The translations under genes were made by a program, and so were the position numbers. From Fodinibius sediminis (GTDB taxonomy: Bacteria > Bacteroidota > Rhodothermia > Balneolales > Balneolaceae), in the NCBI RefSeq assembly GCF_900182555.1, contig NZ_FXTH01000002.1:62001-126000 (forward strand): 64,000 bases of DNA, given 5' to 3'. Numbering within the stretch: position 1 is the stretch's first letter; every line of letters starts with the position of its first letter. Under the pieces are notes generated by a model, which saw only the letters and a program-made list of their open reading frames with translations, ran no database searches and had not been told where the DNA came from. This document shows positions 1-64,000 of this stretch, one piece after another.

Positions 1-215
1 ACCTGTTCAGCTACATTCCTGAAAAGAAAGCGGTCATCAACTTGCTCCAGCTCTTCATTTGAAAAAATCGGCTTGCTGCTGTATTTGATCTCGGTGGCAT
101 TGACCTCCGCCCGGTCATCCGTATTCTCCCGGGGATACAGGACAATCACCATCCCCACCAGTACGCCAATCAAAAGCAATAATATCCCTGACAAATAACG
201 ATCCCGATTCTTCAT
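1..215 (-). CDS. N-terminal fragment of probable HtrA/Deg-type serine protease
   Basis: Only the first 71 codons are inside the window; the gene runs off the left edge. The ATG at 215 overlaps the recO stop codon in an ATGA arrangement, so translation is probably coupled. The visible part has a short basic start, one hydrophobic segment (about residues 9-27, LSGILLLLIGVLVGMVIVLY) that can serve as signal anchor, then a polar stretch reaching FLFRNVAEQ. From memory this resembles the start of exported trypsin-like Do proteases of this lineage, where the protease domain follows with a TPTVV-like sequence. The catalytic triad and PDZ domains are not visible, so the family call is inference. Position downstream of an ECF sigma/anti-sigma pair and recO would suit an envelope-stress protease. 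Confidence 0.45.
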   Translation of the reverse strand, partial: MKNRDRYLSGILLLLIGVLVGMVIVLYPRENTDDRAEVNATEIKYSSKPIFSNEELEQVDDRFLFRNVAEQ

Positions 216-955
216 AACGATTCCTGCAATATATGTTCAAATATGGCATCTGACTTTCGATCTTTTAACCCTTCAACATGGTACTTCAGATAGCGATCCA
301 GATGCCCGATTAAGGCCTTGAGCTCCCCGTTTTGAAACGGGATGTCAAACAAGAGCGAACTCTTGGAACGAAGTGCAATCGCCAGAAACTGGTACTGGTT
401 GTCTGTCAGCTTATAGGTATGTGACGTTACACTCTCGGTAGATATTAAACCAGATTCCAGGTTCAAATAGTTCGTTTGCCGGGGATTTGAGGATTCTCCA
501 AGCTGAAGTCCGACCCCGACAAGCATGGCCAGTCGAACTTGAAGGTAGGGAAACAGCATCGGCGGGTGGATATCAGTCTCATCAAGCCAGAGCAACATCC
601 TTCTGGTAAAATCGAAAAGCGGTTTGTTGACTTCGTTGTCATGGAGCAGCTGACTAATCAGCTCAACGGCTGATGTCATAGTTGCCATCTTCTCGAAGTC
701 AGTACGCACGCTCCAAGTCTTTTCACTGTAACTGGCTTCACTCAGGATCTGTACCGACCGCGACCCCTTGTAATAATAAACCACATCCAGCAAGTTTCCC
801 ACCTCAATCAGGCCAGAAAATTTACTTTTTGGCTTTTTGGCTCCCCGGACCATGAGAGCTATTTTCCCATGCTCCCGGGTGAACATGGTCACAATCTTGC
901 TTGACTCTTGATAATCAACGGCCCTGAATATAATGGCTTCGGTGTGGGTAATCAT
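212..955 (-). CDS. recO: DNA repair protein RecO
   Basis: RecO works in the RecFOR recombination-repair pathway: it binds single-stranded DNA and SSB, anneals strands and with RecR helps load RecA. At 247 residues the length is normal. The N-terminal OB-fold region is recognisable: THTEAIIFRAVDYQESSKIV, then TREHGKIALMVRGAKKPKS, the typical RecO basic loop. The remainder is the helical C-terminal domain. The protein contains no cysteine, so the zinc-binding site of some RecO proteins is absent, as it is in others such as the enterobacterial ones. It follows the anti-sigma gene after a 78-nt gap and overlaps the start of the downstream protease gene by 4 nt, so it probably sits in the middle of a four-gene transcript. 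Confidence 0.9.
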   Translation of the reverse strand: MITHTEAIIFRAVDYQESSKIVTMFTREHGKIALMVRGAKKPKSKFSGLIEVGNLLDVVYYYKGSRSVQILSEASYSEKTWSVRTDFEKMATMTSAVELISQLLHDNEVNKPLFDFTRRMLLWLDETDIHPPMLFPYLQVRLAMLVGVGLQLGESSNPRQTNYLNLESGLISTESVTSHTYKLTDNQYQFLAIALRSKSSLLFDIPFQNGELKALIGHLDRYLKYHVEGLKDRKSDAIFEHILQESL

Positions 956-1033
956 TCCTTTCCTATCATCATCGCATTATACACTTCTATAGAAAAGGAC
1001 GTATAGTACCGTCAGAAATGCAACCGATAATTA

Positions 1034-1669
1034 TTAATTGCCGGTCCCGGTCAGTTGTATCGACTTGACCGGCCGGTTGTTGATCACGGAATTTTCAATA
1101 AGCTTCAGTTTCTCGGTCGACTGTTCGATCAGGGCATTGAAATCTCCGTTACTCGGTGTCATTTGATCCTTAAAATAGAGGACATTCTGCCGGTCAACCC
1201 ACGGCTCCACCCCTTGATCGCCGGCAGAAACCGTCTGGAATAGTGCTTCTTCCCCCTCTCCGAAGGAAAATACTGCGTTATTGCTGCCCGTCTGAGCCTC
1301 CACAGCAGCGGTCGTTGAGGCCGTCTGACTGCCCCCCTCCCCTGTATCCATAAAAAGCCATGCTCCCCCCGCTGTTATGGTGAGGGCCAGGGTAGCTGCC
1401 ACGGCATATTTATAGACTGGCCTCACGGATGTGCCGGCCGCCCGGTTCTGTTCAGCTTTTTCAGCTGCCTGCGATAGAATACGGTCGCATAGTTCCGACG
1501 GAGGATCCTTCTGTGGCAGTTTATCGAGCTTGGCAAGCGTCTGTCGCATACTTTCAACTTCGATTAGAAGATTTTCATCCTCCATCATCGCCCGTTCCAT
1601 CAGTAGCTCCTCCGAAGGATCCATCTCCTTCATCAGGTACCGAATACAATCATTATCCTCGTTGCGCAT
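1034..1669 (-). CDS. membrane-anchored anti-sigma factor (predicted)
   Basis: A 211-residue protein if translation starts at ATG 1669, which has an AAGAAGAG purine run upstream. A reading from a TTG at 1702 is less likely. Starting at 1669 it overlaps the sigma gene by 17 nt. The acidic N-terminus (NEDNDCIRYLMKEMDPSEEL, then ESMRQTLAKLDKLPQKDPPS) has the size and helical look of a cytoplasmic sigma-binding domain but no HxxxCxxC zinc motif. One membrane helix lies at about residues 84-105 (YAVAATLALTITAGGAWLF), followed by a roughly 105-residue extracytoplasmic tail. Overlap with an ECF sigma gene and this topology support an anti-sigma role holding the partner at the inner membrane. No family was recognised by motif. 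Confidence 0.7.
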   Translation of the reverse strand: MRNEDNDCIRYLMKEMDPSEELLMERAMMEDENLLIEVESMRQTLAKLDKLPQKDPPSELCDRILSQAAEKAEQNRAAGTSVRPVYKYAVAATLALTITAGGAWLFMDTGEGGSQTASTTAAVEAQTGSNNAVFSFGEGEEALFQTVSAGDQGVEPWVDRQNVLYFKDQMTPSNGDFNALIEQSTEKLKLIENSVINNRPVKSIQLTGTGN

Positions 1670-2300
1670 AATTTTGCTCTTCTTGTTCTTTTTCTTTATC
1701 AAAAAGTTTTCGAAGATTTATTAACGCATACCGCATGCGTCCTAGTGCGGTGTTTATGGAAACATCTGTCAAGTCGGCAATTTCCTTAAACGGCATTTCG
1801 TAGTAATGACGCAGCATTACCACTTGACGTTGTTCCTCAGGAAGTTCGGCTATATGTTTCATCAGACTACTTTTAGCCTCCTCTTTTTCAAGCTGTTCCT
1901 GTGCGCTGATAAGATCTTCATCAGGCAAACGATCGTAGAAGTCAGTGTTTGATTCCTCGTCGTAGTTAGAACTAACGTCCACAAACCGTTTTTGTTTTCT
2001 TAAATAATCAATTGTGGCGTTATGGGCTATACGCATAACCCATGCAATCCATTTACCCTGCTCATTGTAGGTATCGTCCATCTTCGTAATGACCTTGGTG
2101 AAGGTTTCCTGGAAGATGTCATCCGCCTTGCCGGCGCTTCCCACCATACTGTAGATATAGGAATAAATTTTCGTCTGATGACGATTCATTAACTCGCTGA
2201 ATGCCTGCTCATCACCGTTTTGACGGTAAAATCGAACCAGATCCTTGTCATCCAGCTGTTGGTATTTTTTACTGATATGTTTGGATTGTTCAAGCTTCAT
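1653..2300 (-). CDS. ECF-type RNA polymerase sigma factor
   Basis: A 215-residue sigma-70 family protein of the group 4 (extracytoplasmic function) type. Region 2 covers about residues 33-100, with FSELMNRHQTKIYSYIYSMV, the DDIFQETFTKV motif of region 2.2 and WVMRIAHNATIDYLRKQKRF in 2.3-2.4. Region 4 covers about residues 145-200, with LPEEQRQVVMLRHYYEMPFK then IADLTDVSINTALGRMRYAL, the helix-turn-helix that reads the -35 element. Start ATG 2300 is preceded by GAGGATATT, a good ribosome binding site. It heads a leftward group of anti-sigma, recO and probable protease, which suggests autoregulation and an envelope signal. A perfect 12-bp palindrome lies about 48 bp upstream. Confidence 0.9.
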   Translation of the reverse strand: MKLEQSKHISKKYQQLDDKDLVRFYRQNGDEQAFSELMNRHQTKIYSYIYSMVGSAGKADDIFQETFTKVITKMDDTYNEQGKWIAWVMRIAHNATIDYLRKQKRFVDVSSNYDEESNTDFYDRLPDEDLISAQEQLEKEEAKSSLMKHIAELPEEQRQVVMLRHYYEMPFKEIADLTDVSINTALGRMRYALINLRKLFDKEKEQEEQNYAQRG

Positions 2301-2623
2301 AATATCCTCATGCCTGATTTAAGAATTTTTAGTCGGCAATGCAACTATTAATGCATTAAGATGCATCATGGTGACCGTATCTTATGATCAGAACAAAATT
2401 TGTTTGTGTTGGAATTCTCTTGTTTTGTTGTGGTTACTACTGAATACGTATTTCCTGTGCATTTTGTTCCATTTCGGTCAATAATCTATTTCCATGGTAC
2501 TATCTCAGATTATCAATGTGTATCACATGATGATGTTACACGGGCATATAATTGCAATATTCATGCCGATCAAACAAATTCTGCCAGAATGGTGCAATGT
2601 GACTCACAGCCCCCCTCTTGCTG
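2301..2623. other. intergenic region upstream of ECF sigma gene
   Basis: About 320 bp between uvrC and the sigma gene, both leftward, with no credible coding sequence. It holds a perfect 12-bp palindrome, TTAATGCATTAA at 2348-2359, with another ATGCAT at 2361-2366, close upstream of the sigma gene. These could be an operator or chance in AT-rich DNA. No strong terminator hairpin with a T-run was seen here. Confidence 0.5.
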
Positions 2624-4483
2624 CTATTCCTCTTCGACGCCGTGATAATAGGCATACACTTTTTGTCCCGTCTTATTCCCGATCTCTTCCTGGAGCTGCT
2701 CCAGGGGCGCCTGCTGGACCGATTTAACAGATCCAAATCTTTTTAACAGCTGCTGAGCCGTTTTATCTCCGATACCCTCAATCTGGGTCAGTTCTGTTTT
2801 AATGGTTCTCTTTGACCGCTTATCCCGGTGAAAGGAGATGGCAAACCGATGGGCTTCGTCTCTGATCCGCTGCAGGAGCTTCAGGGCAGACGACTTTTTG
2901 GGTATCATGACCGGTTGCGACCTCCCCGGCAGGAAAACCTCTTCGAGCCGCTTGGCCAGGCCGACAACCTCACACTGCCCGTAGAACCCAATATCCCGCA
3001 ATGCATTGACAGCACTGCTCAATTGTCCCTTGCCGCCATCCACAACAATCAAATCCGGGATCTGCTCCTTCTCTTTCATCACGCGGCTGTAACGGCGGCT
3101 GAGCACCTCTTTCATAGAGGCAAAGTCGTCTGGCCCCTCCACAGTCTTAATGTGAAACCGTTTATAGGAACTCTTGCGCGGACGGGCATCTACAAAACAG
3201 ACCATGGAAGCCACCGGGTCCGTTCCCTGCAGGTTGGAATTGTCAAAACATTCAATGCGCCGGGGCAGGCGATCGAGCCCCAGCTGTTCCTTTAACTCTT
3301 TCACCGAATGCGGGATGCGTTTGCGCGCCGCCTTCTCTTTTTCAAGCTTCCGTTCTCCCAGCAGCAGTTTGGCGTTGGACAGCGCCATGCGAATCATCTT
3401 CGCTTTCTCTCCACGCTGGGGTCGATGAACCCGTACTTTCTTGCCGCGCTGTTCATACAGATACTGACGAAGTGGCTCATCGTTAACCAGGTCATCACTT
3501 ATATAGACCTCGTCGGGAATAGCCCCCGCATACTGCCCGGTATAATAGTCCTCCACAAACGATTGCAGCATCTCTCCTTTTTCCAAGTGGCTGATATTCT
3601 TCAGGAACCGATGGAATTTACTGATCAGCTTTCCTTCCCGCACCTTGAATAACACGCCACAGGCCTCCGACAGTTCTTCATCCACTTTTATGGCAAAAAG
3701 ATCCCGATCCACTTTCTTTTTGGCCACTACTTTCATCTTCCGGCTGTATTTCTGGACAGCCTGCAGGCTGTCGCGCAGCCGGGCGGCCTGCTCGAACGCA
3801 AGTGCGTCCGAAGCGATCTTCATCTCATCCTTCAGATCCCGGATCAGTGCATCGGTCCGCCCATTGAGCATGCGTTCAACCTTGTGAATGGTCTCGCGGT
3901 ACTCCTCCAGCTCCCAGTCGCCGGAACAGCTCTCCAGGTAGTCGTCGAAACAGGAGTGCCAGCTGGGGGCTCCCCTCGTACGATCGATAGTCTTGCGGGA
4001 GACCGCACAGGTGCACAGTCCAAAAGCCTTTCGAATGGTCTCAAGCATCCGTTTCATATGCCTGACACTGTCGTACGGGCCGTAATATTTGCTCCCGTCG
4101 TTAATGACCGTGCGCGTGGGAAACACCCGTGGTCGGTCCGCATTGGTCACACAGATATAGGGATAGGTCTTGTCGTCGCGGTACATGACATTATACCGCG
4201 GCTGATGCTTTTTGATCAGGTTGTTCTCCAGGATCAGCGCCTCTGATTCCGAATCCGTGACTATCACCTCCAGGTCGTCAATTTTTTTGACCATCACCCG
4301 GATGCGCCCGTCATGGCCCCCGGAATCCTGAAAATAGGAACGCACACGATTGCGAAGGCGCTTGGCTTTGCCGATATAGAGCCGCCGGCCCTTCCGATCC
4401 TTAAACATATATACGCCCGGTGAAAGCGGCAGATGATCAACCTTGTCTTTCACATCTACATCGGGGCTGTGGTTGCTGCTCAT
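2624..4483 (-). CDS. uvrC: excinuclease ABC subunit C
   Basis: UvrC makes both incisions flanking a lesion after UvrA and UvrB have located it in nucleotide excision repair. With start ATG 4483 (MSSNHSPD) the protein is 619 residues, the normal size; a longer reading from 4666 adds an unrelated basic stretch. Domains in order: GIY-YIG nuclease for the 3' cut (LSPGVYMFKDRKGRRLYIGK near the start), the UVR domain that contacts UvrB (EMKIASDALAFEQAARLRDS), the RNase H-like nuclease for the 5' cut (IECFDNSNLQGTDPVASMV and PDLIVVDGGKGQLSSA), and a C-terminal helix-hairpin-helix DNA-binding pair (LTQIEGIGDKTAQQLLKRFG). It appears to be its own transcription unit, divergent from the symporter operon. 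Confidence 0.96.
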   Translation of the reverse strand: MSSNHSPDVDVKDKVDHLPLSPGVYMFKDRKGRRLYIGKAKRLRNRVRSYFQDSGGHDGRIRVMVKKIDDLEVIVTDSESEALILENNLIKKHQPRYNVMYRDDKTYPYICVTNADRPRVFPTRTVINDGSKYYGPYDSVRHMKRMLETIRKAFGLCTCAVSRKTIDRTRGAPSWHSCFDDYLESCSGDWELEEYRETIHKVERMLNGRTDALIRDLKDEMKIASDALAFEQAARLRDSLQAVQKYSRKMKVVAKKKVDRDLFAIKVDEELSEACGVLFKVREGKLISKFHRFLKNISHLEKGEMLQSFVEDYYTGQYAGAIPDEVYISDDLVNDEPLRQYLYEQRGKKVRVHRPQRGEKAKMIRMALSNAKLLLGERKLEKEKAARKRIPHSVKELKEQLGLDRLPRRIECFDNSNLQGTDPVASMVCFVDARPRKSSYKRFHIKTVEGPDDFASMKEVLSRRYSRVMKEKEQIPDLIVVDGGKGQLSSAVNALRDIGFYGQCEVVGLAKRLEEVFLPGRSQPVMIPKKSSALKLLQRIRDEAHRFAISFHRDKRSKRTIKTELTQIEGIGDKTAQQLLKRFGSVKSVQQAPLEQLQEEIGNKTGQKVYAYYHGVEEE

Positions 4484-4627
4484 ATTACTCTGTATACAGT
4501 ATTCCTTCCTCTTTGCACCGGCTAAACTTAACGACTCTGTTCCTGTTATGGAAGCGTCTATTTGCACATTCCGCCCCTTACTTCTAAAAACAAGCCGGTG
4601 AAGTTTTTTATTCATTCGGACTACAGC

Positions 4628-4662
4628 CCGGGCAGACGCCCAATGGGTAAGCCTCTGCCCGG
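4628..4662. repeat. inverted repeat, possible hairpin
   Basis: CCGGGCAG at 4628-4635 and its exact complement CTGCCCGG at 4655-4662 enclose 19 bases that themselves hold GCCC-AAT-GGG. It would fold as a long hairpin in RNA from either strand. There is no T-run, so it does not look like an intrinsic terminator. Function unknown. Confidence 0.5.
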
Positions 4663-4767
4663 TCATCCGTCATCATGCATAGGCATATTAATCCTCCCTG
4701 ACTGCGGGGAAGCTTCAATACCTAAGAATGGAAAGATAAATAAAATTTCCCCGCCCTGAGGTTCAAA

Positions 4768-4797
4768 TTGACTGGGAACTCAAAATTATTACCTTTG
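4768..4797 (+). promoter_or_regulatory. Bacteroidota-type promoter for the symporter operon
   Basis: TTG at 4768-4770 and TACCTTTG at 4790-4797 match the -33 (TTTG) and -7 (TAnnTTTG) elements used by the primary sigma factor of Bacteroidota, with 19 nt between them. The predicted transcript starts a few bases after 4797, about 25-30 nt before ATG 4829. Confidence 0.55.
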
Positions 4798-4828
4798 ATA
4801 GGTACACGGCAACATCACCCTGCAATAT

Positions 4829-5062
4829 ATGACGCTGCGGAAAAAAATATTCCTTGGATTGCTGGTTACCATTCAACTCGCACTCATCTGGCCCATCTAT
4901 GCTCTTTTCGGAGATGTTCATCTCATGGTTTTGGGACTCCCCCTTTCACTGGCCTGGATCATCGCAATGCTCTTTGCCTCCTTCTTCCTGCTTCTCTGGT
5001 ACTACTGGACCGATCCGTCCCGTACTTCTTCTCCCCGCCCTCCCAAATCCAAGAGGCCCTGA
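4829..5062 (+). CDS. small membrane protein, DUF3311-like symporter partner
   Basis: A 77-residue protein with two predicted membrane helices: about residues 7-27 (IFLGLLVTIQLALIWPIYALF) and 33-60 (VLGLPLSLAWIIAMLFASFFLLLWYYW), then a short basic tail. Size, two-helix layout and position immediately before a sodium:solute symporter match the DUF3311 family, small proteins encoded next to pantothenate-type symporters. The family is known to co-occur with these symporters; an accessory or stabilising role is inference. Its TGA shares the A of the next ATG (TGATG, 5060-5064), so synthesis of the two is very probably coupled. Confidence 0.75.
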   Translation: MTLRKKIFLGLLVTIQLALIWPIYALFGDVHLMVLGLPLSLAWIIAMLFASFFLLLWYYWTDPSRTSSPRPPKSKRP

Positions 5063-6540
5063 TGGAGAACTGGATCCTTATCCTTATCATATGCGGCATC
5101 TACCTGGCAATTACGCTGGCCATGGGGATTATTCCCGGGCTCAAGGTTTCCGACAGCGTCACGGGCTTTGTAGCCGGCGACCGCAGCATGAACCTCTTTA
5201 TCCTCTATTTTGTAATGGGCGCTTCGGTCTTCTCTTCTTTCGCCTTCCTGGGCGGACCCGGCTGGGCCTATTCCCGGGGCGCAGCGGCCTTCTATATCAT
5301 TGCGTACGGGATAACCGGCATGATTCCAATCTATTTTTTCGGACCCAAAGTTCGACGGCTGGGCAAAAAGCACGGTTTTGTGACCCAAGCTGAAATTCTG
5401 CAGGACCGCTACAACAGCAAGACCCTCTCGGCACTGCTCGCCGCACTCAGTATCCTTGTCTTCATTCCCTACCTCACTCTCCAGATGAAAGGAGCCGGCT
5501 ATGTAATTACCACCGTAAGCGAAGGCGCCATCCCGCAGTGGCTGGGGGCTGGCGTCGCCTACCTTGTGGTTTTGCTATACGTCTATTTCAGCGGCGTTAT
5601 GGGGGTCGGGTGGACCAACACCTTCCAGGGCATTTTCATGATGATTATCGCCTGGTTCCTCGGCCTCTACCTGCCGTATAAACTATTTGGGGGCGTTGGT
5701 GCCATGTTCACCCAGATTGCCCAGAGTCCCGATGTCTCCAAGGCGATCCTTCAGGCCCCGGGCCTGAATGGGAAAGGTGCCCCATGGAGCTGGTGGGGCT
5801 ATAGTTCCGCCGTCCTGATTTCCGCCATCGGATTTTCTGTATGGCCCCATCTTTTCATGCGGGCTTTTGCAGCAGACAGCGACCGGACGATGAAAATGAC
5901 CGCCGTACTTTATCCCACTTTCCAGCTGTTCCTGGTGCCCATCCTGATAATCGGCTTTTCAGCCATTCTCGTTTATCCTGACGTCACCCCGGCCGATACC
6001 ATACTCCCCTATATACTTACGCAGCTTGATCTTCCCGTACTGCTTGTGGGACTGGTCTTTGCGGGCACACTGGCCGCCTCCATGTCATCGGGCGATGCCA
6101 TTCTTCATTCGGCGGCCTCCATCGGCGTGCGCGACGGTCTTTCCCTCCTGTTGCCCGACCACCTGAAGACGGACCAGAAAGAGCGGCGTTATATTCGTGT
6201 ATTGGTAGTCGTCATCAGCATTACCGCCTACTATTTTGCAGTCATCTCGGATGTGCCCATTGTAAACCTTCTGCTGGGCTCCTATGGAGGGGTCGCACAG
6301 ATATTCCCGCTTGTTTTCTGTATGTTTTACTGGGAACGAGCCACCGGTAGCGGGGCCCTTGCAGCTTTGACGGGGGGAGTTGCCACAACTATCTTTTTCC
6401 TGCTCTACCCTGATCTTCGGCCGGTGCCCATGCATGAAGGGATCTATGGTCTCATAGTCAATATTTCCCTGCTCACCGGCGTTAGCCTGGCGACACCGCC
6501 AGAATCTGAAGACCGAATTGAACGATACATCCAAGCCTGA
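5062..6540 (+). CDS. sodium:solute symporter (SSS family)
   Basis: A 492-residue inner-membrane transporter starting MENWILILIICGIYLAITLA at ATG 5062, which overlaps the stop of the small partner gene by one base. A longer in-frame reading from 4768 runs through that gene and is not real. Family features: about 13 hydrophobic segments, the early FVAGDRSMN and SSFAFLGGPGWAYSRG stretch in helices 1-2, GVMGVGWTNTFQG in the middle and LAASMSSGDAILHSAAS in the helix that lines the sodium site. The family imports organic solutes (pantothenate, proline, sugars, short acids) with sodium. The substrate here cannot be named. The DUF3311 partner points to the pantothenate-like branch. Confidence 0.88.
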   Translation: MENWILILIICGIYLAITLAMGIIPGLKVSDSVTGFVAGDRSMNLFILYFVMGASVFSSFAFLGGPGWAYSRGAAAFYIIAYGITGMIPIYFFGPKVRRLGKKHGFVTQAEILQDRYNSKTLSALLAALSILVFIPYLTLQMKGAGYVITTVSEGAIPQWLGAGVAYLVVLLYVYFSGVMGVGWTNTFQGIFMMIIAWFLGLYLPYKLFGGVGAMFTQIAQSPDVSKAILQAPGLNGKGAPWSWWGYSSAVLISAIGFSVWPHLFMRAFAADSDRTMKMTAVLYPTFQLFLVPILIIGFSAILVYPDVTPADTILPYILTQLDLPVLLVGLVFAGTLAASMSSGDAILHSAASIGVRDGLSLLLPDHLKTDQKERRYIRVLVVVISITAYYFAVISDVPIVNLLLGSYGGVAQIFPLVFCMFYWERATGSGALAALTGGVATTIFFLLYPDLRPVPMHEGIYGLIVNISLLTGVSLATPPESEDRIERYIQA

Positions 6541-7265
6541 TGAAACATACCCAAACACAGCCCGACATTCCCATTGTCTTTGAAGATGATCACCTGCTTA
6601 TTATTGATAAACCGGCAAACCTGCTCTCCCAGAAAGACCACACCGGGGATCCCGATGTACTGACACTCTGCAAACAATATCTCCAGCGCAGCAAAGGAGC
6701 AGCGCGCCCCCCCTATCTCGGCTTGGTCCACCGGCTTGACCGGCCGGTCAGCGGTCTCATGCTGCTGGCAAAGACGAGCCATGCGGCTCAGTCCCTGGCC
6801 CGGCAGATCAATGACCGGACCGTGCAGAAAACCTACTGGGCCGTAACCGGTGGGCGTCCTCCGACCAATGGCATGCTTACCCATTACCTGCTCAAGAAGC
6901 ATGATAAGAACATTGTCCAGGTTGCCTCTTCCAAAAATAAAAAGGCTAAAAAAGCCATTCTTTCTTTTGTAACCATTGATCAAAGAAAAGAGCTTAATCT
7001 CTTATCCATTCACCTGCAGACAGGACGCCCCCATCAGATTCGTGTTCAGCTTGCCAGCGAGGGATATCCCATCTGGGGTGACTACAAATACGGTATCAAG
7101 CAGCCGGACGGCCGTCATATTGCACTGCGGGCTGCCGAACTGGCGTTGCGCCATCCCATCACCGGTGAACACCTTCATTTTGAAGCTGAACCTCCGAAAG
7201 CGGCTCCCTGGTCGCTTTTCACTTCCGCTCATTCCCCACAAGACCAGGATGCCCCGAGTCCATGA
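6540..7265 (+). CDS. RluA-family RNA pseudouridine synthase
   Basis: A 241-residue enzyme that converts specific uridines in rRNA or tRNA to pseudouridine. The conserved opening IVFEDDHLLIIDKPANLLSQ, the active-site motif LVHRLDRPVSGLMLLAKT with the catalytic aspartate in HRLDR, and LQTGRPHQIRVQLASEGYPI near the C-terminus are all present. No S4 domain precedes the catalytic domain, so it is a short, RluA/TruC-like type. Target sites cannot be read from sequence. It starts inside the stop codon of the symporter gene (TGATG) and overlaps the next gene by 4 nt, so four genes form one tightly coupled operon with no obvious shared pathway. Confidence 0.88.
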   Translation: MKHTQTQPDIPIVFEDDHLLIIDKPANLLSQKDHTGDPDVLTLCKQYLQRSKGAARPPYLGLVHRLDRPVSGLMLLAKTSHAAQSLARQINDRTVQKTYWAVTGGRPPTNGMLTHYLLKKHDKNIVQVASSKNKKAKKAILSFVTIDQRKELNLLSIHLQTGRPHQIRVQLASEGYPIWGDYKYGIKQPDGRHIALRAAELALRHPITGEHLHFEAEPPKAAPWSLFTSAHSPQDQDAPSP

Positions 7266-8137
7266 AACCAGATCAACTGAGCCCGTCTGCTTCTTTTATT
7301 GCTGTCAAATTTTTTGGCCTGACCCGGGAGCCGGAATTCCGCGATCTCTTTGATACAGGAACCGTCCGCTATTATGAAAAAATCTGTGCCTCACTGCCCT
7401 CGCCATTGCACTATTATCACTATTGGCTAAGGTTCAGATGGGTACGTTCGCTTTACATAAAGATTGAAGAGCTGCTGCTGCCGGGAGATCTGCTGCATAT
7501 TCTTGCCCGCAAATGGTACCTGCGGCGGTTGGTTGACCGGCTGCTTTCGGAGGGCTATGAGCAGGTTTTTGTGCTGGGGGCAGGCTTTGACCATCTCGGC
7601 CTTCATTATGCCCGCCGGGGCCTGCCGTCGCTTGAACTTGATACCCCCCGGATGATCAGATTAAAAAAAATGCTGCTCGACCGACATTACCCCGCACACC
7701 CTCATCCTGCGCTTCGTCCGCTGCATCTGCCTCGCCAGTCGCTGTCAGATTTTCTCCGGCAGCAGCACTGCCTTTCAGCAATGAAAAAAACAGTTGTCAT
7801 TGCCGAAGGTTTTTTCGATTATCTGCAAAAAGCTGTTGTTGACGATATTCTGTCAACCCTGAAGAACTATTTTTCTTCACCGGCCCTGGTCAGCACCCAT
7901 TTTGCTCTCAACGAGCTGCCGCCTGCTCATCGCTGGGTCTTCCGGACCAGCCTGAAGATAGCGGGAGAACATCTGCAATTTGATGCTTCCATGGAAGAGT
8001 TCCAGGCGCTGCTGCAGGATCACCAGTTCCGGTTGCAGCAAAAGATGGACCGCGAACAGATGAAACAGGAATTATTTTCCACCCTTCACACCCGTTTAGA
8101 CCTCCTGAAAGGATTTTATATCTTTTCGACCCAATAA
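7262..8137 (+). CDS. LCMT-type class I SAM-dependent methyltransferase
   Basis: A 291-residue protein whose glycine-rich SAM-binding strand reads QVFVLGAGFDHLGLHYA (about residues 100-116), followed by the acidic strand-2 end LPSLELDTPRMIRLKK. These features, and a later KTVVIAEGFFDYLQKAVVDD segment, are typical of the leucine carboxyl methyltransferase (PPM1/LCMT) fold used by many bacterial O-methyltransferases of unknown substrate. Eukaryotic members methylate protein phosphatase 2A, but that partner does not apply here. Its ATG overlaps the pseudouridine synthase stop (ATGA). The substrate is unknown; the residue cluster between 150 and 180 is rich in His, Pro and Leu. Confidence 0.75.
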   Translation: MKPDQLSPSASFIAVKFFGLTREPEFRDLFDTGTVRYYEKICASLPSPLHYYHYWLRFRWVRSLYIKIEELLLPGDLLHILARKWYLRRLVDRLLSEGYEQVFVLGAGFDHLGLHYARRGLPSLELDTPRMIRLKKMLLDRHYPAHPHPALRPLHLPRQSLSDFLRQQHCLSAMKKTVVIAEGFFDYLQKAVVDDILSTLKNYFSSPALVSTHFALNELPPAHRWVFRTSLKIAGEHLQFDASMEEFQALLQDHQFRLQQKMDREQMKQELFSTLHTRLDLLKGFYIFSTQ

Positions 8138-8146
8138 ATTGTATTA

Positions 8147-8482
8147 GTGCCACTTTATTGGAACACTGATGAAATCCTAACTGTTGAAGAAATGGAGCAA
8201 AGCCACTCTAACCCTCAGAGCCATGACAGGATATGGACCATGATGGATAATGAAGGCCTCACAAAGTATGAAGCGCTTGAACTTATTACCCCCGTTGTGG
8301 ACGACGAGGTGTGTGAGGAGACTCGCAATGCTTTTTTTCAATACATCGCCCGCCATCAGGATGTAAGGAAGAAATATGAATCGATTAAAAACATCAAACT
8401 GCTGGTCGGATCCCGATGCCCCAGCGCCTGTGCACCTGACACCCTTCGCGATGAGATAAAGCGGCTGATCAAACAGCAGTAG
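8147..8482 (+). CDS. small hypothetical protein, weakly anti-sigma-like
   Basis: Up to 111 residues from GTG 8147, nine nt after the methyltransferase stop. ATG 8192 and ATG 8240 (MMDNEGLTKYEAL) are alternative starts, the latter with AGGA upstream. The second half, FFQYIARHQDVRKKYESIKN followed by LLVGSRCPSACAPDTLRDEI, has the rhythm of short anti-sigma or zinc-finger regulators: a helix with spaced His and Arg, a Cys-Pro pair, then AP-x-x-LR-x-x-I. The HxxxCxxC zinc site is missing, so metal binding is not predicted, and no sigma gene is adjacent. I do not recognise the family. It appears to be the last gene of the symporter operon. Confidence 0.55.
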   Translation: MPLYWNTDEILTVEEMEQSHSNPQSHDRIWTMMDNEGLTKYEALELITPVVDDEVCEETRNAFFQYIARHQDVRKKYESIKNIKLLVGSRCPSACAPDTLRDEIKRLIKQQ

Positions 8483-8568
8483 GACTAATATTCTGTGATT
8501 CCTGCACACATGGAGTCTTCGGGCTGTCCGCATTCATTCATCCTGATGCAGGCTGGAAAATCACGCTC

Positions 8569-9924
8569 TTATTCCTTTCGGTCCTCGACCTGCTTTTTTT
8601 CTGTCAGTTCCCCCGGCAGGGTTTTACTTGATTTGGCCCCGAGCTCACGCAGCATCTCCACCTGGCGCACCACATTGCCGCGCCCCTCGGAAAGACGTCC
8701 CATCGCCTCATCGTAGCTTTCCCGGGTTTGCCGGATGCGCTGCCCGATATCCTTCATACTCTCCACAAAAAGCACAAACTTATCATACAATGCTCCCCCC
8801 CGGTCGGCAATCTCCTGCGCATTTTTACTCTGGTACTCCTGCTTCCAAACGCTGTCGATGGTAGCCAGGGTAGCCAGAAGCGTAGAGGGACTTACAATCA
8901 CGATATTTCTATCAAATGCATCGTAGTAGAGGCTGGCGTCCTGCTGCAGGGCCACTCCAAAGGCCGATTCAATGGGTACAAACATGAGGACGAAATCGGG
9001 GCTGTTTCCGCCATAGAGCCGTTCATAGTTCTTGCTGCTGAGACCCTTTACATGGCTACGCAGGGAAGTAATGTGCTGTTTTAGTGCCTGGTTTCGCTCT
9101 GCTTCCTCATCGGCCGAAGTAAACCGCTCGTAGGCCGTCAGCGATACTTTTGAATCAATAACCAGCCGTTTTTCATCGGGCAGATGCACCACCACATCGG
9201 GGTACAGGCGACGGCCGTCACCGGTGGTGTGGTGTTCCTGAATTTCATATTCCCGCCCCTTGCTCAGCCCCGACTTCTCGAGTATTCGCTGCAGAATCAC
9301 CTCACCCCAGCTGCCCTGGGTCTTTGATTCTCCCTTAAGTGCCCTTGTTAAATCCTTGGCCTCCTGTGCCATATGCTGGTTCATCTCTTTAAGGTGCTTC
9401 AAGTGCTGCTCCAGAGAACTGCGTCCCTTGATGTCCTCCTTGTGGGTTTCCTCCACCTTGTTTTTAAACGCCTCCATTTTCTCACCCAATGGCTTCAGCA
9501 GCTGATCAAGCTTCTCTTTGTTCTGTTCGGTAAATTTCTGGGATTTTTCTTCCAGGATCTTATTCGCCAGGTTCTCAAACTCGTCCCTGAACCGGTCCTG
9601 CAGGTTTTTCATCTCTTCTTTCTGCTCATTCAGGCGCTCCTTCAGGTTTCGATAATCCGCTTTAAGTTCAGCCAGCTGCTTCTCCGCCTCGCTGGCGCGC
9701 CGTTCCGCTTCCTTTTTGTCCTGCTCGGTCTCCCGCAGCTGCGTCCCCAGGTTCTCATTTCGCTCCTCCAGGCGGGAGATCGTCTGCATGGCCTGTTCGC
9801 GCTGCTGCTCCAGGGCTTCAGCCTCTTCCTGGTCCAGGGCCCGGCTGCTTTTGCTTTTGAAATGGGCGATGGCATACCCCAGGACAAGACCAACGATGAT
9901 AAATAAGATTGCAGTCAGTTCCAT
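8569..9924 (-). CDS. rmuC: DNA recombination protein RmuC
   Basis: A 451-residue protein of the RmuC family, predicted nucleases that limit recombination between inverted repeats. An N-terminal membrane anchor (about residues 4-20, TAILFIIVGLVLGYAIAHF) is followed by a long Glu/Lys/Gln-rich coiled coil to about residue 190. The conserved core then begins (GSWGEVILQRILEKSGLSKG), with YPDVVVHLPDEKRLVIDSKV, which carries the PD...DxK-type catalytic signature, and FVLMFVPIESAFGVALQQD. Length and order fit the family. The gene points left and converges with the symporter operon; its promoter lies in the 500-bp gap shared with metG. The biochemical role of RmuC is still only partly established. Confidence 0.92.
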   Translation of the reverse strand: MELTAILFIIVGLVLGYAIAHFKSKSSRALDQEEAEALEQQREQAMQTISRLEERNENLGTQLRETEQDKKEAERRASEAEKQLAELKADYRNLKERLNEQKEEMKNLQDRFRDEFENLANKILEEKSQKFTEQNKEKLDQLLKPLGEKMEAFKNKVEETHKEDIKGRSSLEQHLKHLKEMNQHMAQEAKDLTRALKGESKTQGSWGEVILQRILEKSGLSKGREYEIQEHHTTGDGRRLYPDVVVHLPDEKRLVIDSKVSLTAYERFTSADEEAERNQALKQHITSLRSHVKGLSSKNYERLYGGNSPDFVLMFVPIESAFGVALQQDASLYYDAFDRNIVIVSPSTLLATLATIDSVWKQEYQSKNAQEIADRGGALYDKFVLFVESMKDIGQRIRQTRESYDEAMGRLSEGRGNVVRQVEMLRELGAKSSKTLPGELTEKKQVEDRKE

Positions 9925-10429
9925 TTATTATGAATTGAATGTTGAAGGTTTTTGCTTATGACTTCTGCCCATAAAAGGTAGAAAGTAAAAAGGATAAAGT
10001 TTAATTGTTCGCCTAATTCCTTCTTCATTCTCCCTGCCTGCAAGATAAGCCTGTCAGTGACAGGGTTATGTCACCCTCAAATAGGCTATACATACCCCGC
10101 CCAGAATACACCAGAATATTCCTTACTACTCTGCCGATCGCAGTAGTTTGCCCGGCGCTGCATAGCGGGGGGTCACCACGAGCAGATGCGCAGTAAGGAC
10201 CACCGGCTAACACGCTCGTCCGGCGTTTCTGAATCTTTTGCCCCCCCTGTCGGGCGGCTTTGCTCATGATCGCTCTCAACGGAGGAGTCATTATGGCTTT
10301 ATCCGGGCAGAAATAAAAGCGTGCGGAGAAACCAATACATCGATATTCCACATGTAAAACCATTTTTGTTATTTTAGGGCGGATACACTTATTTTCGACC
10401 ACTCTTGTTGAACCTGAATCTTGTTATCG
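9925..10429. other. divergent intergenic region between rmuC and metG, unusually long
   Basis: About 500 bp without a credible protein gene. A leftward open frame (10025-10402) is Cys/Arg-rich with no recognisable fold or start signal. The stretch is richer in G+C and in short dyads than its flanks: CCTGTCA-G-TGACAGG at 10050-10064 is a perfect 7-bp-arm inverted repeat. I tested by eye for SRP RNA, RNase P RNA, tmRNA and the cobalamin riboswitch and found none of their core motifs. A possible metG promoter is listed at 10365-10397. Confidence 0.45.
10365..10397 (+). promoter_or_regulatory. possible metG promoter
   Basis: TTTG at 10365-10368 and TATTTTCG at 10390-10397 are near matches to the Bacteroidota -33 and -7 elements with a 21-nt gap, ending about 32 nt before the metG ATG. 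One mismatch in the -7 box and a slightly long spacer keep this tentative. Confidence 0.3.
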
Positions 10430-12460
10430 ATGTCAAAACGTACTCTTGTCACTTCTGCCCTGCCCTACGCCAACGGCCCCATCCACCTGGGCCACTTAGC
10501 CGGTGCTTACCTGCCGGCCGACCTCTACGTCCGCTACAAACGGCTCAAGAGGCAGGATATCCTGTATATATGCGGCTCGGATGAACACGGTGTCCCCATT
10601 ACCATTGCGGCAGAAAAGGAAGGGGTGGATCCCCAGGATATTGTGGATAAATTTCACAGCCGCAACAAAGAGGTTTTCGACAAGATTGGCATATCCTTTG
10701 ATTATTACGGGCGCACCAGCTCCCCGGTTCACCACGAGACTTCCCAGGATTTTTTCTCGAAGCTGTATGAGGACGGCGTCTTTGTTCAAAAGACCGAGGA
10801 ACAGCTCTATGATCCCAAGGCCGATATGTTTCTGCCCGACCGTTACGTGAAAGGAACCTGTCCCAACTGCGGCTACGAGGAGGCCTATGGGGATCAGTGT
10901 GAAAACTGCGGGACTTCACTCTCGCCCACTGAGCTAATTAATCCCAAGAGTGCGATTACCGGCGATACGCCCGAAACCAGAAAGACCAAGCACTGGTACC
11001 TGCCGCTGGGCGATTTCCAGGAACGCCTGGAAAAATGGATCGACAGCCGGGAAAACTGGAAGCCGAACGTTGCCGGACAGGTTAAAAGCTGGCTCAATGA
11101 CGGCCTGGCTGACCGGGCGGTCACCCGCGACCTTACCTGGGGCGTCCCGGTCCCCCTGGAAGAGGCCGAGGGCAAAGTCCTTTACGTCTGGTTCGACGCC
11201 CCCATCGGCTACATTTCAGCCACCAAGGAGTGGGCCCAGGAGCAGGGCGATCCGGAACGATGGAAGACCTACTGGCAGGACGAAGAGACGGATCTCATCC
11301 ACTTTATAGGCAAAGACAATATTGTATTTCACTGCATCATGTTTCCCGCGGTCCTGATGGCTTACGGCAATTACGTACTGCCCAAAAACGTACCCGCCAA
11401 TGAGTTTTTGAACCTGGAAGGCAGGAAGCTCTCTACCTCCCGCGGCTGGGCTGTGTGGCTGGAAGATTATCTTGACGATTTTGAAGCCGATCTACTTCGC
11501 TACGTGCTGGGTACGACGCTTCCCGAAACCAAGGACTCTGACTTTTCCTGGGAAGACTTTCAGAATAAAGTGAACAGCGAACTGGCCGACATCCTGGGCA
11601 ACTTCGTCTTCCGAACCACCTCTTTTACTCATAAGTATTTTGACGGGACGGTTCCCGAATTAAAGGACCCTTCAGAACAGGACCGGGAGGCCCTCGCCCA
11701 GATAGCGATTCAGAAGGAAGCCATAGCAGAGGCGTACGAGGAATTCAAAATGCGCGAAGCTATTGCCGAGACAATGAAGCTGGCCCGCATCGGCAATAAG
11801 TATTTCACGGACATGGAACCCTGGAAAACTCGCAAGGAGGATATGGACACCTGCGGCAACACCCTGCATGTGTGCCTGCAGATTACGGCGGCCATAAGCA
11901 TCCTGTTTGAGCCGGTGCTGCCACACAAGATGGCCACCCTGCGCAAAGAGCTGCACCTGGACGACAACCTCAGCTGGCAGCAGGTGGGTCCGAGCCTACT
12001 GCAAAGCGGGTCCGGCATAGAAAAAGGAGAAATATTATTCACTAAAATCGAGGATGAGCAAGTGGAAGAACAGCTGGAAAAACTGGAACAGCGCGTCACA
12101 GAAAATCAGTCTGCCGACGAGAAGTACGAACCGCTCAAGCAGAATATGGAGTTCGACGACTTCCTGAAGATGGACCTTCGGGCCGGTCGTATTGTGGAGG
12201 CCGCGGCCATTGAAAAAGCAGACAAGCTCCTGAAGCTGACGGTTGACCTCGGCTTTGAGCAGCGCACCATCGTTTCAGGCATTGCCAATGATTTTGCTCC
12301 CGGCGAGATTGTGGGCCAGCAGGTATGTGTGGTTGCCAACCTTGCACCCAAAAAGCTGATGGGGGTGCAAAGCAACGGGATGATTCTGATGGCCGAAGAA
12401 GAGGACGGATCTCTGAAATTTGTGGAAACCGACGCCCGGCCCGGATCACCGGTAACCTAG
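10430..12460 (+). CDS. metG: methionyl-tRNA synthetase with C-terminal tRNA-binding domain
   Basis: Charges tRNA-Met for initiation and elongation. With ATG 10430 (MSKRTLVTSALPYANG) the protein is 676 residues. The class I Rossmann core carries the HIGH-type motif PIHLGHLAGAYLPADLYVRY, a zinc knuckle (CPNCGYEEAYGDQCENCG) and the KMSKS-type loop KLSTSRGW. The anticodon-binding helical domain follows. The last 110 residues form a fused tRNA-binding OB domain (FLKMDLRAGRIVEAAAIEKA, then GIANDFAPGEIVGQQVCVVA), the same module as the free MetRS-beta/Arc1-type subunit, which aids dimerisation and tRNA capture. Length and order are normal for the long bacterial form. It stands alone, divergent from rmuC. 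Confidence 0.97.
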   Translation: MSKRTLVTSALPYANGPIHLGHLAGAYLPADLYVRYKRLKRQDILYICGSDEHGVPITIAAEKEGVDPQDIVDKFHSRNKEVFDKIGISFDYYGRTSSPVHHETSQDFFSKLYEDGVFVQKTEEQLYDPKADMFLPDRYVKGTCPNCGYEEAYGDQCENCGTSLSPTELINPKSAITGDTPETRKTKHWYLPLGDFQERLEKWIDSRENWKPNVAGQVKSWLNDGLADRAVTRDLTWGVPVPLEEAEGKVLYVWFDAPIGYISATKEWAQEQGDPERWKTYWQDEETDLIHFIGKDNIVFHCIMFPAVLMAYGNYVLPKNVPANEFLNLEGRKLSTSRGWAVWLEDYLDDFEADLLRYVLGTTLPETKDSDFSWEDFQNKVNSELADILGNFVFRTTSFTHKYFDGTVPELKDPSEQDREALAQIAIQKEAIAEAYEEFKMREAIAETMKLARIGNKYFTDMEPWKTRKEDMDTCGNTLHVCLQITAAISILFEPVLPHKMATLRKELHLDDNLSWQQVGPSLLQSGSGIEKGEILFTKIEDEQVEEQLEKLEQRVTENQSADEKYEPLKQNMEFDDFLKMDLRAGRIVEAAAIEKADKLLKLTVDLGFEQRTIVSGIANDFAPGEIVGQQVCVVANLAPKKLMGVQSNGMILMAEEEDGSLKFVETDARPGSPVT

Positions 12461-12683
12461 GAGAAGCCGGGGAGCAGTTCCTTGATAAACGGCGGGGCGG
12501 GGCCTGCCCCTCCAGTGATGGACTCGGTTCTCCACCACCGATGGCATATTGCCGACCTGCAGAAACGCCATTTACAATTTTTGAAAAAATCCATTTGTAA
12601 GTAAACATCCTGCATTACATTTTAATGCCAAATTATTGCTGAAAGGCGGATAGTATCTACAGTTAACATAACGAGGATTAGCA

Positions 12684-14042
12684 TTGGCTCAGACAGACAC
12701 AACAGCACGGGGTAACTGGAATTCAAAACTGGGATTTATCCTGGCAGCCGCAGGCTCGGCCGTCGGACTTGGAAACATTTGGGGCTTCCCCACCCAGGTT
12801 GCCTCCAATGGAGGGGCCGCTTTCCTTTTTATCTACCTGCTATGTGCTTTTGCGATCGGCTTCCCTGTGATGGTGGCTGAAATAACCATGGGACGAAAGA
12901 CCGGTCGTAATCCCGTGGGGGCTTTCAAGGCTCTCGGAGACAATAAGCTGATGTATTCGGCTATCGGCATGTGGGGGCTTATCTGCGGGGTGATGATCCT
13001 TGCCTTTTATACCGTCATTGCAGGATGGACCGTAAGCTATGTTTTTGAAGAGATTTTCTTCTACCTCCAGATGAATGAATGGGCCACGTGGATTTCCGAC
13101 ACCGGCAATGGCCCCATCAATGCTGTTTTCGCTACGGTCTTTATGGGAGCTACTATTTCCATCATCCTGGGCGGTGTGAGCGAAGGAATCGAGCGGGCCA
13201 CCAAATTCATGATGCCCCTGCTGCTTGTGATTCTTGTTATTATGATCGGCTATGTTCTAACCCAGCCGGGGGCAGGCGTCGGACTCGAGCAGTACCTGGT
13301 GCCCGACTTCTCCAAGGTGACAGCCGGCCTTGTTTTCTCGGCTATGGGACAGGCCTTCTTTTCCCTCTCACTGGGGATGGGAGCACTGATTACCTACGGC
13401 TCGTACCTCAGCAAAAAAGAAAACATCCCTGAAGCGGCCGCTTATGTCACCCTGACGGATGCTTTCATCGCTTTCCTGGCCGGTCTGCTGATCATTCCTA
13501 CCATGTACATGGCCCAGGCGCAGGGGGTAGCGATCTTCGACGAAAGCGGCAACCTGTTGGCCAGTGCAGCCCTCATTTTCCAGGTCCTCCCGCAGCTCTT
13601 CCATGAAATGGGCGGATTGCTGGGACTTATTTTCGGAGGCACATTCTTCTTTCTGCTCAGCATTGCAGCCCTCACCTCCACCATTTCGCTGCTGGAGGTC
13701 CCTGTCTCCTATGCCATCGACGAGCACAATATCTCCCGCAGAAAAGCGGCCAGGTATATCGGCGGGGGAGTCCTGATCATCTCCCTGATCATCTCTTTTG
13801 ACACCTCTCTTATCGATCTTTTTGTCGTCATCTTCAATGAGGTGGGCTTGCCGCTTGGCGGTTTTCTGATCTGCATTTTCCTGGGCTATTACTGGAAAAC
13901 GGATAACGCCCTGCGGGAGATGGAATCCGGCTATCCCAATGTTATGAAGAGTGTTTTTGCCAAAATATGGCCCCTGTTTATCAAAGTTATAGCGCCCCTG
14001 GCCATTTTATACAACCTCTTGTCTGGGTTGGGACTAATTTAA
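12684..14042 (+). CDS. sodium-dependent transporter, NSS/SNF family
   Basis: A 452-residue secondary transporter of the neurotransmitter:sodium symporter family (LeuT fold), which in bacteria imports amino acids or related amines with sodium. The signature helix 1 reads KLGFILAAAGSAVGLGNIWG, the sodium- and substrate-binding unwound segment, and is followed by FPTQVASNGGAAFLFIYLL. Helix 6 AMGQAFFSLSLGMGALITYG carries the second substrate-contact segment. About eleven hydrophobic segments are visible, consistent with bacterial members that lack helix 12. The start is TTG 12684, supported by ACGAGGATTA eight bases upstream and by the absence of any ATG before helix 1. Substrate unknown. It is separated from metG by 223 bp and from efp by 68 bp. 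Confidence 0.9.
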   Translation: MAQTDTTARGNWNSKLGFILAAAGSAVGLGNIWGFPTQVASNGGAAFLFIYLLCAFAIGFPVMVAEITMGRKTGRNPVGAFKALGDNKLMYSAIGMWGLICGVMILAFYTVIAGWTVSYVFEEIFFYLQMNEWATWISDTGNGPINAVFATVFMGATISIILGGVSEGIERATKFMMPLLLVILVIMIGYVLTQPGAGVGLEQYLVPDFSKVTAGLVFSAMGQAFFSLSLGMGALITYGSYLSKKENIPEAAAYVTLTDAFIAFLAGLLIIPTMYMAQAQGVAIFDESGNLLASAALIFQVLPQLFHEMGGLLGLIFGGTFFFLLSIAALTSTISLLEVPVSYAIDEHNISRRKAARYIGGGVLIISLIISFDTSLIDLFVVIFNEVGLPLGGFLICIFLGYYWKTDNALREMESGYPNVMKSVFAKIWPLFIKVIAPLAILYNLLSGLGLI

Positions 14043-14110
14043 TGCTTGTTATCCTTCATCTGACATGGTATTTTTGTGCCACTAATTTTGAAGAATGATA
14101 ACCACTATTT

Positions 14111-14686
14111 ATGGCAAAAGTTTCTACCTCTAATTTTAGAACCGGCATGGTGATTGAGGTTGACAATGAGCTCTACTCCATTGTTGACTACCAACATGTC
14201 AAACCCGGCAAAGGCGGGGCCTTTATTCGTACCAAACTCAAGGGCGTTGTCAACGAAAAAAACATTGAGAAAACCTTTCGCTCGGGTGAAGATGTCATTG
14301 AAGTCCGTGTAGAACACCAACCCTACCAGTTTCTTTACCGCGACGGCAACCTCTACTATTTCATGCACCAGGAAACCTACGAGCAGCTTCCCGTTGAAGA
14401 GGAACGCGTAGAAAAAGCGGAGTTCATTGCCGAGGGCCAGGTTTGCACACTCGTTGTCGATGTGGACAACGAAAAAATACTGTATGCCCATCCTCCCGAC
14501 CATATTGTGGCTACAGTGGCAGACACCCGCCCCGGCCTCAAGGGTGATACCGCTCAGGGCGGCAGCAAGCCGGCAACCCTCGAATCCGGTGCAACCGTAC
14601 AGGTGCCTCTTTTTATCAATGAAGGTGAAAAAATAAAAGTCGACACCCGTACTGCTGAATACATCGAACGTGTAACATCAAATTAA
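14111..14686 (+). CDS. efp: translation elongation factor P
   Basis: EF-P rescues ribosomes stalled on proline runs. The 191-residue protein has the full three-domain sequence: an N-terminal KOW-like domain with loop QHVKPGKGGAF carrying Lys34, the residue that is lysylated or otherwise modified in many bacteria, then two OB domains ending in VDTRTAEYIERV. Neither EpmA/EpmB nor another modification enzyme is visible in this window. The stop codon abuts the TTG preceding accB, and efp-accB-accC is a frequently conserved bacterial arrangement, so the three are likely co-transcribed. Confidence 0.97.
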   Translation: MAKVSTSNFRTGMVIEVDNELYSIVDYQHVKPGKGGAFIRTKLKGVVNEKNIEKTFRSGEDVIEVRVEHQPYQFLYRDGNLYYFMHQETYEQLPVEEERVEKAEFIAEGQVCTLVVDVDNEKILYAHPPDHIVATVADTRPGLKGDTAQGGSKPATLESGATVQVPLFINEGEKIKVDTRTAEYIERVTSN

Positions 14687-14695
14687 TTGTCTATT

Positions 14696-15205
14696 ATGGA
14701 TTTAAAAGTTATTGAAAATCTTCTTACTCTCATTGCCAAAAGCGAAGTAAATGAAGTGTCGATAGAGGAAGGAGATTTTAAAATCAAAGTAAAAAAGAAG
14801 GCTGATGTTGAACAGCCGGCGATGCCCGTACAATACCAGCTGCCAGCACAGACCGCGGCCGTACAGCCGCCCGCCGGTGCCCCTCAGCAGACTCAGCAGG
14901 CCCAGCAGCAGCCGGCCCCGGCCCCCGAGCAGGAATCCACTGATGAATCTTCCGCCTCTGAGGAACCTTCCGGCGAAGTGGTTAAATCGCCCATTGTGGG
15001 AACCTTCTACCGATCCCCCTCTCCCGATGATGATCCCTTTGTGCATGTTGGCGACCAGGTTGAAAAAGGTCAGACCATCTGCATTGTCGAAGCCATGAAA
15101 ATCATGAACGAAATCGAATCTGACTATTCCGGTGAAGTTAAGAAGATCCTAGTAGAGGATGGAGAACCGGTAGAATACGATCAACCATTATTTATCATCG
15201 GATAA
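14696..15205 (+). CDS. accB: biotin carboxyl carrier protein of acetyl-CoA carboxylase
   Basis: The swinging arm of acetyl-CoA carboxylase: it carries carboxybiotin between AccC and the carboxyltransferase in the first step of fatty-acid synthesis. The start is ATG 14696 ([12 protein letters not shown], as in the family); TTG 14687 in the same frame is possible. The N-terminal helical segment is followed by a Pro/Gln/Ala-rich flexible linker (about residues 45-90) and the biotinyl domain, starting [20 protein letters not shown] and carrying the biotinylated lysine in EAMKIMNEI. 169 residues. It follows efp directly and precedes accC by 13 nt. Confidence 0.96.
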
Positions 15206-15218
15206 AAACAGATTATTC

Positions 15219-16568
15219 ATGTTTAATAAAATTCTTATCGCCAACCGTGGCGAAATTGCGCTTCGTATCATTCGTACTTGCAAAGAGATGGGCATTAAAA
15301 CGGTGGCTGTATACTCCACCGCCGACAACGACAGCCTTCATAAGAAATTTGCGGATGAAGCCGTCTGTATCGGTCCCCCGCCCAGCAAAGACAGTTATCT
15401 GAAAATTCCCAGTCTCCTGGCAGCAGCTGAAATAACCAATGCAGAGGCTATCCATCCCGGATATGGCTTCCTCTCCGAGAAAGCTGAATTCTCACGCATC
15501 TGCAAAGAGCATGACATCACCTTTATCGGCCCCTCCCCGGATAGCATAAGCAACATGGGCAACAAGACGATGGCCAAGGAGACCATGATCAGAAATGAAG
15601 TACCGGTCGTGCCGGGCAGTGACGGTGTGGTAGAGAATATTGAGGATGCACGCAAGGTATGCGAAGAGATCGGCTACCCCGTCATCATCAAGGCCTCGTC
15701 GGGCGGAGGCGGTCGCGGCATGCGTATCGTCCGTGCAGCCGAGAACCTGCAAAAGTCCTACAGCATGTGCAAGAATGAAGCCGAATCGGCCTTTGACGAC
15801 CCGGATGTCTATATTGAAAAATTTGTTGAGGATCCGCATCACGTGGAAATCCAGGTGTTGGCCGACCAGCACGGCAATGTGATTCACCTTGGCGAGCGCG
15901 ACTGCTCGCTGCAGCGTCGCCATCAAAAGATCCTGGAGGAAGCCCCCTCCCCTCTTATGACACCCGAGCTCCGTGAAGAGATGGGACAGGCAGCCATCAA
16001 CGCGGCAAAATCCGTGGACTATGAAGGAGCAGGAACGGTTGAGTTCCTGGTCGACAAAAACAAAGACTTCTACTTCATGGAGATGAACACGCGCATCCAG
16101 GTTGAGCACCCTGTCACCGAAGAAATTACCAATTACGACCTGGTTGCAGAACAGATCAAAGCAGCTGCTGGAGTAGAACTTGAGCAGAAAGAGCTCAAGA
16201 TGCGGGGACATGCCATCGAGTGTCGCATCAACGCCGAAGACCCGGAACATAACTTCCGGCCCTCGGCAGGAACCATCGAAGTTTTTCATACTCCCGGTGG
16301 ACACAGCGTTCGGGTCGATACGCACGCCTATGCCGGCTACAAAATTCCACCCCACTACGATTCGATGATCGGCAAGCTGATTGTGAGCGCACCTACGCGC
16401 GAAGATGCCATCAAGCGCATGCGCCGCTCCCTCGAAGAATTCATTATCGAAGGGGTCAAAACAACGATTCCCTACCACATCCAGCTTATGGACGATGAAA
16501 ATTTCCAGCAGGGCAAGTTCAACACCCATTACCTTGACACGTTCAAATTTAACCCCGACCGTAATTAG
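15219..16568 (+). CDS. accC: biotin carboxylase subunit of acetyl-CoA carboxylase
   Basis: Carboxylates the biotin of AccB using ATP and bicarbonate. 449 residues, normal for AccC. It begins [20 protein letters not shown], the classic biotin-carboxylase opening, with the ATP-grasp glycine-rich loop [14 protein letters not shown], the metal and ATP site [20 protein letters not shown] and QVEHPVTEE, and a C-terminal domain ending in the [20 protein letters not shown] segment. It is immediately downstream of accB; the carboxyltransferase genes accA and accD are not in this window. Confidence 0.97.
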
Positions 16569-16582
16569 AAAGGCATATTATT

Positions 16583-16963
16583 ATGAGCTATCCCGAAGAT
16601 CTGAAGTATACAAAAGAACACGAATGGATTCGCGACAATGGTGATAACACTGCCACTATAGGCGTTACTGATTTTGCCCAGAGCGAACTGGGTGATATTG
16701 TCTTCGTGGAACTCGAGCCGGAGGGAACCGGGTTTGACAAGGATGAGGTTTTTGGCACCGTGGAAGCGGTCAAGACCGTATCCGAGCTTTTTGCACCGGT
16801 TGACGGCGAGATTATTGAAATCAACGAAGCCCTTGAAGCCGAGCCCGAGCTGGTCAATGACGACCCCTACGGCGATGGGTGGATGGTCAAAATAGCGATA
16901 AGCAACCCTTCGCAGCTCGATGATCTCATGTCTGCTGACGAGTACCAGGACATTGTTAGTTAA
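16583..16963 (+). CDS. gcvH: glycine cleavage system H protein
   Basis: Lipoyl carrier that shuttles the aminomethyl group between the P, T and L proteins of glycine cleavage. 126 residues, standard length. It opens with the typical [18 protein letters not shown] and carries the lipoylated lysine as Lys64 in [22 protein letters not shown] 16583 is preceded by GAAAGG. It lies 14 nt after accC and 50 nt before guaA, so it probably belongs to the same transcript. P and T proteins are not encoded here, so the gene is separated from the rest of its pathway. Confidence 0.96.
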
Positions 16964-17013
16964 TCCAAACCACTATACAGCACCCGCCGCGGTGCCTTTA
17001 TCTTCCTTTTGGC

Positions 17014-18564
17014 ATGCAACACCGACCTTCTGATTGGATTCTGATTCTCGACTACGGTTCCCAATATACCCAGCTGATTGCCCGACGTATTCGTGAGCTG
17101 AATATCTACTGTGAAATTCATCCCTTTAACAAAGATCTTGATGCCTTCCGTAATCAACCGCCCAAAGGAATCATCATGTCAGGTGGTCCCAGCAGCGTCA
17201 ATGATCAGGGGGCTCCCGGACTGAACGAGGAGATTTTCGATTTAAAGGTGCCGGTTCTGGGCATTTGTTATGGCCTGCAGATACTGGCTCACAGCAAGAT
17301 TCCCGGCAGTGTTGAACAGGCTGATCACCGGGAATTTGGCCGCTCTGATCTCATTGTTGATGACAGCTCCGACCTGCTCAAGGAAATTCCACAGGAATCC
17401 GTTGTCTGGATGAGTCACGGAGATCATATCAAAAAGCTCCCTCCAGAGTATGAGATCATTGGCCATACCGATAATGCCCGGGTGGCTGCCGTGCGTCACA
17501 GAAAAGACCAGATATTCGGGGTACAATTCCATCCGGAGGTGGTCCACACCGTGTACGGGAAGCAGATATTGAAAAATTTTGCCTATTCCATCTGCAGGCT
17601 CGAGGGTAACTGGACGGCCCGGTCGTTTATTGAATCAACGATTGAGGAGATCCGCACCAGGGTAGGAAACGACCGGGTCATCTGCGGCCTCAGCGGTGGT
17701 GTTGACTCCACGGTTGTCGCCACGCTTGTCCACGAAGCCATTGGCGATCAGCTGCAGTGCATTTTTGTAGACAATGGGCTGCTGCGTAAAAACGAATTTA
17801 AAAACGTACTGGATCTTTATGAACAGGATCTCCATCTCCCGGTCAAGGGAATCGATGCCTCTGATCGCTTTTTGAAAAATCTCAAAGGCGTGGTAGATCC
17901 CGAAGAGAAGCGTGTCATCATCGGCAATACCTTCATCGAGGTCTTTGATGAAGAGGTGGAAGGGAATAATGACTTTAAATTTTTGGCCCAGGGTACCCTC
18001 TACCCCGATGTGATTGAAAGCATTTCCTTCAAGGGACCGTCGGCTACCATCAAGTCGCATCACAATGTGGGAGGGCTTCCGGAGGAGATGAACCTCGCGC
18101 TTGTGGAACCCGTTCGGGAGCTCTTCAAGGATGAAGTACGCAATGTGGGCCGCGAGCTGGGCATCCCGGAACACTTTATCAAACGCCATCCCTTCCCCGG
18201 TCCGGGCCTTGGCATCCGGATCATTTCGGATATAACCCAAGACAAACTGGACCTGCTTCGCGAGGTCGATGACATTTTTATCAGTGAACTGCGAAAGAAA
18301 GATCTGTATGATGATGTCTGGCAGGCCCTGGCGGTCTTGCTCCCTGTGCAGAGCGTAGGGGTCATGGGCGACGAGCGTACCTATGAATTTACAGCGGGTC
18401 TTCGTGCGGTGACCAGTGTAGATGGGATGACCGCCGACTGGGCGCACCTGCCCCATCCTTTCCTTGCCCATGTATCAAATCGCATTATCAATGAAGTCCG
18501 GGGAATCAACCGCGTAGTATACGACATCAGTTCGAAACCGCCTTCAACGATTGAGTGGGAATAA
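17014..18564 (+). CDS. guaA: GMP synthase (glutamine-hydrolysing)
   Basis: Converts XMP to GMP with glutamine and ATP, the last step of guanine nucleotide synthesis. 516 residues. The N-terminal class I glutamine amidotransferase has the nucleophile in [11 protein letters not shown] and the His/Glu pair in [12 protein letters not shown]. The ATP pyrophosphatase domain has the PP-loop [17 protein letters not shown], and the C-terminal dimerisation domain ends in [15 protein letters not shown], the family's usual terminus. The gene is complete. A longer reading of the next gene overlaps its 3' end by ten bases, but that start is not favoured. Confidence 0.97.
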
Positions 18565-18599
18565 ACCCAGAACAAAATACGTTAAGTGCGGTTAAAGGT

Positions 18600-20378
18600 A
18601 TGTCCGAATCTTCAAACAGAGACCATATGAGATCACTTACTTTGTACCTTGCGCAACCCTTCCTATATGCCCTCACTATCCTGCTGTTTTCCGGCTTCAG
18701 CCCCGATCAATCAATCCATGCCCAGTCTTTTGAGCGCGGGGTTACCTTGTACCAGCAGGGAGAGTATGCCCAGGCAGCCGCGCTTTTTGACCAGATTCAC
18801 TCTGACAGGGGATTGCTCTTCGCCGGAAAAGCATACCTCGGACTGAAGGATTATGCGACAGCCAAAAGCCGGCTGCTGAACATCTCGGACGCAAGCACAC
18901 CCCGTATTGCAACAGAAGCGAACTATACCCTGAGCCTGGTCCATTTCAAACAGAAAGATTTCGGGGAAGCCCTCAACAGACTCTTCGTACTGGCCTCCCA
19001 GGAGATAAATCCAGAAATTGCATCCGAAAGCCAGAAACTATACCGTGACCTTCTCAACTACCTGACCTTCGACCAACGCCGGGAGATACTGGACAATGCT
19101 GAAAGCGACACGGTTAAATATGATTTGGTGTCCACTTCCCTTGGACGAGTGGAACGCGAGGAAGCCCAAATTCTTTTTACCAGCTTGCGCAATGCCACGG
19201 ATGAAGTCTCTTCCGATCAGCTTGAAAAAATTTCATCAATAATCAGCGACAAAGCCCGCTACCGGGACCTCCAGGCAGACACCGCTCTTGAGGCCCCTGA
19301 AGGACTTACCTACAACATCGGCATCGCACTGCCCGCCTATTCTCCCGAAAAGAATGAATATCCCGTAGCACAGGGATTGTACCTCGGATATGCACTGGCT
19401 GTTGAACAGTTTAACAAACAGCACGATATTAAAGCAGGGTTAACCTATCATAATACAGGCATTGAATCTGATTCTGCTCAGCAGGCACTGGAAGTTCTGA
19501 GCTCGACGGGAGTAGAAGCCGTCATAGGCCCTCTTTTTTCCGAACGGGCCAAAAGCATGGCGGCGGTCTCTGCCCAGCACCGGACCCCGATACTGGCTCC
19601 CCTGGCCAACTCGGAATCCATTGCCGAGAAAGGGGGGTACTTTTTTCAGGTCAACCCCACGTTCAGCACCCACGGGCAAAATATGGCCCGTTATGCAGTA
19701 CAGGCCCTGAATCTTGACAGAGTAGCTGTTATTGCGGAACGCGGAACGCTCGGTGAAATATCAGCCAGGGCATTCCGGGAGGAGATGGAACAGCTGGATG
19801 CTGAAGTCCCCTATTTTTTTTCTGAGGAACTCGGTTCTCGCGGCTACGGACTCTCACAATATACCCGTTACTTTTCTGAAGATCGTCCTGCTATGGCAGA
19901 TTCTCCTGTATCGGCCGTATATGCCCCCTTCACCGGCGACTCTGCACCAGCCCTGATGGATCTCTTGCTGGGACAGCTAAACTCACTTGAAAGTAATGTC
20001 ACTGTTCTGGGGTCCCAGGAATGGGCAAACGCCAATTTCTCCTCTGGAAAGATTGGAAATCGCCCGGTTTATTTCACGGAAAGCTTTTACAGCCGCCCGG
20101 GAAGTACCCGCATTCAGGAATTTGAATCAGCCTTCCGGGATCGATTTGCCAAAACGCCCAATCGCTTTGCCATGATTGGTTACGATACCGCCATGTTTTT
20201 GCTTCAAACACTGGATCGGGTGGTTAATCCCGCCCTGCTAAAAAAAGGATTGGCCGAACAGCCTGCATACAATGGTCTGGTTACCAACATTCATTTCGAC
20301 GGAACAAATATCAACCAGCGGTTAATGCTGTTCAAAATTACCGATACGGGCTCTCACCTCATCAGCGAATCTTTATAA
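18600..20378 (+). CDS. exported TPR plus periplasmic ligand-binding protein, LpoA-like architecture
   Basis: About 592 residues from ATG 18600, or 583 from ATG 18627, which fits the signal peptide better (MRSLTLYLAQPFLYALTILL then HAQS). Residues of about 30-150 form tetratricopeptide-like helices (FERGVTLYQQGEYAQAAALF and YTLSLVHFKQKDFGEALNRL). The C-terminal 330 residues form a periplasmic-binding-protein fold of the Leu/Ile/Val type: YNIGIALPAYSPEKNEYPVA, EVLSSTGVEAVIGPLFSERA, then APLANSESIAEKGGYFFQVN. No permease or ATPase gene is adjacent, so it is probably not a simple ABC-transporter receptor. The order TPR then ligand-binding fold is that of LpoA, the activator of penicillin-binding protein 1A, and mltG is the next gene. 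The activator role is inference. Confidence 0.65.
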   Translation: MSESSNRDHMRSLTLYLAQPFLYALTILLFSGFSPDQSIHAQSFERGVTLYQQGEYAQAAALFDQIHSDRGLLFAGKAYLGLKDYATAKSRLLNISDASTPRIATEANYTLSLVHFKQKDFGEALNRLFVLASQEINPEIASESQKLYRDLLNYLTFDQRREILDNAESDTVKYDLVSTSLGRVEREEAQILFTSLRNATDEVSSDQLEKISSIISDKARYRDLQADTALEAPEGLTYNIGIALPAYSPEKNEYPVAQGLYLGYALAVEQFNKQHDIKAGLTYHNTGIESDSAQQALEVLSSTGVEAVIGPLFSERAKSMAAVSAQHRTPILAPLANSESIAEKGGYFFQVNPTFSTHGQNMARYAVQALNLDRVAVIAERGTLGEISARAFREEMEQLDAEVPYFFSEELGSRGYGLSQYTRYFSEDRPAMADSPVSAVYAPFTGDSAPALMDLLLGQLNSLESNVTVLGSQEWANANFSSGKIGNRPVYFTESFYSRPGSTRIQEFESAFRDRFAKTPNRFAMIGYDTAMFLLQTLDRVVNPALLKKGLAEQPAYNGLVTNIHFDGTNINQRLMLFKITDTGSHLISESL

Positions 20379-20388
20379 AACTGGGTTG

Positions 20389-20403
20389 GCTTGCAAGGCA
20401 AGC
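20389..20403. terminator. short hairpin between convergent genes
   Basis: GCTTGC-AAG-GCAAGC at 20389-20403 lies between the convergent stops at 20378 and 20412. The stem is only 6 bp and no strong T-run follows on either strand, so termination by it would be weak. Confidence 0.25.
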
Positions 20404-20411
20404 AGTCTCTG

Positions 20412-21479
20412 TCAGTTTGTGCTGCTCTCGCGCTCCTGCTCTCTTTTAATGCGATACTGCTTTTCGAGCCATCTCCTCCATTCGGCACTCTTGCGCTGAT
20501 GCTCGCTGTAAGTCTCAGAAAAATTATGGTTTCCTTCAGGACTGGCTACCATATAAAGATAGTCATGACTTTCGGGAAACAGGGCTGCTTCTATTGAACC
20601 TTTACTGGGGTTGGTGATAGGGCCGGGCGGCAGGCCGGCGTGGACGTATGTATTATAGGGGTGATCTATTTTGTAGTCTTCGTACAGCAGGCGTCGCCGC
20701 TCTCCCACCGCGTAATTGATGGTCGGGTCAGCCTGCAGCTTCATTCCCTTTTCCAGGCGATTCCAGTAAAGTCCGCTTATGGTGTCTTTTTCACTTTCAA
20801 GCGTGGCTTCCCATTCGATAATGGAAGCCATGGTGATAATTTCATTAACAGATTTGTCAAGTTCTTTAAACCGCTGCTCATACTGGGAGATGATGTTTTC
20901 CTCGAACGTCTTAAGCAGTCGATTAATCACACTCCGCGGGGATGCGGTCCAGTAAAAATCATAGGTCGCAGGGTACAGCTGACCAATGACGTTCTGTGTA
21001 TCCACTCTCGCCTCTGCCAGAAAGCTACTGTCCGTCAGTGTCTTCTTCAAGGCTGTTGAATCAAAGCGAAATGCTTCCGAAACCGACCTGACAATACGGT
21101 TTCGGGTCTGTCCCGGCAGGATCGTCAGGCGAATGGGATCCTGTAGCCCCCTGCCCAGCCTGGTAAAAAGTTCTTCATAGGATGTCTGGGGGCTGAAGCG
21201 GTAGTGCCCTTCCCTGAAGTTGCTCCAGTGAAGCGTCTTCAAAGCCCACCTGAACTCCTCCCTCCTGGAGAGAAGCCCCTGTTTTTCAAGCGCCTTTTCC
21301 AAGCCATCGGCATTGACTGGCTCGGCAAGATAAAGATCAACGGCCTCATCAGTGGCTAGCACAGGCTTCTCATAGAGACGATTCCATCGCGATTCAGCCA
21401 CAAGAAAGGCGACAGCAAGCCAAAGCAAAAAACCCAGTATAAGTTCTCTGACTGAAATGAATCTGTTACTCACACTCAC
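20412..21479 (-). CDS. mltG: endolytic murein transglycosylase
   Basis: MltG (YceG family) cleaves nascent glycan strands in peptidoglycan and may set chain length. 355 residues: a single N-terminal membrane anchor (about residues 10-27, VRELILGFLLWLAVAFLVAE), a LysM-like region, then the catalytic domain. The key segment ASIIEWEATLESEKDTISGL holds the catalytic glutamate, Glu222, and LYWNRLEKGMKLQADPTINY follows as in the family; the C-terminal LPPGPITNPSKGSIEAALFP is also typical. The start is GTG 21479, nine nt after the upstream YccA-like gene, with no ATG before the anchor. The window also has a possible peptidoglycan-synthase activator on the opposite strand next door. Confidence 0.93.
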   Translation of the reverse strand: MSVSNRFISVRELILGFLLWLAVAFLVAESRWNRLYEKPVLATDEAVDLYLAEPVNADGLEKALEKQGLLSRREEFRWALKTLHWSNFREGHYRFSPQTSYEELFTRLGRGLQDPIRLTILPGQTRNRIVRSVSEAFRFDSTALKKTLTDSSFLAEARVDTQNVIGQLYPATYDFYWTASPRSVINRLLKTFEENIISQYEQRFKELDKSVNEIITMASIIEWEATLESEKDTISGLYWNRLEKGMKLQADPTINYAVGERRRLLYEDYKIDHPYNTYVHAGLPPGPITNPSKGSIEAALFPESHDYLYMVASPEGNHNFSETYSEHQRKSAEWRRWLEKQYRIKREQERESSTN

Positions 21480-21488
21480 CTGTGTTTT

Positions 21489-22208
21489 CTATCGGCGCTG
21501 TAATTTGGAAAGAAGACGAAGCAATTCAATATACAACCAGACAAGGGTGATCATTAATCCAAAAGAGGCATACCATTCAAAATACTTGGGAGCGCCCGCC
21601 TGGGCTCCTTTCTCTATCATATCAAAATCGAGCACCAGGTTAAGGGCAGCCACCCCGACAATAATCAAGCTGAAGCCTATGCCCATGAGCCCATCGCCGT
21701 GAATAAGGCTTATATTAATGCCAAAGAAACTGAGGACTATACTTGCCAGATAGACCAGCGCAATGCCTCCGGTTGCTGCAACCACCCCCATTCTAAATTT
21801 CTGGGTGACCTCAATGAGTCCCGATCGATAGGTCATCAACATTGCCGCAAAGATACCAATTGTCAATAAAACAGCATTAAAAACAATCCCATTGTACATG
21901 CCGGCATACTGAAGGGAGATACCGCCCAGGAAGAGTCCTTCCAGCCCTGCATATAGGGGGGCTGTTACCGGTGACCATTCCTTTTTAAAAATCGTTATCA
22001 TTGCAATAATAAAGCCCCCGATAGCACCGCCCCATATCAACAGGGATGAGGGCTGGTACCAGCTGATAGAGGCGCCGAGCAGCAGAATAAGAAATAAGAC
22101 CGACGTTTTGTTTACGGTGCCGCTCACGGTCATGGTCCCGTCAGCCGATACGGCCTGACCGGTCTGTCGGAATGTTTCTTGTGTAAGAGTGGGATTTCCA
22201 GTTCTCAT
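21489..22208 (-). CDS. Bax inhibitor-1/YccA family membrane protein
   Basis: 239 residues from ATG 22208 (MRTGNPTLTQETF); the frame extends to a TTG at 22226 that is less likely. Seven hydrophobic segments follow a polar 40-residue N-terminus, as in the YccA/BI-1 family. Family-like stretches are YAGLEGLFLGGISLQYAGMY and ALNLVLDFDMIEKGAQAGAP, the latter with the conserved acidic residues near helix 6, and a C-terminal WLYIELLRLLSKLQ. Members include calcium-leak channels, and YccA in enterobacteria modulates the membrane protease FtsH. The role here is unknown. It is probably co-transcribed with mltG. Confidence 0.88.
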   Translation of the reverse strand: MRTGNPTLTQETFRQTGQAVSADGTMTVSGTVNKTSVLFLILLLGASISWYQPSSLLIWGGAIGGFIIAMITIFKKEWSPVTAPLYAGLEGLFLGGISLQYAGMYNGIVFNAVLLTIGIFAAMLMTYRSGLIEVTQKFRMGVVAATGGIALVYLASIVLSFFGINISLIHGDGLMGIGFSLIIVGVAALNLVLDFDMIEKGAQAGAPKYFEWYASFGLMITLVWLYIELLRLLSKLQRR

Positions 22209-22710
22209 ATATAAAGTTGTATTCAAATTCAGGCGAAATATACCATCTGATTACCATGAATAACAACTTTATACCCTAAATATTTTATTCGAAAATCAGG
22301 TGTAACTTTACTGATCAATATTCGTAGCATCCTACATAACACAATACTTGGACGCTTCTATGTCCAAATGCCCTAAAAATAAGCTCTCAACCTTGATCGG
22401 TTGAGAGCTTTTTGTATTTGGGTACATATTCCTCCCCCTTGCCGCCGCCCCTTCAATCCGTCTTTTCGTTCACAACCTCCGCCCTTTCATCAATCCGAAT
22501 CCCATAGGTGCCTGATCATTCCTTATCAGGTTGTTCACAACGCCTCTCAGGTTGACAGGGAGCGAGAATCCCGCGTCTCCTTCGGTTGGTAATTCGCAAC
22601 AAATATTAATTGCAAGGCAACCCTCTTCCCAATAATGTTGTATAGTAAAGTAGAACAGGAAATGCTCCTGTAGCTGAAAACACAAATCTGCTCTTTAAAA
22701 AGATCCGATT
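22209..22710. other. divergent intergenic region with an orphan terminator
   Basis: About 500 bp between the divergent YccA-like and sigma genes. It contains a strong intrinsic terminator (22381-22410), an upstream dyad TTGGAC/GTCCAA (about 22350-22370) and a further dyad CCTGAT-N8-ATCAGG at about 22510. GAAATATA at 22235-22242 with CAA at 22264-22266 is a weak candidate for the leftward promoter of the YccA-like gene. A terminator with no protein gene before it on either strand suggests a small untranslated transcript. Confidence 0.45.
22381..22410. terminator. intrinsic terminator, perfect 12-bp stem
   Basis: AAGCTCTCAACC (22381-22392), loop TTGATC, then the exact complement GGTTGAGAGCTT (22399-22410). 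It runs into TTTGT on the plus strand and TATTTTTAG on the minus strand, so it could stop transcription in both directions. Confidence 0.75.
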
Positions 22711-23238
22711 TTGATTAGGGAAATAATAAAGGGATGCCAGCACCGGCATCGGCAAAGTCAGAAGAAACTCTATAAAATGTTCTATGCCTATGGCATGAGC
22801 ATCACACTGCGCTACGCCGACAGCAGGGACCAGGCAGCCCAAACCCTTAACGATGCATTTATGAAGGTCTTTACCAACATTGATCAGTACGACATCAACC
22901 GTCCCTTTAAACCCTGGCTCAGGAGAATCATTATCAATACGGCCATCAACCATTTTCACAGACATGCTAATGAACCGCAGGAGGAACGACTGGAAGCAGC
23001 TCGCAACGCTGTGAGCACGAGTGAGACGATCACAAGCGGTATAAACTATGCAGAGATCATTGATATGGTCCAAGAACTTTCACCGGCTTATCGTACGGTG
23101 TTCAACCTTCACGTAATTGAAGGCTTCAAGCACAAGGAAATTGCCGAAATGCTTGACATCTCCGTTGGCACTTCCAAATCAAACCTGTCGAAGGCCAAAC
23201 ATAATTTGCAGGCCATTTTGGAAAAAAATTTTATCTAA
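22711..23238 (+). CDS. ECF-type RNA polymerase sigma factor
   Basis: 175 residues with region 2 at about 14-80 (KKLYKMFYAYGMSITLRYA, then QTLNDAFMKVFTNIDQYD and PFKPWLRRIIINTAINHFHR) and region 4 at about 115-170 (VQELSPAYRTVFNLHVIEGF, then HKEIAEMLDISVGTSKSNLS). The group is typical of Bacteroidota sigma factors encoded just before a transmembrane anti-sigma-like barrel protein. No ATG lies before the conserved start, and an in-frame stop at 22696 limits extension. TTG 22711 is the most likely start, giving MIREIIKGCQ. It heads the 22711-27396 gene group and probably controls it. Confidence 0.88.
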   Translation: MIREIIKGCQHRHRQSQKKLYKMFYAYGMSITLRYADSRDQAAQTLNDAFMKVFTNIDQYDINRPFKPWLRRIIINTAINHFHRHANEPQEERLEAARNAVSTSETITSGINYAEIIDMVQELSPAYRTVFNLHVIEGFKHKEIAEMLDISVGTSKSNLSKAKHNLQAILEKNFI

Positions 23239-23247
23239 CAACGCATT

Positions 23248-24513
23248 ATGTCTGATAATAATAACAAGGATCCGATTGAAGAACTCTTCAAGAAAAAGGT
23301 TGAGGAATACGATATTGATTATCGTGAATCTGATTGGATCGCACTTGAGCAGCAGCTGGATCGGCAGGCAGAACAACAGGCGGCACAGAAAAAACGGTGG
23401 CTGATCGCCGCCGCTCTCCTCTTCCTTTTTTCTCTTCTTGGCTACGCTGTCTATCAAAATTACCAAGACATCCAGCATATTAATGAGCAGTTAAGCCATC
23501 AAAATACGCCTGCCCAGTCAACCGACGACAATGAAGAAGGACGATCCGGCCAGGCCGACCCAACCCAGGAACAACCGGCCGGTCGTGACACAGCCAACAA
23601 CAGCAGAGCCCCCGCTCCTGCCGGCGACCCGGCCCGGGCGGCACAGCGGTTCCCCGGCACCGGAGAGGGCGCAGATGAACAAGCGGATGACGGCGGTCAA
23701 CTCCGCATAGCAGCCGAGGCCATTGAAATGATCCCTTCCAGACGCCTCGGTTGTGCTTCATGCCAACTCAATGAATTAAAAACTGAACCTGATACCCCTA
23801 TTCTTGCCAAGGCTGCTCCTCCGCTCCCCCGAGACAAACAAACGGCCAATGCTACAGATGCCCCACAGAAGTCCCCTGCTCCGGCGACCCGTCCCGAACC
23901 TCAACCTCAGCCGGCGGCTGCTTCCCGCACATCTGTCAGTCTTGCTGCAGGCCCCGACCTTAGTACCGTGGGATCGTTGTCGGAGTTCTATGACCCGGGC
24001 TATAATCTCGGCTTGCTGTTCTCCTATCGCCTGACAAATAATGTGAGCATCCGGGGAGGGGTTATACGCTCTTCTGTACGGTATGTAGCAGATGGGAATG
24101 AATACCGGGCTCCCCGGGGATTCTGGTCTTACGGTACGATCCCCTCCCGAACAACGGCACAGTGTATCATCCTTGATATCCCGGTCAGCCTGCAATATGA
24201 CTTTTTACACCTGGCAAAGTCCGAGCTGTATGCTTCGGCAGGAGCAAATTCCTATATCATGCTCAGCGAAGACTATCAGTTCGACTACAACAGCTCCAAT
24301 AGCCACCTGGTTCAGCAGTGGAGCGGAAAGACAGGCACCCGACACTGGTTGAGCAACCTGCAGCTGTCTGTTGGCTACAGGCACCGTTTGAACGCCGGGT
24401 TGAGTATACAGGTCGAACCCTTTATAAAACTGCCCCTTAAAGAAGTAGGCTGGGGCAATGTCAAACTGTACTCCATTGGAAGCCTTGTATCTCTAAACTA
24501 CAACCTCAATTAA
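23248..24513 (+). CDS. anti-sigma-like N-terminus tethered to an outer-membrane-type barrel domain
   Basis: 421 residues, starting ten nt after the sigma gene. Residues 1-50 are charged and cytoplasmic-looking (DPIEELFKKKVEEYDIDYRE then SDWIALEQQLD), the form seen in Bacteroidota anti-sigma-like partners. One membrane helix spans about 51-70 (WLIAAALLFLFSLLGYAVYQ). A low-complexity linker rich in Pro, Ala, Gln and Asp runs to about 230, and the last 190 residues are alternating aromatic/polar strands of an outer-membrane barrel type (RLTNNVSIRGGVIRSSVRYV, ending GSLVSLNYNLN). An inner-membrane helix and a barrel-like domain in one chain imply that it spans the periplasm or that the barrel-like part folds there. 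Sigma binding is inferred from gene order. Confidence 0.7.
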   Translation: MSDNNNKDPIEELFKKKVEEYDIDYRESDWIALEQQLDRQAEQQAAQKKRWLIAAALLFLFSLLGYAVYQNYQDIQHINEQLSHQNTPAQSTDDNEEGRSGQADPTQEQPAGRDTANNSRAPAPAGDPARAAQRFPGTGEGADEQADDGGQLRIAAEAIEMIPSRRLGCASCQLNELKTEPDTPILAKAAPPLPRDKQTANATDAPQKSPAPATRPEPQPQPAAASRTSVSLAAGPDLSTVGSLSEFYDPGYNLGLLFSYRLTNNVSIRGGVIRSSVRYVADGNEYRAPRGFWSYGTIPSRTTAQCIILDIPVSLQYDFLHLAKSELYASAGANSYIMLSEDYQFDYNSSNSHLVQQWSGKTGTRHWLSNLQLSVGYRHRLNAGLSIQVEPFIKLPLKEVGWGNVKLYSIGSLVSLNYNLN

Positions 24514-24573
24514 GAATACGATAGCGTATGATCTCTCATTACAAATCAAATTTTGACCCTTAATCCTCTCGTC

Positions 24574-25482
24574 ATGAAATTACTCAATACCCTTCTTCCG
24601 CTCAGTATGACCATCCTTGTAATGGTACTCACTACAGGATGCAGCGACAGCAGCACGCCTGCGACCCCGGGCCTCTCCTCTGAATTTGATGTCCAACTGG
24701 TCTCAACGTCCGACAACGGCGAAGTTCTGGCTGACAGTACAGGCGGGGTCCTGTATATTTTCTCCCCCGACGTCCACGGTAAAAGCAGTTGCGTGGGTGA
24801 ATGTGTGGAAAACTGGCCGATCTTCCATAGCGGGCAGCCCCGGGTCGGCAGTGGCCTGGAGGCTGACGATTTCACTGTGATCAAGCGGTCAGACGGACCC
24901 GCCCAGACTACTTTCCAGGGGTGGCCGCTTTACTATTTCTCCGGGGACGAACAACCGGGAACAGTCAATGGAGACGGTATCAACGATGCATGGTATGTGG
25001 CCAAGGCGAACTACTCCGTAATGATTGCCTCCCAGCAATTGGTTGGCCACGATGACAGGAACTATATGATCGATGAAAGCGGCCGTTATGTAGAGGGCGA
25101 AGGTGTAACCTCCCACCTTGTTGATGCTGAAGGAAGGACCCTCTATATCTTCATCAACGACTCTGCCAATACCAACAACTTCACGGCTGAAGATTTCAGC
25201 AATAACGGAGTTTGGCCGATCTATGAAATAGAACCCGAAGCTGTTCCCAGCACCCTGAACAGTGAACTGTTTGGCTCCATCAGTGTATATGGCCGCCAGC
25301 AACTGACCTATAAAGGATGGCCGCTGTACTATTTCGGTCAGGACGACATGCAGCGTGGTAACACCAGGGGCGTAAGCTTCTCAAGTCCGGGCATCTGGCC
25401 GGTAGCACAAAAAGGGATGGACGCCGCTCCGGGTTATCAGAATAATGACAGCAGTGACGGACCGGACGATCCCGGTTATTAA
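24574..25482 (+). CDS. lipoprotein with two COG4315-type repeats
   Basis: 302 residues from ATG 24574. The signal peptide ends in a lipobox, MVLTTGC with Cys23, so it is lipid-anchored outside the inner membrane. Two copies of the secreted repeat known from COG4315-type proteins follow. The first has GGVLYIFSPDVHGKSSCVGE then CVENWPIF, and later TFQGWPLYYFSGDEQPGTVN; the second has GRTLYIFINDSANTNNF, NGVWPIYEIEP and TYKGWPLYYFGQDDM. The Cys pair of copy one is lost in copy two. The molecular function is unknown. The company of a haem-binding lipoprotein and YceI suggests an electron-transfer or stress role, by inference only. Confidence 0.75.
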   Translation: MKLLNTLLPLSMTILVMVLTTGCSDSSTPATPGLSSEFDVQLVSTSDNGEVLADSTGGVLYIFSPDVHGKSSCVGECVENWPIFHSGQPRVGSGLEADDFTVIKRSDGPAQTTFQGWPLYYFSGDEQPGTVNGDGINDAWYVAKANYSVMIASQQLVGHDDRNYMIDESGRYVEGEGVTSHLVDAEGRTLYIFINDSANTNNFTAEDFSNNGVWPIYEIEPEAVPSTLNSELFGSISVYGRQQLTYKGWPLYYFGQDDMQRGNTRGVSFSSPGIWPVAQKGMDAAPGYQNNDSSDGPDDPGY

Positions 25483-25512
25483 CCTTTAACCTAACATCAC
25501 ACTCTTATTGCT

Positions 25513-25959
25513 ATGAGACCTCAAAACTACACTCACCGGTATAACAGCTTGTTATTTACACTGACCCTTGTATGCCTTTCTGCTATTTTGATAACTGCCT
25601 GCGGCGATAGCAGCACGGGTCCTGACAATAACAACAATGATAATGGCACCAACGGAAGTGATGAGCCAACCTTTGCTAATGTCCAGCAAATACTCACCGA
25701 AAACTGCGGGAATTGCCATATTGGCAACCGCACCAGTGGCGTACGGCTGGATAGCTATGAGAACGTCATGGGCAGCGTCGGCGATCAGTATGGGGGCCCC
25801 ATCGTTATAGAGGGCGAACCCGACAATAGTCCCCTCGTTGATAAAATTGAGTCTGACCCGTCACAGGGTGCGCGCATGCCCCAGGGTGGGCCTTCGCTCA
25901 GCACGCAGGAGATTACGCTTATTCGCAACTGGATAGAGGAAGGAGCTCAAAACAATTAG
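25513..25959 (+). CDS. haem c-binding lipoprotein
   Basis: 148 residues. The signal peptide ends in a lipobox, ILITAC with Cys30, followed by an Asn/Gly/Asp-rich spacer. A single haem-attachment motif, ENCGNCHIG (Cys65, Cys68, His69), heads a mono-haem cytochrome-like domain of the planctomycete-cytochrome type. A downstream ARMPQGGPSLSTQEITLIRN segment supplies the Met ligand region (RMPQGG) and the usual WIEEGAQNN end. It is thus a small lipid-anchored electron carrier facing the periplasm. It lies between the COG4315 lipoprotein and yceI with 30 and 2 nt gaps, so it is clearly in the same operon. Confidence 0.85.
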   Translation: MRPQNYTHRYNSLLFTLTLVCLSAILITACGDSSTGPDNNNNDNGTNGSDEPTFANVQQILTENCGNCHIGNRTSGVRLDSYENVMGSVGDQYGGPIVIEGEPDNSPLVDKIESDPSQGARMPQGGPSLSTQEITLIRNWIEEGAQNN

Positions 25960-25961
25960 CC

Positions 25962-26537
25962 ATGCGAATGATGAGCAGTAAACAGAAATTGAGGCTGGTG
26001 CTACTCTTAGGGGGCTTTTTGCTGGCACTGTCCGTCGAAGGAATTGGCCAGGTATACATGACAAAAAATGGTCATGCCGAGTTTAAATCATCCGTCCCAC
26101 TGCACTCCTTCACCGGGCATTCCGATAAGCTGGTAGGTAAAATAAGCCTCTCCGATTCAACCGTTGACTTCTACGTGGATGTCCATACCCTGAAAACCGG
26201 TATCCGGAAACGGGATGAAGACATGCTTGAGACCCTTCAGGCTGATCAATATCCCTTTGCAGAATTTTTTGGGAAGCTGGCCTCGCCTTTTGATTCCTCT
26301 TCCTCCGACGCACAGGATGTCACGGTCCGGGGGGATTTCAGCATGCACGGAATAAGCAGAAAGCTAAGTGTCGACGGTACACTCCAAAAAACGGACAAGG
26401 GCCTCAAAGTCGACGCATCGTGGACCATCAATATGGAAAATTATAACATCGAACCCCCGGGCATTCTGTTCTACCGGGTCAGTGAGAAGATCCCTATTTC
26501 GATCTCTGCCACCCTGGCCTCTCAACCATCAAAATAA
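25962..26537 (+). CDS. YceI-family periplasmic lipid-binding protein
   Basis: 191 residues. A signal peptide (about residues 1-30, LVLLLGGFLLALSVEGIGQ) is followed by the YceI lipocalin-like barrel: AEFKSSVPLHSFTGHSDKLV, DFYVDVHTLKTGIRKRDEDM, LQADQYPFAEFFGKL, then GDFSMHGISRKLSVDGTLQ. Known structures of the family bind isoprenoid or fatty-acid-like ligands in the periplasm. Starting two nt after the cytochrome stop, it is probably co-translated with it. A polyisoprenoid or quinone-like ligand next to a haem lipoprotein would fit electron transfer, but the ligand is not shown by sequence. Confidence 0.85.
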   Translation: MRMMSSKQKLRLVLLLGGFLLALSVEGIGQVYMTKNGHAEFKSSVPLHSFTGHSDKLVGKISLSDSTVDFYVDVHTLKTGIRKRDEDMLETLQADQYPFAEFFGKLASPFDSSSSDAQDVTVRGDFSMHGISRKLSVDGTLQKTDKGLKVDASWTINMENYNIEPPGILFYRVSEKIPISISATLASQPSK

Positions 26538-26550
26538 CTGTGGTGTCATC

Positions 26551-27396
26551 ATGCGATTATCTAAAGCTTTTTACATTGTTATTCTGCTCCAGCTTATAGC
26601 TGTCACCGGCTTGCAGGCACAAATGCAACGACAGCGGGTTGCCGTTGCATCCACCGTTGATGACGCGTTCTGGACTCCCACCCTGATCACTCAACCGACA
26701 ACCGAACACATTCCTGCCCGTAATCTCAATGTTACCATCATGCATAGCTTCGGGATCGCCACAACCGACGCCATAAGCAACTTTTTCGGTTTTGATAATG
26801 TCCAGAATGTACGTCTCGGCCTTGACATGGGATTGACGAACCGCTGGTCCGTCGGCATCGGACGCTCATCACAGCTCAACGTTGTCGATATCAGGACCAA
26901 ATACGCCCTTTTCCAACAGGATTCCCTGAAAAAAATGCCGGTGAGCATCTCCTTGCAGGGAGATTTAGGCATTATCACCCAGGAAAACAGGCAACCCCTG
27001 TCCGATGATGTCAGCATAGCATCCTCGTTAATTTTTTCTCGAAAATTCAGCAAGCGCTTCAGCCTCCAGATTCTCCCCACCTATGCTCATTTCAACCGGT
27101 ATAATGCCATTGGAAGCCAGAATTTATTCGCTCTGGGGATGGGAATGGCCATTCATTTGTCCAAACGCTATGCACTTACCGCCGAATATTACCCCGTATT
27201 GGGAGAACACCTCCCAGGAACCAAGAATGCGTTCTCCCTGGGCATGAACATCCAGACCGGCGGGCATGTCTTTCAGCTTTTCTTTACCTCTACAGAGTGG
27301 CATCTGCAACAATTTGTCATCGCAGACAATGATCAACAATTCTGGGCCGGCGACTTCCGATTTGGCTTCAACGTCAATCGCATCTTTGGGCTGTAG
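26551..27396 (+). CDS. DUF5777-type outer-membrane beta-barrel protein
   Basis: 281 residues from ATG 26551; the frame is open further upstream but that part overlaps yceI and is not the start. The signal peptide is LSKAFYIVILLQLIAVTGLQ ending near AQ. The rest alternates short amphipathic strands with glycines: NLNVTIMHSFGIATTDAISN, VRLGLDMGLTNRWSVGIGRS, MPVSISLQGDLGIITQEN, finishing in GDFRFGFNVNRIFGL with a terminal aromatic-Gly-Leu pattern of outer-membrane barrels. This matches DUF5777 proteins, which in Bacteroidota occur with YceI and c-type cytochromes. Function unknown. It is the last gene of the operon. Confidence 0.75.
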   Translation: MRLSKAFYIVILLQLIAVTGLQAQMQRQRVAVASTVDDAFWTPTLITQPTTEHIPARNLNVTIMHSFGIATTDAISNFFGFDNVQNVRLGLDMGLTNRWSVGIGRSSQLNVVDIRTKYALFQQDSLKKMPVSISLQGDLGIITQENRQPLSDDVSIASSLIFSRKFSKRFSLQILPTYAHFNRYNAIGSQNLFALGMGMAIHLSKRYALTAEYYPVLGEHLPGTKNAFSLGMNIQTGGHVFQLFFTSTEWHLQQFVIADNDQQFWAGDFRFGFNVNRIFGL

Positions 27397-27874
27397 TTCG
27401 CTCCATAACTTTTCAAAAACCAGCCCCAAGAACTTGGCCCCGGTTATCCAATTCACCAGGAACAGTTTATTCATTTGCATTATCGTTGTACAAATAATGC
27501 ATCCTCCCATGTCGGTTGGCTCCAGACTGTGTTATTCAACTCATAAACATTATCCAGGTACAGCCCTGTATCTTAGCATATTTTTTATATATAACCGTAT
27601 CCAATACATTGACTTAAATAGTAACTTTCTTTATATAGGGGCTGTGGCTTTTCAAAAGCGGTAAATCATGCAACTGGATTAGGGGAATAAGATAAAATTC
27701 CGTTTGCAGATGAAATGGAAGACGTGGAATTGCAGTAACGTTGCTTGAGATCAGTGTGGTACTCTTCAATTTTATCAGAGCCCCTGAATTATCGTCTATC
27801 GCATAGCTGCTATGTTCAAAGGTATTTCAAAACATCAGGTTAAAAGGTCGTCGATAAAATAATTACTGTCATAG
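27397..27874. other. intergenic region between DUF5777 operon and kinase/sigma group
   Basis: About 480 bp, AT-rich toward the right, with no credible gene, no strong hairpin plus T-run and no full promoter match. It must contain the promoter for the sigma gene at 27875. Confidence 0.5.
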
Positions 27875-28450
27875 ATGGAAAAATCTGAGGTTACACAGCT
27901 GTTAATCCGTCTAAAAAAGGGAGAAAATAATATTTATGATCAGCTCTACCCCCTCATCTACGAAGAGATGAGGCGATTGGCTTACGTCCAAATGAGCAAG
28001 CAGTCTCCTGACCATACGCTCTCCAAGACGGAACTGGTTCATGAAACCTATCTTAAAATGATTGACCAAACCCAGCTTGATTTCAAGGATAAAAGTCATT
28101 TTTTGGCTATTTCCTCGCGGTGCATGCGTCAAATCCTTATCGATTATGCCCGAAAGAAGCATGCCCAAAAACGGGGAGGCAAGGAAAAAGATGTAACTTT
28201 TATTGACGAGCTTTTTGAAAGGCAGGATCGGAAAGCCGAGGAACTTATAGATATCGATGCAGCTCTGAAAGAACTGGAAAAACTCAATGAACGACTCAGC
28301 AAAGTTGTAGAAATGCGTTTTTTCGGGGAAATGACCATTGAGGAAACAGCCGAAGCACTGGACATTTCAGAAAGTACGGTTAAGAGAGACTGGATGAAAG
28401 CGAGGGGATGGCTCTACAAGGAGCTCAAAGGTCAGTTTGAAGTCAATTAA
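27875..28450 (+). CDS. ECF sigma factor of the kinase-associated type
   Basis: 191 residues with region 2 at about 15-90 (YDQLYPLIYEEMRRLAYVQM, then SKTELVHETYLKMIDQTQLD and FLAISSRCMRQILIDYARKK) and region 4 at about 130-185 (LEKLNERLSKVVEMRFFGEM, then TIEETAEALDISESTVKRDW). The LVHETYLK and DYARKKHAQKRGG stretches are characteristic of the ECF subgroup often encoded beside Ser/Thr kinases, in which phosphorylation rather than an anti-sigma factor is thought to control activity. Two such kinases follow at 28662 and 31091, and there is no anti-sigma gene, which fits that model. The 211-nt gap to the first kinase holds no other gene. Confidence 0.88.
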   Translation: MEKSEVTQLLIRLKKGENNIYDQLYPLIYEEMRRLAYVQMSKQSPDHTLSKTELVHETYLKMIDQTQLDFKDKSHFLAISSRCMRQILIDYARKKHAQKRGGKEKDVTFIDELFERQDRKAEELIDIDAALKELEKLNERLSKVVEMRFFGEMTIEETAEALDISESTVKRDWMKARGWLYKELKGQFEVN

Positions 28451-28661
28451 TTTGAGCTGTTTCATGTTGCTGCTGCGTATATATAGACCGAAGGGGAGCT
28501 ATATGTCTCTGTCCCGATATGCTGAACCGTTTAATCATCAGAATCGCAGTTGCAGCATATCCAACTCCCAACAACCGTTTGGTGATACAAAAAAGTATCT
28601 CCAAGGTCACAGAACTTCCTAAAGGTGATAACGTCTGTCTTAGAAAATAACTCCAACATTC

Positions 28662-31040
28662 ATGACTGATATCAACTGGGACAAAGTTGAAACAATTATT
28701 GATGAGGCGCTTGAGCTGCCTGAAGGCAAACGCAACAGCTTTATTCAACAACAGTGCGAGGGAAATCCGAAACTCAAGGGAGAGGTCACTTCGCTGCTGG
28801 AGTCAATTTTCCATTCCGAAGGATGGCTCGAGAATCCGCAGACATACATGGAGGACTTTTATCATGAAATGTCCTCCGATATCGAGCTTCTCTCCCCCCA
28901 TGACTCCCTGACTGGGCGGGTTATTGGGGCCTACACCATCAAGGAACAGATCGGGGAAGGCGGGATGGGCGCTGTGTACCTGGCTGAACGCACCGATGGC
29001 CAGTTCGAACATCAGGTTGCCATCAAGATTATTCAGCACGGAAAAGCAACCAGGGAAAATATTCAGCGCTTTCGCCGTGAACGCAACATCCTGGCCGGAC
29101 TTAATCATCCTGGAATAGCCAAGCTTTTCGACGGTGGCATTACCGAAGATGGATTTCATTATCTCATCATGGAATATATCGAGGGTACTCCCATCGATGA
29201 GTACTGCCAACAAAACGACTGCACGGTAGAGCAAAAAGTCAGCTTGTTCAAGCAGATTCTCGAAGCAGTCCGTCATGCTCACGAAAACTTGGTCATTCAC
29301 CGGGACCTTAAGCCGAGCAACATCCTGGTCGACCCGGAAGGCAACGCAAAGATTCTTGATTTCGGAATATCCAAGCTGCTGGAAGAGGAAACCTCAGCCG
29401 ATCTTACCCAAACAGGTGCCCGGTTGCTGACACCCAGGTATGCCGCGCCCGAACAGATTACGGAATCGAATATAACGACAGCTACCGACTTATATGCCCT
29501 GGGCATTGTCTTCTATCGGCTGCTCAGCGGCAGCCATCCCTATGAGCTGGACACACTCTCTCGTTATCAAATGGAACAAAAGGTTCTCAAGGAAGCGCCT
29601 CCCAAACCGAGCGACAAGGTATCTTCGCCCGCCTTCAAGAAGCAGCTACGGGGAGATCTCGATGCCATTACTCTGAAAGCAATCCGCAAGGAGGCAGGCC
29701 AGCGATACCGCGTAGCCAATGAATTCTTAGAAGATCTGAATCACTATCAGCAGGGACTGCCGGTATCTGCCCATTCCGATACGCTGAAATATCGCAGCAA
29801 AAAATTCCTGGCACGCCACAAAATAAGCCTTCTCACCGGTATCGGATTCTTACTCCTTCTCATTGGTTTCGGGGCACTTCACACCACGCGTATTACCCAG
29901 GAGCGAAACAGTGCCCGGCTGGAGGCTGAACGGGCGACACAGATAAAAAATCTGTTCAGTGAGATTCTGCAGCAGCAGGATCCCTTTTCACAGCCTGACA
30001 GAGATATTACACTCGCTGAAGTACTGGATCGCGGAACCGGTGATATTCAAAGAGGGCTGGAAGACCAGCCCGAGGTGAAGGCTGAGCTGTTGGGACTGCT
30101 CGGTGAAAACTACATATCACTGGGCGACTTTGACAAGGGGGAAAACCTCCTCCGTGAAGCTCTCGCCCTTTATTCTCCCTCCCAGCCCCAAAGTGCCCAG
30201 CAGACCTATATCAACAATCTGAGTCGCATTGGACGCGTATATGGCCGGACGGGAAGATTTCAACAGGCAGAAGCTGCCTATCTGGAAGCCCTGCAGCTGA
30301 TACAGTATGAATACGGGGAAAATACCAGCTATGCCGCCCCCTTCTATGGATCGCTGGCATCCGTCTACCGGGAGCAGGGGAAACTCCTCAAGACAGAGGA
30401 ATACTACAAGAGGGCGATTGAACTGGCCGACTCGACCCATAAACTGTCGCTGGCAACTTCACTGGGAAATCTGGCCATTGCCTACCGCGACCAGCAAAAA
30501 TATGACAAGGCCGTCAAGCTGCACAAACAGAGTATCAAGCTTGAACATGAAGTCCACGACAGCCTGCATCCCGATATTGCAAGCGGTTACAATCACCTCG
30601 CCTTCACCTACCAGCAGATGGGGAATTACCCCAAAGCCGACTCGCTGCATCAAATAGCGTTGGGCATGCGTCGCAAACTATTTCCCCCCGACCATCATCA
30701 TATTGCCTCCTCCCTTGTCCGACTGGGACTATTGAAAATCAAGCAACTGCACACCCGCGAAGCCGAAAATCTGCTGGAGGAAGGGTATCAGATTCTCCGG
30801 GATAAGCTTCCCAACGACCACTGGCAGGTCATCAGCGCAAAAGGAGGACTAGCCGTCAGCCGGGCCATGCAGGGTGAATTTGAAAAGAATGTACCCATCG
30901 TAGAGGAGGCCTATGAAAAATTCTGTGACAAGTTTGGAGAAGACGACTGGCGTAGCCTTGAAGCGGCCTCGGCCCTGTCCAACCTGTTCCAAATATGGGG
31001 AAAACCGGATAAAGCCCGATTCTACTCGGCAAAACACTAA
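28662..31040 (+). CDS. transmembrane Ser/Thr protein kinase with C-terminal TPRs
   Basis: 792 residues. An N-terminal alpha-helical region of about 90 residues (WDKVETIIDEALELPEGKRN then LLESIFHSEGWLENP) precedes a complete Hanks-type kinase: glycine loop GEGGMGAVYLAER (98-110), VAIK Lys122, catalytic loop HRDLKPSN with Asp215, DFG 233-235 and APE 262-264. All catalytic residues are intact. One membrane helix lies at about 388-407 (ISLLTGIGFLLLLIGFGALH). The extracytoplasmic part is a TPR array, for example FQQAEAAYLEALQLIQYEYG and YDKAVKLHKQSIKLEHEVHD. It probably senses an outside protein or stress and phosphorylates a cytoplasmic target, perhaps the adjacent sigma factor (inference). Confidence 0.9.
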   Translation: MTDINWDKVETIIDEALELPEGKRNSFIQQQCEGNPKLKGEVTSLLESIFHSEGWLENPQTYMEDFYHEMSSDIELLSPHDSLTGRVIGAYTIKEQIGEGGMGAVYLAERTDGQFEHQVAIKIIQHGKATRENIQRFRRERNILAGLNHPGIAKLFDGGITEDGFHYLIMEYIEGTPIDEYCQQNDCTVEQKVSLFKQILEAVRHAHENLVIHRDLKPSNILVDPEGNAKILDFGISKLLEEETSADLTQTGARLLTPRYAAPEQITESNITTATDLYALGIVFYRLLSGSHPYELDTLSRYQMEQKVLKEAPPKPSDKVSSPAFKKQLRGDLDAITLKAIRKEAGQRYRVANEFLEDLNHYQQGLPVSAHSDTLKYRSKKFLARHKISLLTGIGFLLLLIGFGALHTTRITQERNSARLEAERATQIKNLFSEILQQQDPFSQPDRDITLAEVLDRGTGDIQRGLEDQPEVKAELLGLLGENYISLGDFDKGENLLREALALYSPSQPQSAQQTYINNLSRIGRVYGRTGRFQQAEAAYLEALQLIQYEYGENTSYAAPFYGSLASVYREQGKLLKTEEYYKRAIELADSTHKLSLATSLGNLAIAYRDQQKYDKAVKLHKQSIKLEHEVHDSLHPDIASGYNHLAFTYQQMGNYPKADSLHQIALGMRRKLFPPDHHHIASSLVRLGLLKIKQLHTREAENLLEEGYQILRDKLPNDHWQVISAKGGLAVSRAMQGEFEKNVPIVEEAYEKFCDKFGEDDWRSLEAASALSNLFQIWGKPDKARFYSAKH

Positions 31041-31090
31041 CTCGCACCAGCACTGGAAAAAACGACGCTGGCTTCGGAAACGGTTAGGAG

Positions 31091-33856
31091 ATGAATCACA
31101 ATCACTGGGATAGAATAGAATCCATCATTGACCAGGTGCTTACCCTCCCTGAGCACAGGCAGCAAGCTTATATTGAACAGGCCTGCGAAGGGAATGAAGA
31201 ACTCAAGGGAGAAATAACCCTGCTTCTTGAATCAATTTTTGACTCCAAAGGATGGCTTGAAAATCCGGGGGAATTTAAGGAAAGCCTATACGAAGATATT
31301 GCAAATGAACAGGCCTCCCTCTCGGATTCAGCAACTCTGCTCGGCTATACCATTGGAGCCTATACCCTGGAAGAACTACTGGGAGAAGGCGGCATGGGGG
31401 CTGTCTACCTGGCCCGCCGCTCAGACGGAGCCTTTGAGCACCAGGTTGCTGTCAAGGTTATCCGCGAGGGACGAGCTTCCGAGACCAACATTCGCCGTTT
31501 TCAGCAAGAACGTAACATCCTGGCGGGACTCAACCATCCGGGCATAGCCAAGCTTTTTGACGGCGGAGTCACCGACGACGGCTTCCCCTACTTTGTCATG
31601 GAATATGTGGATGGGGTCCCGATTGACCAATACTGTCAAAAGCGTAACCTTTCGCTCAATCACAGGATAGCCCTTTTTACAGATGTGCTGAAGGCGGTTC
31701 GCCATGCTCATGAAAACCTGGTAATCCATCGCGATCTCAAACCCGATAATATTCTCATCAACACCAGTGGAGAGGTTAAAATACTGGATTTCGGTATCTC
31801 CAAACTGTTGGTTGATAACGATAATTCCATCTCGCTGACTCAAACCAGAAACCGCATTCTTACTCCCCGCTACGCGGCCCCGGAACAGATTAGACAACAA
31901 GCCGTCACCACAGCCACCGACATCTATGCCCTCGGTGTCGTCTTGTACCGGTTGCTGTGGCAGTCCTATCCCTACAACATAGACAGTGCATCGCAGTATC
32001 AGCTGGAGCAATGCATCGTAAAGAAGCCCCCCCAGCCTCCCAGCGCGAATGCTCAGCCAGAAGATCCCCGGCAGATAAAACAGATTAAGGGTGATCTCGA
32101 TGCCATAGCGTTGAAAGCAATACGCAAAGAACCCGAGGAACGGTATCGGGGCATCAGTGAGTTCATCGAGGACCTGCACCGCCTCGAACAGGGCCTTCCG
32201 GTATCGGCCCGGGAGGGATCGTCGCTCTACCAGGTAAAAAAAATCCTTTCACGCCATAAAAAAGGCATGTCCATGGCGGCCGGTGGAATGGCACTCCTGC
32301 TTGCGCTCATCGGTTTTTATACCCAGCGGATTGCGGAGGAGCGAAACCAAGCGCAGCTGGAGGCCGCCAAGGCGAGGGAGACCAAAGACTTCATGCTCAA
32401 TATTTTCAACCAGACCAACCCGGCCCGGGAGTCCTATTCCGGCAATGATATTTCGGCCAAATCATTGCTTGTCAGTGGAATAGATAAAGTGGAAAACAAT
32501 CTGTCGGATCAGCCTGCCACCTACATTGAACTGCTGGTGTCCATAGGTGATGCCCTCGAGAATATCTCGGCGTATGAATCCAGCGAACAAGCATATACCA
32601 AGGCCCTGAACAAAAGCAGGAATTATTATGGGAAAAACGCCCCGAAAACCGCCGCTGTTCTATCAGACATGGCTACCCTGGAACGCATTCGCGGCAACCA
32701 GCAACAGGCAGAATCCCTGATTGTGCGAGCCCTTAATATGGTGGAACAAAACCAGGAGGGACCTTCACTCGACTTTGCCCACAAATATGCCATCTACGGA
32801 CAAATAAAGGCGTTTCAGGCCGAATATGACAGCGCTCAAACACTTTATTACAAAGCCGACCATCACTATACCGCTTCGGGCAACAGCCAGTCAGTGCACC
32901 GTTATACCACCCTGGACAACCTGGCAGAAGTGGAGATCAGGCTGGGTGAATATGCCCAGGCAGAGGAACACTTGCTTGAGGTACACCGGTTTTACGAAGA
33001 GTTCTACCAGCAGCCACATTACAACATCACCCAGACCCTGTCATCCCTGGGTGGCCTTTATGCTCATATGGGGAAATACCAGAAGTCCAATCAGTACCTC
33101 CAAAAGAGTATAGACGTCAAAACTACCCTTTTGGGTCCCGACCATATTGCTCTGGCCACCACCTATGATGCCTTATCAGTCAATTACCGCGAGCTTAACG
33201 AACTGGATAAAGCCGAAGAGTTTGCAAGCAGGAGCTTATCACTCAAAAAGACGGTACATGGAAAAAAAAGCCTGCCCTATTCCTACTCCCTCAATAACCT
33301 GGGCCTTGTCTTCCTTGACCGAAAAGAGTATGACAGGGCACAGGCCAGCTACGAGGAGACCATCAGTATCAAGGAGTCCCTGCTGGAACCGGACCACCCC
33401 TCGCTGGGGGTAGCCTACTACAATTATGCGTCGGTGTTGCAGGATATCGGTGACCTGGAAGAAGCCAAGTCCTACTTTGAAAGAACACTGGCTATCGATA
33501 AGGAAGCCTATAGTCCCGAGCACTATGGAGTGGCCATTGACTATAATGCCCTCGCCTCTGTTCTTACAGAATTGGGCAGCTTGAGCAGGGCCGATTCTTT
33601 GTTCTCCCTCTCGGGGGCTATCTATTCAAAAGAACTACCGTCAGATCACTACCGGATAGCTCAAAATCTTGTTGAACACGCCAAACTTCAATTTATTCAA
33701 CAAAAATACGAACAGGTACAACAGAAACTGGAGAAAGCCATCTCCATCTACAAGGTCTCATTCAAGGACACGGACCCCCGTATCAGGGAAGCAAAATCGC
33801 TTCTAGCCAGATCCAGGAAGCAATACCAGCAGGATTCCAAGTCAACATTGAACTGA
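31091..33856 (+). CDS. second transmembrane Ser/Thr kinase with C-terminal TPRs, paralogue of upstream gene
   Basis: 921 residues. It is collinear with the preceding kinase without gaps over about the first 240 residues: helical N-terminus (WDRIESIIDQVLTLPEHRQQ), glycine loop GEGGMGAVYLARR (98-110), Lys122, HRDLKPDN with Asp215, and DFG 233-235. The membrane helix is at about 388-408. The TPR half is about 130 residues longer than in the neighbour and differs strongly in sequence (for example YAQAEEHLLEVHRFYEEFYQ and YDRAQASYEETISIKESLLE), so the kinase parts have been kept similar while the sensor parts diverged. ATG 31091 directly follows TTAGGAG, too close for an ideal ribosome site. The gap to the first kinase is 50 nt, indicating tandem duplication in one operon. 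Confidence 0.9.
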   Translation: MNHNHWDRIESIIDQVLTLPEHRQQAYIEQACEGNEELKGEITLLLESIFDSKGWLENPGEFKESLYEDIANEQASLSDSATLLGYTIGAYTLEELLGEGGMGAVYLARRSDGAFEHQVAVKVIREGRASETNIRRFQQERNILAGLNHPGIAKLFDGGVTDDGFPYFVMEYVDGVPIDQYCQKRNLSLNHRIALFTDVLKAVRHAHENLVIHRDLKPDNILINTSGEVKILDFGISKLLVDNDNSISLTQTRNRILTPRYAAPEQIRQQAVTTATDIYALGVVLYRLLWQSYPYNIDSASQYQLEQCIVKKPPQPPSANAQPEDPRQIKQIKGDLDAIALKAIRKEPEERYRGISEFIEDLHRLEQGLPVSAREGSSLYQVKKILSRHKKGMSMAAGGMALLLALIGFYTQRIAEERNQAQLEAAKARETKDFMLNIFNQTNPARESYSGNDISAKSLLVSGIDKVENNLSDQPATYIELLVSIGDALENISAYESSEQAYTKALNKSRNYYGKNAPKTAAVLSDMATLERIRGNQQQAESLIVRALNMVEQNQEGPSLDFAHKYAIYGQIKAFQAEYDSAQTLYYKADHHYTASGNSQSVHRYTTLDNLAEVEIRLGEYAQAEEHLLEVHRFYEEFYQQPHYNITQTLSSLGGLYAHMGKYQKSNQYLQKSIDVKTTLLGPDHIALATTYDALSVNYRELNELDKAEEFASRSLSLKKTVHGKKSLPYSYSLNNLGLVFLDRKEYDRAQASYEETISIKESLLEPDHPSLGVAYYNYASVLQDIGDLEEAKSYFERTLAIDKEAYSPEHYGVAIDYNALASVLTELGSLSRADSLFSLSGAIYSKELPSDHYRIAQNLVEHAKLQFIQQKYEQVQQKLEKAISIYKVSFKDTDPRIREAKSLLARSRKQYQQDSKSTLN

Positions 33857-34106
33857 CCGTCACCGGGATTCCAGCCACCTTCATTTTTTTCATTCCAGAA
33901 GCAGCCTGCGGATCCAATTACTAAAGCAGAAATTACCTGAACATAACTTTTTAAGGATGTAAGCGCATACCCATTCTGATAGGTATGTATTTTTATCCCC
34001 CCTCCCACTTTGACGATAAGAATGCTTATACTTTTGTTTTGACGGACTTCTGAACAGATAATGTCTTGTCCATATACCCCGCTAACAAAATAAACCGGCT
34101 ATTCCC

Positions 34107-35705
34107 ATGGCTAAAAGCACACTCCCAAGAAGCACAAACGGACTCGGGTACCTGAACCTTGAAGATAATGTGGATTCCATTTGGAACCTTAGTCCACCGG
34201 AACTCTATGAAGAGGCCATAAGAAATGGAGAAGCGATACTAACCGGTGACTATGTACTCCGCGTGATGACAGGGAAATACACCGGCCGATCCCCGGCCGA
34301 CAGATTTATTGTAGATCAACCATCGATCCATGATGACATTGACTGGGGCAGCATCAATCAACCCATCACCGAAGAAGTCTTTGAACATCTTTTTTCAGAA
34401 GTAACAGCCTACCTTTGCAACAGGAAGCTGTATGTCAAAGATTGTTATGCCGGTGCTGACGAGAAGTACCAGCTCAATGTCCGGGTTGTCAGCGAAGCAG
34501 CCTACCACAGCTTGTTTGCCCATAACATGTTTGTCCGGCCTTCCGAGGAGGCTTTGAAAAATCATATTCCTGATTTTACGGTCCTGGCTGCCCCTCATTT
34601 TAAAGCTGATCCTTCCCGGGACGGCACCTCAAGCGAAGCATTCATCCTCATTAATTTTGAAAAGAAACTTATCCTCATCGGCGGCACCCTCTATTCCGGG
34701 GAAGTGAAGAAGGGGATCTTTTACGTAATGAATTATCTGCTCCCCCAGCAGCAGGTAATGGCCATGCACTGCTCTGCCAACACCAATGACGAAGGTAACG
34801 CCGCTCTGTTCTTCGGGCTCTCCGGCACCGGAAAAACAACGCTGTCTTCCGATGAGAGTCGCATTCTCATCGGCGATGATGAACACGGCTGGAGTGAAGA
34901 TGGCATATTTAATATCGAGGGCGGATGCTATGCCAAAACGATAAACTTGTCTGCCGAGAACGAACCACTCATTTACGCCACTACAAAAATACCGGGCACC
35001 ATCCTGGAAAATGTAGCATTGGATGAGGACCGCCGGCCCGATTTTACAGATGTAAGCCTGACCCAAAACACTCGCTGTGCCTATCCCATTCACTATATCC
35101 CCAATGCTTCTGACGACGGAACCGGCCATCATCCCTCAAACGTTATCTTTCTGACCTGCGATGCCTTTGGCGTTCTGCCCCCCATTTCCCGCTTGACGCC
35201 CGAACAGGCCATGTATCATTTCATAAGCGGCTATACGGCTAAAATCGCCGGAACAGAACGAGGAGTCGCCGCCCCCAAGGCTACCTTTTCCGCCTGTTTT
35301 GGGGCTCCATTCATGCCACTGCACCCGGTGCGTTACGCTACATTGCTGGCTGATAAATTACGACAGCATAACACCTCGGTCTGGTTCCTGAATACAGGCT
35401 GGACCGGCGGCCCCCATGGCGTTGGACGGCGCATGAGTTTGCCTGACACCCGCCGGATATTATCGGAGGTTCTCAGCGGAAATATTGAAAAGACCACTTT
35501 CAAAAAAGACCCCATATTTGGTCTGTCGATCCCTGTTGAAGTGCAGGGCGTTCCCGGTGACATCCTGGATCCGCGCAACAGCTGGGATAATTCAGCAGCC
35601 TACAACCGAAAAGCGAATCAGCTTGCATCAATGTTTGCCGAAAATTTTGCCCAATATGAACAAGAGGTGAGTAAGAACATTACAGAGGCGGGGCCAAAAA
35701 TCTGA
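34107..35705 (+). CDS. pckA: phosphoenolpyruvate carboxykinase (ATP)
   Basis: Catalyses oxaloacetate + ATP to phosphoenolpyruvate + ADP + CO2, the entry step of gluconeogenesis. 532 residues, normal for the ATP-dependent type. The early substrate-binding RVMTGKYTGRSPADRFIVD is followed by the P-loop FGLSGTGKTTLSSD (near residue 240), the metal-binding LIGDDEHGWSEDGIFNIEGG and the adenine-binding NTGWTGGPHGVGRRMSL region. The gene is monocistronic: it is preceded by a 250-bp gap containing TACTTTTG at 34029-34036, a full match to the Bacteroidota -7 box but with no properly spaced -33 box, and it converges with prfA. Confidence 0.96.
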   Translation: MAKSTLPRSTNGLGYLNLEDNVDSIWNLSPPELYEEAIRNGEAILTGDYVLRVMTGKYTGRSPADRFIVDQPSIHDDIDWGSINQPITEEVFEHLFSEVTAYLCNRKLYVKDCYAGADEKYQLNVRVVSEAAYHSLFAHNMFVRPSEEALKNHIPDFTVLAAPHFKADPSRDGTSSEAFILINFEKKLILIGGTLYSGEVKKGIFYVMNYLLPQQQVMAMHCSANTNDEGNAALFFGLSGTGKTTLSSDESRILIGDDEHGWSEDGIFNIEGGCYAKTINLSAENEPLIYATTKIPGTILENVALDEDRRPDFTDVSLTQNTRCAYPIHYIPNASDDGTGHHPSNVIFLTCDAFGVLPPISRLTPEQAMYHFISGYTAKIAGTERGVAAPKATFSACFGAPFMPLHPVRYATLLADKLRQHNTSVWFLNTGWTGGPHGVGRRMSLPDTRRILSEVLSGNIEKTTFKKDPIFGLSIPVEVQGVPGDILDPRNSWDNSAAYNRKANQLASMFAENFAQYEQEVSKNITEAGPKI

Positions 35706-35763
35706 TGCCGTGAGCCCGGCCATTATTTCGGAGGTGCCTGCAAGGCGTGAGTCCGGGAAACAG

Positions 35764-36843
35764 CTACTCTTCCATCACGGCATTTAGTTTGTCCAGGTTA
35801 TCCTGAACCCGCAGGGCTTCAATAACCTCATCAACCTCTCCCTTCATGATATCTTCAAGATTATAGAGTGTCAGATTTATGCGGTGATCGGTGACTCGGC
35901 TCTGGGGGAAGTTATAGGTTCGAATCTTGGCACTGCGATCGCCGGTTGAGATCTGGCTTTTGCGTTCCTGCTCCCGTTCCTTTCGCAGTTTTTCTTCTTC
36001 CATTTCATAGAGCTTGGAACGCAGCATCTTCATGGCCTTTTCCTTGTTCTGGTGCTGCGAGCGTTCCTGCTGACATTCAACCACCACCCCCGACGGTTCG
36101 TGCGTGATACGTATGGCCGAGTCCGTTTTATTGACATGCTGTCCGCCGGCACCACTGGCCCGGAACGTATCCACCCGAAGGTCAGCGGTATTTATGTCAA
36201 TGTCCACCTCCTCCGCCTCCGGCAGCACCGCAACCGTAGCCGCTGAAGTGTGCACCCTCCCCTGGGTTTCGGTTTCAGGAACACGCTGCACCCGGTGAAC
36301 ACCGCTCTCGTATTTCATTTTTCCAAAGACCTCCTCGCCTTCAAGCCCGAAGGTAAGCTCCTTATATCCACCCTTCTCCGATTCGCTGAGGCTCAGCAGG
36401 TTCAGTTTCCATCCCATTTTATCGGCATAGCGGCGATACATATCAAACAGATCACCGACAAAAATGGCTGCTTCATCGCCCCCTGTCCCGGCCCGAAGTT
36501 CAACAATAACATTTTTGGAATCATCGGGATCTTTGGGGATAAGCTTGAACTTGATATCTTCTTCCAGCTTTTCGAGGCGGGGCTTCAGCTCATCATTTTC
36601 CTCTCTCGCCATCTCGGTGATTTCCGCATCGGCAGCCTCCTCAATGAGCTCACTGTTTCCCTGAATCTGCTTCCTGACGTGCTTCCATTCCTCATAGAGA
36701 TCAACCAGCTCTTTCAGTTCGCTGTGCTCTTTAGTCAATTCTGTATATTGCTGAGGGTCATCATAAATCGCCGGATCGCTCATAGCAGCCGTAACTTCTT
36801 CAAATCGTTCGCGGACCTGCTCTAATTTCGCCTCAATGTCCAT
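35764..36843 (-). CDS. prfA: peptide chain release factor 1
   Basis: RF1 ends translation at UAA and UAG. 359 residues. The codon-reading tripeptide is PET within RVQRVPETETQGRVHTSAAT, an accepted PxT form. The catalytic GGQ loop is RASGAGGQHVNKTDSAIRIT. The N-terminal coiled coil and the C-terminal TYNFPQSRVTDHRINLTLYN are as in the family. No prmC-type GGQ methyltransferase lies beside it. It reads divergently from purK across a 170-bp gap that contains TATGTTTG at 36982-36989 on the purK strand. Confidence 0.96.
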   Translation of the reverse strand: MDIEAKLEQVRERFEEVTAAMSDPAIYDDPQQYTELTKEHSELKELVDLYEEWKHVRKQIQGNSELIEEAADAEITEMAREENDELKPRLEKLEEDIKFKLIPKDPDDSKNVIVELRAGTGGDEAAIFVGDLFDMYRRYADKMGWKLNLLSLSESEKGGYKELTFGLEGEEVFGKMKYESGVHRVQRVPETETQGRVHTSAATVAVLPEAEEVDIDINTADLRVDTFRASGAGGQHVNKTDSAIRITHEPSGVVVECQQERSQHQNKEKAMKMLRSKLYEMEEEKLRKEREQERKSQISTGDRSAKIRTYNFPQSRVTDHRINLTLYNLEDIMKGEVDEVIEALRVQDNLDKLNAVMEE

Positions 36844-37014
36844 GCCTCGGTATTACTTGGATTGTTAATGTTCAAAAGTTCTGGCTTAAAATACGATTCT
36901 TTCTCCAAAATGAAGAATTTGCCACAAAGAATTAAAATTTTCTTTTTGACTGTGTGCCTTAATTTCTAAACGAATAATTAGTATGTTTGAGTCGAAATTT
37001 AACCCTTGAAATCT

Positions 37015-38184
37015 ATGCATCTAATGGACAAAAACCCCCTATCCGCGGACTTTAGACTTGGTTTTCTGGGAGCCGGACAGCTGGCTCGCATGTCAGGATT
37101 GCAGGCCTTCCGCTATGGCATACAAGTAGGCGTATTTTCTGATCGACCGGAGAATGAGCCTGTTCAATTTATGACCCCCCATTCCCAATCCGGCTCCTTT
37201 AGCTCGTCCGACGACCTTGCTTCATTTGCCGGGACCTGTGACGTACTGACCCTGGAAAATGAGTTCATAGACTCGGATATCCTCGCACGTGCGCAGGAAG
37301 AGAGCGGTACCCCGATTTACCCGTCACCACAGACGTTTGCCCTCATTGAAAATAAACTTATTGAAAAAAAGACCTTTGAAGAGGCCGGTATTGACGTCAC
37401 GCCCTATGCCCTAATTGGTGATGAAGACGCTTTAGAAAGTTTTGGTGCCACACACGGCTGGCCATACCTGTTGAAATCATCCAAAGGCGGCTATGACGGC
37501 TTTGGCAATGAGACGGTTCACCAGCTTGAGGATGCCCGTGAAGCATTTGACAAACTGGGAGGCCATGACGGCCACGATATCATTGCAGAAGCCTTCGTTG
37601 ACTTCACCCATGAACTGGCCGTACAGGTTGCCCGCAATGAAACCGGCCATGTTGTCTATCCCTGCTGTGAGACGGTACAGGAGAATCACATCTGCGTAGC
37701 CCTCAAAACCCCGGCCCCCGTAGCCCCCGCCATCCAAGAGAAAGCACGCGAAATTGCTGTGCATGCTACAGAGGCTATTGATGGGAAAGGGCTTTTTGCC
37801 TTTGAATTTTTCCTGACCCCGGAGGGGAAGCTTCTGCTCAATGAGTCGGCTCCCCGTCCCCACAACTCGGGTCATTACACCATCGAGGGCTGTGTCACCT
37901 CCCAGTTTGAAAATCACGTCCGTGCTGTAATGGGACTTCCCCTCGGGGCAACGGATCTTCGAAAACCCGCGGTGGCAATGATTAACCTGCTGGGTACCGA
38001 CCAGCGTGATGCCCAAATTGATCACGCCCTGGCTAGCCTGCAGGCATCCGACGGGCACCTGCACGTTTACGGCAAGCTCGACAGCCGGCCGGGACGAAAG
38101 ATGGCTCATTATACCCTCCTGGGAAATGAGATGGAATCTACTTATAAAAAAGCACGGGAAGTTACCCGGGCCATACGGATATAG
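37015..38184 (+). CDS. purK: N5-carboxyaminoimidazole ribonucleotide synthase
   Basis: Uses ATP and bicarbonate to carboxylate aminoimidazole ribonucleotide on nitrogen, a step of purine synthesis. 389 residues from ATG 37015; ATG 37024 is a close alternative and TTG 37006 less likely. The N-terminal Rossmann-like part LGFLGAGQLARMSGLQAFRY is followed by an ATP-grasp fold (WPYLLKSSKGGYDGFGNE, AFVDFTHELAVQVARN) and FEFFLTPEGKLLLNESAPRP, with HNSGHYTIEGCVTSQFENH completing the active site. The partner purE follows 61 nt downstream, so PurK product passes to PurE. Confidence 0.95.
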   Translation: MHLMDKNPLSADFRLGFLGAGQLARMSGLQAFRYGIQVGVFSDRPENEPVQFMTPHSQSGSFSSSDDLASFAGTCDVLTLENEFIDSDILARAQEESGTPIYPSPQTFALIENKLIEKKTFEEAGIDVTPYALIGDEDALESFGATHGWPYLLKSSKGGYDGFGNETVHQLEDAREAFDKLGGHDGHDIIAEAFVDFTHELAVQVARNETGHVVYPCCETVQENHICVALKTPAPVAPAIQEKAREIAVHATEAIDGKGLFAFEFFLTPEGKLLLNESAPRPHNSGHYTIEGCVTSQFENHVRAVMGLPLGATDLRKPAVAMINLLGTDQRDAQIDHALASLQASDGHLHVYGKLDSRPGRKMAHYTLLGNEMESTYKKAREVTRAIRI

Positions 38185-38245
38185 TTGAGATTTTAAATCA
38201 GTACTATCAGAACATCAGCACTAATACGTAAAATCGACCAATATT

Positions 38246-38737
38246 ATGAGCAAAGAAACGCCTTTGGTAGGTGTCATTATGGGCAGCGACAGTGACTGGC
38301 CCACAATGAAAGACGCCTGTTCCATCCTTGAAGAGTTTCATATTCCTTATGAAAAGAAAGTGGTTTCGGCCCATCGCACACCAGCCATGATGGCTGACTA
38401 TGGCAGGGAAGCCCGCAGCCGGGGCATCAAAGTTATTATTGCCGGCGCCGGCGGGGCCGCCCATCTTCCCGGCATGACAGCCGCCCATACCACGCTGCCG
38501 GTTATTGGGGTACCCATCAAGACGAGCACGCTCAGTGGCATTGACAGTCTCTACTCCATAGTCCAAATGCCCAATGGAGTTCCTGTTGCAACGGTGGCTA
38601 TCGGCAAAGCGGGCAATGCCGGGCTACTGGCTGTACGCATGCTGGGCATGGACAACCCGGAACTGGCCGAAAAACTATCGGCCTATCACAGGCAAATGGC
38701 AGAGGAGTCGGAGAAAAAAACGCAAAATCTGACGTAG
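38246..38737 (+). CDS. purE: N5-carboxyaminoimidazole ribonucleotide mutase
   Basis: Moves the carboxyl group from N5 to C4 of the imidazole ring after PurK. 163 residues, the class I bacterial size. Motifs: [20 protein letters not shown] at the phosphate site, [20 protein letters not shown] with the catalytic histidine, and [20 protein letters not shown]. It is co-directional with purK and probably in one transcript. It converges with the oxidoreductase gene at 38780, with no clear terminator in the 42-bp gap. Confidence 0.96.
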
Positions 38738-38779
38738 CCGCTCCCCTCTTCCTTCAATACTAAGAGCGAGAACCCGGAA

Positions 38780-40192
38780 CTACCTGCTTTTGGCATACGC
38801 CTGCATTGTCAGGTAATATTTTGTGAGCATGTTCTTGCGTTCCCAGCCGGGAATCTCCCCGTCGGCAAGGTATTGCAGATACTGCCGGGTCACCTGGGCA
38901 AAATGGGCCTCGTGACCCACGCGGTGCTTCTCGGGGATGACAACCTGCCAGCCCCCCGGAGCTGTAGTCAGTGATACGCCCGAATAATCCCGGGCAATAT
39001 CATCAATAGCTTTTTTCAGGGTCTCTTCGTAGGCCTCACCCCCGTTCCCATCCAGCGGTTCAACATAGAGCGTGGGTACGTAGTTTTGTTCCTCCCCCTG
39101 CCGGATGACCAGGTTGGCCTTGCTCCCCCGCATGATGGAATAGTGCGTATCCCCGGTACCTTCAGGAGCCTGATAGTTCCATTCAACGGAGACTTTGCCG
39201 TGCACCCCGTTGACCTGAAAAACGAAAGAACCATTGGCAAAGACATTCAGATTGTTTTCATCATCAAGATCTTCCTTCAGATAATCGGGGTACGACTCCA
39301 TCCGGGTCACCTTTTGGAATTCAGTCGGTGTCATTTCCGTAGCCCAGCGATCGGCCTGTACAACCTGAACATCCGTCGTGTCAATGCCCTGTCCCGGGAA
39401 GGTTTCCCAAAGGATAAGATCAACCAGGTGCGTGGAAACATCCACTATGGCTTCACCCTGCTGGTCCACATCAAAAAACCAGCCCGGACGGGTGAGGGGC
39501 TGCCCCGAAACGTATTTAAAGAAATGATGCACACTTTCTTTGGTGATGGCGGGATTTTCAGGGGTCCCCTCCACAATTGATCCAAAAACATCGGCATTCA
39601 TGGAAAGCCTGCGCTGTAGCAAGGTGGTGATCTCAAACCGTTCTGTCATGATATCATACAGCAGTATACCATCTTCCTGAGCCTGGGCCAGGGCCTCCCT
39701 GAGCATGGGAAAATCCTCCGGTTTAATAACCATGGGTTTGTCCGCGAGTACATTCAAACCGGCGTCAACCGATTGTTTAATGTAGCTTGTCTTCTGGGCA
39801 TTGTTACCTGCAAGCACCACCACATTGCCCGGCTGCTCCTGAATCATTTTTTCAAAGAAGTCGGGACCGGTATACACCTTTTCAACCCAGTTTGTCGGAT
39901 TTTCCTGACGACTGTTATACTGCTCAATCCGATCCAGGTGTCGTTCCAGCCCGTCCGAGCCTTCGGGGGCATATACATACGCCACCGAATCCACCTGGTC
40001 GTATCCATACTTTTGAACCAGACCGGCATGAAAATGGCCCGGATCCACCGTCATAAGCTTCACCTCTTTGTCGGCACCGGTAAATGGTTTTTTATCTTCG
40101 GGCTTTTCCCCGGATTCGGATCCTGAGCATGCATAGGTCATAACCGGGATTAATAAAAGAATCATATATTGCCTTGCCAATGAATTGTACAT
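38780..40192 (-). CDS. exported Gfo/Idh/MocA-type oxidoreductase, probable lipoprotein
   Basis: 470 residues from ATG 40192, which has AAGGTGG six bases upstream; a GTG nine bases earlier is not needed. The N-terminus is a secretion signal ending near VMTYAC, with Cys22 as possible lipid-attachment site. A Rossmann-type part follows (VYTGPDFFEKMIQEQPGNVV, then SYIKQSVDAGLNVLADKPMV with the conserved KP pair) and a long C-terminal domain of the putative-oxidoreductase type, including PGWFFDVDQQGEAIVDVSTH. The glycine-rich dinucleotide motif at the start of the fold is poorly kept (VDPGHFHAGLV), so cofactor binding is uncertain. It is the last gene of the SusC/SusD locus, after a 232-nt gap. 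Confidence 0.75.
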   Translation of the reverse strand: MYNSLARQYMILLLIPVMTYACSGSESGEKPEDKKPFTGADKEVKLMTVDPGHFHAGLVQKYGYDQVDSVAYVYAPEGSDGLERHLDRIEQYNSRQENPTNWVEKVYTGPDFFEKMIQEQPGNVVVLAGNNAQKTSYIKQSVDAGLNVLADKPMVIKPEDFPMLREALAQAQEDGILLYDIMTERFEITTLLQRRLSMNADVFGSIVEGTPENPAITKESVHHFFKYVSGQPLTRPGWFFDVDQQGEAIVDVSTHLVDLILWETFPGQGIDTTDVQVVQADRWATEMTPTEFQKVTRMESYPDYLKEDLDDENNLNVFANGSFVFQVNGVHGKVSVEWNYQAPEGTGDTHYSIMRGSKANLVIRQGEEQNYVPTLYVEPLDGNGGEAYEETLKKAIDDIARDYSGVSLTTAPGGWQVVIPEKHRVGHEAHFAQVTRQYLQYLADGEIPGWERKNMLTKYYLTMQAYAKSR

Positions 40193-40424
40193 TATTTCCA
40201 CCTTCGATATTTTGGCCTTGTAACTTAGTATTCCTCTTCATTCAGCTGATGCGGCCAGGGAGCAGTGCCGTATGCGATATGGCAATCGGTACTCCACAAA
40301 ACCGTTGCCGGCTTACTGGGCAATCCGAAAGGATCAGGGTGAAACGATGAGCACCATCCCGATCTCCGGGCCGCATAAAGTAACACATCAGCATTTAATA
40401 TGATAGCTGCCGATAATCTCCGAT

Positions 40425-41867
40425 TTACAGCTGAAGCTGTTCAATATGCTTGATGCCCCACGGGGATCGCTGAGTGCGGGAAAGCATGGCATTTGCCTCA
40501 TCATCATTTTTAAACCGTTCGTTGACCGGGTCCCACTGTAACTTCCGCGGCAGCTTCATGGCAATGTGAGAAATCAGGCAGGCACTGCAGGAACGGTGAG
40601 CCACCTCGGCCGGGGCCACCGTCCGTTCACGTGTTTTAATGCACTCCAGCCAGTTCTTGTGCTGCTCCTCACTTTCGTAAAGATGTGTTTCATGCTCTCC
40701 TATTTCTGATTTCAGTATTGCCGGATCACTGGCCTGGAAAGGAGCGGCCTGGTTCGCGTCGCCGCTGCCGGGGTCACTGTCCGTAACGCCTGCATCGCCG
40801 CGCCTGACATAGATCCACCCGTCTGAGCCGATGAACCGAACGCCCTGTTTGTTATCACCGCCAACCGTCATCCTAATCCCATTGGCATATTGGGCCGTGA
40901 CCCTAAAATTGCCATGCACATTCCACAGGCCCCGGTAATTGGGATCATCGGTTGGAAACCGGGCTGTTGCCTCCAGTTCAACCGGTCCGGTATACTCGGT
41001 ATTCATGCCCCAGTGAGCCGTGTCGATATGATGAGCGCCCCACCCGGTGATCATGCCTGCACTATAGGCTTCGCAGCGCAGCCATCCGGGCCGCGAGTAG
41101 TCATCCTCGGGATGAACGCGCTGCTCTGTATAGGGAACATCGGGGGTGGACCCCACCCACATATCATAGTTCAGATTGCCCGGTGCCGGCGTGGGCGAAG
41201 GATTTCCCCCGCCAGGATCGCCGGGAAGTCCGACTTCAACCCGCCGGAGCTCGCCAATCCGGCCGTTGCGGACCAGCTCGCATGCTCGCTTGAACTGGGG
41301 CCAGGGATTGACCGAACGCTGCTGGCTTCCGATCTGAAATACGGTTCCCGTGCGATGAATAATATCACTCATCGCACGCCCCTCCTCCACCGTCAGTGAT
41401 GCCGGTTTTTGCAGATAGATATCCTTGCCGGCAAGAGCCGCTTCAATAGCGGGCCGGGCATGCCAGTGGTCTGGTGTACTGATGATAACAGCATCAATTT
41501 CAGGATCCTGCAGCATTTCCCGGTAATCCTGGTATACATCCACATCTACATAATTTTTTTTATTCTTTTCCTCAGCATAGTACTGTTCAATGAATTTCTT
41601 TCCTTCAACTGCCCGGTCCATATCCACATCACTGACCGCAACAACGCGCGCTACATCGTTATCCATCGTCGATGGCAGGTCGTGGGCTTTGGCAATACGG
41701 CCGAAACCAATCTGTCCTATATTAATCTTCTCACTCGGAGGATTGGGCCCCAGCACCGAAGCCGGCACGATGGAAGGAGCAAAAAGCAGCCCGGCAGCCC
41801 CCATGGCCGATGTTTTCAGATAATCACGACGTGACATTGTGTTACTACTGTTAGTCTGTTGGTCCAT
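40425..41867 (-). CDS. Tat-exported Gfo/Idh/MocA-family sugar oxidoreductase
   Basis: 480 residues from ATG 41867, with AGGAGATAAT directly upstream. A twin-arginine signal, MSRRDYLKTSAMGAAGLLFA, exports the folded, cofactor-loaded enzyme to the periplasm. The mature part starts KINIGQIGFGRIAKAHDL, the GxGxxG-like dinucleotide loop, with AVIISTPDHWHARPAIEAAL then KDIYLQKPASLTVEEG carrying the catalytic lysine of the EKP-type motif (here QKP), and GMITGWGAHHIDTAHWG holding the conserved GxxxxHxxD. The family oxidises or reduces sugars and polyols; exported members in Bacteroidota include enzymes acting on glycosides at C3. The substrate is unknown. Confidence 0.88.
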   Translation of the reverse strand: MDQQTNSSNTMSRRDYLKTSAMGAAGLLFAPSIVPASVLGPNPPSEKINIGQIGFGRIAKAHDLPSTMDNDVARVVAVSDVDMDRAVEGKKFIEQYYAEEKNKKNYVDVDVYQDYREMLQDPEIDAVIISTPDHWHARPAIEAALAGKDIYLQKPASLTVEEGRAMSDIIHRTGTVFQIGSQQRSVNPWPQFKRACELVRNGRIGELRRVEVGLPGDPGGGNPSPTPAPGNLNYDMWVGSTPDVPYTEQRVHPEDDYSRPGWLRCEAYSAGMITGWGAHHIDTAHWGMNTEYTGPVELEATARFPTDDPNYRGLWNVHGNFRVTAQYANGIRMTVGGDNKQGVRFIGSDGWIYVRRGDAGVTDSDPGSGDANQAAPFQASDPAILKSEIGEHETHLYESEEQHKNWLECIKTRERTVAPAEVAHRSCSACLISHIAMKLPRKLQWDPVNERFKNDDEANAMLSRTQRSPWGIKHIEQLQL

Positions 41868-41910
41868 ATTATCTCCTGTCAACTTTTAATCTTATGTGTA
41901 TGTAATATTA

Positions 41911-43932
41911 TCATTTGAAAGAACCGCCTGTCACGGCCCACTGGATGCCCCCCAGAACATGGTTCATAAATACCGGATCGTCATAATCCTCAATGCTGTG
42001 ACCGAGACTGGTGTACCAGGAACGCCCCCCTTCAAACTCATGGTACCAGGCCAGCGGAAAGGTGTCGCCGAATACCTCTCCCGGATAGTCTCCCTTCTGA
42101 TCATCCTCAACCGTGCTCATATCAGCATGCAGCAATACCTGAACCTCCGGATTCAACTGTTTTAAATAATAGCACTCGTCCTCGCGCACCCACGGATCCG
42201 TCAGGAATGAGGTAGACGGATGGTCATTCTCCGTGACCTCAACCGAAAACTCCTGGAAAGGGGCGTGCCGGTAGAAGGTCCCCCCCACCAGACTCCAGAA
42301 CCAGGGCCAGTCGCGTTCCGATCCGGAAGCAGAATGAATACCTACAAAATTACCTCCCGACTCCATATATTTCTGGAGAGCCTTTTCCTGTGCTTTTGTA
42401 TTGAAAATGTCATTGTTGGTATTTGAAAAGATCAGGGCATCATACTTTTTCAAATTCTCCTCGGTAAAATCGGAGGGATCCTCCGAGGCATCAACCGCGA
42501 AGCCATGCTTTCTTCCGAGCTTCCGAATCGCCTCGATGCTGTTGGGAATATTCTTGTGCACGTATCCTTCTCCGTTCCTGGTGTACACCAGAACCCGGCT
42601 CCCGGCCAGGCCCGTGGGCTGTACCTCCACTTCCGGCGGATTTGCAAAATCCTGCCAATACCGTTCGGCGTCAACACTGTCAATCTTTCCGTCATATACC
42701 ATCATACGGTACTTGAGACTGTAACTGTTGCCCGGCCAAAGCGTCCAGTCCTGTTCCTGGACCGGATTGAAGTTGAAATAAACATTTCCTTCGCCCCCAT
42801 TCGCACCGGTGGGCCAGATGCGCAACTGCTCCGGAAAATTCTGGTTCCCGGGATGGGTCATGAATAAAATGCCCGATGTCCCCCCTTCGGAAACACCGTT
42901 AATGTCGGTCCAGCGTGCCCGCGTGCCATTGCCATTGCTTTTATTCTTTCCAGCCGATGTCAACAAGACAGCGGTTTCATCATTCCATTTCTCGGTCGCC
43001 CGAAGACTGAATCCCTGGTAGCGATAGGCCTTGATGGTAACCGGAGAATCCGCTGCCGGATTCAGAGTTGAAATAAAATCAATCAGCCAGATGTCCTGCT
43101 CCGGGTCGGCATTCCAGGCCTTGATCTCCCAGCTTTCATTTAAAGCTACTTTCTCGCCGGAGGGTGCTCGCAGGTCAATATGATTGAGGAATGCTCTGAA
43201 TCCGCCGTATATATCACCCTCTGTCGTTTGCGTCAGGGCCTTGTGACGAACGGTTCCCTCTCCATCACCGAGGTTCCAAAAATCAATCTCGCGGCCCTCA
43301 AAGCTTGTCTTGGTCCACGGGTTCCAGATGCCGTAGTGATGGTAATGATCGGAAGGCTGGATCCTTGTAAGCACTTCTCCCTCCGGCGTCCACAGCGGGT
43401 GGATATAGCCGCTGCGGGCATAAAGATCTGAAACACCATCGGGCGGCGGCTTCGGAACATAACGATAGCTGAGAACCTTCTGATCGTCAACGTTCAGTGT
43501 TAATGACATGCCGTCGTCCGAGATCTGTACAGAATCGGCGGGAGAAGGCGCCCTTCCTTCGCCCTCACTCTTCAGGATATAATTGCGGTTTCTTCCCCGG
43601 GGAGTTTCTCCGCCCAGTATCCACCGAAGTCTCTTTTCATCGCCACTTTCATCGAGCTGCGAGGCGATCGCCACTTCCTTTCCGTCCACAACCTCATAGA
43701 GCTGCAGTTCCTGTCCGGTTTGCAGGCCCAGGGACATCCCCTCAAGAGAGACCCCCACCGGGGTGTTCATCCGGTGATGGTCCCCCGCTTTAACCGTAAA
43801 ATGGGCAATTTCCCGGGACTGGCCCCAAAGACTGGAACCCAGAGCAAGGGTGAAGAAACAGCTAATAATTAAAGATGATAAAACGTTAAACAGGCTCCTT
43901 CCGATTTTATTCATAACACTGGTTGATCTCAT
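41911..43932 (-). CDS. exported DUF6807 (PmoA-like)-ThuA fusion protein
   Basis: 673 residues from ATG 43932; ATG 43914 (MNKIGRSLFN) is equally plausible. A signal peptide ends near LGSSLWGQ. Residues of about 40-440 match the DUF6807 family, often mislabelled PmoA after methane oxygenase: SGYIHPLWTPEGEVLTRIQP, then DHYHHYGIWNPWTKTSFEGR with a histidine cluster, and RWTDINGVSEGGTSGILFM. Residues of about 460-670 form a ThuA-type domain of the class I amidotransferase-like fold: SRVLVYTRNGEGYVHKNI, EKALQKYMESGGNFVGIHSA, PLAWYHEFEGGRSWYTSLGH. Both families are linked to carbohydrate use but their reactions are unproven. Fusion puts both in one exported chain. Confidence 0.78.
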   Translation of the reverse strand: MRSTSVMNKIGRSLFNVLSSLIISCFFTLALGSSLWGQSREIAHFTVKAGDHHRMNTPVGVSLEGMSLGLQTGQELQLYEVVDGKEVAIASQLDESGDEKRLRWILGGETPRGRNRNYILKSEGEGRAPSPADSVQISDDGMSLTLNVDDQKVLSYRYVPKPPPDGVSDLYARSGYIHPLWTPEGEVLTRIQPSDHYHHYGIWNPWTKTSFEGREIDFWNLGDGEGTVRHKALTQTTEGDIYGGFRAFLNHIDLRAPSGEKVALNESWEIKAWNADPEQDIWLIDFISTLNPAADSPVTIKAYRYQGFSLRATEKWNDETAVLLTSAGKNKSNGNGTRARWTDINGVSEGGTSGILFMTHPGNQNFPEQLRIWPTGANGGEGNVYFNFNPVQEQDWTLWPGNSYSLKYRMMVYDGKIDSVDAERYWQDFANPPEVEVQPTGLAGSRVLVYTRNGEGYVHKNIPNSIEAIRKLGRKHGFAVDASEDPSDFTEENLKKYDALIFSNTNNDIFNTKAQEKALQKYMESGGNFVGIHSASGSERDWPWFWSLVGGTFYRHAPFQEFSVEVTENDHPSTSFLTDPWVREDECYYLKQLNPEVQVLLHADMSTVEDDQKGDYPGEVFGDTFPLAWYHEFEGGRSWYTSLGHSIEDYDDPVFMNHVLGGIQWAVTGGSFK

Positions 43933-44014
43933 TGCACGTTGCTAATAACTGTCCTGCAAATACAAGCAGGACTGTTAAGGGGTATAATATAGAAGATTAG
44001 ATATCAGCGTAAAA

Positions 44015-45676
44015 TTAATAACCCGGATTTTGCTCGTACGTACCAGAGGTGCGATTGAGCTGTGTTGCGGGTATAGGCCGCAACCGGTGGTATTCCTCAA
44101 TATTATCACGGGATTCCTGCAATCCGGCATAATTTCTGACCCGTTCAAGCAGCCTACCCGTTCTTTTGAGGGTAATCCACCGCTTTTGTTCGCCGTAAAA
44201 CTCCCTCCCCCTTTCGTTGAGGATAAAATCCAGCGAAACCTCTCCCGCCGTTATCGCCATGCTGCTCTCATGGCCCGGCCAGGCCGCCCGCCTGCGCACC
44301 GCATTGATATGATCGGCCGCCTGCTGCAGGTTGCCCATTTTGAAGTGGGCCTCGGCTGCAAAAAGATAGGCTTCGGCAAGGCGATAGACGATATAATCCT
44401 TGTTGCCGGCCGGTTCATTGACCGACGGCCGCTGGAAGTCATCGTGCTTTATCAGGCTCGGAAACATATTAATATTATCCGAAGTATGGGATGTAGCCCA
44501 CGATATCAGGTAGTAGCTGGTCGCCTCCTGCTGCTGTCTGACCTCGTCCTGCGTCATATCCGGTTCAATGTGGATGGCCGTGTCACCAACAGCCGGATTG
44601 GAGTTGGGCGCATCGGGAAATTCGGGAATGGACGAGGCATCATTGTAATACCATGTGTCCTGGAAGCTTTTGTCATACCGTGAATCCTGGTCTATGGGAC
44701 GAAAATTCTGCAATGCGAAGGGGGTCATCTTGAAGCGAATCCAGGGGCGGCCATAGCCAGGAGCCAGGCTCCGCACCAAACCGTTGCTGTAGGTCTCGTA
44801 CCACGGGCGATAATACAGGTGGCTTCGATTGCCCGGCCCGTTAATCAGCGGATCTTTCCCATACTGTACAGCCCAGATAATTTCGGCGTTCTGTTCGTTA
44901 TCATTATCGAAGATCATCTCGAAGTCGTCCAGCAGCGAAAAACTGTAATCATCAATAACGCTTTCAGCCAGTGCGGCCGACCGGCTGAAGTCTTCGCTCT
45001 CGGCATAGTCCTGGTATCCCCTGGTCAGCAGAACCTGGGAAAGCAGCATTTTCGCCGCCGGCTGTGTTGCCCGTCCCCATTCCTCCTGCGATGGGGGAAG
45101 GCTGTTGACAGCAACCTCCAGATCACTGACAATTTGCTGGTAAATTTCCGGCAGGGCCGTGCGGTTAGCCTCCGTTTCGACCCCCTCTGTTTCCTCCGTT
45201 GTAAGGTGTACCGCTCCAAAATGCTGAACCAGGTTGAAATAATAGTGCGCCCTCAGGAAATGCACCTCCCCGAGTCTTCTTTTTTTCAGTGCATCGTCTA
45301 TACCTTCCAGTTTTGACGCACGGTTGATGGCGGCGTTACAGGTATTAATACCTACATAATAGCTGTTCCAGATGCTTTCCATCGGCCAGGCTTCCGAGTT
45401 CAAACCGGCATCGTACTGGTTCATATAATGATAGCCTCCATGACCTGCATTCTGGACAAGATCCGTTCCATATTCGGTAAGATTTCCTCCCTGTTCCGCG
45501 CCGTAGAAATCACGAAGGGGCTCATAGGCTGCGTTGACAGCATCTTCAAACCCACCGGCAGTGGTAAAATGATTTTCAGCCGTTACATCGGATACGATCT
45601 CCTCCTTCAACGCATCACAGGACACTGCTGCGGTGACCATCATCAAAAAAAGCGATATGTAAATTAATTTCTTCAT
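44015..45676 (-). CDS. SusD/RagB-family substrate-binding lipoprotein
   Basis: 553 residues. The lipoprotein signal ends VTAAVSC with Cys20, placing it on the outer-membrane surface where SusD proteins cap a SusC channel and hand glycans to it. Family features are TTAGGFEDAVNAAYEPLRDF near the start, the TPR-like LKKRRLGEVHFLRAHYYFNL segment with the conserved E-x-x-F-L-R-A, and the C-terminal NERGREFYGEQKRWITLKRT with the ERxxE-like helix. It begins 18 nt after the SusC stop, so the pair is co-expressed. Ligand specificity is not evident. Confidence 0.93.
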   Translation of the reverse strand: MKKLIYISLFLMMVTAAVSCDALKEEIVSDVTAENHFTTAGGFEDAVNAAYEPLRDFYGAEQGGNLTEYGTDLVQNAGHGGYHYMNQYDAGLNSEAWPMESIWNSYYVGINTCNAAINRASKLEGIDDALKKRRLGEVHFLRAHYYFNLVQHFGAVHLTTEETEGVETEANRTALPEIYQQIVSDLEVAVNSLPPSQEEWGRATQPAAKMLLSQVLLTRGYQDYAESEDFSRSAALAESVIDDYSFSLLDDFEMIFDNDNEQNAEIIWAVQYGKDPLINGPGNRSHLYYRPWYETYSNGLVRSLAPGYGRPWIRFKMTPFALQNFRPIDQDSRYDKSFQDTWYYNDASSIPEFPDAPNSNPAVGDTAIHIEPDMTQDEVRQQQEATSYYLISWATSHTSDNINMFPSLIKHDDFQRPSVNEPAGNKDYIVYRLAEAYLFAAEAHFKMGNLQQAADHINAVRRRAAWPGHESSMAITAGEVSLDFILNERGREFYGEQKRWITLKRTGRLLERVRNYAGLQESRDNIEEYHRLRPIPATQLNRTSGTYEQNPGY

Positions 45677-45694
45677 AACTTTAACTCCTAATCA

Positions 45695-48600
45695 TTAAAA
45701 ATTAATATTGACTCCGAGGGTATACAGGCGGGTGGTCGGAACATCGGCTTCGATCCTTCCGCCATATTGTTCGGGATCAATATTCCCCGTTTTGGAAAAC
45801 AGCAGGGGCGTTTCAGCATTGATATATATACGCATCGAGCGGATCCCGATATGCTCCACTGCGCCCGGAGGAAGGTTATAGCCCAGCTTCACATTTCGCA
45901 CCTTCAGAAACGATCCGTCCTGGTAAGCCTGGGTTGATCGGTACAGCGGATATTCCCTGCTGGCGTCGGGTCTGGGATGCCTGTCGGTGGGGTTGTCAGG
46001 CGTCCAGTAATCGACGTCCAGATTGTTATAGCGGCCGTTAAGCGCAGTGTCCTTATACTCGTTAAAGATCGTCTGTCCCGTGCTCGCATACAGGAAAACC
46101 AGGAGATCCACGCCCCTGTAACTGAAGTGGTTGGCCAGCCCCCCGCTCCAGTCGGGCATATCCGTACCCAGGATCACGCGGTCCTGCTCGTTGATAGTGC
46201 CGTCCCCGTTTTGATCCTTGATTTTAATCTCGCCGGGATCCTGCCCGTAGGAATCCGCCTGCGGAGCCTCATTCTGTTGCCATATGCCGATTTTTTCATA
46301 GTCGTACCATACGGTGAGGGGTTCCCCAATGAACCACTGGTTACCGACATCATCCTGCTTGTTCCCATACAAATCAACAATTTCTTCCCTATTTGAGGAA
46401 AGAGTCAGATCACTGCTCCAGCTGAACCCGCCGCGTCCCTGGTCTATGATGTTCTGGCTGCTGAGCGTCAATTCGATGCCGGTGTTCCGGGTCTCGCCTA
46501 CATTTTCAAATACACTGCTGAACCCGGAGGTAATGGGCAAGTTTCGTTCCAGAAGCATATCGGTGGTCGTTGTTTGGTAGTATTCAATGCTTCCCCTTAT
46601 TCTGGACTCCCAGAGCCCGTAGTTCAGCCCGATATTCAGTTGCCTGGATGTTTCCCACTGCAGATGGGCATTGGATATTTGACCGGGCCGGTATCCATAA
46701 CCTGCATTTTCGCCAAACTGGTAGGTCGTCCGGGTCAGGGTACCCTGTGTCTGATACGGGTCGATTGCCGTATTGCCGGTGACGCCGTAACTGAGGCGCA
46801 GCTTCAGGTCCGAAAAGAGGGACTGCCCAGACATAAATGGCTCTTCAATTATTCGCCAGCCGACAGCAGCGGAGGGGAAAAAGCCCCACTTCTTTCCCTC
46901 CGCCAGCCTCGAGGAACCATCCGCTCGACCCGTAACCGTTAAGAGGTACCGGTCATTAAACTGGTAATTTACCCGACCCATGAACGACATCATCGACCAC
47001 TCTTCGTAGTAACTGCCATAATCCTCGGCCGTACTCGCCGTCCCCAGATTATGATATTTCTGGGTCTCATAGGGAAGTCCGGAAACCGCTATACGATCGG
47101 TCTCGTACTGGTCTGACTGAATACTGAAAAGCCCCGTGGCTTCAATATCATGCCTGCCGGCAAAGGACTGCTGGTAATTCAGAATATTCTCGAGGGTATA
47201 GGCAAACGATCGCTCCTCATCCTTGCGGGCATAGGGAACGCCCTCTCCCCGAGCCGTTGTCAACGTTCCCTGGAATATCCCCCTGCGCCGCGAAGACAGG
47301 TCCGGACCAAAATTCAACCGATAACTGAAGTGATTCGAAAGGTCATACGCTCCAAAAATATTACTGAAAATCCGCATGCGGTTTCGGTCGTCCAGCATTT
47401 TTCCCGCAACCAGATCATTCAGCGGGTTGGCAATCAGGCCGTCGTCAGTGGGACGAAAGTCAAGGGTTCCGTCCTGTTCGTACGGGTTGCCCAACGGATT
47501 CATGGCAACAGCCGTCCCGTAGGGATTCGTGCCATATGCCTGTACAAAACGGGACAGCAGTGTTGAAGTACCAATACGGAATCGGTCACTCACATCATGA
47601 TCCAGGTTGATACGCAGCGTGTACCGATCAAAATTCTGTCCCGGAATAATGCCCGTTTCATTAAAGAAATTCCCGCTTACCGCAAACTGCGTATGTTCAT
47701 TGCCCCCCTGCACCGTCAGCTGATGACTCTGCTGGTACCCGGCGTCATCAGTGACCAGATCGGGATAATCATAGGTAGCCCCCTGCTGAATCGCCTTCAT
47801 CTCCGGATCTGTGAATATGGCCTCATCACTGCTGTAGGAGTCCGTGGCACGAAATCCCTCTCTGCGCATTTCAGCAAACTCGTGACCGCTCATCATATCC
47901 GGTTCCTCCAGCTGGCGCGAAACTCCGAAATAGCCGTCGTATGAAACAATAGTCTTATGGTTTCCGCCGCGCTTGGTAGTCACCAGGACTACGCCATTGG
48001 CGCCCCGGGAACCGTAGATGGCTGTGGCCGAAGCATCCTTCAACACCTCCATGGACTCAATATTCTGGGGATTGAGATCGTTTAAATTACCACTGAACGG
48101 AATACCGTCAACTACAAAGAGGGGATCATTGGAGGCCGTAAGGGAGCGTCGCCCCCGAACCCGGACGGTGACCCCATCTCCCGGCTGGCTGCCCGACTGG
48201 GCTACCATCACGCCGGCGGCTCTCCCCTGGAGGGCAGAGGCGGCATTACTTACCGGAACCTCGGCTATCTGAGCAGAGGAAACGGAAGAAACGGACCCCG
48301 TGATGTCCTGCTGCTCCTGCTGACCATAGCCGACCACCACAATGTCCTCGCCTACAATGGCTTCCGTGACCAGTTCCACATTAATACTGGTTCTCTCGTT
48401 TATGGGAACCGTCTGCGTCTGAAAGCCCACAAAGGAAAACAAAAGTGTGTCCGTCTTTGACGGAACAGTAATAGAGTATTTCCCGTCGGCTCCGGTTGAA
48501 GTACCCGCGGAGGTACCCTGAACGGAAATATTCACCCCGGGAAGCACTTCTCCCGTCTGACTGTCAGTTACAACCCCTGAAACCGTATGTTCCCGGGATG

Positions 48601-48736
48601 ACTTTTGCATAACAGGAAGTGTATCGAAGCCAATGACCTGCATTGGTTGAATCAGTACAAGCCCCATTATCCCAAGACAAACTCCACAGATGTGCCTTAT
48701 AACACGGACACCCTTCATTATCCCATCGGTATGCAT
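45695..48736 (-). CDS. SusC/RagA-family TonB-dependent outer-membrane transporter
   Basis: 1013 residues. After a hydrophobic signal region (about residues 12-35) comes a carboxypeptidase-regulatory-like domain (TVSGVVTDSQTGEVLPGVNI), then the plug domain with the SusC signatures ALQGRAAGVMVAQSGSQPGD and ATAIYGSRGANGVVLVTTKR, and the 22-strand barrel ending RLYTLGVNINF. It imports oligosaccharides or glycosides using TonB energy together with the SusD protein encoded downstream. Start ATG 48736; ATG 48718 is also possible. No separate anti-sigma or sigma signalling domain is attached, so regulation is probably through the divergent LacI-type gene and the operator at 48833. Confidence 0.94.
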   Translation of the reverse strand: MHTDGIMKGVRVIRHICGVCLGIMGLVLIQPMQVIGFDTLPVMQKSSREHTVSGVVTDSQTGEVLPGVNISVQGTSAGTSTGADGKYSITVPSKTDTLLFSFVGFQTQTVPINERTSINVELVTEAIVGEDIVVVGYGQQEQQDITGSVSSVSSAQIAEVPVSNAASALQGRAAGVMVAQSGSQPGDGVTVRVRGRRSLTASNDPLFVVDGIPFSGNLNDLNPQNIESMEVLKDASATAIYGSRGANGVVLVTTKRGGNHKTIVSYDGYFGVSRQLEEPDMMSGHEFAEMRREGFRATDSYSSDEAIFTDPEMKAIQQGATYDYPDLVTDDAGYQQSHQLTVQGGNEHTQFAVSGNFFNETGIIPGQNFDRYTLRINLDHDVSDRFRIGTSTLLSRFVQAYGTNPYGTAVAMNPLGNPYEQDGTLDFRPTDDGLIANPLNDLVAGKMLDDRNRMRIFSNIFGAYDLSNHFSYRLNFGPDLSSRRRGIFQGTLTTARGEGVPYARKDEERSFAYTLENILNYQQSFAGRHDIEATGLFSIQSDQYETDRIAVSGLPYETQKYHNLGTASTAEDYGSYYEEWSMMSFMGRVNYQFNDRYLLTVTGRADGSSRLAEGKKWGFFPSAAVGWRIIEEPFMSGQSLFSDLKLRLSYGVTGNTAIDPYQTQGTLTRTTYQFGENAGYGYRPGQISNAHLQWETSRQLNIGLNYGLWESRIRGSIEYYQTTTTDMLLERNLPITSGFSSVFENVGETRNTGIELTLSSQNIIDQGRGGFSWSSDLTLSSNREEIVDLYGNKQDDVGNQWFIGEPLTVWYDYEKIGIWQQNEAPQADSYGQDPGEIKIKDQNGDGTINEQDRVILGTDMPDWSGGLANHFSYRGVDLLVFLYASTGQTIFNEYKDTALNGRYNNLDVDYWTPDNPTDRHPRPDASREYPLYRSTQAYQDGSFLKVRNVKLGYNLPPGAVEHIGIRSMRIYINAETPLLFSKTGNIDPEQYGGRIEADVPTTRLYTLGVNINF

Positions 48737-48808
48737 AATATCCCTATATCGTTGAATTTGTATTAAAACCCGTCAAAGAGAACTTCTGCATGACGGCTGC
48801 CGGTTAAA

Positions 48809-48836
48809 CAATATTAAAAATCTTTTATTCATGCAA
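48809..48836 (-). promoter_or_regulatory. candidate susC promoter overlapping operator 1
   Basis: On the minus strand TTG (48836-48834) and TAATATTG (48816-48809) resemble the Bacteroidota -33 and -7 elements with 17 nt between them, one mismatch in the -7 box. The -33 element is inside operator 1, so a bound repressor would block it. The spacer is shorter than the usual 19-20 nt. Confidence 0.35.
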
Positions 48837-48844
48837 CCGATTGC
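48833..48844 (+). promoter_or_regulatory. LacI-type operator 1 (susC side)
   Basis: GCAACCGATTGC has the LacI-family operator form GCAA-N-CG-N-TTGC with the central CpG. It lies about 97 bp upstream of the susC start codon. Confidence 0.65.
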
Positions 48845-48993
48845 GTTAATTTCCCCTTTTTCATCCAACCGTCGTCTATTTCTTACAGGTTCATTACCTG
48901 AACAATCGTAATTTATTAGCATAAGGAGGAGTCAACCTATATAAAGCTTCAAAAAAATTGAGCTATACATTCCTGGGACGTATATATAATAAC

Positions 48994-49005
48994 ACAATCG
49001 GTTGC
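48994..49005 (-). promoter_or_regulatory. LacI-type operator 2 (regulator side)
   Basis: On the minus strand this reads GCAACCGATTGT, 11 of 12 bases identical to operator 1 but in the opposite orientation, about 141 bp before the regulator ATG. The pair would allow looping by a tetramer or separate control of the two divergent units. Confidence 0.65.
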
Positions 49006-49145
49006 ATAGTTATCATCTTCATAGTACATTTCTTTTGACTTTTTTACAGGTCAAAGAAAATGTTTTGCGCTTTCATATTATCGTTATTTTACCATGTTGG
49101 CTTGTATACCGTCAGTCCATTTTAGTTTTAATCATTCTTCAACCG

Positions 49146-50189
49146 ATGCCCGACCATTCGCAAAAGCAGGACGTTACCATTTATGATATCGCCGAGGCCC
49201 TGGGAGTCTCTCCTTCAACCGTCAGCCGAAGCTTGAAAGAACATCCTTCCATCAGCAAAGAAACCATTCGCAAAGTCAGGAAGCAGGCCAAAAAAATGGG
49301 GTACCGCTCCAATATTTTTGCCCAAAATCTCAGGCGCCAGAAAACCAACATTATCGGGGTCATTGTCCCACGGCTAAACAGTCACTTTATGTCCTCTGCC
49401 ATCTCGGGCATGGAGAAAGTGGCCAATAAAAATCACTATAAAATCATCATCAGCCAGTCGCACGAACAGGCCGTGAATGAAGCCAGTAATGTGGAAATGA
49501 TGCTGGAACAGCGCGTGGACGGACTCATCGTCTCGCTGGCCTATAACACCATGGACCTGCATCATTTTGACGCTATTACGGAACAGCACACCCCTCTCAT
49601 CTTTTTCGACCGGGTGGCTGATTTGCCCAACTCCACCAATGTGGTGATTGACAATTACCAGGCAGCCTACAAGATGACGAACCACCTGATTGATGAAGGC
49701 TGCTCACGTATTGTTCATATTACGGGCAATACTTCACGAAATGTCTATTCAGGCCGGCTCAAGGGGTATAAAGAGGCGCTGCTGGAACATCAGCTCAGCT
49801 ACGACTCCGATCTTGTATTCATCAATGACTTGCGGGAAGAAGATGGAGAACAGGTGGCCCGAAAAATACTTGAAATGGATCAACTGCCGGATGCTGTTTT
49901 TGCATCCAATGATGTATGCGCCGTAAGCTGCATGGCCCTCCTGCAGGAGCACGGCATTGAAATCCCCCGGGATATTGCCATTGCCGGCTTTAACAATGAT
50001 CCGATCTCCAGGTTTGTAAAACCTAAAATCACCACTGTTGATTATGACGGCGAACGGGTAGGCGAAGTTGTTGCCCAAAATCTTATTAACCATCTGGAGG
50101 GAGACGACCATATATCCATTACCAATACCATCGTCTTAAATTCGGACCTGATCATACGTGATTCCTCCCGCAAACAAGATGCAGGCTAA
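49146..50189 (+). CDS. LacI-family transcriptional regulator
   Basis: 347 residues from ATG 49146 (MPDHSQKQDVTIYDIAEALG). The N-terminal helix-turn-helix TIYDIAEALGVSPSTVSRSL and the hinge MGYRSNIFAQNLRRQKTNII are textbook LacI family. The effector domain is a periplasmic-binding fold: IGVIVPRLNSHFMSSAISGM, EQRVDGLIVSLAYNTMDLHH, then DAVFASNDVCAVSCMALLQE and IAIAGFNNDPISRF. The ligand is presumably a sugar or derivative from the adjacent uptake locus. It is divergent from susC with two matching operators between, so it very likely represses that locus and itself until the inducer appears. Confidence 0.93.
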   Translation: MPDHSQKQDVTIYDIAEALGVSPSTVSRSLKEHPSISKETIRKVRKQAKKMGYRSNIFAQNLRRQKTNIIGVIVPRLNSHFMSSAISGMEKVANKNHYKIIISQSHEQAVNEASNVEMMLEQRVDGLIVSLAYNTMDLHHFDAITEQHTPLIFFDRVADLPNSTNVVIDNYQAAYKMTNHLIDEGCSRIVHITGNTSRNVYSGRLKGYKEALLEHQLSYDSDLVFINDLREEDGEQVARKILEMDQLPDAVFASNDVCAVSCMALLQEHGIEIPRDIAIAGFNNDPISRFVKPKITTVDYDGERVGEVVAQNLINHLEGDDHISITNTIVLNSDLIIRDSSRKQDAG

Positions 50190-50473
50190 GCCGGCTGGAA
50201 AGGAAAACGGAGCTCACCACCGGTCAGACACAGGTCAGTTTTGTATTGACCACAAGTACAGGCCGTTTGGCTGCGGTCATGGTCATGCAAATCAGGCGGA
50301 GCTTGCAGGAACCTCCCGAATTACGGCACAACTCCACCCCGGGAAAAGGTTATGCGATCCGTCGTTTTGCTCCCCTGCAAGACGGTGGCAGACAGGATGC
50401 TTGAGTATCCTCAACGGCCGCCAGCCTGCGCCATCCCCCCTGCCATCTCCGCGGCAACACTCCGTCACACCCC

Positions 50474-50609
50474 TGCTCTACCCTACGACATGCCCCTATC
50501 GCCTTCGCGACATCTTCCTGCTCTATCCTACGACATATTCTTGCTCTACCTTAGAACATGAACCTGCTCTACTCTACGCCATGTCCCTGTCGCCTTTGTG
50601 ACATATTCC
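50474..50609. repeat. tandem array of six 22-23 bp imperfect repeats
   Basis: Units begin at 50474, 50497, 50519, 50542, 50565 and 50588, with lengths 23, 22, 23, 23, 23 and 22. Four read TGCTCTAyyyTACGACAT-like and two (units 2 and 6) read TCGCCTTCGCGACAT-like; all end in CAT plus five bases. There are no distinct spacers, so this is not a CRISPR array. Confidence 0.75.
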
Positions 50610-50641
50610 GGACCACACTGCTGACCTACTCTGTACAGGAA

Positions 50642-50678
50642 CCCAATCCTATGGGCTGTTGAAGTTGGGGGCTTTTTT
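50642..50678 (+). terminator. possible weak terminator
   Basis: CCCAA at 50642-50646 can pair with TTGGG at 50665-50669, and GGCTTTTTTT follows. The stem is short and the loop long, so this is tentative. It would end rightward transcription from the LacI-type gene. Confidence 0.25.
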
Positions 50679-51156
50679 TAACGGCCAAAAAGGAACCAAG
50701 AAAAGTCGATGGTTGAGAAAACTCCCGTCAGGTTGCACCGTGGCTGCGGAAAATAAGTTACCCTCATCACGGCTCTTCCTCAGGCAAAAATTATTTTTAA
50801 TCCTCCGCCACTGCTCCATCTACCTAAAAACGCTGGTCCTATCGTTAGGCCGGAAGGTTGTTAATCCGTCATGAAAGCGAGAAGTCCCGTACGGGGAAAG
50901 TTCTATTTGAAATGTATGCAGAGCGTACGGCGGGTAGCTACGCAGCGCATGGGTACCAAGTAGTAATTTCGGTTTGCTTGCCTCTCATATCTCCGTCCTG
51001 TATGCTGCTCCACCAGTGGCTTCCCCACCAACTGATGTTGTATAAAACGATGGGGCGTTGCTCTTCGTTCTGCCAAAAATTATGCACATGTGCCGGTTTC
51101 GAGATATTACAACGCAGGGCGGTGTACTGTAATAACCGCTGGACTTTATCAGCCGT

Positions 51157-51972
51157 TCAGTAATCTTTTTTTACAGCCAGAAACACCAGGTGGTTGCTTA
51201 CCGTCACCGCCCCGCCGGCGGAATCATCCCAGTGATTGACAAGCATTTTCAGCTCGCGCGGGCTCAGAGCACGCCCCTCCTTCGGTGTTGAGGCCCCGAT
51301 TTCCTTCAGGTGGGCAAAAAAGTCGTACGCACTTTCAAACGTCTGCGTAGCTGTATCCTCATAGTAATCGACTTGTGAGGGCCCCACCGACATCTTGATA
51401 ACCATCTCTTCAACATCAGGAAGACTGTTGCCGGTAAATGGAATTCCCAGCTCCCGGCAGTGTTTCTTCCATTCGGGAAAGCTTTCACCGCCGGGAAAGG
51501 CCGCCAGTAACAGCCCGCCCGGCTTCACTGCTTCGAACCACCGACTCATCGTGAGCGACGGATCCTCGAACCACTGCGCGACGAAACTACTTACCACCAA
51601 CGCGTATTCCTGCTCATCAGCAGGCAGCTGCTCAGCATCCAGAACTGAAGCATCCAGGTTTTTAGCATCGCTTAATTTTTGCCGGCATCGGGCAACCATT
51701 TCCTCCGATATGTCGGTAGCCTGAATGGTTCTCTCCGGGTAAAGTTCCAGCAAACCTTCCGTCAGGAAACCAGTACCGCATCCCAGCTCAATAACAGGCC
51801 CCGGCGGGATAATCGCCTGCCATGGCTTCAGCGAGGCCACCAGCCGGTTAGCCACCTCTTTTCGCAGCTCGGCCTGGGTATCATAAACCTTCGCCGCAGT
51901 CCCGAAACAGTTACGGATCCGTCGTTTTACCTGCCGGTAAGCAGTTGCCGATGATTGTTCTTCGTGATTCAT
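51157..51972 (-). CDS. BioC-like SAM-dependent methyltransferase
   Basis: 271 residues. The N-terminal RRIRNCFGTAAKVYDTQAEL resembles the start of BioC, malonyl-ACP methyltransferase, which masks the malonyl group to begin biotin synthesis. The SAM motif is PGPVIELGCGTGFLTEGLLE, with QATDISEEMVARCRQKL, then EYALVVSSFVAQWFEDPSLT and VKPGGLLLAAFPGGESFPEW typical of that group. The C-terminus is less conserved. No other biotin gene is nearby, so BioC is likely but a different small-molecule methyltransferase is possible. It is 44 nt downstream of the DUF4837 gene and may be the end of the trp transcript. Confidence 0.65.
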   Translation of the reverse strand: MNHEEQSSATAYRQVKRRIRNCFGTAAKVYDTQAELRKEVANRLVASLKPWQAIIPPGPVIELGCGTGFLTEGLLELYPERTIQATDISEEMVARCRQKLSDAKNLDASVLDAEQLPADEQEYALVVSSFVAQWFEDPSLTMSRWFEAVKPGGLLLAAFPGGESFPEWKKHCRELGIPFTGNSLPDVEEMVIKMSVGPSQVDYYEDTATQTFESAYDFFAHLKEIGASTPKEGRALSPRELKMLVNHWDDSAGGAVTVSNHLVFLAVKKDY

Positions 51973-52016
51973 GGAAACCTGTCTCTCGCTTTCCTCCGAA
52001 CCGGATTACCGTCGCG

Positions 52017-53135
52017 TTAATTCTGCTCTGTGAGTGCTCCAGATCCCCCCTGCCAGGTCGAATCGCTTGAAAATGTACGCAGCATCGTACGGAACTGTCG
52101 TACGAAACGCCGCTTGTCGTACTTGGGAGCGAACTGTCCAAATTCAAGGATAAAAAGCCGGTCTGTTTCTGAATCATAGATCGTAAAATTGACAAACGGT
52201 CCTCCCATGGCGTCGTGGGTCATCCGCCAGGTTCCCAGCGTCTCATGTACCAGGTGCCCATTCATCCGGAATGATTCAGATTCAACGGGTCGCGCGTACT
52301 CCGTGGTTACGTAGGAACTGTCCCGCGTGCCGCGGATCCACTGTTCCATGAGGGAATCGCGCTTGGCATTGATCCAGTCGTCGTCCAGGTAAGAGATATC
52401 GCGCACATCCTCTTTCCACCAGGCCCAGAACCAGCGGTTATTCTCAGGCAGCGGTCTGCGCATGGTCAGAAAATGCTGCTCCTCCCCATTTTTAGTATAA
52501 GTGGTATCAATATTTTTCATCCAGTCGTGCTGTATACGGATTTTCCACCCGTGTTCCGTCCAGATACTGTCGGCAAGCATCGTCTGTTCGCCCTGCCCAT
52601 AAATCTCTTCTTTCCAGCGCTGAAACTCTTTGCTGAGTATATTATCGGTCAGGGTTTTCTCTGAATTGCGGATCTGTTCCGCTAATGCCGTATCACTGGG
52701 GGCGGTCAGGATCATGGACCACTGGTCTTGATACCATTTGTCCTGCAGCGGAAAGGCAAAGGATTCGCCGTTGCGCACCTGGGCCTCCACCTCGTCGCTG
52801 AGCAGCGCGCGTATCCATTGAGAGGTATTGGTGCTGTCATCGATAGGTGCGGCGATAATAATGTTTTTAAATCTCTTCAGCTGATCCAACTGGTCATTGT
52901 TTCTAAAATCTCTGAATCGCAGGTTAAAAAGCGGCTGGGGTGTGGGAATAGTATAGATACCCTGGCCAAAAGTCTCCCGTATGGCATCGGCCGTCTCACT
53001 TTCCCACTGCGTGGAATCCATCACCACGATGGCTTCGCCAAAACCACCCCGTGCCTTTTGCCGGTAATCACCTTCACAGCCCAGCCAGGCCGCTGCAATG
53101 ACCAGTAGTACCGTAACTTTTGAAAATAGGTTCAT
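52017..53135 (-). CDS. DUF4837-family lipoprotein
   Basis: 372 residues. The lipoprotein signal reads VLLVIAAAWLGC with Cys20. The body is rich in Trp, Arg and Asp with IYTIPTPQPLFNLRFRDF, LKRFKNIIIAAPIDDST and LLSDEVEAQVRNGESFAFPL, as in DUF4837 proteins, which are widespread in Bacteroidota with no known function. Near the C-terminus come a long WRMTHDAMGGPFVNFTIYDS segment and a basic KYDKRRFVRQFRTML. It starts 21 nt after trpA, so it is probably expressed with the tryptophan operon, but no link to tryptophan is known. Confidence 0.78.
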   Translation of the reverse strand: MNLFSKVTVLLVIAAAWLGCEGDYRQKARGGFGEAIVVMDSTQWESETADAIRETFGQGIYTIPTPQPLFNLRFRDFRNNDQLDQLKRFKNIIIAAPIDDSTNTSQWIRALLSDEVEAQVRNGESFAFPLQDKWYQDQWSMILTAPSDTALAEQIRNSEKTLTDNILSKEFQRWKEEIYGQGEQTMLADSIWTEHGWKIRIQHDWMKNIDTTYTKNGEEQHFLTMRRPLPENNRWFWAWWKEDVRDISYLDDDWINAKRDSLMEQWIRGTRDSSYVTTEYARPVESESFRMNGHLVHETLGTWRMTHDAMGGPFVNFTIYDSETDRLFILEFGQFAPKYDKRRFVRQFRTMLRTFSSDSTWQGGSGALTEQN

Positions 53136-53156
53136 AGCAACTCAATCTGATTGAAA

Positions 53157-53969
53157 TTATAACTTACCATACTTCAACGAATGAACAAAAGCAAACACCT
53201 CATCCTTCCATCCTTCTTCAGGATAATGGGCTCTTATGGTATCTATAAGGGCACTTCCGACAATGAAGCCGTCCATATCGCGGGAAATACGCTGGGCGTC
53301 CTCATGCGATTTAATGCCAAAGCCAACCATTTTCGGATTGCGGGTGACATTCGTTTTAACGCGTTCAATAAACCGCTGTACCGACTGGGCAACCTCATCG
53401 CCTTCACGGGCTCCCGTGACGCCAGTAACAGAAACACAATATACAAAACCCTCTGAATGGGTATCAATCCTGCGCATACGCTCATCCGAGGTATTGGGAG
53501 CTACAAGGTAGACAATGGGGAGCCCGTGGGCCCTGGCCTCATCCACCATAATCCCTGATTCCTCAAGGGGGATATCAGGGATGATCAGTCCGTCTACACC
53601 GGAGGCGGCTGCCCGCTCACAAAAGCGGGTGACCCCATACCGCAGCACAGGATTAATGTACCCCATCAGGATAATCGGGATCTCAGAGTGTTTGCGCACC
53701 TCCCGGACCATATCAAAAATTTTATCCATGGTGATGCCCTGTTCTATGGCTACATTGCTGGAATATTGAATGGTCGGCCCATCGGCCAGGGGGTCGCTGA
53801 AGGGCATCCCAAGCTCTACAAGATCAGTACCGTTCTCTTCAAACCCCAAAATAAGCTCAACAGTCGATTCCAAATCGGGGTAACCGGCCGTCAGGAACAA
53901 GCTCATTATTTTGGATGAATCGCTGTGTTGTTCAAAAAGATTGTTAATTCTATTTTCCGTCTGAATCAT
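53157..53969 (-). CDS. trpA: tryptophan synthase alpha subunit
   Basis: Cleaves indole-3-glycerol phosphate to indole and glyceraldehyde phosphate and passes indole to TrpB through the inter-subunit tunnel. 270 residues, TIM barrel. Catalytic glutamate and aspartate lie in NGTDLVELGMPFSDPLADGP. Loop 6 region PNTSDERMRRIDTHSEGFVY and phosphate-binding VGFGIKSHEDAQRI followed by DGFIVGSALIDTI are present. It follows trpB by 76 nt and is the last enzyme gene of the operon. Confidence 0.96.
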   Translation of the reverse strand: MIQTENRINNLFEQHSDSSKIMSLFLTAGYPDLESTVELILGFEENGTDLVELGMPFSDPLADGPTIQYSSNVAIEQGITMDKIFDMVREVRKHSEIPIILMGYINPVLRYGVTRFCERAAASGVDGLIIPDIPLEESGIMVDEARAHGLPIVYLVAPNTSDERMRRIDTHSEGFVYCVSVTGVTGAREGDEVAQSVQRFIERVKTNVTRNPKMVGFGIKSHEDAQRISRDMDGFIVGSALIDTIRAHYPEEGWKDEVFAFVHSLKYGKL

Positions 53970-54045
53970 GACTCTTCTGTTTTATACTGTGAAATTCCGG
54001 TTGCAGGACACTGCCTTTTTCCTGTTGACCGACTGATGCACTGCA

Positions 54046-55239
54046 TTACAAGTTTTTGGAGATCGTTCCCATATCTTTATCACCACGGCCTGAACAGTTG
54101 AGTACAAGCAGTTCATCCTCCGTGGTCCTGGGCATCAATTCCTCCAGGTAGGCTACGGCGTGGGCCGTCTCGAGCGCCGGAATAATGCCCTCCTGCTCAG
54201 ATAACAATTTTACGCCCTCCATGGCCTGTTCATCGGTAATGGGGGCATAGATTACGCGGGAGGAATCCTGCAGGTAGGCATGTTCCGGGCCAATACCCGG
54301 ATAATCAAGTCCTGCACTGATCGAATGTGCCAGCTGAATTTGTCCCTCTTTATCATGCAGAAGATAACTCAGGGAACCATGGAGCACGCCGGGATCCCCA
54401 ATAGTAAGGGTGGCAGCAGTCTGATCGGTATCGGCACCCAGTCCCGCTGCTTCCACGCCATACATTTGAACCTTTTCATCCTCAATAAACGGATAAAAGA
54501 GACCTATAGCGTTGGATCCGCCGCCCACGCATGCCAGCAGATAATCCGGGAGCCTTCCTTCGACTTCCTCCAGCTGTTTCCTGGTCTCATCACCGATGAT
54601 GCGCTGGAAGTTTCGCACCATCTTGGGGTACGGATGCGGACCCACCGCCGAGCCGATGATGTAGAATGTATCCTCTACATTGGTCACCCAGTCGCGTATC
54701 GCCTCATTGGTAGCATCCTTCAACGTCTTTGAACCGCTTTCAACCGAACGCACTTCGGCCCCCAGCAGTCGCATGCGTTCCACATTCAGCTTCTGGCGCT
54801 CCATATCCTCGGCTCCCATATACACGATACAGTCGACCCCGAATTTCGCACAAGCGGTAGCTGTGGCAACCCCGTGCTGGCCGGCCCCCGTCTCAGCAAT
54901 AATCCGCTCTTTTCCCATACGCTGTGCAAGCAGGATCTGCCCGATCGCATTGTTAATCTTGTGAGCCCCCGTATGGCAGAGATCCTCGCGCTTCAGGTAA
55001 ATCCGCGCCCTGCCGTAATAGTCCGTCAGCCGATTGGCATAGGTCAACTTTGTCGGACGGCCGACATAGTCCTGCAAAAGATCCAGATAGGTATTTCTGA
55101 ATGCCTCGTCATTCCAGGCCCTGTTATAGGCTTCTTCCAATTCCTCCAATACGGGAATCAGAATTTCCGGAACAAACTTTCCGCCAAAATTACCGAAGTA
55201 CCCCTCCTTTGTTGGTAAATTATATCTCATAGCCGCCAT
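54046..55239 (-). CDS. trpB: tryptophan synthase beta subunit
   Basis: Condenses indole with serine using pyridoxal phosphate. 397 residues. The PLP lysine is Lys94 in [20 protein letters not shown], with [20 protein letters not shown], the TrpA-contacting loop, and the phosphate-cradle [15 protein letters not shown]. The C-terminal [20 protein letters not shown] contains the serine contacting the cofactor ring. This is the TrpB1 type that pairs with TrpA. Start ATG 55239; ATG 55230 is nine bases inside the gene. It begins 74 nt after trpF. Confidence 0.97.
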
Positions 55240-55313
55240 AGCTTTTTAACCTTAGTTGCTGGTATTTAGAAGTTAGAATATTTATAGATAACACCTATAA
55301 CCATTTGATTTAT

Positions 55314-55988
55314 TTACAATTCACCCATTTCCTGCTGCTCCCAAATGGTCCGCATTTCATTCATAAATGCTTCAACCTTGTCGTAATCCTTCTTCCCCGG
55401 CTCACTCTCCAGGCCGCTGGCCACATCCACGGCATAGGGGTGAACCAGCCTACAGGCCTCATGAATGTTTCCGGGGGTCAGTCCTCCGGAAAGAAAAAAG
55501 GGAAGGTCGTCGGTAATCTCATCCAGCAGCTGCCAGTCAAAGGTTTCACCTGTACCGCCCCATTGCCCTTCCAGCTTCGTATCAAATAGCAGGAACTCCA
55601 CATTGCCCAGATAGGGTTCAATACGCTTCTCGATATCCTTGGGCTGGTCGCCCCGGCCGATATGGATAGCCTTGATCACCGGCTTGTCAACAAGATGACA
55701 GTAGTCTGGATTTTCATTTCCATGAAGCTGTACATAGTCAATTCCTGTCTGCCGGCTGATCATGTTCACATCGTCCAGCGGCTGATTGACAAATACCCCC
55801 ACACACTCCGGGCCCTCCACCCAGTTTATGACCGCCCCTGCCTTGGCCGGGGTGATATGGCGCTTGCTGTCTTCATAGAAAATGAAGCCCAGATAATCGG
55901 CCAAGGCCCCCGATACAAATCGGGCATCTGCCAGGGTGGTAATACCACATATCTTGACTTTGGATCGTTCCTCGGGATCTGCAAACAT
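55314..55988 (-). CDS. trpF: phosphoribosylanthranilate isomerase
   Basis: Isomerises phosphoribosyl-anthranilate to the deoxyribulose compound used by TrpC. 224 residues, TIM barrel. It starts KVKICGITTLADARFVSG, where Cys is the catalytic base, and has FYEDSKRHITPAKA, VQLHGNENPDYCHL, then FDTKLEGQWGGTGETFDWQL with the catalytic Asp, and FFLSGGLTPGNIHEACRLVH with AVDVASGLESEPGKKD for phosphate binding. It begins four nt after the trpC stop, so the two separate enzymes (fused in enterobacteria) are translationally linked. Confidence 0.95.
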   Translation of the reverse strand: MFADPEERSKVKICGITTLADARFVSGALADYLGFIFYEDSKRHITPAKAGAVINWVEGPECVGVFVNQPLDDVNMISRQTGIDYVQLHGNENPDYCHLVDKPVIKAIHIGRGDQPKDIEKRIEPYLGNVEFLLFDTKLEGQWGGTGETFDWQLLDEITDDLPFFLSGGLTPGNIHEACRLVHPYAVDVASGLESEPGKKDYDKVEAFMNEMRTIWEQQEMGEL

Positions 55989-55992
55989 CGGT

Positions 55993-56802
55993 TCAGCTCG
56001 TATGATTTATAAGTTGCTGTAATTCCTGTTTCATCGCACCTACGGCTTCACCGGGATTCGGCCGGCGCATGAAGTGTTCGCCTATAAGGGCCGAATGAAT
56101 ACCTTCATTGAATAAAAAATACAAATCCTCAGCCGATCCCAGTCCGCTTTCAGAAACCAGGACCGTTTCTTCCGGGGCCTGCTGCAGGATCCCCACCCCC
56201 CGGTGCAGATCCACCTCAAAGGTTCTGAGATCACGATTATTCACTCCCAGAATGTCAACAATATCGAAAGAAAGACGGTTAAAATCTTCTTCGGAATAAC
56301 ATTCAACCAGCGCCTGCATTCCAAACTCCCGCGTGGCGTGGAGCAGTTCCTCCAGCTGCTGGCCCTCGGTGATTGTAACAATCAGCAATACCGCATCAGC
56401 ACCATAGGCCCTGGCTTCCTTAACTTGATAGGGATCAATAATAAAGTCTTTGCGCAGCAATGGGATAGAAACTTCTTCAGAAGCTTCTTTTAAATACTTT
56501 AAGTGCCCCTGGAACGCCGGCTGGTCGGTAAGCACGGAGATGGCCGAGGCCCCTCCCTCCTCGTACTGACCTGCTATCCTTCGCGGATCGAAGTCCCGGC
56601 GGATAAGTCCTTTTGAAGGCGACGCCTTCTTGATCTCCGCAATAATGGAAACATCCGATGGGGTGTTCAGGGCCCCTTTAAAATCTCGTACCGGCTGTTC
56701 ATACATCTCATGCGACTCCAGATCCTTAAAGCTGACTTTTTTTCTGCGCTTTTCTAAATCAAGGGCCGTCTGTTCTACAATCTCGTCAAGTATCGTTGCC
56801 AT
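55993..56802 (-). CDS. trpC: indole-3-glycerol phosphate synthase
   Basis: Closes the indole ring with loss of CO2 and water. 269 residues. The N-terminal helix is followed by the lysine-containing SIIAEIKKASPSKGLIRRDF, GGASAISVLTDQPAFQGHLK, PLLRKDFIIDPYQVKEARAY with the catalytic lysine of RKDF, the Asn-containing DILGVNNRDLRTFEVDL and VSESGLGSAEDLYFLFNEGI. It starts four nt after the trpD stop. Confidence 0.96.
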   Translation of the reverse strand: MATILDEIVEQTALDLEKRRKKVSFKDLESHEMYEQPVRDFKGALNTPSDVSIIAEIKKASPSKGLIRRDFDPRRIAGQYEEGGASAISVLTDQPAFQGHLKYLKEASEEVSIPLLRKDFIIDPYQVKEARAYGADAVLLIVTITEGQQLEELLHATREFGMQALVECYSEEDFNRLSFDIVDILGVNNRDLRTFEVDLHRGVGILQQAPEETVLVSESGLGSAEDLYFLFNEGIHSALIGEHFMRRPNPGEAVGAMKQELQQLINHTS

Positions 56803-56806
56803 AATG

Positions 56807-57838
56807 CTAAATCTGCGCTACCTCGTTTGTTACTTCCACATACCGCTGCAATGCTTTTTCTGCTGCGCCTGAAAATAGACTTTCCTCCGCAAGCGATTTG
56901 GCTTCGGACAGGTCGTCGGCTTTGCCGGATGCGTGAATAGCGAAAGTAGCATTCAGCAAGGTAATGTTCTGTTGCGGCGCTTCAGCCCTGTTTGCCATGA
57001 TAGAACGGATAATGTCGGCATTATATTCAGCGTCCCCCCCCTGCAGTTCCTCAAGATCGGTCCAGCTGAAGTCGAGGGAGCGCGGATCAAAGGTTGTCGC
57101 CTCCTTCATCATCCGGTTGGTCAATTCATAAATCTCGGTCTGGGCACTCAGGCTCACCTCATCCAGTCCATCATGGGCATTCAGCGTATAGGCAAACTCG
57201 GTATCCAGGTTGGCCAGGATGCGGCCGATCTTGCGGGCGATATCCTTGTTGTATGCTCCGATCACCTGTCGTTTGACCATTGCAGGATTCAGCAACGGAC
57301 CCAGAATATTGAAAAAAGTGCGAATTCCCACGGTTCGCCGGGCTTTCATCACATGTCTCATGGCCGGATGAAAATTAGGGGCAAACATAAAAACAAGACC
57401 TGCCTCCTCAAAAACCTGTTCAACCTGCTCCTTCTGAAGGTCTATTAGCCCGCCCAGTGCTTCCAGAACATCAGCACTGCCGCTTTTGCTTGACACACTC
57501 CTGTTGCCATGCTTCAGCACCGGAACACCGGCTCCGGCCACGATAAACATCGAGGCCGTGGAGATATTGAACGTTCCGGAGCTGTCTCCCCCCGTCCCAC
57601 ACAAGTCTACCGCACCCTCGGTATCCACCTGGGGTTTAATGGCGGCCTCCCGCATCACTTCCACAAAGGCCGTCAGCTCTTCGATGGTCTCTCCCTTCAT
57701 CCTCACCGCTGTCAGGAAAGACGCAATTCGCTCATCTTCAACCTTCCCCGTGATGATCAACCGCAGGGCATGCCTCGCTTCTTCCAGGGTTAGATCACCA
57801 TGGTTGACCAGCTTGTTTAAGATTTCAATAAAATCCAT
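56807..57838 (-). CDS. trpD: anthranilate phosphoribosyltransferase
   Basis: Transfers phosphoribose from PRPP to anthranilate. 343 residues. Motifs: DLCGTGGDSSGTFNISTASM, the PRPP-binding and glycine-rich loop, VLKHGNRSVSSKSGSADVLE, FMFAPNFHPAMRHVMKARR and RTFFNILGPLLNPAMVKRQV. It is a stand-alone enzyme, not fused to TrpG, which is encoded just upstream with a 40-nt gap. Confidence 0.96.
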   Translation of the reverse strand: MDFIEILNKLVNHGDLTLEEARHALRLIITGKVEDERIASFLTAVRMKGETIEELTAFVEVMREAAIKPQVDTEGAVDLCGTGGDSSGTFNISTASMFIVAGAGVPVLKHGNRSVSSKSGSADVLEALGGLIDLQKEQVEQVFEEAGLVFMFAPNFHPAMRHVMKARRTVGIRTFFNILGPLLNPAMVKRQVIGAYNKDIARKIGRILANLDTEFAYTLNAHDGLDEVSLSAQTEIYELTNRMMKEATTFDPRSLDFSWTDLEELQGGDAEYNADIIRSIMANRAEAPQQNITLLNATFAIHASGKADDLSEAKSLAEESLFSGAAEKALQRYVEVTNEVAQI

Positions 57839-57878
57839 AAAGCATTATATATTATAAGGTTACAAGTTATACCTTAAA

Positions 57879-58466
57879 TTATTTTTGTACCTTCTGTTCC
57901 GTTTTCATGTCCATCCAGTTCTTTATGATATCCGGTCCTTCCGTGGTCAGAATGCTTTCCGGGTGAAACTGGATGCCTTCAACCGGGAAGGTCCGGTGCC
58001 GAATGCCCATGATCACCTCATCATCACTGTGCGCCGTAACAATCAACTCGCCGGGAATCTGTTCCGGATCCAGAACAAGGGAGTGGTAGCGGGTAGCCGT
58101 AAACTCATTAGGGATATCGCGAAAGACAGACTTCCCGTCATGCCTGATCGTGGAGGTTTTGCCATGCATCAGTTTTGGTGCATGTATGATCTTTCCGCCA
58201 TAGACTTCCCCAATGGCCTGAAGTCCCAGACAGACTCCCAAAATTGGCGTATCGGGCCCCATTTCTTTAATCAGGGGCTCTGTAATGCCTGCATCCACCG
58301 GACGTCCAGGACCCGGAGATATAAGGATTTTATCCGGCTTCAGGGCACGAACCTCTTCCACTGTGAGCACATCATTCCTGACGACCCGGTATTCGTCGGT
58401 ATGCTGGGCAATAATATCCACCAGGTTGTAGGTAAATGAATCGTAGTTGTCAATGATCAGGATCAT
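57879..58466 (-). CDS. trpG: anthranilate synthase glutamine amidotransferase subunit
   Basis: Supplies ammonia from glutamine to TrpE. 195 residues, class I amidotransferase. It starts LIIDNYDSFTYNLVDIIAQH, has ILISPGPGRPVDAGITEPLI, the nucleophile elbow ILGVCLGLQAIGEVYGGKII, and the His/Glu pair in VEGIQFHPESILTTEGPDII. It could also serve p-aminobenzoate synthesis as in several bacteria, but its location inside the trp operon favours anthranilate. Confidence 0.95.
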   Translation of the reverse strand: MILIIDNYDSFTYNLVDIIAQHTDEYRVVRNDVLTVEEVRALKPDKILISPGPGRPVDAGITEPLIKEMGPDTPILGVCLGLQAIGEVYGGKIIHAPKLMHGKTSTIRHDGKSVFRDIPNEFTATRYHSLVLDPEQIPGELIVTAHSDDEVIMGIRHRTFPVEGIQFHPESILTTEGPDIIKNWMDMKTEQKVQK

Positions 58467-58523
58467 AAGTCATTCGGTTTAGATAGCACCCCAGGTTGTT
58501 GACACGCTGCAGGGCGCATGTCG

Positions 58524-59513
58524 TTAATCAGCAAAATCATAACTTTTAAATATGCCTGTAACCTCGCGGATCGGCGCCATTACAGACTCGGCTCGCTCCC
58601 GGGCCTTTTTACTGCCCTCGGCCAGGATATCCCGGACCGTATCCACATCCTGAGCCAATTCTTTGCGTTTGGCACGGGCCTCGGCAAAATAAACCTCAAT
58701 CATATCCAGCAGCTCATTTTTCGCATGCCCGTACCCATAGCCGCCTGCACGATATTTCTCTGCAATCTCATGCTGTTTCTCCTTGCCCGCAAATAGTTTA
58801 ATGAGTGCAAACACGTTGCATTTTTCCGGGTCCTTTGGCTCATCCAGCGGCGTAGAATCTGTTTCTATCGACATCACCTTTTTCTTAAGGGCTTTCCCCT
58901 CATCAAATATATCAATGGTATTGCCGTACGATTTACTCATTTTTCGCCCGTCCACTCCCGGCACCACGGCTACTGATTTTACAATGTATTCTTCCGGGAG
59001 CTTGAGGTATTCATCCCCGTAATTATGATTGAATTTTCCCGCCAGATCGCGGCAAATCTCAATATTCTGTTTCTGGTCCTGCCCCACAGGCACGACATCG
59101 GAATTGTATATCAGTATATCTGCCGCCTGCAGAATGGGGTAGGTAAAAAGACCGATATTGGGCGTCAGCCCCTGGGCAACCTTGTCTTTGTAGGCAACTG
59201 CCTTCTCCATCAGGCTTACCGGGCAAAAGGTACTCAGCATCCAGGCCAGCTCTGTAACCTGCGGCACATCGCTTTGTGCAAAAAACGTACATTTTTCAGG
59301 ATCAAGTCCCAGGGCAAGGTAATCCAGGGCGATATCAATCGTATTTTGATAGATCTCTTCCCCATCGTTTATTGACGTCATGGAATGGTAGTTGGCGATA
59401 AAATAAAACGCATCCCCCTTTTCCTGCATCTGGATATGCTGGCGCAAAGCCCCAAAATAGTTGCCAAGATGCAATTTGCCGGATGACTGAATGCCGGATA
59501 AGATAGTTTTCAT
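58524..59513 (-). CDS. trpS: tryptophanyl-tRNA synthetase
   Basis: Charges tRNA-Trp. 329 residues, the bacterial TrpRS length. Class I signatures are SGIQSSGKLHLGNYFGALRQ (HIGH equivalent) and VDGRKMSKSYGNTIDIFD (KMSKS). The tryptophan pocket region FFAQSDVPQVTELAWMLSTF and the VPVGQDQKQNIEICRDLAGK helix are present. It lies between trpE (64 nt upstream) and trpG (57 nt downstream) on the same strand, so it should be under the trp attenuator. That position is uncommon and couples charging capacity to biosynthesis. Confidence 0.96.
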   Translation of the reverse strand: MKTILSGIQSSGKLHLGNYFGALRQHIQMQEKGDAFYFIANYHSMTSINDGEEIYQNTIDIALDYLALGLDPEKCTFFAQSDVPQVTELAWMLSTFCPVSLMEKAVAYKDKVAQGLTPNIGLFTYPILQAADILIYNSDVVPVGQDQKQNIEICRDLAGKFNHNYGDEYLKLPEEYIVKSVAVVPGVDGRKMSKSYGNTIDIFDEGKALKKKVMSIETDSTPLDEPKDPEKCNVFALIKLFAGKEKQHEIAEKYRAGGYGYGHAKNELLDMIEVYFAEARAKRKELAQDVDTVRDILAEGSKKARERAESVMAPIREVTGIFKSYDFAD

Positions 59514-59577
59514 CTGTAATCAGTAGCTCATTTAAAAATTATCGTTTTTCTTATAAAAGACCTTCTTCCATTCAACA

Positions 59578-61056
59578 TCATTCACTGCCCGCCTCTGTAA
59601 TTTCCAGGGCCACACTGAGTGCCTCTACAAGTGCTCCAGCCTTGTTCTTGGTTTCAATATACTCCTTATACGGGTCACTGTCGGCCACAATACCTGCTCC
59701 CGCCTGTATATAGACTTTGGAATCGGTTACGATCATCGTCCGGATTGCTATACAGGTGTCCATATTGCCGGAAAAGTCAAAATAGCCGACGGCCCCGGCA
59801 TAAGGTCCGCGTTTTGTAGGTTCAAGTTCATCGATGATCTCCATCGCGCGGATTTTCGGGGCCCCGCTCACGGTTCCAGCAGGAAAGCACTGCATGAGTG
59901 CATCCACCGCCGTCTGATGTTCTGCCAATTGACCCTTTACATCCGAGACGATATGCATGACATGGGAATAGCGTTCAATAACCTGCTCACGAACAGGCTG
60001 AACGGTGCCGGGACGGCATACACGGGATAAATCATTGCGGCCCAGATCAACGAGCATCACATGTTCCGCAATCTCCTTGGGATCGTTTTTAAGATCCTCC
60101 TCCAGCGCCTGATCCTCCTGTTCTGTTTCTCCACGGGGACGCGTGCCGGCGATGGGCAGCAGCTGGGCTGTGTCATCCTGTACGCGAACCAGTACTTCCG
60201 GCGACGAACCGACCAGGGCAAAATCATCAAAGTCCAGGAAAAAGAGGTACGGGGAAGGGTTCACCATCCGGAGCGCCCGGTATAACATAAACCGGTCTCC
60301 CTCAAAGTCACTTTCAAACCGCTGCGATAGCACCACCTGGAAGATATCTCCCTCGTAAACATACTCTTTGGCCCGGCGAACCATTGATTCAAACTCTGAT
60401 TGCTCAATATTGCTGGACAGACGTTCGGGATTTATGGAAAACGAATGGTCTGTCAGCGGGGCCGGGCGGCGAATCAGGTCTTCAAGCTCGTCGAGGCGGG
60501 CCTGGGCCTCCCCATACCGTTTCCTGACCGGGTCATCCCCATCAACAAACACTGTTTTAATGATAATGACCTGCTGTTTAACATGATCAAAAGCAAAGAC
60601 CTCGTCATAAAAGGCCCAGATAGCTTCCGGTATATCAACATCCGATGCGGGCGGATGAGGCAGCTGCTCAACCTCTCGCACCGTATCGTAGGATGAAAAA
60701 CCCACGGCCCCTCCCGTCAGCCGGGGGAGGCTGGGGAGTTTCGGCTCGCTGTGCTGAGTTGTCAATTCTTTCAGCGCTTCAAAATACGGCTGATCCAGGA
60801 CCGATTTGCCGTCTTCGTTCTCCAGACTAACCTCGGCTCCGTCGTACTGCAGCACCTGGTACGGATCGCGGCCCAGGAAGGAATAGCGGGCCAGCTGCTC
60901 GCCTCCCTCCACCGATTCCAACAAGAAAGGATACCGGCCATTTTCCCTGAGTTTCAAAAATAAAGACACGGGGGTTAAAATATCAGCCATAAGCTGACGA
61001 TATACCGGAATAGCGGTATAGCTACCAGCCAGCTCTTTAAATTTATCAACGTCCAT
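59578..61056 (-). CDS. trpE: anthranilate synthase component I
   Basis: Converts chorismate and ammonia to anthranilate, the committed step to tryptophan. 492 residues. The N-terminal feedback site PFLLESVEGGEQLARYSFLG carries the LLES motif that binds inhibitory tryptophan, so the enzyme should be feedback-regulated. The chorismate-binding domain shows GDIFQVVLSQRFESDFEGDR, LVGSSPEVLVRVQDD, PIAGTRPRGETEQEDQALEE, then LVDLGRNDLSRVCRPGTV and TVSGAPKIRAMEIIDELEPT. It is the first structural gene after the trp leader and attenuator. Confidence 0.96.
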   Translation of the reverse strand: MDVDKFKELAGSYTAIPVYRQLMADILTPVSLFLKLRENGRYPFLLESVEGGEQLARYSFLGRDPYQVLQYDGAEVSLENEDGKSVLDQPYFEALKELTTQHSEPKLPSLPRLTGGAVGFSSYDTVREVEQLPHPPASDVDIPEAIWAFYDEVFAFDHVKQQVIIIKTVFVDGDDPVRKRYGEAQARLDELEDLIRRPAPLTDHSFSINPERLSSNIEQSEFESMVRRAKEYVYEGDIFQVVLSQRFESDFEGDRFMLYRALRMVNPSPYLFFLDFDDFALVGSSPEVLVRVQDDTAQLLPIAGTRPRGETEQEDQALEEDLKNDPKEIAEHVMLVDLGRNDLSRVCRPGTVQPVREQVIERYSHVMHIVSDVKGQLAEHQTAVDALMQCFPAGTVSGAPKIRAMEIIDELEPTKRGPYAGAVGYFDFSGNMDTCIAIRTMIVTDSKVYIQAGAGIVADSDPYKEYIETKNKAGALVEALSVALEITEAGSE

Positions 61057-61094
61057 ATTCGTTTTGACTACCTCAAACTATTATCCAAATAAAA

Positions 61095-61122
61095 AACCCA
61101 CTCCAGTTTCCTGCAGTGGGTT
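61095..61122 (-). terminator. trp attenuator terminator hairpin (3:4)
   Basis: On the minus strand AACCCACT and AGTGGGTT pair (8 bp), then a G-G mismatch, CAG/CTG and a GAAA loop, followed at once by TTTTTTATTT. The ascending arm contains CCACTGC (61119-61113), which can instead pair with GCAGTGG at 61168-61162 to form the antiterminator. Confidence 0.88.
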
Positions 61123-61150
61123 CTCAAAAGCTCTTTCAAAAAAATCTAAC

Positions 61151-61228
61151 TCATAATGCTGCCACTGCCTGTATGTATTTCGCTACAGGCCACCACCAAT
61201 TGCTGTTATTATGAGATATCTTTTCCAT
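61151..61228 (-). CDS. trpL: trp operon leader peptide with three tandem Trp codons
   Basis: A 25-codon reading frame from ATG 61228 to TGA 61151, beginning MEKISHNNSN and followed by three consecutive Trp codons (61198-61190), then PVAKYIQAVAAL. It precedes trpE and its terminator by less than 60 nt. Segment 1 GCCTGTA (61190-61184) overlaps the last Trp codon and pairs with segment 2 TACAGGC (61173-61167). The stop codon lies just past segment 2, so a ribosome finishing the peptide covers segment 2 and frees the 3:4 terminator; one stalled at Trp codons covers segment 1 and lets 2:3 form. This is the classical ribosome-mediated attenuation layout, read directly from the sequence. Confidence 0.88.
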   Translation of the reverse strand: MEKISHNNSNWWWPVAKYIQAVAAL

Positions 61229-61235
61229 TTCGGAA

Positions 61236-61267
61236 TGAATATAATAGCCGTATCAGCTAAAAGCAAA
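61236..61267 (-). promoter_or_regulatory. candidate trp operon promoter
   Basis: On the minus strand TTTG (61267-61264) and TATATTCA (61243-61236), 20 nt apart, are partial matches to the Bacteroidota -33 and -7 elements. Transcription would begin only a few bases before the leader ATG, so the leader mRNA may have a very short 5' end. Alternative upstream starts cannot be excluded. Confidence 0.35.
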
Positions 61268-61307
61268 AAAGATTGTTTTTCAAAAATTAAAACCTTCCAC
61301 ACCTGCC

Positions 61308-62105
61308 CTACTCTCCGAATGCTTGCTTGTAGAACAGAACAGCCCCAATAATGATGCCTTTTAGTACAAAGGCTGAAAAGACCATCATGAGCCCGATTTC
61401 CTGGAATAACAGGATAAGCACGCCATAAAAAAGAAATAGTGCAATCTTGCCCTTGTATTTTTTTAGAGAATATTTGTCGAAGCTGGGGATTTTATCAAAC
61501 GGTATTGTACTTACCATCAAAAATGAAAGCAGGATGATCAGGGGAACCAAAATAGTGTTCGGACCATATTTAAAGTCTGCGAAAAGATCCAGCCGGTTGT
61601 AAAAGGTGAGGTAAAAAGCAGCAATCATGATTGCCTGAGCGGGAATGGGCAATCCCTTGAAAAAATCTGTCCGGCTCTCCTGTACATCAACATTATAGCG
61701 GGCAAGCCGCACCGCTCCGCACAGCGGAGGCAGGGCACTCAGGATAATCCCGACAAAAGGCATCTCGCCCAGTCCGAAGCTGAAAAGCAGGAAACCGGGG
61801 GCCACACCAAAAGAAACCACATCGCTGATGGAATCGAGCTCAATGCCGAACTGGCTGGTGGCATTGGAGAGACGGGCCATAAAGCCGTCCAGTGCATCAA
61901 AGAGGCCTGCAAATACGATAAGCCACGCTCCAAAAAAAAGCCGGCCCTCTGAAATACTGATAATGGCCAGAAAACCACAAAAGAGATTCATCAGGGTGAA
62001 AAAGCTGGGCACCACAATGCGGGGAATCTGCTTGGAGGGACGATCCTTTTTTTTCTGTCTCCTGCGACGTCGGAATCGTTTCCACTTTTGTATAGGATAT
62101 TTCAT
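61308..62105 (-). CDS. pssA: CDP-diacylglycerol-serine O-phosphatidyltransferase
   Basis: Makes phosphatidylserine from CDP-diacylglycerol and serine at the inner membrane. 265 residues with a strongly basic N-terminus (KWKRFRRRRRQKKKDRPS) and about six to eight hydrophobic helices. The CDP-alcohol phosphotransferase motif DG-x2-AR-x8-G-x3-D-x3-D is visible in ALDGFMARLSNATSQFGIEL followed by DSISDVVSFG. It starts one nt after the psd stop, so PssA and Psd are co-translated and provide phosphatidylethanolamine in two steps. Confidence 0.93.
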   Translation of the reverse strand: MKYPIQKWKRFRRRRRQKKKDRPSKQIPRIVVPSFFTLMNLFCGFLAIISISEGRLFFGAWLIVFAGLFDALDGFMARLSNATSQFGIELDSISDVVSFGVAPGFLLFSFGLGEMPFVGIILSALPPLCGAVRLARYNVDVQESRTDFFKGLPIPAQAIMIAAFYLTFYNRLDLFADFKYGPNTILVPLIILLSFLMVSTIPFDKIPSFDKYSLKKYKGKIALFLFYGVLILLFQEIGLMMVFSAFVLKGIIIGAVLFYKQAFGE

Positions 62106-62106
62106 T

Positions 62107-62757
62107 TCACGAGTTAATCGTAGCTAAAATTGTCTTTCCGGCCACTGCTTTTTCACCTTCCGATACATTAATTTCCACATCAGCCGGAACAAGTATATCC
62201 ATTCTTGAACCAAATTTCATCATTCCAAACCGTTCGCCTGCCCTTAGCTGATCACCCTTCTCAATATGATAGACGATTCGGCGTGCTAAAAAACCCGTTA
62301 TCTGCCTGAAAAAAATCCTGGTATCGCTCCGGTGGCGTATTCCAAAATCTGCACGCTCGTTGAGTTCTGATGCCCGATGGTCCCACGCCATCAGATAGGC
62401 TCCCGGATGATATTCCAGATATTCCAGCTCGCCACCAACAGGAAGTCTGTTCACATGCACATCCAAAGGGGAAAGAAAAATACTGATCTGTGTGGCTTTA
62501 CCCTGTATATAGTTCTCTTCCTCAACCTCCCTGACCAGCAGGATTTTCCCGTCCGCCGGGGAGAGTACGAAATTTTCTCCCTGGGTAATATCCCGATCAG
62601 GGTCTCTGAAAAAGTAGAGTATGAACATGACCAGCACCCCCATGAGGGCATAGATGAGATACGTGGACCAATGATCCAGGAAGGATGCCCCCAGGCTGAC
62701 CAGGAAAGCAAAAAGTAAAGTAACAACGATCGTCGTGTATCCCTCGCGAGCAAACAT
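62107..62757 (-). CDS. psd: phosphatidylserine decarboxylase, short type
   Basis: Decarboxylates phosphatidylserine to phosphatidylethanolamine. 216 residues from ATG 62757, four nt after the rseP stop; an upstream extension overlaps rseP and is not real. Two N-terminal membrane helices (VVTLLFAFLVSLGASFL and YLIYALMGVLVMFILYFF) precede SPADGKILLVREVE, ISIFLSPLDVHVNRLPVGG and MKFGSRMDILVPADVE. The Gly-Ser in FGSR is the self-cleavage site giving the pyruvoyl cofactor; GSR rather than GST marks the short bacterial/archaeal-type enzyme. Confidence 0.93.
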   Translation of the reverse strand: MFAREGYTTIVVTLLFAFLVSLGASFLDHWSTYLIYALMGVLVMFILYFFRDPDRDITQGENFVLSPADGKILLVREVEEENYIQGKATQISIFLSPLDVHVNRLPVGGELEYLEYHPGAYLMAWDHRASELNERADFGIRHRSDTRIFFRQITGFLARRIVYHIEKGDQLRAGERFGMMKFGSRMDILVPADVEINVSEGEKAVAGKTILATINS

Positions 62758-62761
62758 AATG

Positions 62762-64000
62762 CTAGCCGAATTGTCTGAGAATGTCGTTAAAGGTAACGAA
62801 AATGAAAAGCGCAATAATCAGCAAAAATCCAATTTGCTGGAGCCACATCCGTACCTTCGGCGAAGGCTCCCGGCGGGTAATTCCCTCATATATTAAAAAC
62901 ATGAGGTGTCCGCCGTCCAGAACGGGGATCGGCAGTATGTTCATAATAGCCAGGGTAATACTTAGAAAAGCCGTGATATTCCAAAATCCGACCCAGCCTC
63001 CCCGGTCGGTAGCCTCCTTGGTGACATTAGCGATAGCAACCGGTCCGCCCAGACTTTCGCGGACAGCGATATCTCCTGAAAACATCTTACTGAAACCCTG
63101 TACAATACCCGTCAACGTAGCATTCGAGCGCTGTACGCCAACTCCCAGGGATTCGAACAACCCGTACTTAAAACGATCAATGGCAAACAAGCTGTCTGGA
63201 TTCGGAGCATAAATACCCAGCTTGTTGTTGGCATTGGGCATTATGCTGAAAGCAAGTGTCTCTCCCTCCCGGTTAATCGTCATTGAGACTGAATCTTCGG
63301 AGGTGCTTATCAGCTGCACAGCCTCCGGCCAGTAGCGTACTGACTGCCCGTTAATGGAGGCAATGATATCGCCCCCTTTGAGTCCGGCCTCTTCGGCCGG
63401 ACTTCCCGGCTGTACCCTGCTGATGCTGCTGGGCATTGCGTTGGCTAAACTAATGAGTCCGTCCTGTCCTATTTCATTCAGCATGCTGTCTGGAACGGGA
63501 ACAGTGGCCTGCCTTCCGCTGCGCATCACCATGTAGCTAAGATCAGAAGAAGTCATGATCTCTGGAGCGAAAAGATCATTAAAATAGGCTACTTCCTCGC
63601 CGTTTACCCCGATCAGTTTATCACCGGTCTGAAAACCAATCTGATCGGCCAGTGACTCCTCGCTTACATAAATGCTGTTGACGCTGTCCAGCCTAATCTT
63701 GGTTTCACCCGTACTGTAGGCCAGTCCCGCATAGATAAAAACGGCCAATATCATGTTAAAGATAACCCCGGCTGTTATCACCACTATCCGCTGCCAGACC
63801 GGCTTGCTGCGAAATTCCCAGGGTTTGGGCTCCTCTTCAAGATATTCGGTATCCATGCTTTCATCAATCATCCCCGATATCTTGACATAGCCTCCCAGCG
63901 GTGTAGCCCCGATACAGTAGTCGGTCTCCCCTTTTTTAATACCAAAAATCCGGGGCGGAAATCCCAGTGAAAAGCGCTCTACACGCATTCCAAAAAGCTT
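62762..64000 (-). CDS. rseP: RseP-type site-2 intramembrane metalloprotease (5' end missing)
   Basis: Cut by the right window edge; 412 residues are visible and the N-terminal HExxH zinc helix is outside. The visible part begins KLFGMRVERFSLGFPPRIFG then GATPLGGYVKISGMIDES, the GGYV membrane-reentrant region, followed by a membrane helix (VVITAGVIFNMILAVFIYAG), two PDZ domains (GFQTGDKLIGVNGEEVAYFN; GSPAEEAGLKGGDIIASING), and the C-terminal LAIMNILPIPVLDGGHLMFL with the third zinc ligand Asp. RseP cleaves membrane anti-sigma factors and leftover signal peptides. It shares an operon with psd and pssA. Confidence 0.93.
   Translation of the reverse strand, partial: KLFGMRVERFSLGFPPRIFGIKKGETDYCIGATPLGGYVKISGMIDESMDTEYLEEEPKPWEFRSKPVWQRIVVITAGVIFNMILAVFIYAGLAYSTGETKIRLDSVNSIYVSEESLADQIGFQTGDKLIGVNGEEVAYFNDLFAPEIMTSSDLSYMVMRSGRQATVPVPDSMLNEIGQDGLISLANAMPSSISRVQPGSPAEEAGLKGGDIIASINGQSVRYWPEAVQLISTSEDSVSMTINREGETLAFSIMPNANNKLGIYAPNPDSLFAIDRFKYGLFESLGVGVQRSNATLTGIVQGFSKMFSGDIAVRESLGGPVAIANVTKEATDRGGWVGFWNITAFLSITLAIMNILPIPVLDGGHLMFLIYEGITRREPSPKVRMWLQQIGFLLIIALFIFVTFNDILRQFG

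Follow-up and report, generated by a model that had tools for sequence, protein, structure and literature searches.

Does the region ahead of trpE in Fodinibius sediminis carry a complete ribosome-mediated trp attenuator, and how far does such an element reach beyond what is known? The DNA analysed (the window) is a stretch of 64 000 nucleotides on contig 2 of the genome. In the trp attenuator of E. coli, a leader peptide with tandem Trp codons accompanies RNA segments that pair in mutually exclusive ways (1:2, 2:3, 3:4), and the stop codon is placed so that the terminating ribosome covers segment 2. An original prediction from the sequence had assigned the same parts to the window, and every coordinate of its leader, Trp codons, segments 1 to 4 and terminator was reproduced on the minus strand (Table 1). 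The locus is best explained as a transcription attenuator of the ribosome-mediated type, with charged tRNA-Trp as the signal sensed, at a probability of about 0.93.

Table 1. Attenuator parts and operon genes, in window positions.
Feature	Position	Strand	Details
Predicted promoter	61236..61266	minus	TTG 61266-61264, N20, TATATTC(A) 61243-61236; predicted start about 61231
Leader peptide ORF, MEKISHNNSNWWWPVAKYIQAVAAL + stop	61151..61228	minus	ATG 61228-61226, TGA 61153-61151, 25 codons
Three tandem Trp control codons, TGG TGG TGG	61190..61198	minus	read from the sequence, kept in relatives
Segment 1, GCCTGTA	61184..61190	minus	pairs with TACAGGC 61173-61167 of segment 2
Segment 2	61162..61173	minus	TACAGGC (61173-61167) pairs with segment 1, GCAGTGG (61168-61162) with segment 3
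Segment 3, terminator 5′ arm	61111..61122	minus	CCACTGC 61119-61113 pairs with segment 2
Segment 4, terminator 3′ arm	61095..61106	minus	folding and alignment; 3:4 stem within 61122-61095
T-run 3′ of terminator stem	61091..61096	minus	two leading T base-paired to the two A of segment 3
trpE	59578..61056	minus	TIGR00564, 563.1 bits, above cut-off; first gene after the element
trpS	58524..59513	minus	TIGR00233 above cut-off; sole tryptophanyl-tRNA synthetase gene found in the genome
trpG	57879..58466	minus	TIGR00566 above cut-off
trpD	56807..57838	minus	TIGR01245 above cut-off
trpC	55993..56802	minus	NF001377 above cut-off
trpF	55314..55988	minus	best match NF002298 at 209.2 bits, just under the 215 cut-off; also by position
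trpB	54046..55239	minus	TIGR00263 above cut-off
Probable trpA	53157..53969	minus	ORF and position, identity by eye

The short leader ORF with its tandem Trp codons lies upstream of the trp biosynthetic genes; it has one in-frame ATG only, its stop codon falls beyond segment 2, and an intrinsic terminator stands between it and the first gene. A pattern derived from the element (TGGTGG-N60-90-GTGGGYTTTT) had a single match in the 4.43 Mb genome and none in the reversed control. The 156-nt element folded at −45.9 kcal/mol (shuffled mean −32.9, z −3.99), and 0 of 200 dinucleotide shuffles were as good. The terminator hairpin was found by the folding scan and is absent from the list of a simple terminator scan, because its stem carries a mismatch; the 10 terminators that the simple scan listed for the region do not exceed expectation (8.8).

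Other known regulators were searched for by model. No Rfam family, the proteobacterial trp leader and the T-box included, was found in the window at the gathering score, so that a known family was rejected for the element; with E values up to 10 there were seven matches only, all to unrelated families. T-box control was rejected for lack of a covariance-model match upstream. Neither TrpR (PF01371) nor TRAP (PF02081) was matched in the genome (assembly 97.92 % complete), and control of the operon by either was rejected; among 14 control genomes, PF01371 matched E. coli and B. subtilis, and PF02081 matched B. subtilis.

Relatives were gathered by trpE, using the 80 best of 261 loci found in named genomes. 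Four distant loci were set outside the group (L079, L081 and L083, of Ignavibacteria type, and L082, from a Bacteroidetes bin), whereas L052, L062, L066 and L067 were assigned to it by TrpE identity and gene order. Upstream counts rest on 72 loci, as the trpE start is missing in L032, L064, L078 and L080, which were kept for the trpS count. The window TrpE is 79-83 % identical to Fodinibius and Aliifodinibius records, which puts the window in Balneolota close to Fodinibius; all 681 records of a plasmid collection with which it was compared were below 60 %. A tandem-Trp leader followed by a terminator was present in 61 of the 72 relatives with upstream sequence, and L027 has a Trp-Cys-Trp leader and, judged by eye, a similar terminator; the Trp codons are thus kept in 62 of 72. 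The Trp leader is missing in ten (L049, L050, L054, L055, L057, L058, L059, L062, L063 and L071). Across 61 leaders (the window and 60 relatives) the run has three Trp codons in 54, two in four and four in three, and the peptide is variable outside it. A wider sample of 60 genomes outside the family, chosen by hand from the best matches listed, gave a WW or WWW leader in 6/6 of the same order and, by reading, a convincing Trp-rich leader in 16/29 from the rest of the class (two in family f12 being ambiguous) and in 3/25 from other classes.

For the pairing tests, segments were located sequence by sequence in the window and 61 relatives, L027 standing outside the pairing tables. Three groups (A, B and C, with 30, 15 and 13 sequences) were formed, the outliers L065, L066, L067 and L077 being left out; alignment A5 drew on 41 of the 45 group A and B sequences. 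The shuffle and swap tests were run after removal of exact duplicates, with shuffles that kept base composition only. The summed 1:2 energy of 52 distinct sequences was −344.8 (shuffled mean −135.6), and no shuffle of 300 was as low. Own partners averaged −8.02 compared with −5.64 after swapping, a difference reached in 0 of 5000 pooled permutations; swaps within groups A, B and C gave 0, 0 and 94 of 5000. These per-sequence folds and swaps were preferred for 1:2 because the helix slides between registers, which makes column counts poor (76.4 % of cells paired, with slides of +1 and +2 scoring similarly for covariation).

For 2:3, the summed energy of 57 distinct sequences was −755.0 against a shuffled mean of −335.3 (0/300 as low), and the pooled swap gave 0/5000 both for the chosen segments and for whole regions. 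With the fold energy and 1:2, these shuffles rule out a chance origin of the element. Swaps within groups reached the observed value in 417 of 5000 permutations for A (234 for whole regions), 125 (15) for B and 8 (4) for C. In group A, the clade of the window, five of the seven 2:3 pairs are invariant and no pair has changed on both sides; with the weaker swaps, the window's own group alone thus gives no covariation proof of 2:3. The compensating changes that the original prediction called for are found in 1:2, and for 2:3 across clades, where the partners change jointly (CAGTGG/CCACTG, CAGCGGG/CCCGCTG and CTGAAAGCGG/CCGCTTTCAG). In the Balneola-type clade 99.2 % of 2:3 cells are paired, with U-A replaced by C-G in three sequences. 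The CAGCGGG sequences (L015, L028 and L039) still have GAGTGGG as segment 4, so that 2:3 is restored while 3:4 now has a G-U pair, an argument for conservation of 2:3 in its own right. The terminator stem has five double-changed cells in two pairs; 2:3 is weak in L065 (−4.3), L066 (−5.0), L067 (−7.3) and L072 (−7.8). A stretch resembling AAAGAATTTT is loosely conserved between segments 2 and 3 in many relatives (about columns 65-80 of alignment A1); its window version is AAAGAGCTTTT, at about 61138-61126, and it may be a pause or spacer element.

The leader might instead act by translational or Rho control, or through a peptide that senses free Trp like TnaC, with the terminator as a side feature; cys leader peptides without clear terminators have been described in Actinobacteria (PMC1262725). 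Such control is very improbable at this locus: all 61 tandem-Trp relatives have a terminator 3′ of the Trp codons, as does L027 by eye; covariation links segments 2 and 3 across clades; and the variability of the peptide outside the Trp run argues against a specific arrest peptide.

The alternative folds that classical attenuation by a translating ribosome requires were reproduced when ribosome footprints were entered as unpaired masks. Before segment 4 is made, 1:2 forms with a probability of 0.955 without a ribosome, and 2:3 with 0.999 when a ribosome stands on the first or third Trp codon. With the ribosome at the stop codon, segment 3 stays unpaired and available to the terminator. At full length, 3:4 was more stable than 2:3 in every state tested, that of the stalled ribosome included; antitermination must therefore be kinetic, that is, rest on timing, as the classical model assumes. 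The stop codon lies 11-12 codons past the Trp run in 42 of 61 leaders, the window among them, three codons past it in 14, and in between in five. Judged from the distances in the printed examples, a ribosome terminating at either stop position would cover segment 2, reaching it from the 3′ side in one case and the 5′ side in the other.

A promoter motif of fixed spacing precedes the leader. TTG-N20/21-TAnnTT[CTA] was found ahead of all 61 leaders, with a spacer of 20 in all but one, which has 21. It ends 4-9 nt upstream of the ATG in each, two leaders being set to a nearer ATG. For this count the start was placed at the most distant in-frame ATG in the range of 7-13 codons ahead of the Trp run (the nearest for L019 and L075), and L043, whose leader is without an in-frame ATG, was left out. 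When a spacer of exactly 20 and an end 3-10 nt before the ATG were required, 60/61 fit; in 200 shuffles that kept base composition only, the mean was 0.16 and the highest value 2 of 61. At other offsets the fixed-spacer motif was found in 0 of 7930 cases. The start is ambiguous in 15/61 leaders, which have several in-frame ATGs within 13 codons; if the nearest ATG is used throughout, 48/61 lie within 3-10 nt of the motif and 13 at 11-29 nt. In the wider sample, the motif stood 5-6 nt before the ATG in 6/6 genomes of the same order. Among the 16 class members with a leader, it was seen at 5-9 nt in nine, in two more if an upstream ATG is used, and was absent in four (15 of the 16 are covered by these counts; in G144 the scan picked a different ORF, and in G251 and G349 it used internal ATGs). 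In two genomes of other classes it lay 12 nt from the ATG.

In Flavobacterium psychrophilum, a TAnnTTTG box occupies −12 to −5 (PMC9723704). If this rule is valid here, the window RNA would have its 5′ end near 61231, which is 3 nt upstream of the ATG; for the remaining leaders the distance would be about 0-4 nt. A near-leaderless leader mRNA is therefore predicted. A strict form of the pattern matched the leader alone in the whole genome, so a near-leaderless start is not claimed for other genes, and none of five Cys/Met, Cys or Met leaders that were read shared the spacing. In two relatives of the wider group for which measurements exist, few mRNAs are leaderless: they make up 5.5 % in F. 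psychrophilum, in which Shine-Dalgarno sequences are said to be absent (PMC9723704), and about 3.7 % of 5′ UTRs are under 10 nt in B. thetaiotaomicron (PMC7366714). A regulator with a leader seemingly fixed in near-leaderless form would allow a direct test of how ribosomes in this group load fast enough for coupled attenuation.

The motif bears on whether the hairpin is simply the terminator of the upstream pssA, with a trpE promoter downstream of it and the WWW ORF incidental. The gene pssA does lie upstream on the same strand, ending at 61308, and intergenic terminators are common. This is hardly credible, as the Trp leader, 1:2, 2:3 and the leader promoter motif are conserved jointly with the terminator; a sigma-70 scan from 61095 to 61056 of the minus strand gave no site (the promoter type of this group differs), and no TAnnTTTG box was seen by eye between terminator and trpE. 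An attenuator as described could also have an added action in trans of the terminated RNA or the leader peptide, like that reported for rnTrpL/peTrpL of Sinorhizobium meliloti, where rnTrpL begins with the trpL ATG (PMC7298713) much as the near-leaderless mRNA predicted here would; we consider this addition unlikely, the peptide being little conserved beyond the Trp run.

The operon that the attenuator would control includes the charging enzyme. One match to tryptophanyl-tRNA synthetase (TrpRS) in the genome was above the cut-off and a second far below it. Among the seven genes searched, trpS came next after trpE on the same strand in 76/76 loci of the group, at a distance of 6-472 nt (median 82), and trpG followed trpS in 72; the sequence ends first in L014, L023 and L074, and L071 is without trpG. 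No trpS match after trpE was obtained in the four distant loci. In a search of the family, trpS was found in 87/92 genomes and in 66/66 near-complete ones, as two partial pieces in two genomes and singly in the remainder. The order trpE-trpS-trpG-trpD was present in 9/10 order and class loci of the wider sample and in 0/3 of other classes; several of the order and class loci have a gap of some 600-750 nt after trpE.

The proposed mechanism takes transcription-translation coupling in this group as an assumed part. Transcription would begin about 3 nt before the leader ATG, so that the ribosome would load at the very 5′ end. With Trp-tRNA plentiful, it would reach the stop codon and cover segment 2, and the 3:4 terminator would halt transcription before trpE. 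With Trp-tRNA scarce, it would stall on the three Trp codons and cover segment 1; 2:3 would then form before segment 4, and RNA polymerase would continue into trpE-trpS-trpG-D-C-F-B-A, with co-transcription expected as far as trpA. In the absence of translation, 1:2 would form and the terminator prevail. As the sole trpS lies within the operon, low charging of tRNA-Trp, from too little Trp or too little TrpRS, would increase the Trp pathway and the charging enzyme alike; this placement makes a simple, testable charging-feedback circuit.

The element is a real, well-supported classical attenuator, a lineage variant and not a new kind. It resembles that of E. coli in its tandem Trp codons, its segments 1-4 with exclusive pairings and a stop placed so that the ribosome covers segment 2; a peptide ending three codons past the Trp run, as in E. 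coli, occurs in 14 of the 61 leaders. It differs in usually having three Trp codons (54/61), a window stop beyond segment 2, a predicted near-leaderless mRNA, trpS in the operon and no TrpR match in the genome.

The original prediction had held that a clean example outside Proteobacteria would extend the documented range of the mechanism. It is not the first, since Actinobacteria and the Bacteroid-trp RNA of Rfam precede it. A 2010 statement limited leader-peptide systems, to its authors' knowledge, to Proteobacteria and Actinobacteria, with Firmicutes added (PMC2965389); Corynebacterium and Streptomyces are described as having classical trp attenuators (PMC1262725), and there are clues for leader-peptide attenuation in F. 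psychrophilum (PMC9723704). Further background is given in PMC4833913 and PMC8305728. What stands is that no description of attenuation in Balneolota or Rhodothermia was found among the papers listed in a search of largely open-access literature, and that no Rfam model detects the window element; the locus thus provides a complete, covariation-supported trp attenuator for such a group. New here are the near-leaderless promoter spacing and trpS in the controlled operon, neither of which the prediction had remarked on, and a Cys/Met-codon attenuator candidate in the genome.

Bacteroid-trp (RF01692) is a probable cis-regulatory RNA of Bacteroidetes (PMC2864571, Weinberg 2010), the same phylum as the window in the grouping used. 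One example read by eye (L174) has a WWW leader, MQTILNNTWWWNNLRQTS, and a terminator ahead of a trpE-like gene, a layout like that of the window; unlike in the window, about 17 nt separate its TAnnTTTG-like box from the ATG. Among 296 genomes sampled from the phylum, the model found 34 (27 above the cut-off; families f18, f24, f26, f29 and f45) and none in f1, the family of the window, under filter settings that miss weak matches. The window stretch gave no match at E values up to 10, nor any at the membership threshold of 49 bits.

The near-leaderless feature has precedents elsewhere, since S. meliloti trpL (PMC7298713) and several leader peptides of Streptomyces lividans (PMC8079986) are leaderless. 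The leader ORF lies at or beside the RNA 5′ end in these by measurement, and in the window it would do so by prediction; they belong to other phyla with other promoter types. Trp-codon attenuators are also described upstream of trpS/trpS2 in Streptomyces (PMC1262725). There, too, a TrpRS gene is under such control, although the attenuator is directly upstream of trpS, whereas here the sole trpS lies inside the trp operon behind trpE.

A covariance model built from 41 Trp elements matched 80/92 family genomes at E 0.01 and 93/195 class genomes, some matches being weak and away from trpE. Twelve lower-scoring matches were read, of which two are trpE leaders and five apparent ordinary terminators after genes. 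L201, L203 and L204 have a Cys/Met-rich leader and a terminator ahead of a rhodanese gene (supported by Pfam for L201). L206 (G016:C11, about 467356-467535) has a Met-rich leader and a terminator ahead of a TonB-receptor-like gene with receptor domains by Pfam, and L212 (G067:C9, about 225831-225970) a CCCC leader, MFFNISCCCCFAEKRCDL, and a terminator ahead of a PAPS-reductase-like gene (PAPS reductase by Pfam). In the genome of the window, L213 (G000:C4, contig 4, about 237134-236965, minus strand) has a Cys/Met-rich leader, MNLLNQIHTVFAMASVMCMCCCTDALQGSGADISK, a predicted antiterminator (2:3 duplex −18.6 kcal/mol) and a terminator; the genes after it are rhodanese-like (judged from L201) and sulfite/nitrite-reductase-like, and it is a candidate second attenuator of this genome, on sulfur genes. 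Cys leaders described in Actinobacteria are without clear terminators (PMC1262725). We lean towards a lineage-wide attenuator on amino-acid operons in Balneolota and much of Rhodothermia, in which control codons would be interchangeable (Trp, near-leaderless, at trpE-trpS; Cys/Met at sulfur-assimilation genes) and TrpRS behind a Trp-tRNA sensor would close the loop, the charging level setting both Trp supply and charging capacity.

Two further kinds of trpE upstream region were seen. By eye, the nine loci other than L071 that are missing the Trp leader retain the terminator within the 260 bases upstream of trpE (alignment A4); several have a promoter-like TTG-N20-TATATT, and a conserved CTCNAANG and a TGTCACTAGTGTTTACCCACTTTTT-like block are present. 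This region is a candidate for a different trp leader RNA. The Ignavibacteria-type loci L079, L081 and L083 and G316 (L168) have leaders with interspersed aromatics (for example NWYWFWYRWYG and RTWYWSYWYQ) and a strong terminator, and are probably a further trp attenuator variant.
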